Part shown: positions 1 to 36,490 of the stretch, piece after piece | How the letters are laid out: every line of letters starts with the position of its first letter | Numbering within the stretch: the stretch's first letter is position 1 | Source of the DNA: Acidobacteriota bacterium | GTDB taxonomy: Bacteria > Acidobacteriota > UBA4820 > DSQY01 | DNA length: 36,490 bases | Reading direction: 5' to 3' | NCBI GenBank assembly: GCA_040752915.1 | Contig: JBFMHB010000031.1 | Location: 1-36,490 of the forward strand | Notes under the pieces: model-generated | What the model saw: the letters and a program-made list of their open reading frames with translations, nothing else | What the model was told of the DNA's origin: nothing | The model's database searches: none | Translations under genes and position numbers: made by a program

Positions 1-567
1 CTGGCCTTCCCCTTTCGCCGTCCCGGGCCGAAGGAGGCGGGAGCGGCCCTCTGCCTCGTGGCCGGGGGGTCCCTGCTCGCCCTGTCGGCGGCCGCGTGGC
101 TCTCTAGGCTTCCTGGAGGCGGAGGGGAAGACGCGGCTCTGCGCGCGCTCCTTTCCTCCTACCCCCTTGGGGTTCAATGGATCGTGTTCGCACTGGTGCC
201 GGCCATTTGCGAAGAGTCCCTGTTTCGGGGCGCCCTGCTGGCCAGCCTGAGGGAGATTCCCGAGCTACCGGCCTGCCTCCTCTCCGGGGCCGCCTTCGCC
301 TTGTTCCACGGCTCGGTTTACCGGTTTCTGCCCGTGGCCGTTCTCGGCGCTTCCCTCGCGGCGGTGGTGGTGCGGACCGGCAATCTGGCCCTGGCGATCC
401 TGGGCCACGCAATCCACAACGGGATGGTCCTGGCGGCATTGCGCCTGGGACCGGCGGCCGGGCCCGCCATGGGGGATGGGCTCTGGGCGGGGGGGGTGGC
501 TCTCCTGGCGGGAGCGGTCCTCCTGGCGGCGGGGCTCCGCCTCACGGCGCCGCGCTCCTCAGGCTAA
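1..567 (+). CDS. CPBP (Abi/CAAX-type) intramembrane metalloprotease, 5' end outside window
   Basis: Integral-membrane protein of the CPBP family: glutamate/histidine metal-binding proteases such as Rce1 and bacterial Abi proteins. The frame is open to base 1, so the gene starts upstream; the first in-window start is a GTG at 58 with no convincing ribosome-binding site. The family motif EESLFRG (EExxxR) is followed by a second motif containing FHG and a third containing LGHAIHN, supplying the expected Glu and His ligands. Several hydrophobic helices surround these motifs. The stop (565-567) overlaps the convergent alr stop by 9 nt. The C-terminal position of the CPBP module would also fit a NatB-type ABC permease-CPBP fusion, but the missing upstream part prevents a decision. 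The substrate is unknown. Confidence 0.8.
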   Translation: MAFPFRRPGPKEAGAALCLVAGGSLLALSAAAWLSRLPGGGGEDAALRALLSSYPLGVQWIVFALVPAICEESLFRGALLASLREIPELPACLLSGAAFALFHGSVYRFLPVAVLGASLAAVVVRTGNLALAILGHAIHNGMVLAALRLGPAAGPAMGDGLWAGGVALLAGAVLLAAGLRLTAPRSSG

Positions 568-1740
568 GGGACCGCCGGAGTTCAGCAGGAACTCGGTCCA
601 TTCGCGTCCCCCCTCGGCGTAGCGGCGGGCCACCCGACAAGAAATACCGGTCATCACCTCGTAGGGGATGGTCCCGGACCACCGGGCCCAGTCCCAGGGG
701 CTCGCGTTCAAAGTCCCCTCGCTGCCCCACAGGCAGACCGGTCCTCCCTCCACGGCTCCGGGCGCCGGGTCGAGGTCCACCGCCACGAGGTCCATGGATA
801 CCCGTCCCACGATTGGGCACGCGGCGCCTTCGATGAGGACGTGGCCCACGTTTCCAAGGGCCCTCGGAAGTCCGTCCCCGTACCCAACGGGCAGGATTCC
901 CAGGCGTTTCGAGGAGGAAGTGACATAGGTGGCGCCGTATCCCACGGGTGTGCCCGGGGGGACCCGCTTGATCTGAGCGATCCGGGTGGAAAACGACAGA
1001 ACGGGTCTCAGCCCCGGGTCGGGAAGGTCCGCCGAGGGCCGGAGGCCGAAGAGCGTGAGCCCCGGACGGCACAGGGTCAGGTGGGTGTCCGGATGGGCCA
1101 GGAGGCCCGAAGAATTGGCCAGGTGAACCCAGGCCGGTTCCATGCCGGCCCGGCGGAGGGTTTCGACCATGTCCTGGAACGCGCGGACCTGGTGGGCCGT
1201 CTGATCGGACCGCGGGTCGTCGGCGCTGGCCAGGTTGGAGAAGATGCCCGCGACGGACACCCGGGGAGACCTGCGCAGAGCCCCCAGCAGGTCCGGGATC
1301 TCCTCTGGACGAAAGCCCACGCGGCCCATTCCCGAGTCCAGCTTGAGGTGGACCTCGGCGCTCCGGCCGGTGCGTTCCGCGGCCTCCTCCAGCGCCTGGA
1401 GGAACGACAGGGAATAGAGGGCGGGGGTCAGGCCATGGTCCAGGAGCAGACCCGCCTGCGTGGGAGGAACGGGACCGAGCAGAAGGATGGGAGCGACAAT
1501 CCCCCTCTCGCGAAGCTGGATCCCCTCCTCGGCCAGGGCCACGCCCAGCCAGGAAGCGCCTCCCCGCAGGGCCGCCCGCGCCACGTGGGCCGCGCCGCAG
1601 CCGTACCCGTTCGCCTTCACGACGGCCAGGAGGGGACGGCCCCCGCCGGCGGTTTTCAGTGCGGTGGCGTTGAGGGACAGCGCGTCCAGGTCCACGCGCA
1701 AGACCGTGGGGCGCAGATTGGGGGAGTCGCTTTCAGACAC
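559..1740 (-). CDS. alr: alanine racemase
   Basis: PLP-dependent racemase making D-alanine for peptidoglycan; cytoplasmic; 393 aa, close to the usual 360-390. The PLP lysine is K42 in VVKANGYG. The second catalytic base is Y268 in VGYGATY. The C-terminal domain shows PVGYGDG and GRVSMD. The start is a GTG at 1740: GGAGGG sits a few bases upstream and the start overlaps the end of dnaB by 8 nt, so the two are translationally coupled. Longer upstream frames run through dnaB and are not real. One oddity: the segment usually read as THFA or SHFA in Alr has Asn instead of His (SNLASADD). That is a single-codon difference whose effect is unknown. Identification is firm. Confidence 0.95.
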   Translation of the reverse strand: MSESDSPNLRPTVLRVDLDALSLNATALKTAGGGRPLLAVVKANGYGCGAAHVARAALRGGASWLGVALAEEGIQLRERGIVAPILLLGPVPPTQAGLLLDHGLTPALYSLSFLQALEEAAERTGRSAEVHLKLDSGMGRVGFRPEEIPDLLGALRRSPRVSVAGIFSNLASADDPRSDQTAHQVRAFQDMVETLRRAGMEPAWVHLANSSGLLAHPDTHLTLCRPGLTLFGLRPSADLPDPGLRPVLSFSTRIAQIKRVPPGTPVGYGATYVTSSSKRLGILPVGYGDGLPRALGNVGHVLIEGAACPIVGRVSMDLVAVDLDPAPGAVEGGPVCLWGSEGTLNASPWDWARWSGTIPYEVMTGISCRVARRYAEGGREWTEFLLNSGGPLA

Positions 1741-3133
1741 CCATGCCCTCCGGGGCCTCGGGGAGGTAATCCGCGAACTGGACCCTCCAGGGAAGGAAGG
1801 TGAGTTCCATGTCGTCGGTGGGGCCGTTTCGCTGCTTGGCGATGAGGAGCCTGGCCCGGTTGCGCGCGTCCTGATCCTCCTCTCGGGCGAAAACCTGCCT
1901 GTGGAGAAAGAGGACCACGTCGGCATCCTGTTCGAGGGAGCCCGAATCCCGAAGGTCGGAGAGCATGGGCTCCCGCCCTTCCCCGCGCTTCTCCACGGCC
2001 CGGGAGAGCTGGGAAAGAGCGACCACGGGGACCTTCAGGTCTTTGGCCAGGGCCTTGAGGGATCGGGAGATGAGGCTCACCTCCTGGTTCCGGTTCTCGA
2101 TCTTTCCCACGACCTTGATGAGCTGGAGGTAATCCACGATCACCAGGTCGAGGGCCTGGGAGGTCTTCAGGCGCCTCAGCTTGGCCCCCATTTCAAGAAT
2201 GGTCTGGGCGGAGGAGTCGTCAATGTAGATGGGGAGGGCGGCGATCTCCTCCATTTTCATCCCGGCCTCGGCGAGCCGAGCCTTGTTCAGTTTTCCCGTC
2301 CGGATCATCTGGAAATCGAGGCCGCTGGCCATGGAGAGGAGGCGGAAGAAAATCTGCTCGGCGCTCATTTCGAGGCTGAAGAAGGCCACCGACTTGCCGC
2401 TCCTGGCGACGTTGTAGGCAATGGAGAGGGCGAGGGCGGTCTTGCCGACGGAGGGCCTGGCCGCGAGGATGATGAAATCCGAGGGCTGGAAGCCGGCCGT
2501 CAGTTCGTCGAGTTTCTGGAAATGAGTGGCCACGCCCGTTACGTGCTCCCCCCGCTTGGAGAGGGCGTCGAGCTTGATGGCCGCCTCCCCGGCCAGGGTT
2601 CGGAGCGGCAGCAGCGTCGACCGGATGGTCCGGTCGCCGAGCTCCAGGATGCGCTGTTCGGCCTGGGCCAACACCTCCTGCGGCTCCTGGGGCGACGAGT
2701 AGGCCTCGGCGATGATTCCGCTGGCCCGTTCGATGAGCTGGCGGAGGAGGGAGCGGCCGCGAATGATCTGGGCGTAGTGGGAGAGGGTGGTGAGCCGTGG
2801 AATGCCCGAGACGAGATCCGCCACGTATTCGGCCCCGCCCACGGCCTCCAGCCACCCCTTGTGATGTAACCATTCGGTGACGGTGACGAGGTCGATGGGG
2901 CGGTTGGCCTCCCGAAGCTGTTCGAAGGTCGTGTAAATCTTCCGGTGGGAAGGGAGGGCGAAGTCCTCCGAAGACACCTGCTCGTGGACCTCGTCGAAGA
3001 GCGAATCGGTCAGGAGGACGGCTCCGAGAAGGGCCCTCTCGGCTTCCAGGTTGAACGGAAGATCCTGGTCCTTCAGGAGGTCCGAGACGCGGCGGACGGC
3101 CCCCGCGCTCCTACCGGCGGCGGGATCGGCCAT
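1733..3133 (-). CDS. dnaB: replicative DNA helicase DnaB
   Basis: Hexameric 5'-3' helicase that unwinds DNA at the replication fork and interacts with primase; 466 aa, the usual length. The N-terminal DnaB domain begins PFNLEAERALLG (about residue 26). The RecA-like C-terminal domain has Walker A AARPSVGKT (K231), SLEMSAEQ, Walker B VIVDYLQL (D334) and the late motif GSLEQDADVVLFLHR. No intein or insertion is visible. The ATG at 3133 was chosen because AAAGGAG lies about 7 bases upstream; an in-frame ATG at 3166 and a longer frame to 3223 lack such a site. It is followed directly by the overlapping alr and is divergent from the pilus operon. Confidence 0.96.
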   Translation of the reverse strand: MADPAAGRSAGAVRRVSDLLKDQDLPFNLEAERALLGAVLLTDSLFDEVHEQVSSEDFALPSHRKIYTTFEQLREANRPIDLVTVTEWLHHKGWLEAVGGAEYVADLVSGIPRLTTLSHYAQIIRGRSLLRQLIERASGIIAEAYSSPQEPQEVLAQAEQRILELGDRTIRSTLLPLRTLAGEAAIKLDALSKRGEHVTGVATHFQKLDELTAGFQPSDFIILAARPSVGKTALALSIAYNVARSGKSVAFFSLEMSAEQIFFRLLSMASGLDFQMIRTGKLNKARLAEAGMKMEEIAALPIYIDDSSAQTILEMGAKLRRLKTSQALDLVIVDYLQLIKVVGKIENRNQEVSLISRSLKALAKDLKVPVVALSQLSRAVEKRGEGREPMLSDLRDSGSLEQDADVVLFLHRQVFAREEDQDARNRARLLIAKQRNGPTDDMELTFLPWRVQFADYLPEAPEGMGV

Positions 3134-3253
3134 GGGGGGCTCCTTTCTGGAGTCCACGGGGTCCATTCTCCGTGGCGCCTTACACCGTACCACCCAGGGG
3201 GGTGGGCTGACAAGAACCCGCATCCGCCCGGTGGAGCCGGGAAAGGACGCGCA

Positions 3254-3283
3254 ACCATAGGAAAATCAGTCGGATAGGGCCAA
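3254..3283 (-). promoter_or_regulatory. possible dnaB promoter
   Basis: On the minus strand, TTGGCC (3278-3283) and TATGGT (3254-3259) are separated by 18 bp and lie about 120 bp upstream of the dnaB start. The match to sigma-70 consensus is moderate (4 of 6 at -10). It is listed because nothing better is seen on that strand between dnaB and pilM. Confidence 0.3.
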
Positions 3284-3411
3284 GGGCGCGGGGACGGAAG
3301 GCGGTTCGGCCCGGGAGGGTTCGTCCGCGCGGGCGGCTCTCCCCATCTTGCGCCCCGGCGGCGGGGAGTCCTACAATTTGCCCAACGGGGAAGGGCAGGG
3401 CCATTCTGTAC

Positions 3412-3440
3412 TTGACTTTCGGTTCTTCGTTCGATATGTT
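3412..3440 (+). promoter_or_regulatory. sigma-70-type promoter of the pilus operon
   Basis: TTGACT (3412-3417) and TATGTT (3435-3440) are separated by exactly 17 bp in a locally A/T-rich patch. This predicts transcription from about 3447 and a leader of about 50 nt before pilM. The 362-bp divergent region 3134-3495 otherwise holds only a weak candidate for dnaB. No GEMM-type riboswitch core is visible in the leader, which is too short for one. Confidence 0.7.
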
Positions 3441-3495
3441 AAACAAGAGCATTAAGTTTGGGGGTCTTTAGGCGCTTTCAAAAGGGGAAACGAAG

Positions 3496-4554
3496 GTGTT
3501 CTTTGGAAAGAGCAAAAACCTGTTGGGCCTGGATATCGGTTCCTCCGCCGTGAAGATGGTGGAACTCAAGGATCTGGGCAAGGGCAAAGGCTACCAATTG
3601 AAGGCCTTCGGCATCGAACAGCTACCCGCGGAAGCCATCGTCGGCGGCACGATCATGGATTCCGGTGCCGTGATCGACGCCATCAGCCGCCTGGTGCGCG
3701 ACCGAGGGGTAAAGAACTTCAACGTGGCCACCTCGGTGGACGGCAACTCGGTCATCGTGAAACGCATCTCCATGATGGCGATGAGCGAGGCCGAGCTCAA
3801 CGAGGCCATTCAGTGGGAAGCCGGACAGTACATCCCCTTCGACATCGAGGAGGTGAAGATCGATCACCAGGTCCTCGAGACGGACCCCGCCACGGGAAAC
3901 CTGAGCGTGCTGCTCGTGGCCGTGAAGCGGGACCTCATCGCCGAGTACACCTCCATCCTCGGCCAGGCGGGCCTCAACGCCACCGTCCTCGACCTGGACG
4001 TCTTCAGCATGCAGAACGCCTTCGAGATCAACTACCCCATCCATGGAGGAGAAGTCGCCGCCCTCGTGAACATCGGCGCGAGCACGACCAACATCTGCGT
4101 CCTGAAGGGAGACACCCCCTTGTTCTGGAGGGACATCCAGGCGGGAGGCAACAACTACACGGACACCCTCCAGCGTGAGCTCAACCTCACCTTCAACCAG
4201 GCCGAAGCCCTCAAGAAGGGCGAGACCGTTCAGGGGGTGCGGCCGGAGCAGGCGGCGCCCATCCTCAACGCCATGACCGAGGAGTTCGGAGCGGACTTGA
4301 AGAAGTCCCTCGACTTCTTCAAGGTGACGACGGGGGAGGGCACCATCCACAAGATCGTACTCGCGGGCGGCGGGAGCCAGGTCACCAACCTGGACCGCTA
4401 CCTGAGTCAGTTTTTCGGCGTGCCCGTGGAGGTCATGAACCCCTTCCAGAACGTGACGGTCGACGAGCGGGAGTTCCCCATGGACACCCTGACTCGCCTG
4501 GCCCCGCACTTCGGCGTGGCGGTGGGGCTGGCCTTGCGCAAGATGGGGGATTAG
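3496..4554 (+). CDS. pilM: type IV pilus assembly protein PilM
   Basis: Cytoplasmic actin-like (FtsA-fold) ATP-binding protein of the pilus alignment subcomplex. It binds the N-terminal tail of PilN and connects the motor to the periplasmic PilN/O/P complex. 352 aa, the normal length. It opens FFGKSKNLLGLDIGSSAVKMVEL, the phosphate-1 motif of the family, and ends with the adenosine motif LAGGGSQVTNLDRYL and DTLTRLAPHFGVAVGLALRKMG. The start is a GTG at 3496, preceded by AAAGGGG at 3481-3487. It is the first gene of a nine-gene plus-strand unit; pilN begins on the base after its stop codon. Confidence 0.95.
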   Translation: MFFGKSKNLLGLDIGSSAVKMVELKDLGKGKGYQLKAFGIEQLPAEAIVGGTIMDSGAVIDAISRLVRDRGVKNFNVATSVDGNSVIVKRISMMAMSEAELNEAIQWEAGQYIPFDIEEVKIDHQVLETDPATGNLSVLLVAVKRDLIAEYTSILGQAGLNATVLDLDVFSMQNAFEINYPIHGGEVAALVNIGASTTNICVLKGDTPLFWRDIQAGGNNYTDTLQRELNLTFNQAEALKKGETVQGVRPEQAAPILNAMTEEFGADLKKSLDFFKVTTGEGTIHKIVLAGGGSQVTNLDRYLSQFFGVPVEVMNPFQNVTVDEREFPMDTLTRLAPHFGVAVGLALRKMGD

Positions 4555-5229
4555 ATGATCCGAATCAATCTGCTCAGGGAAGGGCGGGGCACGAAACGGG
4601 GAGGGCCGGGCGGGCCGCCGATGGTGGCCGTGGCGGGCCCCACCGAAGAGGCGCCGCCTTGGGGAATCTACGTTGCCCTCCTCCTGGCCACGGTGGTGGC
4701 CACCGGCGGGTACGGGGCCTGGCTCCTCATGCAGAACCACAGTCTCGCCGTGGAAATCGAAAGGCAGAAGGTGGAGCTGAAGAAGTACGAGGGGGCCCGA
4801 GAAAAAGTCGCCGAGCTGGAAAAGAAAAAGACCGAGTACGCCGCCAAGGTGGATCAGATCAAAGAGCTCAAGGACCAGCAGAGCATCCCCGTGAAGCTCA
4901 TGAACCGCCTCGTGGAGGTGCTCCCCGAGGGCGCCTGGTACAACGCCGTCAAGCAGAACAACCAGACCATCGAGCTGACGGGCGCCGCCAAGAGCATCAA
5001 GACCATCTCGACGCTCTACGACAACCTCGTGGCCATCTCTGAATTCGCCAACGTCCAGCTGGGAGAGGTGCAACAGCAGTCGGGCGCCGAGGAGACGTAC
5101 AGTTATAAGTTGAGCATGAATTACCATCCGGGCGGCTTCAAGCCGAAGGTCGAGGAGGCGAAGCCTCAGGCGACCTCCGCGAGGGCCCGGTCCAAGCCCG
5201 CGTCGGACGACTCCGGCGGGATGGAATAG
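4555..5229 (+). CDS. pilN: type IV pilus assembly protein PilN
   Basis: Bitopic inner-membrane protein of the alignment complex; its cytoplasmic tail docks on PilM and its periplasmic part pairs with PilO. 224 aa. The conserved start MIRINLL is followed by an unusual Gly/Pro-rich stretch (about residues 13-36). A single transmembrane helix follows (about 37-59), then a Lys/Glu-rich coiled coil (about 62-110) and a small ferredoxin-like periplasmic fold. Its ATG immediately follows the pilM stop codon with no spacer. The C-terminal tail past about residue 195 is low-complexity. Function is assigned from the N-terminal motif, topology and gene order. Confidence 0.9.
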   Translation: MIRINLLREGRGTKRGGPGGPPMVAVAGPTEEAPPWGIYVALLLATVVATGGYGAWLLMQNHSLAVEIERQKVELKKYEGAREKVAELEKKKTEYAAKVDQIKELKDQQSIPVKLMNRLVEVLPEGAWYNAVKQNNQTIELTGAAKSIKTISTLYDNLVAISEFANVQLGEVQQQSGAEETYSYKLSMNYHPGGFKPKVEEAKPQATSARARSKPASDDSGGME

Positions 5230-5241
5230 GAGGAGGCGCCC

Positions 5242-5820
5242 ATGGACCGCTTCGCGAAGCTCCCCAAATGGGCCCAGTTGGTGGTCACCCTCCTTTTCTG
5301 CGGGCTCATCTTCCCCGCGACCTGGTTCGTGTTTCTGGCGGACCAGAGAACCACCTTGCAGAGCCGGCGCCAACAGCGCGACGAACTGGAGGGCCAGATC
5401 CAGCAGGGCAAGGAGGCCATGCGTCGCGTGGATGAGCTGAACCGGCAGATCGACCTCATCCGACGCGACCTCGAGGTCCTCAAGTCCATCATCCCGTTGG
5501 ATCCCGAAACCGGAAAGCTCCTGCGCGTCTTTCAGAGCTACGCGCGGGATCAGAACCTGAATATCCTGCGGATCAACCCGACCCCCGTGGCGAAGAGGGA
5601 GCTTTACTCCGAGCAGGCCTACGGGATCGAGGTGGGGGGCGGCTACCACGATCTCGCCCTTTTCTTCGACAAGGTCGCCCACATGCGGCGCATCGTGAAC
5701 ATCACCAACCTGGACATGGCCTCGTCCACGCGCAAGGGGGCGACCATCACGGCCAAGTTCAACTCCGTCGTCTACATGCAGAACCCCGAGGCTTTCCAGG
5801 GGCTGGAGAACAAGCCATGA
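5242..5820 (+). CDS. pilO: type IV pilus assembly protein PilO
   Basis: Inner-membrane partner of PilN; the heterodimer scaffolds PilP and links the cytoplasmic motor to the secretin. 192 aa. The topology is short N-terminus, one transmembrane helix (about residues 11-33), coiled coil (about 38-85) and periplasmic alpha/beta domain. Characteristic PilO features are the segment LKSIIPLDPETGKLLRVFQ and the later GGYHDLALFFDKVAHMRRIVNITNL, which matches the family's fold-defining stretch. GGAGGAG overlapping the end of pilN supports the ATG at 5242. The stop overlaps the pilP start by 4 nt. Confidence 0.93.
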   Translation: MDRFAKLPKWAQLVVTLLFCGLIFPATWFVFLADQRTTLQSRRQQRDELEGQIQQGKEAMRRVDELNRQIDLIRRDLEVLKSIIPLDPETGKLLRVFQSYARDQNLNILRINPTPVAKRELYSEQAYGIEVGGGYHDLALFFDKVAHMRRIVNITNLDMASSTRKGATITAKFNSVVYMQNPEAFQGLENKP

Positions 5821-6404
5821 GACCAGGCACGATCTTCCTCGGCGTGTCGGCCCTGGCGCTGCTGGCCTCGGCCTCCGCGCTCGCCCAGAACCCGGTCAAG
5901 ACCCTCCAGAGGGTGGACTCGACCCTCGCGCCGGCGACGGCGTCTCCCGCGCCGGCCGAACCGGTCCCCCCTCCCCCGGAGGCTTCCCCTTCGGGAGGCC
6001 CGGTGGTCGTCCCCGAGGACAACATGCTCCTGGAGGGCGAGACCCTGTACAAACACAGGTCCGAGCGCGATCCCTTCACGCCCCTCGTTCGCGGCGCGGC
6101 GGGCGCGGCGGGCGACGTGAAGGTGAAGTTCGGGTCCACGGGGCTGGCCCGATTCACGGTGGAATCCTGCGCCCTGGAGGCCATCATCGGCAGCAGCAAG
6201 TCCGTCGTGGCCTGGTTCCAGGGCCCCGACGGCAAGCCCTACAAGGCCGTGGCGGGTGAGCGCTTCGCAGACGGAATCGTCCTCGACGTGAGCTTCACGA
6301 ACGGGGAGGTGACGATCCAGCAGGAGCTGAACGATCCCACCGCCATCAAGCCTTTCCGCAACCTGGTTCTCAAGATCCGGAGCCAAGAAGGGGAGGGACA
6401 ATGA
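5817..6404 (+). CDS. pilP: type IV pilus assembly protein PilP (no lipobox)
   Basis: Periplasmic protein expected to bridge the PilN/PilO dimer and the N0 domain of the PilQ secretin. 195 aa. An N-terminal hydrophobic stretch ends ASALAQ, a plausible signal peptidase I site. A Pro-rich linker follows, with PPPP at residues 51-54. The C-terminal half is a small beta domain starting at YKHRSERDPFTPLV, the usual entry motif of PilP (RDPF). PilP of model species is a lipoprotein, but no Cys follows the signal sequence here, so anchoring would have to be through an uncleaved helix or the partners. It overlaps pilO and pilQ by 4 nt on each side. Confidence 0.87.
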   Translation: MRPGTIFLGVSALALLASASALAQNPVKTLQRVDSTLAPATASPAPAEPVPPPPEASPSGGPVVVPEDNMLLEGETLYKHRSERDPFTPLVRGAAGAAGDVKVKFGSTGLARFTVESCALEAIIGSSKSVVAWFQGPDGKPYKAVAGERFADGIVLDVSFTNGEVTIQQELNDPTAIKPFRNLVLKIRSQEGEGQ

Positions 6405-8866
6405 ACAAGCGCATGGCCCTTATGACGGCGGTTCTCGGTCTCCTCGCCGGGATGGCCGTTCTGGCGGCGGACACGGCGTCCACCGAGCTGAACGTCCTCA
6501 GCGACCTCTTCAGCCAGTCCCAGGACGGCCAAGTCGTGGTGGGCGTGGTGGGGACCTACCCCATCATCGACTACACCTACTACGACTACGATCCCGAGAC
6601 CTTCGTGGTGGACATGGCGGACGTGGACATCTCGCGGCTGCCCAAGACGCTCAACGTGCAGTCCGGGGGCGTGGGTCTCGTCAAAGTGGAATCCATCAGC
6701 CAGGGCAAGGGCAGGGCCCTCGCCAAGCTGGAAATCCACAAGGCCTACCTCTCCAAGTGCCTGGTCTTCACCGAGGGAACCAAGCTCATGGTGAAGGTCG
6801 TGGGCGCGGATCAGGCCCCTCCGGCTCCGCCGGCCCCGTCCGCCGCGTCCGAATCCGCCTCCGCCGCGAGCCCGGCCTCCGCCCCCCCGGCGCCTCCTCC
6901 GGCGCCTCCGGCCGAACCGGTCCGCGAGGGCACGCGCCTCATGGGTGTGCGGGTTGCCCAGGACGGCTCGTCCGTGGGCATCGAGTCGGACGGAACAGCC
7001 AAGTTCAAGTACTTCACCATGGGCGGACCGGACCGGATCGTGGTGGATCTTTATGGGATCCAGCGGGGCAAGGTTCCGGGGCAGATCCCCGGGGCAGGGG
7101 ACATCGAGAAGGTGCGGGTGGCCCTCCTTCAGGCGAGTCCTCTGGTGACCCGGGTGGTCCTGGACATGAAGAAGCCGCTCAAGCCCGTGGCGGTCAGCGC
7201 GGATGGACCGGTGGTGCGGGTGGTCCTGGACGAAATGGCCCTCGATGCCGCCCCCGAAGCGGCCGCCGCCCCGCCGAAGGCCGAGGCGCCTCCCGCGTCT
7301 GAACCGGCCGCCCAGCCGGTTTCCTCCGAGACGGCACCGGCGGAACCGGTCTCCGCCTCCCCGCCGCCTGTCGCGGAGATGGCCCAGGCTCCCACCGAAC
7401 CGGCCGCGGAGACCCTCGACGACGTCAAAGTGGATCTCTCCCCCATCAGCCCCGGCTCCAGCCGGGAGTTCAAGGGATACGAGGACCTGTTCGTGGCGGA
7501 GGACGCCACGGCCTCGCCCGCCGAGGGCAAGACCCTCGTAGCCGGAGGCGTCCCCCTCTCCTTCAAGGAGAAGACCATCTCCGGCGGAGGTATGAAGTAT
7601 TCCGGCGAGCCCATCTCCATGAGCCTCAAGGACGCGGACGTGAAGGACGTGATGCGCGTCTTCCACGACATCTCCAAACTCAACTTCGTCGTCCACCCCT
7701 CGGTTCAGGGCAAGGTCACGGTGGACCTCGAGAACGTCCCTTGGGACCAGGCCATGGACATCGTCCTGAAAAACAACGGCCTGGACTACGTGTACGAGAA
7801 CAACGTGATCTGGGTGGCCCCGGCCTCCGAGATTGCCCGGAAGTTCGCCGAGCAGCAGCGGATGCAGAAAGAGAAGCTGCTGGCGGAGGACCCCATCACC
7901 TTCACCAAGAGGCTGTCCTACGCAAAGGCCCAGCGCATGGAGGGCATCGCCCAGCGTTTCCTGAGCGAGCGGGGCTCCATCATCATCGACGAGCGGACGA
8001 ACACCCTGATCATCCAGGAAGTTCCCTCCAAGAAGGCGGGCCTGGTCAAGCTGATCGACTCCCTGGACACGGCCACGCCGCAGGTCCTCATCGAGGCCCG
8101 GATCGTCGAATCGAACGTCACCTGGACCCAGAGTTTCGGAATCACCTGGAGCGGCAACTGGTACACGGGGATGGACGCCTCGGGCAACACGGTCACAACG
8201 CGGGGCGGCACCACCGGTTCCGCTTCCTCCAACATCTACTCCCTGCACAACTTCAAGAACCAGTCCGGATGGCCCAACTTCGGCACGGGCGACTTCGCCG
8301 TGACCCTCCCCCCCACGGCGTCCAACGGCTTCATCGACCTCGTTCTGGGGAACATCACCGGGTCGTTCTTCCTGGACGTCCGGCTCGCCGCCCTCGAGAA
8401 CACGGGGCGCGCGCGTGTTTTGTCCGCCCCCCGCGTGGTCACTCAGGACAACGAGAAGGCCACCATCGAGTCCGGCCGACAGATCCCCATCCGGGTGGCC
8501 ACCACCGACAAGATCTCGGTCATTTTCGTCAATGCGACCCTCAAGCTGGACGTGACGCCCCAGATCAGCGCCGACGGGAACGTGAATATGACCGTGGACA
8601 TCACCAATGACTCGGTGGACTTCGCCAACGCCGAACCGGGCAACCCGCCCCCGATCATCAAGAAGGAGGCCAAGACCGTGCTGAAGGTGCGCGACGGTCA
8701 GACGGCGGTCATCGGCGGCGTGTTCGTGACCAACGAGGGCATCTCCCAGAACGGCCTTCCCTTCCTCTCCAAGATCCCGGTCCTGGGCTGGCTGTTCAAG
8801 AACCGCACGAAGACCCGGACGAACGACGAACTCCTGATCTTCCTCACGCCCAAGATCGTCAGGTAG
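6401..8866 (+). CDS. pilQ: type IV pilus secretin PilQ
   Basis: Outer-membrane channel through which the pilus passes. 821 aa, long because of linkers. The order is: signal peptide (1-22); AMIN domain 1 (about 28-135), which binds peptidoglycan in this family; Pro/Ala linker with PPP at 165-167; AMIN domain 2 (about 178-278); second Pro/Ala linker with PPP at 321-323; STN/N0 domain (about 399-478); NolW/N1 domain (about 500-565). The secretin beta-barrel domain follows (about 640-820), with ENTGRARVLSAPRV, GRQIPIRV, VRDGQTAVIGG and the end motif SKIPVLGWLFK, NDELLIFLTPKIV. The start overlaps the pilP stop (ATGA). Confidence 0.96.
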   Translation: MNKRMALMTAVLGLLAGMAVLAADTASTELNVLSDLFSQSQDGQVVVGVVGTYPIIDYTYYDYDPETFVVDMADVDISRLPKTLNVQSGGVGLVKVESISQGKGRALAKLEIHKAYLSKCLVFTEGTKLMVKVVGADQAPPAPPAPSAASESASAASPASAPPAPPPAPPAEPVREGTRLMGVRVAQDGSSVGIESDGTAKFKYFTMGGPDRIVVDLYGIQRGKVPGQIPGAGDIEKVRVALLQASPLVTRVVLDMKKPLKPVAVSADGPVVRVVLDEMALDAAPEAAAAPPKAEAPPASEPAAQPVSSETAPAEPVSASPPPVAEMAQAPTEPAAETLDDVKVDLSPISPGSSREFKGYEDLFVAEDATASPAEGKTLVAGGVPLSFKEKTISGGGMKYSGEPISMSLKDADVKDVMRVFHDISKLNFVVHPSVQGKVTVDLENVPWDQAMDIVLKNNGLDYVYENNVIWVAPASEIARKFAEQQRMQKEKLLAEDPITFTKRLSYAKAQRMEGIAQRFLSERGSIIIDERTNTLIIQEVPSKKAGLVKLIDSLDTATPQVLIEARIVESNVTWTQSFGITWSGNWYTGMDASGNTVTTRGGTTGSASSNIYSLHNFKNQSGWPNFGTGDFAVTLPPTASNGFIDLVLGNITGSFFLDVRLAALENTGRARVLSAPRVVTQDNEKATIESGRQIPIRVATTDKISVIFVNATLKLDVTPQISADGNVNMTVDITNDSVDFANAEPGNPPPIIKKEAKTVLKVRDGQTAVIGGVFVTNEGISQNGLPFLSKIPVLGWLFKNRTKTRTNDELLIFLTPKIVR

Positions 8867-8872
8867 GAGCGC

Positions 8873-9406
8873 ATGAAAAAAAAAAGGTTCCCTCTGCTCG
8901 CATTCGCATCCTTGGCCCTCGCCGCGCTTTTCCTGATGGGGTGTGGGTCGGACAAGAACCTGGAACCTGAATCGGACCTGGTGCTGAAAGGGGCGGATCC
9001 TCCCAGCACGAATGTTGGCGTGAATCCGCCCCTTTCCCATATCGCCTATTTCCTTTTTCAGATCCGGATCGGCGATCCGAACCTGTCCCTGGTCGGCTCG
9101 GACGCCTGGACCGTGGACCGGGTTGATACGCACTACGTGCTGGTGAGCGATCCGGGGGGCCACCTGCAGCGGCTCCCCGAGGACGAGACCACCCGGCCCA
9201 AGACGCGCGTCAGCCCCAACACGGTCAATCGGATCGCCGTCACGGTCATCAGCGACTCCTTCTTGCAGGACTACGCCCAGGGCTTCGTGGGCACCTCCGA
9301 CACGGCCCGGGTGAAGGTCCGGCTGACGTTCCACGCACACCGGAACAAGGACGGCGCGCGAAAGGTGCTCCAGACCAGTCACATCCTGACCATCGGGAAT
9401 TTCTGA
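8873..9406 (+). CDS. putative lipoprotein of unknown function, pilQ-linked
   Basis: 177 aa. A polybasic start (MKKKRF), hydrophobic helix and lipobox LMGC (Cys at about residue 24) predict an exported lipoprotein; the residues after Cys (GSDK) give no inner-membrane retention Asp at +2. The mature part is a single beta-rich-looking domain (segments DAWTVDRVDTHYVLVSD, RIAVTVISDSFL, RVKVRLTFHAHRN) without a family I recognise. The GGAG ribosome-binding site overlaps the pilQ stop region, and the stop shares one base with the next gene's ATG. Its position directly after the secretin suggests a pilotin or a secretin accessory role, which is inference only. The start codon is followed by ten consecutive A bases, unusual in this genome. 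Confidence 0.8.
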   Translation: MKKKRFPLLAFASLALAALFLMGCGSDKNLEPESDLVLKGADPPSTNVGVNPPLSHIAYFLFQIRIGDPNLSLVGSDAWTVDRVDTHYVLVSDPGGHLQRLPEDETTRPKTRVSPNTVNRIAVTVISDSFLQDYAQGFVGTSDTARVKVRLTFHAHRNKDGARKVLQTSHILTIGNF

Positions 9407-10602
9407 TGGCGAGCGGACCCGCCGAACTCGAATCCGAGGTCCAGCGCGATCCGAAGATGCGCCGGTTCTACGAGTTGGCGCGGGAGTACCAGCGGCTCGG
9501 CCGTATCGAAGAAGCCGTGGTCCTCTGCGAAAAGGGCCTCCAACTGAACCCGAACCAGTGGCAGGCCCGGAATCTGCTGGCCCAGATCTTTCTCGCCAAG
9601 GGCCGCTTCGACGAGGCGAGGGTGCAGGTGGAGCGGGTCCTTCTGGCCCTCCCGGACAACATCCCCGCCAACCACCTCGCGGCGGACCTGTACTACTCCC
9701 TGGGGGACAAGGCCCGCGCCCTTCGCCACTACCAAGTCGTGGACCTCTTTGACCCCGGAAGGGCCAACGTGGCGGAGCGGATTCAGGAGCTGGCCGCCGA
9801 GACGCCTGCTCCGGAAGAGACGGCCGCGGAATCCGCCCCTGCGGCCGGCGAGGAAGCCCCGGGGCCGCCTCTGGAGGAGCCGCCCGCCGAATCCGTCCCT
9901 GCGGCCGATGGGGAGGCCCGGGAGTCGCTCTCCCCCGCCGTTTCCGAGGAACCGGCCGTGGAGGTCGGGCTCCAGGCGGAGGCTCAAACCGCGACGGAAC
10001 CGGTCGGCGCCCAGGTGTTCGAAGAGGTATCGAAGCCGGAGGATTGGGGTAGCGAAGGAGGTCAGGAGAGCGACCTCCTGGAAGTCCTACCCTCCGAGCC
10101 CACGCCCTCCGTGGAGGTGGCTCCGCTTTCAGAGCAGGCGGAATCCTGGGCCGACGTGGCCCCCGAGCCGGAATCCTGTGAGCGCGAGGCCCTTGTCGAA
10201 AACCCGCCCGGGGAGGACACGGACCGGGTGGAGACCCTCCAGGAGGGCGACGACACCCAGGAAGCCCCCACGCCTCCGGACAGTCCAGACGGACTGGGCC
10301 TTTCACCGGAACCCGATCCGTCCGTTCCCGGGCCGGCCTTCAGCACGGTCACCCTGGCCCAGTTGTACGAGAGCCAGGGATACCCGGAAAAGGCGGTGGA
10401 GGTCTACCAGCGGATCCTGCTCAAGGAGCCGGACAACGCCGACGTTCGGGAGCGGATCCGGGGACTCAAGCGGAGGATGGCGGGGGAGGTCCCCGAAGCC
10501 CCGGCCGTCCAGGAGGAGGACGTGCGCAAGGCCGTCCGGCAGAAAAGGATCGCCGTGCTGCAGAACTGGCTCACCCGGGTGAGGGAGGCCTCCCATGTTT
10601 AG
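9406..10602 (+). CDS. TPR-repeat protein with long acidic linker
   Basis: 398 aa, no signal peptide or membrane helix, so probably cytoplasmic. TPR-like helical pairs occupy about residues 15-128 (FYELAREYQRLGRIEEAVVLCEKGL; ARNLLAQIFLAKGRFDEARVQVERVL; LAADLYYSLGDKARALRHYQVV). A low-complexity Glu/Pro/Ala/Ser linker runs to about 308. A further TPR follows (TLAQLYESQGYPEKAVEVYQRILLKEP) and a basic C-terminal helix. TPRs mediate protein-protein contacts; the partner is not known. It starts on the last base of the lipoprotein stop (TGATG) and overlaps the roadblock gene by 8 nt, so those two products are probably made in fixed ratio and may interact. Confidence 0.85.
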   Translation: MASGPAELESEVQRDPKMRRFYELAREYQRLGRIEEAVVLCEKGLQLNPNQWQARNLLAQIFLAKGRFDEARVQVERVLLALPDNIPANHLAADLYYSLGDKARALRHYQVVDLFDPGRANVAERIQELAAETPAPEETAAESAPAAGEEAPGPPLEEPPAESVPAADGEARESLSPAVSEEPAVEVGLQAEAQTATEPVGAQVFEEVSKPEDWGSEGGQESDLLEVLPSEPTPSVEVAPLSEQAESWADVAPEPESCEREALVENPPGEDTDRVETLQEGDDTQEAPTPPDSPDGLGLSPEPDPSVPGPAFSTVTLAQLYESQGYPEKAVEVYQRILLKEPDNADVRERIRGLKRRMAGEVPEAPAVQEEDVRKAVRQKRIAVLQNWLTRVREASHV

Positions 10603-10948
10603 CCCCCTGTTCAAGAAACTGCGCGAGGACCTCCCGGGCTTTCGGGCGGTGGCCGTGGTGGGAGACGACGGCATCGAAGTGGACCGGTTCGTCTTGGAGG
10701 ACCTGCCCCACGAGGTGCTGAGCGCGGAAATGAACGGGGTCTTGAAGACCTTGAGGCGCCTTCGGGGGGAGATCGCGATGGGCCCCATCCGGGAGGTGGT
10801 GATTCGGACCGAGGCGGAGAACATCCTCTTGTGCTCCCTGTCGGAGGGTCTCTTCATCCTCGTGGTCACGGACCCCGCTACGGCCACCGGCCGGGCCCGG
10901 TTCGCCATCCAGCGACTTGCGCACGAGTTTCAAAACGTCCTAAAATAA
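10595..10948 (+). CDS. roadblock/LC7-domain protein
   Basis: 117 aa single-domain protein. The pattern AVAVVGDDGIEVDRFV, a middle helix (AEMNGVLKTLRRLRGEI), paired strands (REVVIRTEAENILLCSLSEGLFILVVT) and a C-terminal helix is that of the roadblock/LC7 fold. Bacterial members such as MglB act on Ras-like MglA GTPases that set pilus polarity; others regulate other small GTPases. No MglA-like GTPase is in this window, so MglB function is not claimed. The gene overlaps the TPR gene by 8 nt and is followed 18 nt later by efp. The location inside a pilus operon makes a link to motility plausible. Confidence 0.83.
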   Translation: MFSPLFKKLREDLPGFRAVAVVGDDGIEVDRFVLEDLPHEVLSAEMNGVLKTLRRLRGEIAMGPIREVVIRTEAENILLCSLSEGLFILVVTDPATATGRARFAIQRLAHEFQNVLK

Positions 10949-10966
10949 GGGTTCGGAGGGAACCCC

Positions 10967-11530
10967 ATGGGTGTGATCACCAGCAACCAGATCCGCAAGG
11001 GCGTCAAACTGCTCATCGACGGCGACGCGTACGAGGTCGTGGACGCGGACCACGTGAAGCCGGGGAAGGGCTCGGCCTTCACGCGCGCCAAGGTGCGGAA
11101 CCTCAGGACCGGCCAGGTTCTCGAGAAAACCGTCAAGGCGGGGGACAAGGTCGAGACGGCCGAGACGCAGGAAAGCCGCATGCAGTTCCTCTACAAGGAA
11201 GGCGCCGACTACCATTTCATGGACCAGACGACCTTCGAGCAGATCGTCATCCCGCAGGACGTTCTCGGCGACGCCGTCAAGTACCTCACGGAGAACCTGG
11301 AAATCAGCGTCCTCCTCCACGACGGAGAACCTCTGGGCGTGGACCTTCCGAACTTCGTGACCCTCACGATCGAGGAGACGGACCCCGGGTTCAAGGGCGA
11401 CACCGTTTCCGGGGGCAAGCCGGCCCGGTGCAACACGGGGGCCGTGGTCAGCGTGCCCTTCCATCTCAATCCGGGGGACCGCATCGTGGTCGATACCCGG
11501 GACGGCAGCTACCGAGAAAAGGTCGGCTGA
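10967..11530 (+). CDS. efp: translation elongation factor P
   Basis: EF-P binds between the P and E sites of the ribosome and rescues stalling at consecutive prolines. 187 aa, the full three-domain length: KOW-like N domain and two OB domains ending GDRIVVDTRDGSYREKVG. The tip loop reads HVKPGKGSAF with Lys at position 34, the residue that is beta-lysylated by EpmA/EpmB in enterobacteria. It is not the Arg of rhamnosylated EF-Ps. No epmA or epmB is in the window. The GGAGG site at about 10954 supports the ATG at 10967. It is the last gene of the pil unit, before the terminator at 11557. Confidence 0.96.
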   Translation: MGVITSNQIRKGVKLLIDGDAYEVVDADHVKPGKGSAFTRAKVRNLRTGQVLEKTVKAGDKVETAETQESRMQFLYKEGADYHFMDQTTFEQIVIPQDVLGDAVKYLTENLEISVLLHDGEPLGVDLPNFVTLTIEETDPGFKGDTVSGGKPARCNTGAVVSVPFHLNPGDRIVVDTRDGSYREKVG

Positions 11531-11556
11531 TCCGGCCGAGACGTGCCAAAACGGAA

Positions 11557-11581
11557 AGCCGGGGGCCTGGAGCCCCCGGCT
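11557..11581. terminator. bidirectional intrinsic terminator between efp and the DUF1573 gene
   Basis: A perfect 10-bp G/C-rich stem (11557-11566 with 11572-11581) closes a 5-nt loop. On the minus strand the stem is followed by TTTCCGTTTT, a good U-rich tail for the DUF1573 gene. On the plus strand the tail (TCTCGCTTCTT) is weaker but usable for efp. It sits in the 76-bp gap between the two convergent stops. Confidence 0.75.
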
Positions 11582-11606
11582 CTCGCTTCTTGCCCGGAAT
11601 GGCTCT

Positions 11607-12722
11607 TTAAAAGATCTTCCCCCGGATCGGAACGGTGATGGGGCCCTTGCTGGTATCGATCGTGAGGGCGCCGTCGAGGTTCCCGACTTCCAGGGGCGGC
11701 ACGAGCTTCAACTTGACGCTGTAGCGCTGGTTGGGCGTGATGGTCTGGACCTCGGACGTCAGGTTCTTCAGGTTCGACGTGACGTTGTGGATCTGCAGCT
11801 CCGGTCCCATCTCGAAAGCCACCGTGACGGTCTTGTTCAGGTTGATGTCCTCCGGGTGCTCGTTCACGTAGCTGTGGTTCAGGCCCGAGTAAACCACCTG
11901 GGGGGGATACACCGTGAGGGGATCGCGGATGGTGCCGAAGAGGTTCAGGTTGAGCTTGTCCACCTTGGGGTGAGAGGTCGCCAAGACGAAGCGCCCGTTG
12001 ATGGGCCCGACGGCGTGGTCGGCGGGCAGGACCACCTTGAAGGTCGCGGATTTCTTGTCCTCCGCCATCTTGATGTCCCATTGGAGGGCGGCGTCGTCGG
12101 CCTGGACGGATGTGACCTCGAAGGGCGTCCCGTCCTCCGATGCGATCGTGAAGGTCTTTTCCTGGGATTGCCCCTTGTACACGAGGCCGAGCTGCTGGTT
12201 CTCCGAGGGCTGGACGCTCAGGATGGACTTCACCACGGCCTTCACGCCCAGCTGAAAGTTCGAGAGCTTCGGGTCGGAGGTGACGACGTTGATGGTCTTG
12301 TGGATGGGGCCCGAGAAGGCGGCCGTGCTGACGCTGGCCGTGATCTTGCCCGTTTTCCCGGGCTCGATCTTTCGGTCGTATTCCGTCACCGTGCATCCGC
12401 ACGCGGCGTGGACCCGGGAGATCTCCAGAGGCCCCCTGCCCCGGTTCTCGATGACGAAGTCGTGCTTGATGACCGAACCGCGGCTCACCGTGCCGGCGTC
12501 GAAGGTCATCTCGGGCACCACGGCCTCGGGGGGATCCACCGCCGGGGCCTGACCCGACTCCGCGGGAGCGGGTTTCTCTTGCCGCGGCGATTGGATCTCG
12601 GACTGAGGCGGGAGGGGCTCGGTAATCTTGGTCGGATTCGCTTCCTGGGCGATCGCGGCGGTTCCGGCGATCACCCCCCCGACAAGGATTAGGGCGGACA
12701 GAACGGTGCGGAAACCTTTCAT
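11607..12722 (-). CDS. exported DUF1573-family protein
   Basis: 371 aa with a signal peptide (residues 1-25, ending AAIAQ) and a Pro-rich linker. A DUF1573/ASH-like beta-sandwich follows: FDAGTVSRGSVIKHDFVIENRGRGPLEISR, the hallmark CGCT (HAACGCTV) and EPGKTGKITASV. Two more immunoglobulin-like segments fill the C-terminal part (about residues 170-371). Predicted periplasmic or surface; the biochemical role of the family is not established. AGGAGG lies 7-8 bases before the ATG. It is the last gene of the minus-strand unit, 29 nt after nadK. Confidence 0.85.
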   Translation of the reverse strand: MKGFRTVLSALILVGGVIAGTAAIAQEANPTKITEPLPPQSEIQSPRQEKPAPAESGQAPAVDPPEAVVPEMTFDAGTVSRGSVIKHDFVIENRGRGPLEISRVHAACGCTVTEYDRKIEPGKTGKITASVSTAAFSGPIHKTINVVTSDPKLSNFQLGVKAVVKSILSVQPSENQQLGLVYKGQSQEKTFTIASEDGTPFEVTSVQADDAALQWDIKMAEDKKSATFKVVLPADHAVGPINGRFVLATSHPKVDKLNLNLFGTIRDPLTVYPPQVVYSGLNHSYVNEHPEDINLNKTVTVAFEMGPELQIHNVTSNLKNLTSEVQTITPNQRYSVKLKLVPPLEVGNLDGALTIDTSKGPITVPIRGKIF

Positions 12723-12751
12723 CGCGAGACCTCCTAGCAGACGAAGTGAGT

Positions 12752-13681
12752 TTACCCCCCACGGGGGGTTCGGACAAGGCCGGGAGATTCCGGGTCGGGA
12801 CCGGAGGGCTGGGCACCCCAGCCCAGCTTCTCCCTCAGGAGGGAGAAATAGGAGCGCCCGCCGTTCGTCACGAGGCGAACCGAATGAGGGGCCCGGTGCA
12901 CGACGATGCGGTCCCCCCTCTCCACGGGGTGACCCTCCTGGCCGTCCGCCGTGAGAAACACGGGACCCGACTCGCCGGTCAGCTCCACGTCGATTCTGGA
13001 TGCGCCGCCCACGACGAGGGGACGCATGGTCAGCGTGTGCGGGCAGAGGGGCGTGATGAGGATGCCGTCCATCCCAGGAGTGACGATGGGGCCTCCCGCC
13101 GAGAGGTTGTAGGCGGTGGAGCCCGTGGGGGTAGCCACGATGATCCCATCGCTTCGCATGGTCGTGAGCAGACCCCCTCCCACGTCCACGCGGATATCGA
13201 TCATGCGGGCCAGGGCGGTCTTGGCCACGACCACGTCGTTCAGGCAGTGGAAGACGGCGCGGGTTTTTCCCTTCCGCCGAAGCTCGGCGCGCAGCATCAT
13301 CCTGCGCTCCACGCTCGCCTTTCCCGATAGGCAGGAGTCCACGGCCGCGATCATCTCGGAGGCGCTCACCTCGGTGAGGAACCCCAGATTGCCGAGGTTT
13401 ACGCCGAGGATGGGGGCGCCGCGGCGTCCCGAATGCCTGGCCACCGACAGGAGCGTGCCGTCTCCGCCCAGGACCACGACCAGGTCCGCCTCCCCGGGGA
13501 TATCGGCCCGGGGAAGGACCCGGAGATGGGGCTTGTGAGCGAGCTTGGAGGCCTCCTCGTCGAGGATCACCTCTGCTCCGAGCCGGGCGAGGTGGGCCAG
13601 GAGGCGGTCCAGCAGGGGCAAGCGGCCTGCGGGTTGCGGCTTGGCGGCCACGGCGACCCTGGGGACCCGCCGCCCGGTCAA
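12752..13681 (-). CDS. nadK: NAD kinase
   Basis: Phosphorylates NAD to NADP with ATP; cytoplasmic. 309 aa, slightly long because of a C-terminal tail. The catalytic GGDGT motif is at residues 72-76 (D74). NLGNLGFLTE and SDGIIVATPTGSTAYNLSAGGP are the other family signatures. The start appears to be a rare TTG at 13681: GGAGG lies 7 bases upstream and the codon overlaps the tlyA stop (TTGA). The next in-frame candidate is a GTG ten codons in. The gene is translationally coupled to tlyA, a common pairing in bacteria along with the prenyl synthase and xseB. Confidence 0.95.
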   Translation of the reverse strand: MTGRRVPRVAVAAKPQPAGRLPLLDRLLAHLARLGAEVILDEEASKLAHKPHLRVLPRADIPGEADLVVVLGGDGTLLSVARHSGRRGAPILGVNLGNLGFLTEVSASEMIAAVDSCLSGKASVERRMMLRAELRRKGKTRAVFHCLNDVVVAKTALARMIDIRVDVGGGLLTTMRSDGIIVATPTGSTAYNLSAGGPIVTPGMDGILITPLCPHTLTMRPLVVGGASRIDVELTGESGPVFLTADGQEGHPVERGDRIVVHRAPHSVRLVTNGGRSYFSLLREKLGWGAQPSGPDPESPGLVRTPRGG

Positions 13682-14421
13682 GGCGACACCTCCCCCGGAG
13701 GCAGAAGCAGGATAAAGGTCTCGAGATTTCCTTTCGGGCCCTTCACGGTCGACTCCACGGCGGCGGCCAGAGTATAGCCCAGTCTGGCCGCGTGTTCCAC
13801 AACGCCGGCGACGGCCCGAGCCCGGACGGCGGGGTCCCGGACCACGCCGCCCTTCCCCACCTCCCGGCGACCCGCCTCGAATTGGGGCTTCACGAGGGCC
13901 AGGACACGGGCGGAGGGGGCGCTGAGGAGGATCGAGGGAAGAAGAAGCCTGAGCGATATGAAGGACGCGTCCACCACCACGAGGTCCACGACTTCAGGGA
14001 AGAAGTCCCTGGGGAGGCTTCGGGCGTTGACCCCCTCGAAGGCGCGGACCCTCGGGTCGCAGCGGAGGGATTCGTGCAGTTGTCCCCGTCCGACGTCCAC
14101 CGCGTAGACCCGTGCGGCTCCTCGCTGGAGGAGGCAATCGGTGAATCCGCCGGTGGAGGCGCCGAGATCGGCGCAAACCAGGCCGCGGACATCCAGGGCC
14201 AGGCCGTCCAGGGCCCCCTCCATCTTCAAGCCGCCCCGGCTCACGTAGGGGCATGCCCTGCCGCGGATTTCCAGCATGGAGTCCTCGGGGAGCTTCTGCC
14301 CCGGCTTTTCCACCCTTCGGCCTTCGAGGAAGACCACCCCGGCCATGAGCATGGCCTGGGCCTTTTCGCGGGTCGGCGCCAGCCCCAGGCGCACCAGGAG
14401 GAGATCCGCGCGGAGGGTCAT
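13678..14421 (-). CDS. tlyA: TlyA-family rRNA (cytidine-2'-O)-methyltransferase
   Basis: 247 aa, a normal length. The N-terminal S4 RNA-binding domain (about residues 1-60, ADLLLVRLGLAPTREKAQAMLMAGVV) is followed by an FtsJ-like Rossmann methyltransferase with the SAM loop DLGASTGGFTDCLL (86-98). Candidate catalytic tetrad residues are K66, D151, K178 (LVKPQFEAG) and E182. Mycobacterial TlyA methylates 16S C1409 and 23S C1920; shorter TlyAs may modify only 23S, so the exact target is open. The old name haemolysin A should not be taken literally. The start overlaps the prenyl synthase stop (ATGA). Confidence 0.92.
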   Translation of the reverse strand: MTLRADLLLVRLGLAPTREKAQAMLMAGVVFLEGRRVEKPGQKLPEDSMLEIRGRACPYVSRGGLKMEGALDGLALDVRGLVCADLGASTGGFTDCLLQRGAARVYAVDVGRGQLHESLRCDPRVRAFEGVNARSLPRDFFPEVVDLVVVDASFISLRLLLPSILLSAPSARVLALVKPQFEAGRREVGKGGVVRDPAVRARAVAGVVEHAARLGYTLAAAVESTVKGPKGNLETFILLLPPGEVSP

Positions 14422-15311
14422 CGGCTCCGATTCACGATGAAATGAGCGATTTCTCTCAGGTCCTGGCTGGAGGGACCGAGGTCCGCGACCGACCGCAGGG
14501 CTTCGGAAAGAAGATCCTGGGCCCTCCTCCGGGAGGCTTCCAGCCCCCAGAGAGCGGGGAAGGTGGCCTTTCCCTGGGCGGCGTCCTTGCCAGCCGTCTT
14601 GCCCAGACTCTCGGTGCTTTCCGTTGCGTCCAGAATGTCGTCCACGATCTGGAAGGCGAGACCGACGGCCCGCCCGTACCGCAGGAGGGAGCGCCGCACA
14701 TCGGCGCGGGCGCCCGCCCATATCGCCCCGGCGAGGAGGCACGCCTCGAGGAAGGCCCCCGTCTTCAGCCTGTGGATGGTTTCCAGGGTCTGGGCGTCCG
14801 CCCCGGCCCCGGCCCCCGTGAGGCGGAGATCCAGGGTCTGGCCGCCGGCCATCCCCAACGATCCGAGGGACTTCAGGACGGTTCGGCTCACCCGGTTCCT
14901 TCTGGCCGTCCACTGGGCCCCCCTGGGTTCCTCGCAGAGAAGGTACGCCCCGAGGGTCTGGAGGGCGTCGCCCGCCAAGATGGCCGTGGCTTCGCCGAAA
15001 GCCTTGTGGCACGTGGGCTTTCCCCGGCGCAGGTCGTCGTCGTCCATGGACGGAAGGTCGTCATGAATCAGGCTGTAGGTGTGGAGCAGTTCCAGCCCCG
15101 CCGCGGCGGGAAGGACGGCCTCCGGTCTGGCGCCGCCGGCGGCCGTATAGGCGCACAGGGCAAGGATCGGTCGCATGCGCTTGCCGCCCGCGAACACGCT
15201 GTACCGCATGGCCTCGTGAAGCTCCCGCGGTTCCGCGCCGGCGGGGGGAAGAACGCGGTCCAGCGCTTCGTCGACGAGGGGAGCCCAGCGGGAAAAGGTT
15301 CCGGGAATCAT
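14418..15311 (-). CDS. ispA: short-chain trans-prenyl diphosphate synthase (FPP/GGPP synthase)
   Basis: 297 aa, cytoplasmic; condenses IPP with allylic diphosphates to give farnesyl or geranylgeranyl diphosphate. The first Asp-rich motif is HDDLPSMDDDDLRRG (residues 83-97) with the four-residue spacing of bacterial type. The second is FQIVDDILD. GGKRMRP is the usual IPP-binding segment and the Gly-Lys-Asp late motif is GKTAGKDAAQGK. Chain length is not certain from sequence, so FPP and GGPP synthase are both possible. ATGA overlaps join it to xseB upstream and tlyA downstream. Confidence 0.92.
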   Translation of the reverse strand: MIPGTFSRWAPLVDEALDRVLPPAGAEPRELHEAMRYSVFAGGKRMRPILALCAYTAAGGARPEAVLPAAAGLELLHTYSLIHDDLPSMDDDDLRRGKPTCHKAFGEATAILAGDALQTLGAYLLCEEPRGAQWTARRNRVSRTVLKSLGSLGMAGGQTLDLRLTGAGAGADAQTLETIHRLKTGAFLEACLLAGAIWAGARADVRRSLLRYGRAVGLAFQIVDDILDATESTESLGKTAGKDAAQGKATFPALWGLEASRRRAQDLLSEALRSVADLGPSSQDLREIAHFIVNRSR

Positions 15312-15583
15312 GGCTCCTCTCGATCCGTCCGGGTGGGAAGCCCGGACAGAACGGAGTCCGGGTCCAGGGGGGACTCCTTGGGCGGGTCGCCCTCGAGGAG
15401 GCGCGTCACGCGAAGGCTCGCGGACTGGAGTTCCGCCTCCAGATCGCGGCTGAGGCGGATTCCGCGTTCGAACAGGGCGAGGCTCTCCTCCAGGGGGAGG
15501 CTTCCATCTTCGAGGCGGGACACCAGCTCCTCGAGTTGTCTCAAACGGCTTTCGAACCCTTGGCGTTTCCCGGCTTTGGCCAT
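15308..15583 (-). CDS. xseB: exodeoxyribonuclease VII small subunit
   Basis: About 91 aa. Several small subunits bind each large XseA subunit to form the ssDNA-degrading exonuclease VII. The family core FESRLRQLEELVSRLEDGSLPLEESLALFERGIRLSRDLEAELQSA is unmistakable. The ATG at 15583 has GGAG five bases upstream. A GTG at 15589, overlapping the SPOR-gene stop, would add two residues (frame start MTMAK) and has no spacing for a binding site. xseA is not in the window. The C-terminal tail after about residue 65 is longer than the minimal family core and Pro/Asp-rich. Confidence 0.93.
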   Translation of the reverse strand: MAKAGKRQGFESRLRQLEELVSRLEDGSLPLEESLALFERGIRLSRDLEAELQSASLRVTRLLEGDPPKESPLDPDSVLSGLPTRTDREEP

Positions 15584-15585
15584 GG

Positions 15586-16182
15586 TCACTCCGACGTGAC
15601 GACGAACGCGCCCGAAAACCCGGCGCGCTTCAGGTCCTGGAGCGCTTTCTCGGCGGCCTTCCTGTCCTGGAATCCGGGGATGAGCACCTTGTGACGCCCG
15701 CCCTGGGAGGCCACCTGGGCGCCGTATCCCATCGCCTTCAGGCGCCCCGCGAGTTCCCGCGCGTTGGCGGGCGTCCCGAAGGCTCCGAGCTGGATCGAAA
15801 CTCCGGCCGCCCTGGCGGGCTTCTCGACGGGACGCGTCTCGGTCGGGGAGGGGGGCGGCGTGGGGACGGGAGCGGGGATGGGCGCGGATGGCGAGGCTTC
15901 TGGAACGGAGCGCGTGGGTGCGGGGAACGGATCCTCCGGGGTGGCGGGGCTCTCCGGAAGCGCGTCACGATCCTTCGGGTCCGCCGCGGCGGACTCCTGA
16001 ACGAAAGGACGGCGCTCCACGAGAGATTCTTGGATCGGCTTGGTCTCTTGGACCCGGTCCGAGGAGGGGCGTGGGGTGAACAGCCAGGAAGCCGCCGCCA
16101 CGACAAAGGCCAGGGCCACCGAGCCGGCGCCGATCCACAAGACCTGCCTCCAGGGAACCGAACGGAATCCGGCCCGATTCAT
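15586..16182 (-). CDS. membrane-anchored SPOR-domain protein
   Basis: 198 aa. One N-terminal transmembrane helix (about residues 14-35) is followed by a Pro/Glu/Ser-rich periplasmic linker containing PPP. A C-terminal SPOR domain (about 127-196, VSIQLGAFGTPANARELAGRLKAMGYGAQV, ending GFSGAFVV) completes it. SPOR domains bind glycan strands lacking stem peptides at the septum, so a cell-envelope or division role is expected. The ATG has GGAG 7 bases upstream and overlaps the DUF4388 gene stop by 4 nt. The exact FtsN- or DedD-like identity cannot be assigned. Confidence 0.85.
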   Translation of the reverse strand: MNRAGFRSVPWRQVLWIGAGSVALAFVVAAASWLFTPRPSSDRVQETKPIQESLVERRPFVQESAAADPKDRDALPESPATPEDPFPAPTRSVPEASPSAPIPAPVPTPPPSPTETRPVEKPARAAGVSIQLGAFGTPANARELAGRLKAMGYGAQVASQGGRHKVLIPGFQDRKAAEKALQDLKRAGFSGAFVVTSE

Positions 16183-17291
16183 GGAGCGTCTCCGGCGGCG
16201 GAACGCGCGTTCCGCCGAATGTAGGCCAGCACACGCTGATGGCCCTCGGTGGAGAGGTGCTGCTGTGAGGCGAGGACGAAGGCGTACAGGGTCTCCTCAA
16301 GGAAGGCCACGAGGCGATCGTATCTCTCCTCTTCCGGAAAGGACCGGAGGTTCCACAGGACCAGGTCCACGTCGATCTTGCCGAAACGGACGAGGTCCGT
16401 CTGTCCGTCGGCCAGGCGCGGATGGGAGGACAGGAGGCCGAGATAGAGTTCCTGAAAGGCGTCCTCCGAGCGTTCGGCGGGCTCTATCTGGGAATGCGCG
16501 TAGGAAAACAGGTCGTTGTATCGCTCCAGGAGGGGCTCGAAGTCGTCCGGGGTGGGCTTCCGGCGAGGACCCTCCGCGGGCACCCGCTCCAGCAGGCCCA
16601 GCGTCAAGAAAATCCAGAGTTGCCGGTAGGTCTGGAAGGCCGGGAGATAACTGGCGTCCACGATGGACGAAACGCTCATTCCCGCCTTGGTCAGCGCGAG
16701 GATGTGTTCGTCCTCGGAAGTCATGTCCAGCTCGGCGACGAAGGAAGGGAGGTCCCGGACGCGGGAAAGGCGCGTGGAGGGGTCGCCCACCGCCCTGTAG
16801 ATTTGACTCCAGGCGCCGATCCTCTGCATCCCCTTGTAGACGAGGATCGGAATGTCCAGGGAGAGAGTGACCATCTCCAGCGTGGAGAAGGGGGCGAGCC
16901 CCAGGCTGTACGTTCCGCAGCGGAGTTCGAAGAGGGAGAAGGCGATGTCGTACAGGTTCTGGGTCACCCCTTCGACCACTTCCTCGGGCCCGAGGGCGCC
17001 CAGGTCCACGAGCACCTGGTGGACGCTCCGGCCGCCCCCCGTCGCCTCGCGCGCGCGGAGGTAGTGGGGGAGGCTCAGGAGGCCCCTCCGCAAGAGGGCC
17101 TCCAGGAGGCCGTCGTCGGGGTCCGTCGAGGAGGCGTAGACCACGGATCCTTCGCTGAGGTACAGGGACTTGTTCCAGGTCCCGTCCCCGAGCGTCAGGA
17201 TCCCCGTCTCCCGCTCCCGGTACAGGGACATGAGGAGGATGGGAAGGCTGATGTCGGAGAGGCTACCGTTGAGTGTGATCTGATCGCTCAT
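16179..17291 (-). CDS. DUF4388 (PATAN-type) domain protein
   Basis: 370 aa, no signal peptide. The N-terminal about 110 residues match DUF4388: LNGSLSDISLPILLMSLYRERETGILTL, KSLYLSEGSVVYASSTDPDDGL and a helical LSLPHYLRAREA with RSVHQVLVDLGAL. This module appears fused to or beside response-regulator and GTPase genes in Cyanobacteria, Myxococcota and Acidobacteriota, and is thought to be a signalling adaptor. The rest is alpha-helical and unrecognised. It starts 7 nt after the GGDEF gene stop with no strong ribosome-binding site, so it is probably translated by coupling. That ties it functionally to the cyclic-dinucleotide enzyme. Confidence 0.82.
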   Translation of the reverse strand: MSDQITLNGSLSDISLPILLMSLYRERETGILTLGDGTWNKSLYLSEGSVVYASSTDPDDGLLEALLRRGLLSLPHYLRAREATGGGRSVHQVLVDLGALGPEEVVEGVTQNLYDIAFSLFELRCGTYSLGLAPFSTLEMVTLSLDIPILVYKGMQRIGAWSQIYRAVGDPSTRLSRVRDLPSFVAELDMTSEDEHILALTKAGMSVSSIVDASYLPAFQTYRQLWIFLTLGLLERVPAEGPRRKPTPDDFEPLLERYNDLFSYAHSQIEPAERSEDAFQELYLGLLSSHPRLADGQTDLVRFGKIDVDLVLWNLRSFPEEERYDRLVAFLEETLYAFVLASQQHLSTEGHQRVLAYIRRNARSAAGDAP

Positions 17292-17298
17292 GGAAGGC

Positions 17299-18348
17299 TC
17301 AGGGGAACCGCTTGAGGGGACGGGCCACCTGGATGTCGTTCTTGGTCTGGCTCTTGATCCGGTACATGGCCTCGTCGGCCCTCTTGATGAGGTCCTCCTT
17401 GGTCAGGGCGTGGGCCGGATAGGAGGAGAGGCCGAAGGACCCCGTGATCTCGATCCCTCCGGTCTCCTCCAGGAGAAAGGGCGTCGAGGCGAGTCGCTGG
17501 CGGATTCGCTCGGCCACCTCCAGCGCTCCCTCCCAGGGCGTTTCCGGAAGCACGATGCAGAACTCGTCTCCGCCGTACCGGATGACCTTGTCGATGGATC
17601 GGACCGCGTTCATGATGCGCGCCGCGGCCTCCTGGAGAGTCCGGCTACCCATGGCGTGCCCGAACCGGTTGTTGACCTCTCGAAGGCCGTCCAGGTCGAG
17701 GAAGATGAGGGAAAGCGGGTTGTTGTACCGCCTGGCGCGGTCCATTTCCTCGGCGAGGTAATCCTCGAAAAAACGACGGTTGAAGGCCAGGGTGAGGTCG
17801 TCCTTGGTGATGAGCTCGTTCATGCGGCGGGCCGTCAGGGCGTTCTTGATGGCGAAGGAAAAGTCCGGTAGAGCCCGTTCCAGCAACCGGAAGCCCTCCG
17901 GATTCAAGTAGGTGGATTCGTGGCGGTCCTCCCGGGCGGCCAGAAGGATGAGGCCCGCGTAGTCGTACACGAGCTGGATGGGAAAGAGGGCCAGGCACCC
18001 GATGGCGGCACCCTCCTCGATGGCCGGTGGACGGTCGCTGGTGCTGGGGCCGAAGGTCTTGAACTTGGGAATCATGTCGCGGATCAGGGCTTCCACGTCC
18101 GAGCGCGTCAGGCCGAACCGATCCGCGGTGTGGCGGGCGGGGGTGAACCCGGCGCGGAAGATCCGCTCCACATAGTGGCCCTTTTCGCCCAGGAGCATGA
18201 TCACGCCGTAGTCCGCCGACAAGTGATTCAGGAGGGAGTTCAGGATCTCCTCGGCGACGGTCTTCAACTCGAAGGACCGGAAGGTCCGGGCCAGGTCCCG
18301 GTACACTTCCAGCTCGAGTCCCGGAGGCAGTCTGCGGGCGGGCTTCAC
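17299..18348 (-). CDS. GAF-GGDEF dinucleotide cyclase with Hypr-type Ser signature
   Basis: 349 aa, soluble. A GAF-like sensor occupies about residues 15-170. A GGDEF domain follows (about 180-345). Catalytic features are complete: metal ligands D218 and D220 (FLDLD), N226, and GGDEF at 259-263. An I-site RxxD (R250-D253) sits five residues before it, suggesting product inhibition. The residue equivalent to PleD Asp344, which contacts the guanine, is Ser235 (GHAMGS; codon AGC, two changes from Asp GAC). Ser here is the reported marker of Hypr GGDEFs that make 3',3'-cGAMP. The substitution is seen; the product is inferred. The start is GTG at 18348, with its ribosome-binding site inside a hairpin. 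Confidence 0.9.
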   Translation of the reverse strand: MKPARRLPPGLELEVYRDLARTFRSFELKTVAEEILNSLLNHLSADYGVIMLLGEKGHYVERIFRAGFTPARHTADRFGLTRSDVEALIRDMIPKFKTFGPSTSDRPPAIEEGAAIGCLALFPIQLVYDYAGLILLAAREDRHESTYLNPEGFRLLERALPDFSFAIKNALTARRMNELITKDDLTLAFNRRFFEDYLAEEMDRARRYNNPLSLIFLDLDGLREVNNRFGHAMGSRTLQEAAARIMNAVRSIDKVIRYGGDEFCIVLPETPWEGALEVAERIRQRLASTPFLLEETGGIEITGSFGLSSYPAHALTKEDLIKRADEAMYRIKSQTKNDIQVARPLKRFP

Positions 18349-18352
18349 ACGT

Positions 18353-18378
18353 CACCCCTCCCCGTCCGGGGAGGGGTG
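18353..18378 (-). promoter_or_regulatory. 11-bp hairpin sequestering the GGDEF gene ribosome-binding site
   Basis: On the minus strand CACCCCTCCCC (18378-18368) and GGGGAGGGGTG (18363-18353) pair perfectly over 11 bp with a 4-nt loop. The 3' arm contains the only Shine-Dalgarno-like sequence of the GGDEF gene, and the GTG start lies 4 nt beyond the stem. No U-run follows, so it is not a standard terminator. A competing 6-bp stem (18381-18386 with 18366-18371) would disrupt it. Confidence 0.6.
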
Positions 18379-18436
18379 CCCCCCGGCGGGAGATCGAGTG
18401 CGGAGCGGCGGGCCCTCAGCGACATGGGTCTCTCCG

Positions 18437-19201
18437 CTATGCCTTGTCTCGTCCCTTCAGCAGGCCGCCCAGGAACTCCACGGGAACCGGGAAGACGATC
18501 GTCGAGGCGTTCTCGGCGCTGATCTGCGTGAGCGTCTGAAGGTACCTCAGCTGCATGGTAATGGGATTCTGGGCCATGATCTCGGCGGCGTTGGCGAGGG
18601 TCTGGGAGGCCTGGAACTCGCCGTCGGCGTTGATGATCTTGGCCCGCTTTTCCCGCTCCGCCTGCGCTTGAAGGGCCATGGCGCGCTGCATGTCCTGGGG
18701 GAGGTCCACCTGTTTGATGGCCACCTGCGTCACCTTCACGCCCCAAGGGTCCGTGTGCTGGTCGATGACTTCCTGGAGCTCCTGGCTCAGCTTCTCGCGC
18801 TCGGAGAGGAGTTCGTCCAGGCTGGCCTGCCCCAGGATGGAGCGCAGGGTGGTCTGGGAGAGTTGGGAGGTCGCGTAAATGTAATTTTCCACCTGGAGGA
18901 TGGCCCTCAGAGGGTCCACCGCCCGGAAGTAGACCACCGCGTTGACTTTCACCGAGACGTTGTCCTTGGTGATGATGTCCTGCGGCGGGACGTCGAGGAC
19001 GATGGTCCGGAGGGCCACGCGCACGATCCGGTCAAAGGGCTTGAACACGAAAATGAGCCCCGGACCCTTGGGCTGGGGAAGGACGCGCCCCAGGCGAAAA
19101 ATGACGCCCCGCTCGTATTCGTTCAGGATGTTGATGCAGGAGAAGAGCCAGCCCAGGAAGATGACGACGACGGCGACCACGGGAAAACTGAGCGGCGGCA
19201 T
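18437..19201 (-). CDS. stomatin/prohibitin (SPFH/Band 7) family protein
   Basis: 254 aa. One N-terminal transmembrane helix (about residues 6-26) is followed by an SPFH domain with [45 protein letters not shown] and a C-terminal coiled coil rich in Ala/Gln/Glu ([13 protein letters not shown]). Such proteins assemble into membrane microdomain rings and are usually paired with NfeD proteases, as here: the NfeD gene ends 2 nt upstream. The ATG at 19201 has GGGAGGG about six bases upstream; the longer frame to 19297 lies inside nfeD. It is not HflK/HflC-like. Confidence 0.92.
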
Positions 19202-19203
19202 GC

Positions 19204-20580
19204 TTACCCTCCCTCTTCGAGGGGGGCGACCCGAAGGGTCATCCCCTCGCGACCGATGACTCGGATCTTGCTTCCGGCCTCCACGGGCCGGTCGCACACG
19301 GCGTTCCAGTACTCGCCGAACAGGAAGACCTTTCCAGGCGCCGGGGGGGTGATCCTCTCCCGCACGACACCCTCCATGCCGACCATGCCCTCTTCCCCCG
19401 TGACGACGGGATTTCTGAACGCCCGGACCGCCAGGGTCACGAGGAACAAGAGGATGGCCGCAAAAACCAGGACGATGGGGAGAACGACGAGCAGGGACAC
19501 TTTCAACTCCGGAATAGGGCTGTTCCTGTACAGCAACAGGCTTCCCACGAGGAGGGACACGACCCCTCCGGCGCCCAGAATACCATAGGAGGCGACCTTG
19601 AGCTCCAGGAGGAGGAAGGCGATGCCCAGCAGAATCAGCAGCAGACCCACGGCGTTGATGGGAAGGAGCTGGGTGGACATGGCGAAGAGCAGGATGCAGA
19701 TCCCCCCCGCCACTCCGGGGAGGATCAGCCCGGGCGCCTTGAATTCGGCGTAGAGACCGATGACCCCCACCAGGAGCAGGACGAGGGTCAGGTTGGGATT
19801 CGCCAGCCCGGAGAAGAGCCGCTGGCGGAGGGTCGGAAGAAGGTCCCTGACCTCGGGGGTCTTCCCCAGGGTCAGGTTCACCTCCGTCCCGTCGAACCGG
19901 CGGAGGGGGCGCGACTCCAGGTAGGCGAAAACCTCCTCCTCCCCCCTGGCCACGAGTTCGATGGCCCCCTGGGCCATGGCTTCCTTTTCCGTCAGGGAGA
20001 CGCTCTCCCTCAGCATCTTCTCGTAGACTTCCGGGCTCCTCCCCCGGTGTTCCGCCAGGGTTCGGGCGTGGGCCGACAAGTCGTTCAGGATCTTGTCCAG
20101 CATGATTTCCTCGCCCGTGGGGCGGGAAGGGGGCTCGCGCCCCTCCTTGTCTCTGCCTTCTCCGGGGGACTTGGGAGGGGCGGTGGGGAGATTGAAGGGC
20201 AGGGCGCTCACGGGGTGGGCCGAGCCGATGGTTGTGCCCGGCGCCATGGCGATGAGATCGCAGGAGAGGGCTACGAGCGCCCCGCCCGAAGCGGCCCGGG
20301 CGTTGACGGGGCTCACGTAGGCCACCACGGGAACAGGGGATTGAAGGATGGCCCTCTGAATCTCCTCCACGGAGCTCACGAAGCCCCCCGGCGTGTCGAT
20401 GACGAGAAGGACGACATCGGCCTTCTGGGCGGCCGCCTCCGAAAGGGCCCGGAGCACGTACTCCTCGGTCACCTTGTGAATGGCGCCCTCCAGGCGGATG
20501 CGGGCCACGCCGCCGGCGGCTGCGAAAACAGGGGCCATCAAGAGGGAGACGGACACCAGCAGGCGGAGGAATGTCCTCAT
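19204..20580 (-). CDS. NfeD-type membrane serine protease (ClpP-class), stomatin partner
   Basis: 458 aa. A signal or anchor helix (about residues 4-22) precedes a ClpP-fold protease domain with DTPGG and ARAASGG (nucleophile S98). The likely general-base K163 lies in LDKILNDL. Both positions are inferred from the archaeal PH1510-N Ser/Lys dyad. Four hydrophobic helices (about 255-400) and a C-terminal OB-fold NfeD domain ([28 protein letters not shown]) follow. A Pro/Gly/Glu-rich insert of about 30 residues separates Ser from Lys. The ATG at 20580 was chosen because GAGG lies 6 bases upstream; longer versions run into the promoter, where the TTG at 20631 is part of the -35 box. Confidence 0.92.
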
Positions 20581-20601
20581 GGCAGGCCTCATCTGCCCCC
20601 G

Positions 20602-20631
20602 ATTATCGGGCGCCTTCCGGAGACCTGTCAA
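20602..20631 (-). promoter_or_regulatory. sigma-70-type promoter of the nfeD-stomatin unit
   Basis: On the minus strand a consensus TTGACA (20626-20631) and GATAAT (20602-20607, 5 of 6) are separated by 18 bp. Transcription should begin near 20595, leaving a leader of about 15 nt before the ATG at 20580. It lies in the 106-bp gap downstream of the glycosyltransferase gene. No terminator for the upstream unit is evident in that gap. Confidence 0.75.
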
Positions 20632-20686
20632 GGCGAGCCAAGGGTTTCCGGGGTTTTGAACGGCTGGCGACCCAGCGGGGAAAGGA

Positions 20687-21481
20687 TCAGGCGGAGGTCG
20701 GGAAACGGTCCGCCTGCCTTCGCCTTTGCAGGTCCCACATTTTGGCGTACTTCAGGAAGACACCGTAGACGGCCAGGTAAACCGCGATGACGCCCGGGAT
20801 TCCGTCCAGGAAACCCAACCGAAGAACGTATTGCTTGAGGAAGCGGAAGGCGGGCCGAAGGGCCACGTTCACGAATCCGGCCCGCTTGCCGTCCTTCAGG
20901 TCCTGCTCGGCCCCCCAGGTGGTGTATCGGTCCAGTTTGGCGAGGTAGGACTCCCAGTCCCGGAAGGTGTCGTGGAGGAGGGGGGCCGAAAGCTTGCCGG
21001 CGGATCGGAACCCTTCGATCTCCGAGTGCACCCGACGGTCGGCGTAGCGGCACTCCCTGCGAAACAGGCGGATGACGGAGTCGGTCTGCCACCCCCCGAA
21101 GCGCATCACGCGGCCGAAGTAGAGGTTCCGCCTCCGGATCCAGTAGGCGTCCTCCCCGGGACCCTTCGCGAGGAGGTTCAGCACCTCGTCGCGGAGCTCC
21201 TTGGTGCACCGCTCGTCGGCATCGAGGAGAAAGACCCAGGGATGGGAGGCCCGGGGAATCGCCCAGTTCTTCTGGGCCGCCGAATAGCCGTACTCGTGGA
21301 CCTCGACCCGGACCCCGGGAACGGCGCGGGCCGCGTCGGCCGTCCCGTCGGTGCCGGCCGCGTCGACCACCACGTAGACTTCGTCGGCCCAATCCACGCT
21401 GCGGATGGCCTCCCGGATCTGGTGGGCCTCGTTCCCCGCCGGGATCAGGGCGGTTACCTTCGCGCGATCGGTCACCTGCAT
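20687..21481 (-). CDS. GT2 glycosyltransferase, WaaE/KdtX-like
   Basis: 264 aa, cytoplasmic face. GT-A fold: VTALIPAGNEAHQIREAIRSVDWADEVYVVVD, acidic motif LLDADER (DxD) and QKNWAI. A C-terminal region with AYWIRRRNLYFGRVMRFGGWQTDSVIRLFRR and the conserved VHSEIEG segment is typical of WaaE/KdtX-type LPS-core glycosyltransferases. A C-terminal amphipathic or membrane-associated helix (LDGIPGVIAVYLAVYGVFLKY) is present. The ATG at 21481 is preceded by a GGGGAGGGAGG run, close but usable; a GTG ten codons upstream is the alternative. Acceptor and sugar are not predictable. Confidence 0.85.
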   Translation of the reverse strand: MQVTDRAKVTALIPAGNEAHQIREAIRSVDWADEVYVVVDAAGTDGTADAARAVPGVRVEVHEYGYSAAQKNWAIPRASHPWVFLLDADERCTKELRDEVLNLLAKGPGEDAYWIRRRNLYFGRVMRFGGWQTDSVIRLFRRECRYADRRVHSEIEGFRSAGKLSAPLLHDTFRDWESYLAKLDRYTTWGAEQDLKDGKRAGFVNVALRPAFRFLKQYVLRLGFLDGIPGVIAVYLAVYGVFLKYAKMWDLQRRRQADRFPTSA

Positions 21482-21525
21482 CCTCCCTCCCCGCACACTC
21501 CATTTAAGCACATGCCGGGCCGTCC

Positions 21526-22464
21526 TCAGGACGCACGGAGGGACCCGCCCCTCCAGGCCAAGACGCCCTCCAGGGGCTGGTGGGGGGTCGGGCGCGCGCC
21601 GGGCAGGAGCACCGAACCGCCGGCCCGGGACCGGGGGCCGAGAAGAACGCCCTCCTCCAGCGCCAGAGGGCCCGTTACCTCCGCGCGCCGGGAGGCCCAG
21701 GCGGTGGGGTGCAGCAGGAGGGGGAACCCGTCTCGAACCTCGAGCCGGGACCCGGCCGGAATCGGGATCTCCCCCGAGGCCATGGCGCCGAGGAGCCCCA
21801 GGGCCGCTTCCAGGTAGTTCACGGGGTCACCCAGGTCGAACCAGGGCCCCGGCGAGGTGACCCCCCGAATCGCCCCTTCGCAAAGGAGCGGACCCAGTAC
21901 GTGGGCGACGAGCTCCGCGGGACGCCCGGGAGTCAGATGGCGAAAAAGGTCCGGCCGCGCCAGGTAGATCCCGGTGAACTGGTGCTCTCCGCGGCCGAAA
22001 TGGCTGATCCGGCCTTCCTCGTCCAGGTCCACGGCCGTATAGGACCCGGAACGTGGCCGAAGGGCCATGACGCAGAGGGCCTCCGGGTGAGCGGCGAGGT
22101 CGGCGCTCAACGCCTCGATGGGGGGGGGAGCTAGGGTGTCCCCATTCAGGACGAGGAAGGGTTCCCGCCCCAGTTCAGCCGCCATGATCGGGAAGGGTCC
22201 CGCCGTCCCCAGAATGGAGGGCTCAAAAAACCATCGGAGGCGCAACGGGCCCTTTCGAGACGCTGCCGCGCGGACCAGGGCGGAAGGGCGGTGGTGAAGG
22301 TTGAGGGAGACCTCCCGGACGCCGGCCGCCTCGAGTCCGTCCAGAATCCAGTGGAGAAGAGGGCGGTTGAGAAAGGGGAAGGCCGGCTTGGGCCAACGGA
22401 GGGAGAAGGGCCGCATCCGCGTGCCCAGCCCCGCCGTGAGGACGACGGCCCTAGGTGCGGTCAT
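21526..22464 (-). CDS. sugar-1-phosphate nucleotidyltransferase
   Basis: 312 aa. The nucleotidyltransferase N-terminus carries the signature LTAGLGTRMRPFSLRWPKPAFPFLNRPLL (GxGxRxxP and activating Lys) with the metal-binding motif LVLNGDTL. A C-terminal left-handed-helix-like segment (VTGPLALEEGVLLGPRSRAGGSVLLPG) suggests a GDP-mannose or MurU-type family member. It would activate a sugar-1-phosphate for glycan synthesis, consistent with the neighbouring glycosyltransferases; the sugar is not identifiable. The ATG overlaps the end of the CYTH gene by 14 nt. Confidence 0.87.
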   Translation of the reverse strand: MTAPRAVVLTAGLGTRMRPFSLRWPKPAFPFLNRPLLHWILDGLEAAGVREVSLNLHHRPSALVRAAASRKGPLRLRWFFEPSILGTAGPFPIMAAELGREPFLVLNGDTLAPPPIEALSADLAAHPEALCVMALRPRSGSYTAVDLDEEGRISHFGRGEHQFTGIYLARPDLFRHLTPGRPAELVAHVLGPLLCEGAIRGVTSPGPWFDLGDPVNYLEAALGLLGAMASGEIPIPAGSRLEVRDGFPLLLHPTAWASRRAEVTGPLALEEGVLLGPRSRAGGSVLLPGARPTPHQPLEGVLAWRGGSLRAS

Positions 22465-23014
22465 GGTCCGGCGGAAAGAGGATGTCGCCGAAGGGCTTGC
22501 CGAGCTTCCGGCAGTGTTCGCCGTACAGATCGGCGTAGGATCTGCGGATGTACGCCTCCGGACGGATGGAAAGGGCGGATGCCACGGCCTCGATGCCCTC
22601 GGGCTCGCCCTCCAGCTCCAGGTAGGCTCCGAAGGGCATCTCATCCAGACAGAGGAGAGTGTGGGAGGGGGCCCGGAACTCCGTGCGGAACTTCTCGTAC
22701 CGGAAGAAGGGGCGGAGGCCGATCCCTTCCAGAATCCCCCGAAGTGATTCGGCGCTCTCGCAGACCGTCTCCTTCTCGGGACGGACCTTGTATCGTTCGT
22801 GCTGGACCAGCCGGCCCTTGAACGTCAGGAGGGCCGTTCCCCGACACTCCCTCACCCTCAGGAGGCACCCCGCCACGGAGAGGGGACGGCCCGGGAAGTC
22901 GTAGAGGGTGTTTGCCTCGAAGTGTCTGGGCTCCACCTCCTCGAATCCGAGCTGCCTCGCCTTTTCGGCCACCGGAGGGAGGGCTTCCACGGCCACCTTC
23001 ACCTCAATTTCCAT
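22451..23014 (-). CDS. CYTH-domain protein (class IV adenylate cyclase / triphosphatase type)
   Basis: 187 aa. The N-terminal EIEVKV is the CYTH ExExK signature. LRVR, LTFKG, KVRPEKE, FRTEF and [14 protein letters not shown] give the remaining charged strands of the triphosphate tunnel. Family members hydrolyse thiamine triphosphate or inorganic triphosphate, or (CyaB) cyclise ATP to cAMP; sequence alone does not decide. The C-terminal [14 protein letters not shown] is typical of the CyaB-like branch. The ATG at 23014 has GGGGAGGAG upstream and overlaps the YigZ-family gene by 16 nt. Confidence 0.87.
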
Positions 23015-23622
23015 GTGACTCCTCCCCCGCAGGATTCGGACAGGGCAGAAAGCGCCGATTCGAACTCCGTCCACCGCCCTTTCGGGACCTTGGCGCGGAG
23101 GGTCAGGCGCCCTTCGTAGCCCACGTCCTCCAGGTCCGCTCCCACACGCTCGGCCTCCCTCCTCAGGAGACCCTGCATTCCGTAGGGAATCGCCACCTCC
23201 GCCTCGACGTGAATAACATGGGGCGCGAGTCGGGCCGCTTCAAGGGCCTGGGCCGCGGCGGTCCGGTACGCTCGCGCCAACCCCCCCGGCCCCAACTTGA
23301 TTCCACCGAAGTACCGCACGACGACCACGCAGGCGTCGGATACGCCGCGGGCCTCCATCGCCTGAAGGATGGGTTGTCCGGCCGTCCGGGACGGCTCCCC
23401 GTCGTCCGAGAACCGGGACTCCAGGGCGTCCAGCCATCCGGAGCGGTAGGCCCAGCAATGGTGGGTCGCGTCGTGGTAGCGGCGTCTCAGCCCGTCCAGA
23501 AAGGCCAGAGCGCCCGACGGGGAATCGATGGGGCCCGCGTGGCCCAGGAACCGGGAGCCCTTCTCCTTCCACTCGGCGAAGGCGGGCGCCTCCGGCCGGA
23601 GATAGGTCCAGGGATCACCCAT
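22999..23622 (-). CDS. YigZ/IMPACT-family protein
   Basis: 207 aa, cytoplasmic. The UPF0029/IMPACT N-terminal domain shows [35 protein letters not shown] and [21 protein letters not shown], all diagnostic. The C-terminal domain (UPF0029-type, resembling EF-G domain IV fold) covers about residues 135-205. E. coli YigZ is of unknown function; eukaryotic IMPACT regulates GCN2. The ATG overlaps the STAS gene stop by 8 nt. No functional link with neighbours is apparent beyond co-transcription. Confidence 0.92.
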
Positions 23623-23962
23623 GTGCCTTTTGGAGGGCTTCTTGGGCGTCCTTGCAGATCACGAAGAGCGCGGGCAGCCCGAGGAGGTCGAACACCTTGA
23701 AAATCTTGGGGGACATGCCGCACAGGATCATGTCGCCCCCGCGGTCCCTGAGGGGCTGGATGTGGGAGAGGACGACTTCGATGCCGGAGGAGCCGATGTA
23801 CACGAGCTCCGAGAAATCCACTACGAGCCTCTTGGCGCCGCGGGCCACGTGGTCCGCCACGCATTCCCGAAAGAGCCCGTGGTTGTGGGCATCCAGGAAG
23901 CCCTTGAGGCGGACGATCACGACGCCGTCCTGCGTCTCCGAGGTGACCTCCAGGTTCGTCAT
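23615..23962 (-). CDS. STAS-domain anti-sigma-factor-antagonist-like protein
   Basis: 115 aa single-domain STAS protein. The strand [18 protein letters not shown] is followed by [20 protein letters not shown], where S58 or S59 aligns with the phosphorylated serine of SpoIIAA, and [25 protein letters not shown]. Such proteins are dephosphorylated or phosphorylated switches acting on anti-sigma kinases or other partners. No HPK or PP2C partner gene is in the window, so its circuit is unknown. The ATG at 23962 has AGGAGG four bases upstream and overlaps the acyltransferase stop (ATGA). Confidence 0.88.
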
Positions 23963-24846
23963 GGACCCTCCTGCCAATAGGGATAAAAATTGTACCACTG
24001 GTCCGGATACCGTTCCAGTACGGCCCCGAAGAAATCCGCCGCCCCCTGGAGCGCGGCCCGGACCGACCCGTCATCGCCCCCGCACCGGGCGGGTTCGCCC
24101 ACCCAGGCCGAATAGGTCCCGTCCTGTTCCGCCATGACCGCCGTGGGGACCAGAGGGACGCCGGCCAGGGCCGCCAGAAGGGCCGGGCTTCGGAGGAAGT
24201 GGGCGGGGCGCCCTCGAAAAACGACCGGCGCGCGGTCTCGCCCCACCGCCCGATCGGCGAGGATGACCGCGCTCTCTCCGCGCTCCAGGGAAGATCGAAG
24301 GGCGGGAAGGGACCGAAGCACGGCGTCCGCCGGGAGATAATGGTGGCCTTGCCGCTCCCGTCTCCGGCTCCGGAAGCGCTCCAGGTCCGGGTCCCGCTCC
24401 GGAAAGCCCAGAATCCAATGCGGTCCCACGGACGCGGCCAGGAAGGCGCCGCCGACCTCCCAGTTGCCCAGGTGGGCGGTTACGAGGACCTTGCCGCCCT
24501 GCCGGGCCATCCGCTCGGTGGCTGCGGGCGACCGGGGAACGACGCGGGGAGGATCGACGGGCGCCCGGAGATAGTCCGCCACGCCGCGGGCGTACGCGCG
24601 AAGCGTCCGGATGGCCAGCTCCTCCGGGCCTCCCGGAGGGAGGTCGGGGAAGGCGCCCCGGAGATTGGACGCGAGGGACCTCCGCACCTCGGGCCCGTGC
24701 AGGGCGTAGGCTTCTGCGATGGCCTCGGCCAGGGCGCGCGCCACCTGGCGGGGAACGGCGGGGGCGAGGGCTTCGCCCAGGGCGAGAAGCCATCCCCGAT
24801 TCAGGGGGCCGCCCCCCCAAGGGATCGAGGGGGCACGGTCAGCCAT
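23959..24846 (-). CDS. LpxL-like lysophospholipid/lipid A acyltransferase
   Basis: 295 aa. It belongs to the LpxL/HtrB (LABLAT) superfamily: TAHLGNWE with H125 and E130 gives the HxxxxE catalytic pair. GESAVILADRAVGRDRAPVVFRGRPAHF and a C-terminal YPDQWYNFYPYW, typical of family ends (WxxFY), support it. No N-terminal transmembrane helix is strong, but hydrophobic segments suggest membrane association. It probably transfers an acyl chain to a lipid A precursor or another amphipathic glycolipid. The ATG at 24846 overlaps the GT2 gene by 8 nt. This acyltransferase-GT2 pairing also occurs in aryl-polyene-like clusters, but no polyketide synthase genes are present here. Confidence 0.85.
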   Translation of the reverse strand: MADRAPSIPWGGGPLNRGWLLALGEALAPAVPRQVARALAEAIAEAYALHGPEVRRSLASNLRGAFPDLPPGGPEELAIRTLRAYARGVADYLRAPVDPPRVVPRSPAATERMARQGGKVLVTAHLGNWEVGGAFLAASVGPHWILGFPERDPDLERFRSRRRERQGHHYLPADAVLRSLPALRSSLERGESAVILADRAVGRDRAPVVFRGRPAHFLRSPALLAALAGVPLVPTAVMAEQDGTYSAWVGEPARCGGDDGSVRAALQGAADFFGAVLERYPDQWYNFYPYWQEGP

Positions 24847-25534
24847 GGCGCAGAATCGCCCTGAGGACCACAAGGGTGTCGGCCAAGGCCCGGAAGTGGC
24901 TCCCCCCGCCCTGATACACCGCGCTCACCGGCACGTGGGTCCATCGCGCCTTCGCGCCGAGCGCCTTGAGAAGGATTTCGGCGTCCACGCCGAAGCCGTC
25001 GGATTCGATCCGAATGGAGCGCGCCAGGTCCGATCTCAGGGCCCGGAAGCCGCACTGGGAGTCGAGGATCGGTTCCCCGGTCAGGAGGGCCACGAGCGCC
25101 GTTCCGAGGCGGTTCGCCCAAAGCCTCAACGGGGGAAAGCGTTCGGACTGCCCCATCCGGTTCCCAAGGATGAGGTCGATTCCGGGAGCCCTCGCCCGCA
25201 GGAGGCGACCGGCCTCGGCGGGAAGGTGCTGCCCGTCGCCGTCCATGAGGAGGATCCACTCCAGCCCCGGGTCTTGAAGCAGGTGGGCGAGCCCCTCGCG
25301 AAGGGCCGCCCCCTTTCCGGCGGGGGAGGGGCGCGAAAGGACCCGGGCTCCCGCTGCGGCGGCCTCCCTGCCCGTGTGGTCGGAGGACCCGTCGTCCACT
25401 ACGGTCACCGTCAGCCCGACGTCGACGAGGCTTCGGACGAGTTCCCCGATGGTGTCTCCGCAGTCCCGCGCCGGGATGAGTACGGCCGTCCCGGATTCGG
25501 GGTCGGAAGGCGTTTCCAGAGGCGGCTCCCCCAT
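24839..25534 (-). CDS. GT2 glycosyltransferase, DPM/polyprenyl-phosphate-type
   Basis: 231 aa. The GT-A fold begins TAVLIPARDCGDTIGELVRSL, then VVDDGSSDHTGREA, KGAALREGL and the metal-binding LLMDGDGQH (DxD), typical of dolichol-phosphate mannosyltransferase-like enzymes. GNRMGQSERFPPLRLWANRLGTALV and SQCGFRALR match the same subgroup. No C-terminal membrane domain is present. The ATG at 25534 is preceded by AGGG about 8 bases upstream; a TTG two codons earlier is possible. It lies 25 nt after pta and overlaps the acyltransferase gene. The substrate is unknown. Confidence 0.87.
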   Translation of the reverse strand: MGEPPLETPSDPESGTAVLIPARDCGDTIGELVRSLVDVGLTVTVVDDGSSDHTGREAAAAGARVLSRPSPAGKGAALREGLAHLLQDPGLEWILLMDGDGQHLPAEAGRLLRARAPGIDLILGNRMGQSERFPPLRLWANRLGTALVALLTGEPILDSQCGFRALRSDLARSIRIESDGFGVDAEILLKALGAKARWTHVPVSAVYQGGGSHFRALADTLVVLRAILRHG

Positions 25535-25559
25535 TCGCAATACCCTGTTTCCTGCATCC

Positions 25560-26567
25560 TCACCGGGGACCCAAGGCCTGAGCCTGGACCCCGGTGACGG
25601 CGGCCACGTCCGCGATGTCCTGGGCCGAGCACCCCCGGCTGAGGTCGTTGGCCGCGGCCGAGAGCCCCTGGAGGATGGGGCCGAGCGCGACGGCGCCGGC
25701 GAGCCGCTCGGTCAGTTTGTAGGCGATGTTCCCGGCGTCGAGGTTGGGGAAAATGAGGACGTTGGCCTGGCCCGCCACGGCGCTCCCGGGCGACTTGGAG
25801 GCCCCCACTCTGGGGACGAGAGCGGCGTCCGCCTGGAGTTCTCCGTCCGCCTTGACGTGCGGCGCTCGGGCCCGAAAGGTCTCGAGGGCCCGCACCACCT
25901 TGTCCACGCTCTCGTGCCGGGCCGAACCCTTGGTGGAAAAGGAGAGGAAGGCCACCTTCGGTTCCCGGTTCACGAGAAGGCGAAAGGACTCGGCGGCGCA
26001 CAGGGCGATTTCCGCGAGCTGTTCCGAGGTCGGATAGGGAACGAGCCCCGCGTCGGAGTAGACGAACACGCCGTCCTCGCCGAACTCGCGCCTGGGAGTG
26101 ACCATGAGGAAGAAGGAGGAGACGGTCCGAATGCCGGCCGCCGGTCCGAAGCAGCGCAGGTACGCCCGGACCGAATCGGCGGTCGTGTGCGTGGCGCCCG
26201 AGACGACCCCGTCGGCCCGCCCCTGGGCCACCAGGAGGCACGCGGCGTAGAGCGGGTTTCGGGCGAGGGTCCGCGCCTCGTCCTCCGTGGCTCCTCGGCC
26301 GCGGTTGCGCTCGAGATAGGTCCTCGCCGCCTCCCGCTCGAACCGGGGTTCGGAGGGGTCCAGGACCTCCACGACGGCGTCGGAGAGCCCTTGGTCCGCC
26401 AGCCGCTTTTCGAGGCGCCTCCGGTCCCCCACGAGGACCGGAAGGGCCGTGCGGGCCGAAAGGATCAGACGGACGGCCTCCAGGGTCCTGGGGTCTTCGG
26501 CCTCGGGCAGGGCGATTCGCTTGAGGTCGGCGGCGGCGCGCTTGCGGATGTCGTCCAGGAGAGCCAT
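25560..26567 (-). CDS. pta: phosphate acetyltransferase
   Basis: 335 aa, the short single-domain Pta. It interconverts acetyl-CoA and acetyl phosphate. Family features are [72 protein letters not shown] and [32 protein letters not shown]. No acetate kinase gene is in the window, so a role in acetate fermentation cannot be asserted from context. The ATG at 26567 has GGGGAGG six bases upstream; the longer frame to 26594 adds nine weak residues. It appears to be first in the long minus-strand unit. Confidence 0.94.
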
Positions 26568-26666
26568 TTCCCACCTCCCCGGAAAGCGTAGCACGAAACG
26601 GCGTCCCTCCTTCTGAATCCCTGGCGGAGAGAACCGCCTTGCGCCCCCCGGAGCCGAGGCGCGACA

Positions 26667-27860
26667 ATGTCCGCCATGGAGCCGAGGCGCCTCCCCCGGA
26701 ACGTCTGGATCGTGGGCCTGGTCAGCCTGTTCAACGACATCTCCTCGGAGATGATCTACCCCCTCCTGCCTCTCTTTCTGACGGGCGTTCTCAAGGCCTC
26801 TCGGACCTCCCTGGGAGTGGTGGAGGGCGTGGCGGAAGCCCTCGCGAGCCTCCTGAAGGTCTTCTCGGGTGTGCTTTCGGACCGCTTCCGCACGAGAAAG
26901 GTCCCCATGCTTCTGGGCTACGGCCTTTCCCTCGCTTCCCGGCCCGTGCTGGCCTCGGCGGGCGGGTGGGGATCCGTTTTCGGGGCGCGCCTGGTGGACC
27001 GGACGGGAAAGGGGATCCGCACGGCACCACGGGATGCCGTCATCGCCGACAGCACAGCGCCGGAACTAAGAGGGAGAGCCTTTGGGGTCCACCGGGCCCT
27101 GGACACGGCTGGCGCCGCCGTGGGCCCCGCCATCGCGGCTCTCCTGCTTTCCTCCACGACCATCGGAATCCGGGGAATCTTCTGGCTGAGCCTCCTGCCC
27201 GGAGTCCTGGCCCTGGTCCTGATCCCGCTCCTGAGGGACAAGGTGCCCGATTCGCCTCCGCGGGGCCGCGGTCCGTCCCTGGGGGAGGCGGTCCGCCTTG
27301 GGGGGGCTTACCGGGATTTCCTCGTGGTGACGGCCCTGTTCACGCTGGCCAACTCCTCCGATACGTTTCTCCTCTTGAAGGCGCGGGAAGCGGGCTTCTC
27401 GGTGGCCGGGGTCACGGGCGTCTACACCTTGTTCAACCTGTTCTACGCCGCCATCTCGGGGCCCGTGGGAGTCTGGGCCGATGGCTGGGGCCGCAGGCGT
27501 GTCGTGCTCCTCTCGTTTTTTTACTACGGGGCCGTCTACGCGGGCTTCGCCCTGGCCGGCTCCCCCGCGTCGGTCCTCCTCCTCTTCGTCCTTTACGGCC
27601 CCTTCCAGGCCGTGGAGGAGGGCGTGAAGAAGGCCTACCTGAGCGAGCTGATTCCTGGATCGCTCATGGGGTCGGGAATGGGCCTTTACCACGCCGTCCG
27701 AGGTCTGGCCCTTCTGCCGGCTTCCCTCCTCACCGGCGGGCTCTGGGACGCCCTCGGGCCGGGGTGGGCCCTGGGCGCGGACGCGCTTCTGGCCACGGCC
27801 GTGGGGTGCCTCTTCGCGCTCCTGACGCGCAGGCGCAAGGGTGGGGAGGCCGTGCCATGA
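26667..27860 (+). CDS. major facilitator superfamily transporter
   Basis: 397 aa, about 12 hydrophobic helices. Near the N-terminus [26 protein letters not shown], then [21 protein letters not shown] (the MFS loop 2-3 motif) and [23 protein letters not shown], identify the family. The segment resembles MFS members annotated only as transporters; the substrate cannot be given. The start is ATG 26667; an internal ATG at 26676 follows and the context shows GAGG about 8 bases before. Its stop overlaps the pcm start (ATGA), so the two are coupled. Confidence 0.9.
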
Positions 27861-28501
27861 GCGGTTCGCTGTCCAATCGGGAAATGGTGAGAAGGCACCT
27901 CGCGGGGAGGGGGGTCCGGTCCAGACGGGTGCTGGGCGCCTTCCTGCGGGTGGACCGGCGCCACTTCATCCCGCCCGAGGCCGAAGGCGCGACGTACGGG
28001 GACCATCCCGTGTCCATCGGCCTGGGTCAGACCGTGAGTCAGCCGTTCATGGTGGCCCTCATGCTGGAGCATCTCCTGATCCGCCGGGGCATGAGGGTTC
28101 TGGAGGTGGGATCGGGATCGGGATACGTTCTGGCCCTCCTCGCCGCCATGGGCGCGCGGCCCTTCGGGATCGAATGGCACCCGGAGCTGGCGCGCCGCAT
28201 CGAGGCCAACTGCCGGGCCGCCGGCTTTCCGGGGATCCCGCTCCGGATCGGAGATGGAGGGCACGGGTGGCGGGAGGAGGCTCCCTTCGACCGCATCCTG
28301 GTTTCGGCCTGCTGCCCGGCCGCGCCCCCGCCGCTCCTTGACCAGGTGGCGCCGGGGGGGATCTTCCTGGCGCCCGTTCGCGACGCCTCGGGGCAGACCC
28401 TCCTCAGGATTACGCGGACGCCGTCGGGCGCCTTGGACTTCGAGTGGAAGGACCGGTGCGTCTTTGTCCCGCTCCTGGGCGATTTCGGAGAGAGGCCATG
28501 A
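27857..28501 (+). CDS. pcm: protein-L-isoaspartate O-methyltransferase
   Basis: 214 aa. It repairs isoaspartyl residues in damaged proteins using SAM. Signatures are VDRRHFIPPEAEGATYGDHPVSIGLGQTVSQPFMVALMLEHL, the SAM-binding VLEVGSGSGYVLALLA (81-96), GIEWHPELARRIEANCRAAG and the later VSACCPAAPPPLLDQVAPGGIFLAPV. It overlaps the MFS gene (ATGA) and the next permease gene (ATGA), so the three form one translationally coupled unit. There is no obvious biochemical reason for that grouping. Confidence 0.92.
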   Translation: MSGSLSNREMVRRHLAGRGVRSRRVLGAFLRVDRRHFIPPEAEGATYGDHPVSIGLGQTVSQPFMVALMLEHLLIRRGMRVLEVGSGSGYVLALLAAMGARPFGIEWHPELARRIEANCRAAGFPGIPLRIGDGGHGWREEAPFDRILVSACCPAAPPPLLDQVAPGGIFLAPVRDASGQTLLRITRTPSGALDFEWKDRCVFVPLLGDFGERP

Positions 28502-30192
28502 GAGGGCCGCTCCTTCTTCTGCGATGCCGGATCGCCATGGCCCTTCACCGGTTCTGGCCGCTCCGGCCGGTGACGGCGCTCTTCGGGGCGGGATTCCTCG
28601 TCCTGGGGGCGGGCTTCCTGGCGGCCGACTTCCTTTTCTTCCGGCGAATCTTCGAGAACCTCCTGGCCACGGAGGAAGTCCCCGCGGCCCTGCTCACCGC
28701 CCTGGCGGCCAAGCTGATGGGGCTGGTCCTCCTGACGACGTTCACCCTCCTTCTCTTTTCGGCCTCCGTGAGCGCCCTGTCCTTCCTGTACCTGGACGAG
28801 GACCTTTCGCTTCTCCTTCCCCTTCCGGCGGGACGAGGGGGACTCCGCGGGTACCGTGCGCTGGAGGCGGGGGCGAGCGCGTCCTACATGGTGGCCCTCC
28901 TCCTCGTTCCCGTCGCGGCGGCCTACTGGAGCCTTCAGAGCCGAAATCCGTCGGTCCTGGCGCTGGACCTGCTCGGCCTCCTCCTGTACCTCGCTACGCC
29001 CCTGGCCTGGGGGATTTCCTTCACGGTCCTCATGGCCCGGTTCTTTCCCGCCCGAAGGCTCCACCAAGTGCTCACGGTTCTGACCGTGGTGATGCTGTGC
29101 CTCCTGGTCGTCCTCTTCCGGCTGGCGCGCCCCGAGGCCTTGCTGAATCCGGCCACGAGCCTCCAGGTCGCGGACGTTCTGGGGTCCATTGCCATGCCCA
29201 GCGAGCGCCTCCTTCCCTCCACGTGGCTGGCCTCCCTCATCGTTCACGGCGCCGAGGGCCGTTGGGACAGGGCCCTGCCGGGCCTTGTGCGGCTGGCGAG
29301 CCTCGCGTCGGCGAGCCTGGTCTTTCTCGCCGTTCTTCTCCGCCTCCTCCACGCGAGGGGGTACGGAAGAGCCCAAGAACAGGGAGGTCTGCGACCCGGA
29401 ACGCCCCCGTCCCGTGTGGCACGCGCCCTCGTCGGGACGGCCGTGTCGCTCGCCCCCGCCGGCCGAGCCAGTCGGGCCGTTCTGCGCAGGGACCTCCTTC
29501 TTTTTTTCAGAGATCCCACCCAGTGGGGGCAGCTCATCATCTTGGCGGCCCTGGTGGTCATCTACCTGTTCAACGTGCGCCTGCTTCCACAGGAAGTGGC
29601 GGTCCTCAAGGTGGCCGTCTCCTACTGGAACCTGGCCACCCTGGGGCTCATCGTGGCCTCGGTGGCGGGCCGATTCGCGTTCACGGCCGTTTCCTCCGAG
29701 GGGAAGGCCTATTTTGCCTCCCGAGCTCTCCCCCTGGGCGTGGGCTCCTACCTGTGGGCCAAGTACCTTTTCACCGCCGTGCCTCTTTCCATGCTGGCGT
29801 CCTGCGCCCTGTACGGATCCAACCGTTTTCTGGGCGTGCGGGGGGAGGCCCTGCACTACACGCTGTTCCTCGCCATGGCCTCCTCGCTGGCCCTGGCCGC
29901 CCTGGCGCTGTGCCTGGGATGCGTCGCGCCGGTCTTCGACGCGCGCAACCCGGCCAAGGCCGTCATGAGCGCCTGGGGGCTCACCTACATGTTCCTCTCC
30001 CTTCTCTACGTGGGCCTCGTCCTCGTCCTCTCCGCGCGGCCCGTCTACCGCTACTACGCCCACCTGGTGGGCCGGGGTCCCGAGGCGGACTTCGCCGGGG
30101 CCGCCCTGCAGGTGGGCGCCGTGAGCTTTGCCCTGGTCGTCTTGTGCATGGGTGCGGCGGCCTCACGCCTCAAAGGGCTCGAACCCGCCTGA
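28498..30192 (+). CDS. ABC-2-like permease (putative exporter membrane subunit)
   Basis: 564 aa, two hydrophobic halves with about six helices each, no nucleotide-binding domain. Features include FLYLDEDLSLLLPLPAGRG after the first helices, a central RASRAVLRRDLLLFFRDPTQWGQLIILAALVVIYLFNVRLLP, and SSEGKAYFASRALPLGVGSYLWAKYLF. These match a group of ABC-2-type permeases described only as putative. The cognate ATPase is not in the window, so it may be encoded elsewhere or immediately outside the operon. The start (ATG 28498) overlaps pcm by 4 nt. Cargo unknown. Confidence 0.82.
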   Translation: MRGPLLLLRCRIAMALHRFWPLRPVTALFGAGFLVLGAGFLAADFLFFRRIFENLLATEEVPAALLTALAAKLMGLVLLTTFTLLLFSASVSALSFLYLDEDLSLLLPLPAGRGGLRGYRALEAGASASYMVALLLVPVAAAYWSLQSRNPSVLALDLLGLLLYLATPLAWGISFTVLMARFFPARRLHQVLTVLTVVMLCLLVVLFRLARPEALLNPATSLQVADVLGSIAMPSERLLPSTWLASLIVHGAEGRWDRALPGLVRLASLASASLVFLAVLLRLLHARGYGRAQEQGGLRPGTPPSRVARALVGTAVSLAPAGRASRAVLRRDLLLFFRDPTQWGQLIILAALVVIYLFNVRLLPQEVAVLKVAVSYWNLATLGLIVASVAGRFAFTAVSSEGKAYFASRALPLGVGSYLWAKYLFTAVPLSMLASCALYGSNRFLGVRGEALHYTLFLAMASSLALAALALCLGCVAPVFDARNPAKAVMSAWGLTYMFLSLLYVGLVLVLSARPVYRYYAHLVGRGPEADFAGAALQVGAVSFALVVLCMGAAASRLKGLEPA

Positions 30193-30231
30193 AAGCGCCT
30201 TCCCCGTGTCCGGTTCCAGCCCGATTCGTTG

Positions 30232-30255
30232 TACAATGCCGCCTCCGCGGGAGGC
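30232..30255 (+). promoter_or_regulatory. candidate -10 and leader hairpin before the PLP enzyme gene
   Basis: TACAAT at 30232-30237 (5 of 6 to TATAAT) has no good -35 box at 16-18 bp. It is followed by GCCTCCGCGGGAGGC (30241-30255), a perfect 6-bp stem with a 3-nt loop, and then AAGGAG just before the ATG at 30284. The upstream permease gene ended at 30192, so a separate transcription unit is plausible. Confidence 0.4.
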
Positions 30256-30283
30256 GCCGCGCTCCCGCCCCGAAGGAGAACCC

Positions 30284-31477
30284 ATGACCACGTCCGGACG
30301 GAAAGACCTCGCAACCGACACGCTCTGCATCCACGCGGGTCAGGATCCAGATCCCGCCTACGGCGCCGTCGCCCCCCCCATTTTCCAGACCTCGACCTTC
30401 GCCTTCACGAGCGCCGACCAGGGGGCCTCGCGCTTCGCGGGGAAGGACCCCGGCTACATTTACACCCGGATGGGGAACCCGACGGTCCGAATGCTCGAGG
30501 ACAACGTGGCGGCGCTGGAGGAAGGCGGTTTCGCGCTCGCCACTTCCTCGGGGATGGCGGCGGTCTCCACGATCTTCTTCGCCCTGCTCTCGAAGGGAGA
30601 CCACGTGGTCTGCGGGGATTCCGTGTACGGGCCCTCGCGAGTCGTCCTCTCCCGCGACTTCAGCCGCTTCGGGGTCGCCGCGACCTTCGTGGACACGAGC
30701 GACGACGGCGCCCTCCGGAGGGCCGTGAAGGGCTCCACTCGCCTGGTGTTCCTGGAGACTCCCGCCAACCCCACCCTCGCCGTCACCGACATCGCGCTGG
30801 CGGCCGAGATTGCCCACGGCGCAGGCGCCCTCCTCGTGGTGGACAACACATTCATGAGCCCGGTCCTGCAGAAGCCCTTCCGCCACGGAGCGGACGTCGT
30901 TCTTCACTCGGTGACGAAGTTCCTGAACGGCCATTCGGACGTCGTGGGGGGCATCCTGGTCTTCCGTGACGAGGCCCTTTGGAAGAGGGTCCGATCGGTC
31001 CTCCACTACCTGGGCGGGACCATGGACCCCCACCAGGCCTGGCTGGTCCTGAGGGGGGTCAAGACCCTCGCCCTCCGCGTTCGGGCGGCGCAGGAGAGCG
31101 CCCGGGCCGTGGCGGCCATGCTCCAGGCGCATCCCGCCGTCGCCTCGGTTCGGTATCCGGGTCTCCCCGGATTCGCCGGAGCGGGAGTCATGGCGCGCCA
31201 GGCGGAGGGCCCCGGCTCGCTCATCTCCTTCGAACTGCGCGGCGGGGTGGAGGCGGGCCGGAAGCTGCTCGAGCGGGTCCGTCTGGCCACGCTGGCGGTC
31301 TCCCTCGGGGGGGTGGAGACCCTCATTCAGCACCCCGCCTCCATGACGCACGCGGCCATGTCCCGCCAGGAGCGCCTGGATGCGGGAATCACGGACGGGC
31401 TGGTCCGCCTGTCCGTGGGCTGCGAGGCGAAGGAGGACCTTCTCCGGGACCTCGAGGAGGCCCTCGCGGGGCTCTGA
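30284..31477 (+). CDS. trans-sulfuration PLP enzyme (cystathionine gamma-synthase / methionine gamma-lyase family)
   Basis: 397 aa fold-type I PLP enzyme. Typical segments are TLCIHAGQDPDPAYGAVAPPIFQTSTFAF, YTRMGNPTVRMLEDNVAALE, SSGMAA, NPTLAVTDI, VVDNTF, HSVTKFLNGHSDVVGG (PLP lysine K212) and LGGVETLIQHPASMTH. The methionine gamma-lyase signature Cys (Cys116 of the Pseudomonas putida enzyme, YGCT) is Pro here (YGPS, P117). A cystathionine gamma-synthase or lyase, or O-acylhomoserine sulfhydrylase, is therefore as likely as a methionine lyase. The ATG at 30284 has AAGGAG 5-6 bases upstream; longer upstream frames overlap the permease. The gene is convergent with phoU. Confidence 0.9.
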   Translation: MTTSGRKDLATDTLCIHAGQDPDPAYGAVAPPIFQTSTFAFTSADQGASRFAGKDPGYIYTRMGNPTVRMLEDNVAALEEGGFALATSSGMAAVSTIFFALLSKGDHVVCGDSVYGPSRVVLSRDFSRFGVAATFVDTSDDGALRRAVKGSTRLVFLETPANPTLAVTDIALAAEIAHGAGALLVVDNTFMSPVLQKPFRHGADVVLHSVTKFLNGHSDVVGGILVFRDEALWKRVRSVLHYLGGTMDPHQAWLVLRGVKTLALRVRAAQESARAVAAMLQAHPAVASVRYPGLPGFAGAGVMARQAEGPGSLISFELRGGVEAGRKLLERVRLATLAVSLGGVETLIQHPASMTHAAMSRQERLDAGITDGLVRLSVGCEAKEDLLRDLEEALAGL

Positions 31478-31508
31478 TTGGAGGCGGGATCCAAGAGGCC
31501 CCCTGGGG

Positions 31509-32165
31509 TCAGACCTTCCCGAGGTGCTTGAGGGAGGTCCCTTCCGCCATGAAGACCACGTCTTCGGCCACGTTGGTGCAGAGGTCGGCGATCCGTTCGA
31601 ACTCCTTGGCCGCGAAGACCAGCGCGATGGCCGTCTGACGCTGAGCCCTCTCGGACCAGCGCTCGGAGAGCACGTCGGAGATGGCTTTCTGAAGCAGTTC
31701 GTCCACCTCGTCGTCGCGCCGGATGACGGTCTTGGCCAGGGCCGTATCGCGGGCCACGAAGGCGGTGATGGCGTCGCTGAGCATGGCCAGGCAGACGTCG
31801 CTCATCCTTCGAAACATGTCCGCGGAGGAGGCGGAGGGGAAAGTCCCCACCTGCTCGGCGCGCTCCGCCACGTTGAGGGCGTGGTCCCCGATGCGCTCGA
31901 GGTCGTTGTTGATCTTGAGGGCCATGAGGACGCTCCTCAGGTCGTCCGCCTCGGGCTGGTACAGCGCGAGGATCCGAAGGCACCGGGCGTCGTTGGCGTT
32001 CTCCATTCGGTTCAACGCCCGCTCCGCCGACCGGATCTTCGGAAGGGCCTCCATGTCGCAGCGAAGGAACGCCTCCGAGGCCGTCCGCAGAAGGTTGCCC
32101 GCGTCGTCGGCCATGGCGGCGATGCTCTCCAAGAGCTGCTGAATCTCGTCTCTTCCGCGCCCCAT
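31509..32165 (-). CDS. phoU: phosphate transport regulator PhoU
   Basis: 218 aa, two PhoU helical-bundle domains with repeated E/DxxxD metal-binding motifs (ALKINNDLERIGDHALNVAE at about residue 82 and AAKEFERIADLCTNVAEDVVFMAEG near the C-terminus). It is expected to damp pst transport and the PhoR/PhoB signal. It is the last gene of the pst unit, after a 53-nt gap following pstB; AGGAG lies upstream of its ATG. No phoR or phoB is in the window. The C-terminal TSLKHLGKV is as in other family members. Confidence 0.93.
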   Translation of the reverse strand: MGRGRDEIQQLLESIAAMADDAGNLLRTASEAFLRCDMEALPKIRSAERALNRMENANDARCLRILALYQPEADDLRSVLMALKINNDLERIGDHALNVAERAEQVGTFPSASSADMFRRMSDVCLAMLSDAITAFVARDTALAKTVIRRDDEVDELLQKAISDVLSERWSERAQRQTAIALVFAAKEFERIADLCTNVAEDVVFMAEGTSLKHLGKV

Positions 32166-32218
32166 GCGATATCTCCTGCCGGATCAGGCCGGCCCTGGAC
32201 GCAACGGTCCCGTTCGGC

Positions 32219-33046
32219 TCAACCGAAGCGGCCCGTGAGGTAGTCCCGTGTCCTTCCCTGCTCGGGGTTGGTGAAGATCCTTTCGGTCTCGCCGAACTCC
32301 ACGAGTTCCCCGAGGTAGAGGAAGGCGGTGAAGGCCGACACGCGCGCGGCCTGCTGCATATTGTGCGTGACGATGACGATGGTGTACCGTCCCTTGAGCT
32401 GGTCGATGAGTTCCTCGATCTTGGCCGTGGCGATGGGATCCAGCGCGGAGGCGGGCTCGTCCATGAGCAAGACCTCCGGCTCCACGGCGATGGCCCGGGC
32501 GATGCACAACCGTTGCTGCTGGCCCCCCGAGAGGCTCATCCCCGAGTGGCCGAGGATGTCTTTGACCTCTTCCCAAAGGGCGGCCCGGCGGAGCGCCACC
32601 TCCACCCTTTCCCTCAGCTCCGACTTGGGAAGGTTTTCGTAGAGACGGATTCCGAAGGCCACGTTGTCGAAGATGGACATGGGAAAGGGCGTCGGCTTCT
32701 GGAAGACCATCCCCACCCTGGCGCGCAGGGAGGTCACGTCCACGTCCCGGTCCAGGATGTTCCTTCCGTCCAGGAGGATTTCGCCCTCGGCGCGCTGTCC
32801 CCGGTACAGATCGAACATCCGGTTGAAACAACGGATGAGGGTGGATTTCCCGCATCCGGAGGGGCCGATGAAAGCCGTGACTTCCTGGGAGTGAATGGGG
32901 AGGTTGATGTTCCGCAGGGCCTGTTGAGTCCCGTAGTAGAAATTCAAGCGCCGCACGTCGATTCGGACGTCATGCTCCCGCTGGACGGCCTCCCCGGGAA
33001 CCGGTGCGGTGGCTTGGACGCTCTGGGCAACCAGGATCTCGTTCAT
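32219..33046 (-). CDS. pstB: phosphate ABC transporter ATP-binding protein
   Basis: 275 aa ATPase of the high-affinity phosphate importer. Walker A is GPSGCGKST, the Q-loop [12 protein letters not shown], the ABC signature LSGGQQQRL, Walker [14 protein letters not shown] and the H-loop [26 protein letters not shown] is the usual PstB beginning; about 25 residues precede it. The start was set at the ATG 33046 because it overlaps the pstA stop (ATGA); the longer frame to 33649 lies within pstA. Fully standard. Confidence 0.96.
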
Positions 33047-33909
33047 GACAGGGTCCTCCCGGTCTGGGTTCGGGACACCACGAATCGCGCGAGGATCGTG
33101 ACCATCAGCACGAACACGGTGATGAGGAAAGCCGCCCCCCAGGCCTGGGCGCGCCAGTCGTTGTACGGCGACATGGCGTAGTTGAAGAGGGTCACGTTCA
33201 GCGTGCCCGTCGGGTGCAAGGGGTTGAAACTCCAGTAAGGATTGTTCAGCGCCGTGAACAGAAGGGGGGCGGTCTCGCCGCTCACCCTCGCGATGGCCAG
33301 AAGGATCCCCGTGGTCATGCCGCCGAGGACTCTCCGGTAGCATACGTTCACGACGACCTTCCAGTACGGGGCGCCCAGGGCGAGGGCCGCCTCCCGCAGG
33401 GCGTTGGGCACGAGCTGGAGCATCTCCTCCGTGGTTCGGGTGACGACGGGAATCATGATGAAGGCGAGCGCCACGCCGCCCGCGAGTCCGGAGAAGCTCC
33501 TCAGCGGGCGGACGAGGACGGCGTAAACGAACACGCCGATCACGATGGATGGAGCGCTCGTGAGGACGTCGCTGATGAACCGCACGGTGTTGGCCAGTGC
33601 GCCGTTCCGTCCGTACTCCGCGAGGTAAGTGCCCGCGAAGAGGCCGCACGGAACCCCGATGGCGGTGGCCAGGACGGTGAGCAGCAGGGTGCCCACGATC
33701 CCGTTGGCCATGCCGCCTCCCTCCACTCCCGGCGGGGCCGGGAGCTTCAAGAAGAAGTCCAGGTTCAGGGCGCTTCCGCCCTTCGCCAGGACGACCCCCA
33801 GAATCCAGAAGAGGAAGAAAAGACCGAAGACGGCCGACGTCCCGGAAAGGGCCAGCATCCCCCAGTTGGCCACCTTGCGCCGGACGTACTTGAATCCACG
33901 CGGGATCAT
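33043..33909 (-). CDS. pstA: phosphate ABC transporter permease PstA
   Basis: 288 aa, six hydrophobic helices. The family has [46 protein letters not shown] and the cytoplasmic EAA loop region [51 protein letters not shown]. The ATG at 33909 overlaps the pstC stop by 4 nt; the longer frame lies in pstC. Inner membrane; forms a heterodimer with PstC above the PstB dimer. Confidence 0.95.
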
Positions 33910-34898
33910 CGCTTGGACCCTCCCGGCAGGGCCTTCTCCATCCTCCACAGGAGGAACTTGGCGAGGGAAAGGATGAGCGTGGTGATCAGGAACAGGATGA
34001 GGCCCAGGGCCACGAGGCTGGACACGTGGAGGGGGGTGGTGGCCTCGGCGAACTCGTTGGCGAGCGTCGAGGAGATGGTGTTGGAGGGGCTGAGGAGGGA
34101 GGCGGAGATGACGTGGGAGTTGCCGATCACGAAGGTCACAGCCATGGTCTCGCCGAGAGCGCGCCCGAGTCCGAGAAAGATGGCTCCGACGATTCCCGAC
34201 CTCCCATAGGGGATCACCACGTTGCGGATGACTTCCCACGTCGTGGATCCCAGGCCGTAGGCCGATTCTTTGAGCATGGGAGGGATCAGGCGGAAGACGT
34301 CGCGCGTCACGGAAGCGATGAAGGGCAGGATCATCACCGCCAGAATCAGGCCTCCGGTGAGCATGCTGATGCCGAGCGAAGGACCCTTGAAAAGGGGCAT
34401 GAAACCGAAGTGCTCCTGGAGGTGCGCATAGAGCACTCGGTTCAGCCAGGGGGCGAGCACGAAAAGGCCCCACATGCCGTAGATGATGCTGGGGATGGCC
34501 GCGAGAAGTTCAATCCCAAGCCCCACGGGTCTCGAGAGCCACGGGGGGGCCATTTCCGTGAGGAACACCGCCACGCCGATGCCTACCGGGCCCGCGATGA
34601 GGATGGCGATGAGCGATGAAACCACGGTGCCGTACGCCGAGGGAAGCGCTCCATACAGGTCCCGGACCGGATCCCAGTCGCGGGACCACAGAAAGGAAGG
34701 GCCGAATCGAAGAAACGCTTCGGAGGACTGGAACAGTAGGACCACGAGGATGGCGCCGAGGATGACCAGCACGAGGACCGCGAAGGCGGTGCTCGTCCCT
34801 CGGAAAAGGGCGTCCGCGGCACTTCTGCGCTTCGGGCTGGCGCCTGGCGGATTCCCCCTCGCCGAGGGGGAGGGTGTGTGGATCGAGCCGGTCGACAT
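33906..34898 (-). CDS. pstC: phosphate ABC transporter permease PstC
   Basis: 330 aa, six helices preceded by about 30 residues rich in Ser/Pro/Arg. Family segments are [98 protein letters not shown] and [19 protein letters not shown] (EAA loop). The ATG at 34898 has GGGAG seven bases upstream and lies 20 nt after the pstS stop; the longer frame overlaps pstS. Confidence 0.95.
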
Positions 34899-34918
34899 CC
34901 TGCCGCTCCCGATGGCGC

Positions 34919-35959
34919 CTAGGGCCAGACCGCCCGCCCGCCGGAGCGGACGTTTTCCTTCCAGTGGGTTTCCACCCGATTCACCACGACAGGCGGCAGG
35001 GGAAAATAATGGAGCTCCTCGGCCGCCTTGGCCCCCTCTCGGAGGCACCAGTCGAAATAATCCAGGAGCGCGCGTCCCTTGGAGGGGTTCTTGTGCTCTC
35101 GCGGCAACAGGATGTAGGAGGCCCCCAGGATGGGCCATCCCCCGGGCTCCGGGCTGTCCATGAGGTCCAGTTCCAAACCGGGCCCCAAGGCCCAGTCTTC
35201 GCGATCGAGGGCCGTGCGGATCGAAGCCCGATTGGGTTCGGCGAAGGTGCCTCCGGGGGTTTCGAGGGCGACGACACGCAGTCCGCTCTGCACCGCGTAG
35301 GCGTATTCGACGTACCCCAGGGCGCCGGGGACCTCCCGGACGTACGAGGCCACGCCTTCGTTCCCCTTGGCGGCGATGCCGGACGGCCACTTGACCGAGG
35401 GCCCCACCCCGACGCGGGAAGCGAATCCAGGGTGAATCCTGGAAAGGTATCGCGTAAAGAGCCAGGTCGTACCGGATCCATCGGCCCGGCCCACGATTCC
35501 CACGGCCAGACCGGGAAGGTCCCTTCCCGGGTTGAGGGCCAGAATCCGGGGGTCGTTCCAGCGAACCACTCGGCCGAGGAAAAGATCGGCGAGCAGTTCG
35601 GGGGTGAGCCGCAGGGGGCTCGGGTCCGTGCCCGGGAGGTTCACGACCGGCACGACGACGCCCACGACCATGGGGAACTGGATCAGGCCGAACCGGTTGA
35701 GGTCCTGGGGAGTGAGCGGATATTCGGAGGCGCCGTAGTCGACGGTTCCCCGCTGGACTTGCAGGATGCCCCCGCCCGAGCCGATGGATTGGTAGTTGAA
35801 GGCCGAGCCGGTGAGCGCGCGGTACGCATGGGCCCAGCGGGCGTACAGGGGGTACGGGAAGGTCGCTCCGGCCCCGCTGAAGGTGCCGGAGGCCCAGGCG
35901 GAAAGAAGGACTGCACCCACCAAGACCGCCACGGACCAGGCTGCCCGGCTTCTTCTCAT
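34919..35959 (-). CDS. pstS: periplasmic phosphate-binding protein PstS (Asp56-to-Glu type)
   Basis: 346 aa with signal peptide (about residues 1-24, ending SAWAS). The mature part follows E. coli PstS closely: GAGATFPYPLYARW, SIGSGGG, GRADGSGTTW and WPSGIAAKGNEGVASYV...GALGYVEYAYA. Phosphate ligands equivalent to T10, S38, R135, S139 and T141 are present, but the ligand Asp56 (GASDAPL in E. coli) is Glu79 (GASEYPL; codon GAA). The substitution is seen; its effect is unknown. The ATG at 35959 was chosen for a GGGGAG site 6 bases upstream; an ATG eight codons earlier is weaker. First gene of pstSCAB-phoU. Confidence 0.94.
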   Translation of the reverse strand: MRRSRAAWSVAVLVGAVLLSAWASGTFSGAGATFPYPLYARWAHAYRALTGSAFNYQSIGSGGGILQVQRGTVDYGASEYPLTPQDLNRFGLIQFPMVVGVVVPVVNLPGTDPSPLRLTPELLADLFLGRVVRWNDPRILALNPGRDLPGLAVGIVGRADGSGTTWLFTRYLSRIHPGFASRVGVGPSVKWPSGIAAKGNEGVASYVREVPGALGYVEYAYAVQSGLRVVALETPGGTFAEPNRASIRTALDREDWALGPGLELDLMDSPEPGGWPILGASYILLPREHKNPSKGRALLDYFDWCLREGAKAAEELHYFPLPPVVVNRVETHWKENVRSGGRAVWP

Positions 35960-36010
35960 GAACGGCTCCCCGTGAACTCCCATCCTCGAACGGATCGATT
36001 GCGTTCAGGT

Positions 36011-36036
36011 TAGCAAATTGTTGCGAAATAGCAACA
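36011..36036. promoter_or_regulatory. palindromic A/T-rich element upstream of pstS
   Basis: TGTTGC-GAAATA-GCAACA (36019-36036) is a perfect 6-bp inverted repeat. It overlaps GCAA-ATTG-TTGC (36013-36024), and TAGCAA recurs at 36011 and 36029. It lies about 50 bp upstream of the pstS start, between that gene and the tRNA terminator, in an otherwise G/C-rich genome. It does not match the 11-bp-period direct repeats of the E. coli Pho box. A weak promoter with TTGCTA and TAACCT 16 bp apart on the minus strand overlaps it. Confidence 0.35.
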
Positions 36037-36058
36037 CTAGACCGGTGCGGGAACGGTC

Positions 36059-36094
36059 AAAAAAAAACGAAAGCGGGCGCTCGGGGGCGCCCGC
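36059..36094 (-). terminator. intrinsic terminator, distal copy
   Basis: On the minus strand GCGGGCGC pairs with GCGCCCGC (8 bp, 6-nt loop, 36073-36094). It is followed by TTTCG and nine T bases (36059-36067), a textbook terminator. It separates the tRNA region from pstS. Its stem and flanks are repeated at 36306. Confidence 0.85.
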
Positions 36095-36130
36095 CTGTGG
36101 AATCGTTTGGTGCCGAAGGGGGGACTCGAA
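36063..36130. repeat. direct repeat, copy 1 (tRNA 3' end plus terminator)
   Basis: 68 bp nearly identical to 36306-36372; the only difference is one G in the terminator loop. It includes A-run, terminator stem, a 13-bp spacer, CCA end, acceptor 3' strand and T-arm 3' half up to ACTCGAA, after which identity stops abruptly. Copies are about 243 bp apart. Confidence 0.9.
36108..36130 (-). pseudogene. truncated tRNA-Leu 3' fragment
   Basis: 23 bases identical to the 3' end of the tRNA-Leu at 36350: T-loop TTCGAGT, the 3' strand of the T-stem, CTTCGGC acceptor strand, discriminator A and CCA. The 5' half of the T-stem (should be GGGGG) is replaced by CCTCG-type sequence. No matching acceptor 5' strand, D arm or anticodon arm lies at proper spacing upstream on the minus strand. 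Confidence 0.75.
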
Positions 36131-36305
36131 TCGAGGCGGCCTGGAAGCCTCGGGGCCAGAGGCCCCTGCGTTTCAAGGCCGCCTAGGATTCCCGGGGCGG
36201 GTCCCCTTCCTTGTTTTCTACGGTTCGGCGCCAAGCAGTTGGCGCCTCGCCTTGAAAACCACGGAAGCCCCCGCCCTTCTCGTCCCCCCTCGGGAAGGTC
36301 GCCTG
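36131..36305. other. 175-bp structured non-coding segment between the repeats
   Basis: No convincing gene. It contains several inverted repeats: GGCGGCCT (36135-36142) with AGGCCGCC (36176-36183) enclosing GGGGCC-AGA-GGCCCC; GGCGCCAA-GCAG-TTGGCGCC (36227-36246, perfect 8-bp stem); and TTTCAAGGC (36171-36179) with GCCTTGAAA (36249-36257). Transcript status unknown. Confidence 0.5.
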
Positions 36306-36336
36306 AAAAACGAAAGCGGGCGCTCGGGGCGCCCGC
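36306..36336 (-). terminator. intrinsic terminator of tRNA-Leu, proximal copy
   Basis: On the minus strand, 13 nt after the CCA end, GCGGGCGC pairs with GCGCCCGC (8 bp, 5-nt loop, 36316-36336), followed by TTTCGTTTTT (T-run 36306-36310). The shorter T-run makes it somewhat weaker than the copy at 36059. Confidence 0.8.
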
Positions 36337-36372
36337 CTGTGGAATCGTTTGGTGCCGAAGGGGGGACTCGAA
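36306..36372. repeat. direct repeat, copy 2 (tRNA 3' end plus terminator)
   Basis: 67 bp matching 36063-36130 with one single-base length difference. This copy continues into the intact tRNA-Leu gene, so it is probably the original. Confidence 0.9.
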
Positions 36373-36436
36373 CCCCCACGACCGTGAGGCCACTGGACCC
36401 TGAACCCAGCGCGTCTGCCAATTCCGCCACTTCGGC
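36350..36436 (-). tRNA. tRNA-Leu, anticodon CAG
   Basis: 87 nt including encoded CCA. The acceptor stem GCCGAAG pairs with CTTCGGC. D arm GCGGAATTGGCAGACGC. Anticodon stem CTGGG/TCCAG with loop TTCAGGG gives anticodon CAG (reads CUG). A long variable arm (TGGCCTCACGGTCG) as in class II Leu tRNAs follows, then the T arm GGGGG-TTCGAGT-CCCCC. It closely matches E. coli tRNA-Leu(CAG) in architecture. Confidence 0.95.
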
Positions 36437-36454
36437 GCGAGGCGTAAGATACGA

Positions 36455-36484
36455 ATAGTACTTTGGAGACCGACGGCCTGTCAA
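36455..36484 (-). promoter_or_regulatory. sigma-70-type promoter of tRNA-Leu
   Basis: On the minus strand a consensus TTGACA (36479-36484) and TACTAT (36455-36460) are separated by 18 bp. The tRNA 5' end lies 18 bp downstream of the -10 box, giving a leader of about 11-12 nt. No discriminator G/C block is obvious. Confidence 0.75.
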
Positions 36485-36490
36485 GGGTTC

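Follow-up and report, generated by a model that had tools for sequence, protein, structure and literature searches.

The locus considered here raises the question of which cyclic dinucleotide is made by a GGDEF enzyme that carries Ser at the position selecting the base. Such hybrid promiscuous (Hypr) enzymes are an already known kind, but they have been studied in few bacteria and their in vivo roles are mutually unrelated: metal respiration in Geobacter and gliding exit from prey in Bdellovibrio. The window, i.e. the whole stretch of DNA analyzed (36,490 nucleotides), comes from an Acidobacteriota bacterium. A sequence-only reading had proposed that a GAF-GGDEF protein encoded there may make cGAMP, or mixed dinucleotides, in a piliated bacterium. 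The last point is supported by genes for PilM, PilN, PilO, and a secretin (PilQ) on the same contig. These type IV pilus genes occupy 3496-8866, together with a possible pilP, and are followed by TPR and Roadblock/LC7 genes (10595-10948). The gene of interest, its neighbors, and its diagnostic positions are as follows.

19204-20631, minus strand: NfeD protein, opens the conserved block (NfeD Pfam domains; conserved upstream of SPFH in relatives)
18437-19201, minus strand: SPFH/Band 7 (stomatin-type) protein, upstream of GGDEF (Pfam PF01145, 6e-35; the ORF would also allow a start at 19297)
17299-18348, minus strand: GGDEF protein of the Hypr lineage, Arg type, with the selectivity Ser (349 aa, GTG start, TGA stop; from the ORF and its translation)
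17815-18273, minus strand: N-terminal sensor region, GAF-like, residues ~26-178 (AlphaFold secondary structure; GAF_2 matches in relatives only)
17338-17805, minus strand: GGDEF catalytic domain, residues 182-337 (Pfam PF00990, 7e-42)
17776-17778, minus strand: Arg191 codon CGT, cross-dimer position, GmGacA Tyr304 (FNRR/FNYR alignment; Arg conserved in the clade; role from PMC6456294)
17644-17646, minus strand: Ser235 codon AGC, base-selectivity position, PleD Asp344 and GmGacA Ser348 (gap-free alignments; codon read)
17590-17601, minus strand: I-site RSID, residues 250-253 (distance to GGDEF equals that of PleD RAID)
17560-17574, minus strand: GGDEF motif, residues 259-263, with central Asp (alignment and reading in relatives)
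16179-17291, minus strand: DUF4388 (PATAN-type) protein, downstream (Pfam PF14332, 1e-13; starts seven bases past the GGDEF stop)
15586-16182, minus strand: SPOR-domain protein, after DUF4388 (Pfam PF05036, 2e-16; position conserved in the order)

GGDEF is the sole Pfam domain in the 349-aa protein, and the GAF-GGDEF label has only indirect support. Although a Pfam GAF search of the protein itself gave no match, GAF_2 was matched in four of 23 relatives (best 6e-14), and the AlphaFold model (pLDDT 83.5) displays a GAF-like order of α and β elements ahead of a linker helix. An orthologue was found in all 12 relatives searched from the same family and order. The best named protein matches, 63-71% identical, come from Acidobacteria MAGs and Thermoanaerobaculum-like MAGs, which places the source close to Thermoanaerobaculaceae. 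Before the GTG start there is a perfect 10-bp GC-rich inverted repeat (18354-18377), which overlaps the likely ribosome-binding site. The 11-bp hairpin predicted at the same coordinates was rejected as a regulatory element (single genome copy, folding z-score of -1.0), and it was not seen by eye in the intergenic sequence of relatives.

As assessed by phmmer against the PDB, the top match of the protein is GmGacA (6d9m) with 123 bits, and PleD scores 106 bits. Ser235 aligns with Ser348 in GacA and Asp344 in PleD, and the motif region is gap-free in both alignments, reading VNNRFGHAMGS in our protein, VNDTHGHLVGS in GacA, and INDTFGHDIGD in PleD. The placement of Ser235 at the selectivity position, originally made by eye, thus stood when checked against both proteins. 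Equally correct was the statement that the GGDEF motif, the RxxD I-site, and the metal ligand (Asp218) are intact. The protein therefore displays the set of features by which Hypr enzymes are recognized, i.e. an intact GGDEF domain with its metal Asp, Ser at the site of PleD Asp344, and Asp centering the GGDEF motif. In natural Ser/Thr enzymes this motif is always GGDE(F/Y), and Ser combined with GGEEF is inactive (PMC6456294). Judged by these sequence features, the protein is a genuine member of the Hypr lineage, of an Arg-type variant.

Within the family and the order, every orthologue has Ser235, and the residue is retained across a clade that spans the phylum. The AGC codon, whose distance of two changes from GAC had been taken to make a sequencing slip unlikely, is one of six found at this position in 80 distinct sequences (AGC 57, TCG 8, TCC 5, AGT 5, TCA 4, and TCT 1). 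Because ~80 distinct relatives write this Ser with both AGY and TCN codons, the residue is under selection.

To place the protein within its family, we read residues 191 and 235 in relatives from 80 named contigs and ~65 genomes of the phylum. All Ser-bearing relatives seen have GGDEF or GGDEY, and two types can be distinguished. One, to which our protein belongs, combines Ser with Arg at 191, which is invariant or nearly so in this clade, and usually has no Asp in the 'ND' pair. The other, which includes GacA, combines Ser with Ser, Ala, Thr, Tyr, Gly, or Val at 191 and keeps 'ND'. In a tree built after removing the three diagnostic columns and dropping long branches, one branch (89/90) has all 58 Ser/Gly domains, GmGacA among them, on the same side. 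The 38 Arg+Ser domains, those of Holophagae included, together form one clade (89/96). Earlier 100-row trees recovered both subgroups, but placed Holophagae apart and gave conflicting support for the joint branch, so that a single origin of Ser in GGDEF domains is only moderately supported by these sequences. At residues 226-227 (17668-17673), the Arg-type clade usually swaps the Asp of 'ND' for Asn, Ser, Thr, or Glu.

The sequence-only reading took no account of Arg191, a second determinant of the product. An Arg at this cross-dimer position is present in 94% of predicted diguanylate cyclases, where it stacks on the base of the partner subunit, and is replaced by Tyr304 in GacA (PMC6456294). 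The cGAMP-dominant subgroup of Hypr enzymes is marked by a non-Arg residue here, and our protein has Arg. Natural Hypr enzymes with Ser and Arg, Cabther_A1065 and Ddes1475, make more c-di-GMP, the Y304R change shifts GacA toward c-di-GMP, and a D-to-S mutant of GSU3350 makes c-di-GMP only (PMC6456294). The replacement of Ser by Asp converts GacA and Bd0367 into diguanylate cyclases (PMC6456294, PMC9140294). Taken together, Arg191, the Y304R variant, the Ser+Arg enzymes, and GSU3350 indicate that a main product of cGAMP cannot be predicted from Ser alone. The predicted product, cGAMP or a mixture, retains in its favor Ser, the Asp of GGDEF, kinship with GacA, and the tree (89/90), whereas Arg191 weakens the case for cGAMP dominance. 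The original wording ("cGAMP, or mixed dinucleotides"), with its caveat about c-di-GMP, covers the outcome that we judge most likely from the sequence.

Since the two natural Ser+Arg enzymes favor c-di-GMP, a mixed or c-di-GMP-leaning product is, by analogy, more probable than a signal devoted to cGAMP. Our best reading, to which we give about an even chance of being right, is that of a mixed c-di-GMP/cGAMP synthase working at an SPFH assembly. A plain diguanylate cyclase, in which Ser235 would be tolerated beside the short Asp of GGDEF while Arg191 enforces guanine, would make c-di-GMP as sole product. The GSU3350 mutant, which remained active purely as a diguanylate cyclase (PMC6456294), indicates that Ser with GGDEF is compatible with such an activity; Arg191 is what the large majority of diguanylate cyclases have at this position, and no cGAMP-type riboswitch was seen in the genome or order. 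However, a neutral change would not be expected to persist without exception in a deep clade and in both codon families, and the natural Ser+Arg enzymes are reported as Hypr with more, not exclusive, c-di-GMP (PMC6456294), which leaves this explanation rather unlikely.

It is distinctly less probable that other residues offset Arg191 and that the enzyme, like GacA and Bd0367, makes chiefly cGAMP. The selectivity Ser itself, the switch of both those enzymes to diguanylate cyclases when it is changed to Asp, and the fact that GacA is the nearest solved relative all speak for this, but Arg191 is present, the equivalent Y304R change pushes GacA toward c-di-GMP, and the genome already has a paralogue of the GacA type whose selectivity position is Ser. 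A GGDEF domain without catalytic activity, serving as a nucleotide receptor or as a scaffold partner of SPFH, would fit the usual absence of the 'ND' Asp in the Arg-type clade (VNN, VNS, VNT, or VNE). It is nonetheless highly improbable, considering that GGDEF, Asp218, Asn226, and the Arg and Asp of the I-site are invariant in the aligned relatives, unlike in degenerate GGDEF receptors.

For the mixed synthase, we infer the following mode of action. The protein would be an active Hypr-lineage homodimer, equipped with a GAF-like sensor domain, and would take both GTP and ATP. Ser235 stands where the guanine-enforcing Asp was, so that adenine could enter, and Arg191 would cross the dimer and stack on the partner's base, so that guanine would still be favored. 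The product would most likely be a mixture, with c-di-GMP as the major and cGAMP as a real but smaller component, subject to feedback via the RSID I-site. Being encoded in one gene block with NfeD and SPFH, the enzyme probably acts at an SPFH membrane assembly and reports on the state of the envelope.

The gene order at the locus (NfeD, SPFH, GGDEF, DUF4388, SPOR) is kept throughout the bacterium's own order, as far as contigs extend. NfeD and SPFH, the most conserved neighbors, had gone unremarked in the sequence-only reading. Among 35 distinct Arg-type loci whose flanks were long enough, 28 have them directly upstream (29 of 36 counting a repeat, L185 = L025), and the SPFH link is absent in the other seven. 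None of 28 loci of the GacA type has them there; because loci were picked by similarity to the Ser235 protein, these proportions describe that sample, not the phylum. There is one strong SPFH copy in the source genome, and SPFH was found in 49 of 60 genomes of the phylum. When 20 SPFH loci were inspected, almost all of them in genomes that lack a strong match to the Arg type, none had a GGDEF gene beside SPFH. Gene adjacency does not prove that the enzyme interacts with SPFH or NfeD. Holophagae (L038-L097, e.g. L096 from Geothrix fermentans) have divergent Arg+Ser GGDEF proteins outside the NfeD-SPFH block, several of them near dnaJ/dnaK-like genes.

The DUF4388 protein had been suggested as part of the output. 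Its adjacency is real and is conserved downstream of GGDEF in the order, but it is less general than that of NfeD-SPFH: roughly half the Arg-type loci have DUF4388 after GGDEF, i.e. 15 by profile plus L020, L025, and L137, which were added separately as their gene overlap is above the limit of the profile count. The DUF4388 family has a tandem motif that resembles the c-di-GMP-binding MshEN/GSPII domain, and residues 58-112 of its profile match the domains of this kind in PilF, PilB, and MshE (1e-8 to 0.015). The two MshEN motifs with their key glycines (RLGxx...G...Q) are not found in our copy, which reads GLLE and RSVH versus RLGE in relatives; its orthologues retain much of the RLG pattern. 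An MshEN-type receptor was therefore rejected here, the likeness being one of family only, and the loss of these glycines makes a receptor role doubtful in the source species. A fold search with the model of this protein returned nothing below an E value of 0.001. MshEN domains bind c-di-GMP with an affinity of 0.5 μM, and cGAMP weakly (0.33 mM) (PMC5013675).

GEMM riboswitches, which had been put forward as a means of detecting a cGAMP output, gave no support: searches for GEMM-I (RF01051) came up empty both in the genome (E 1) and in the order (13 genomes, E 0.01), and such riboswitches were rejected as an output of the Ser235 enzyme. Of the few GEMM-I elements elsewhere in the phylum, those with a matchable core resemble the c-di-GMP type, as judged by eye on the differences between GEMM-Ia and GEMM-Ib. 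The genome encodes eight PilZ domains and ~eight HD-GYP domains.

Ser occupies the selectivity position in two of the 17 GGDEF domains of the genome. The second Ser-GGDEF is encoded on contig C38 (~10837-11859; L181, gene end ~6555). It clusters with GmGacA, within the group that is sister to the Arg-type clade, and shares with our protein the equivalent of Ser235 and the GGDEF motif. It differs in having Ser for Arg191, an intact 'ND', and mreB directly downstream instead of the SPFH block. This paralogue is a better candidate for a cGAMP-dominant synthase than the Arg191 enzyme. Downstream mreB on the same strand is found in all 28 distinct GacA-type acidobacterial loci of the first sample (32 of 32 rows, with four repeats), and in 26 of 30 loci of a sample drawn with an independent query.

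Comparison with characterized enzymes sets the Arg type apart. GacA (GSU1658/Gmet_1914) shares the selectivity Ser, the Asn base contact, GGDEF with its Asp, and the I-site, but has Tyr at the cross-dimer position, keeps 'ND', and has a Rec-containing N terminus. Its Geobacterales homologues have Tyr, His, Gln, or Ala at the cross-dimer site and adjoin neither SPFH nor mreB. PleD shares the GGDEF fold, the RxxD I-site, and Arg at the cross-dimer position, but has Asp344 for Ser235 and GGEEF for GGDEF. Two comparisons rely on published descriptions. Cabther_A1065 of Chloracidobacterium, which is likewise acidobacterial, and Ddes1475 have the same Ser and Arg pair (PMC6456294), and Bd0367 of Bdellovibrio shares the selectivity Ser and an intact I-site but differs in making mainly cGAMP in vitro (PMC9140294).

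A search of the open-access literature found no link of GGDEF or Hypr proteins to NfeD/SPFH or mreB. Measured against that literature, two features appear from these genomes to be new: an Arg-type clade that spans the phylum and has an NfeD-SPFH block, and, in its sister group, the linkage to mreB. A phylum-wide clade with Ser and the canonical Arg is a natural case in which the two determinants of specificity are separated, and it would offer a test of how GGDEF enzymes change product. The constant neighborhoods provide a first hypothesis, membrane-domain and cell-shape control, for Acidobacteriota. It is possible, although we hold this only tentatively, that in this phylum two envelope scaffolds are each coupled to one of two sister lineages of synthases with a mixed product (cGAMP and c-di-GMP), NfeD-SPFH to the Arg type and MreB to the GacA type, whose gene precedes mreB. 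If true, cGAMP signaling would serve envelope and cell shape in Acidobacteriota, and the Arg type would preserve an evolutionary intermediate in which the change from Asp to Ser preceded the loss of Arg. In mreB-linked or related acidobacterial GGDEF proteins, the selectivity position is also naturally Gly (L159 and L165), Ala (L267), or Thr (L274).

Follow-up and report, generated by a model that had tools for sequence, protein, structure and literature searches.

Short protein-free repeat units fitted to tRNA and tmRNA genes in a family of Acidobacteriota: a candidate family of mobile cassettes

Near one end of the 36,490-nucleotide stretch of acidobacterial DNA analysed here (the window; GenBank assembly GCA_040752915.1, contig JBFMHB010000031.1), the only tRNA gene present, tRNA-Leu(CAG), stands beside a second copy of its own 3' end, which raises the question of how part of a tRNA gene came to be repeated together with its spacer and terminator. 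Read 5' to 3' on the minus strand, the repeat starts at T54, the first base of the T-loop, and runs through CCA, the spacer and a terminator-like hairpin. The original prediction had described a 67/68-bp duplication that breaks off inside the tRNA, one copy being an intact gene and the other a 3' fragment, and our alignment bears this out: 36063-36130 and 36306-36372 are 98.5% identical over 68 columns, the identity spans T-loop to CCA, spacer and terminator, and its edge within the tRNA falls at T54. It had also judged a terminator in both copies to be unusual, and both copies do contain a terminator-like hairpin together with a T-run. The 175 nt separating the copies are the larger part of a unit that recurs at many tRNA genes, and the locus is composed as follows:

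36350..36436, minus strand: tRNA-Leu(CAG) gene, intact, which hosts the array (ARAGORN; Rfam RF00005, 50.6 bits)
36350..36372, minus strand: first repeat copy, tRNA positions T54-A76 (T-loop to CCA; sequence comparison)
36288..36349, minus strand: spacer S with terminator-like hairpin (36338-36314)
36277..36287, minus strand: rcT, an 11-nt inverted copy of T54-C64
36131..36276, minus strand: core of subfamily I, folded and non-coding, with helices P1, P2 and P3, about 146 nt (model R1, structure)
36108..36130, minus strand: displaced replica of T54-A76, 23/23 against the tRNA (sequence comparison)
36063..36107, minus strand: second copy of spacer S, up to the T-run of its terminator-like hairpin (36096-36071)

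The rcT of the window, GGGGACGAGAA, agrees with the exact inverted copy, GGGGACTCGAA, at 9 of 11 positions, TC being replaced by GA, and a single promoter-like site (36484-36455) lies upstream of the intact gene. Next after the array comes a gene for a solute-binding protein (PBP_like_2, 34919-35983, minus strand); a similar gene, as read by eye, seems to come after tRNA-Leu(CAG) in genome G007.

The unit has a constant order, namely the tRNA 3' half from T54 to CCA, spacer S (often with a terminator), rcT and core, and measures about 215-265 bp, with no protein gene and no integrase inside. When the window stretch was used in a DNA search of its own genome, extra copies appeared on contigs C96 (two, 88%) and C12, while the genomes of relatives yielded many more, most of them behind a tRNA or tmRNA gene and ending in that gene's 3' end. 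Model R1, which describes rcT-core-T and matches the window at 36120-36289 with 185.9 bits, gave 70 matches distributed over all nine genomes of family f1, to which the window genome belongs, and none in the four genomes of sister family f2 of the same order; the cmsearch run over 57 loci returned 76 matches, three of which were omitted (two lying antisense to known units and one at 26.7 bits). Across the phylum sample, under stricter filters by which weak matches are lost, R1 matched in 9 of 297 genomes, all from family f1. The arrangement recurs in nine genomes, and an assembly artefact, one of the possibilities raised initially, is unlikely. A pattern scan of named genomes located 27 stretches, 25 of them in assemblies named 'Acidobacteria bacterium' (BP9.bin43, DBS2-1.bin89, WY3.bin21, WY3.bin59 and WY4.bin4) and two in Xanthomonas; the latter were dismissed as chance matches, lying within an 840-aa open frame read as gyrB and giving no significant model match. 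No match was obtained in the pattern scan of viral contigs, in the plasmids and phages searched or, besides tRNA, at gathering score in Rfam 15, and no description of these units was found in the open-access literature that we searched.

Each unit is fitted to the gene that it follows. We compared 54 full-length copies, from 44 tRNA loci, whose contig also carries the upstream tRNA or tmRNA gene, after excluding copies that were under the length limit, lacked an upstream tRNA on the contig or contained N. The replica matched the 3' end of the upstream gene at 23 of 23 positions in 41 copies, at 22 in five and at 21 in three, the remaining five being decayed (9-19/23), whereas the best non-cognate isotype reached 12-20 of 23. 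Perfect replicas cover 18 tRNA species (Ala, two Arg, Asp, two Glu, two Gly, five Leu, Lys, SeC, two Ser and Tyr) as well as tmRNA. Because the two bases preceding T54 also agree in 44 of the 54 copies each, the boundary of the unit is T54 or at most two bases earlier. The fit extends to the inverted copy, with rcT matching the reverse complement of T54-64 at 11 of 11 or, mostly, 8-10 of 11 positions, often with GA for TC. A model-independent screen of G000, G001 and G004, with a threshold of at least 19/23 within 500 nt, found a 3'-end replica at 26 of 107 tRNA/tmRNA genes, so that most have no unit; the same screen in other families, on a narrower sample of loci fetched for tRNA-Leu, gave 0 of 25 tRNA genes. 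In most tRNA genes without a unit, rcT stays at background score. The displaced copies begin at T54 at many isotypes and at tmRNA, which speaks against the decayed second tRNA-Leu that had been offered as an alternative origin.

Units also form tandem arrays, with up to four that can be read (Lys, G001); these are minimum counts, as Ns mark assembly gaps. The tRNA-proximal unit is intact; the distal end breaks off in the spacer, rcT or core, or consists of a replica whose downstream spacer differs (Lys in G001 and G004, Asp in G003, Leu(CAG) in G007). Distal and proximal spacers agree in several arrays, and the distal Lys copies have no rcT. A tree of 67 cores resolves two well-supported subfamilies (25 and 42 members), which may stand side by side: at Arg(CCG) of G004, subfamily II units are followed by one of subfamily I; at Glu(CTC) of G003, a core I precedes a decayed II; and at Ala(CGC) G001 has core I in the position where G004 has II. 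At Gly(GCC) of G004, an unrelated core III precedes a remnant that begins like I/II. Core III, which occurs at L167, L195, L180 and L201 (Gly(GCC) and Asp(GTC) of G001/G004), is unrelated in sequence to the window core and is missed by model R1, but keeps the rcT-core-T54 architecture. The same T54-S-rcT stretch flanks unrelated cores. Certain core groups follow the tRNA (Lys and Arg in G001/G004, SeC in G002/G005, tmRNA in G002/G005) and others mix tRNA genes; the four subfamily-I cores of G000 (two Arg, one Leu, one Ser) are adjacent in the tree, in a grouping without resolved support.

These arrays bear on whether the units arose by tandem duplication only, through unequal crossing-over between the T-loop and the T-loop-like end of an old core. 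Such a process would produce the agreement of proximal and distal spacers and the distal ends that often stop inside S or core, but it leaves unexplained why one core family stands behind many isotypes and tmRNA, and where the unrelated core III and the mixed cores come from; we consider it very unlikely. The purely local duplication suggested in the original prediction is likewise insufficient, given that the core recurs at many other tRNA genes and that core types differ at one tRNA.

The prediction had also proposed that related genomes be compared for an empty site, and tRNA-Asp provides a clean empty/filled pair in two genomes of one genus, G002 and G005: removing one 254-bp unit makes the loci collinear across the junction. 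Relative to G002, the Asp locus of G005 holds an extra core and a near-exact duplication of T54-S-rcT. The empty site retains an rcT-like stretch, and may represent the original state or a deletion between direct repeats. Presence and absence of units vary among genomes of one genus, and many tRNA types bear units in more than one genus.

Taken at the level of sequence, the anatomy is that of a T-loop boundary, a cognate replica of the tRNA 3' half, a tRNA-specific inverted copy and a covarying fold. From the arrays, the differing cores at one tRNA and the empty/filled pair that differs by one unit, we infer that the units are mobile, which is the best-supported reading of these comparisons. 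We therefore interpret the window feature, with a probability of about 0.55, as a single member of a family of mobile cassettes that are short, encode no protein and are specialised for tRNA/tmRNA genes. Some observations run against mobile cassettes: the distal Lys copies have no rcT, the empty Asp site could stem from a deletion between the repeats, and a spacer shared by differing cores at one tRNA does not follow from simple circle insertion but requires spacer duplication or core exchange. Old vertical inheritance combined with gene conversion would fit as well the cores that group by tRNA and the occurrence of units in more than one genus.

A different reading of the shared flanks is a repeat-duplicating integration, Cas1-like or transposase-like, in which the core would enter between inverted T54-C64 sequences and the stretch from T54 to rcT would be duplicated in the manner of CRISPR repeats. 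The single T54-S-rcT stretch around unrelated cores, the composition of the G005 Asp locus and the intactness of the tRNA-adjacent units all point in this direction. However, a target duplication of roughly 75-130 bp would be required, the background-level rcT in most unit-free tRNA genes and the distal Lys copy without rcT do not agree with it, and Cas1, which a CRISPR or casposon origin would place in the genome, was found in just two of the nine family f1 genomes, with no specific link to the units. We regard this reading as unlikely.

The core folds through base-pairing between rcT and the T54 sequence that follows, and the fold is supported by covariation. For the A1 alignment of 23 copies, RNAalifold followed by hand editing gave a structure of 58 pairs, in which 90.2% of cells are paired and 27 pairs have changed on both sides. 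Its covariation score of 0.299 compares with an average of 0.114 in shuffles, none of 500 reaching 0.299, and with at most 0.112 in slid versions, a lead that is partly built in, as the structure was drawn from the A1 sequences themselves. The z score of the core fold is -5.5 and -6.3 as DNA (either strand) and -5.6 as RNA. G.T pairs do not exceed A.C pairs overall (17 vs 24 cells in all core helices of A1; 77 vs 78 in all pairs of A2), although helices P0/P1/P3 of A2 hold 58 G.T against 31 A.C, an excess that is a hint towards RNA. In tRNA helices of the same genomes G.T reaches 5.7%, a control that yields G.T only, since ARAGORN brackets exclude A.C pairs by construction. On balance we lean, weakly, towards a folded segment that acts as single-stranded DNA rather than RNA.

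The same data bear on another explanation, in which the core is transcribed together with the tRNA and yields a structured RNA with a function, perhaps in the processing of tRNA 3' ends or as a small RNA, that is inherited vertically and kept uniform by gene conversion. The strong covarying fold, the G.T excess in P0/P1/P3, the terminator-like hairpins within the unit, the cores that group by tRNA and the bearing of units by the same tRNA types in several genera would all be expected of such an RNA. They have to be set against the variable presence within one genus, the decay of distal copies, the swapping of core types at one tRNA, the lack of an overall G.T excess and of an Rfam match, and the many tRNA genes without a unit, and we hold this explanation to be rather unlikely.

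Returning to mobile cassettes, a cassette would enter at the T-loop, and the incoming unit would bring or duplicate a matching 3' half, so that the tRNA keeps working; mismatching insertions would presumably be eliminated by selection. A recombinase supplied in trans may recognise the folded rcT-core-T segment, more probably in the form of single-stranded DNA than of RNA. Two chemistries are possible, cassette-circle recombination at T54, which explains arrays with a differing distal spacer, and integration that duplicates T54-rcT, which explains best the different cores with one spacer. The most likely enzyme class is a tyrosine recombinase, because members of this class commonly use tRNA genes, T-loops included (PMC4383910).

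Among specific enzymes, IntI was predicted, from the likeness to integrons, before the search and then found, over cut-off in 6 of 9 family f1 genomes and in none of the four sister-family genomes, but its case was weakened by its spread (73 of 247 phylum genomes) and by G004, which has the most R1 matches (19) and yet no IntI over cut-off. IntI is a candidate, not a finding, and model R1 gives nothing significant at the IntI loci. Near IntI, genome G002 carries a classical integron (L234:12200-16930) with several attC sites (GCCTAAC...GTTAGGC), which are dissimilar to the core. The frequency of IntI in the 247 Acidobacteriota genomes was itself higher than expected. Y1 (HUH) transposases, present in 8 of 9 family f1 and 2 of 4 sister-family genomes, are no better as candidates.

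The original prediction had also pointed to integrase-type recombination at a tRNA 3' end; the instinct was good, but a classical island is not what we find, the units being about 215-265 bp long and without integrase. Tyrosine-integrase islands do occupy unit-bearing tRNA genes, at L238:182-7211 in G001 (about 6.7 kb, in tRNA-Leu(CAA)) and at L239:1-7906 in G004 (about 7.4 kb, between two Ser-type replicas), which would fit units that are the remains of ordinary islands with an integrase in the tRNA genes concerned. The repeat of the G001 island is longer, however, and includes the 5' T-stem strand, the unit lies outside the island, and units fall far below island size and have no integrase, which makes such remnants highly improbable. 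On contig G004:C38, where the tRNA is off the contig, a unit stands ahead of the island and a like core after it, as if the unit had been added later than the island. The candidates for integrase-bearing parents of the short units (G001:C6 and G004:C38) proved to be ordinary islands in the same tRNA genes. Overall, the interpretation given in the original prediction is partly supported.

To our knowledge, the tRNA-targeting elements described so far encode an integrase and target one tRNA gene or a few, and we are aware of none that lacks genes, serves many tRNA types and holds direct and inverted copies fitted to each. The attC sites of integrons have complementary sequences at both ends, as the units have. 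REPIN/RAYT elements are small dispersed non-coding sequences that form hairpins and are mobilised in trans; the units are equally short, non-coding and hairpin-forming, but REPINs are not known to be tied to tRNA genes or to contain a tRNA replica, whereas the units carry one. With tRNA/tmRNA-targeting islands of the Islander kind (PMC4383910), the units share insertion at tRNA/tmRNA genes, a regenerated 3' end, a displaced 3' fragment in the same orientation as the intact tRNA, and tandem arrays. They differ in their length, in having no integrase, in using one family for many tRNA types and in adding an inverted T-arm copy, a folded core and a copied spacer and terminator; Islander drops candidates that are shorter than 2 kb or have no integrase, and neither an integrase gene nor 2 kb of sequence lies between the repeats here. 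The units could be a miniature form of such islands. The ssrA islands of Dehalococcoides (PMC3146451) carry in 16 cases an integration module of six genes, a serine recombinase among them, have a 20-bp repeat and are restricted to tmRNA, in all of which they differ from the units. With integron cassette arrays (PMC8191803), the units would share entry at the first position and a folded single-stranded site recognised by structure. In contrast to integrons, the target is the tRNA T-loop instead of attI, no cassette gene is present, and the fold forms a two-domain junction; RYYYAAC/GTTRRRY ends are absent, A1 copies ending in NTCGAAG or GAGAAG variants and mostly in GTTCGAN at the other end. A possible but doubtful extension is a tRNA-based counterpart of the integron, in which the T-loop of almost any tRNA/tmRNA gene would be the entry site, cassettes with a folded single-stranded DNA site would be added beside the tRNA, each supplying a matching 3' half, and the tRNA genes would make up a dispersed, unbroken platform.

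We rate the novelty as resting on the architecture, one gene-free family in the genes of many tRNA isotypes and of tmRNA with each copy fitted at both ends, and not on the proposed mechanism. If mobile, the units would show how DNA can enter essential genes harmlessly, and would represent a natural T-loop-directed insertion system and a new case of folded single-strand recombination sites. Islander-type searches, which accept candidates only with an integrase and a length of 2 kb or more, would throw such units out.

A second repeat and a shared motif were also seen. The repeat, behind several arrays and tRNA genes (L047, L054, L116, L038 and L194), is a palindrome rich in G+C, for example GAGGGAGGCTCCGCCCCCCTC, with GGCGCT after it. 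A motif close to AAGGACTTACG occurs right behind several different unit-free tRNA genes (L173, L176, L190, L170 and others), and is perhaps a trace of island attachment sites.
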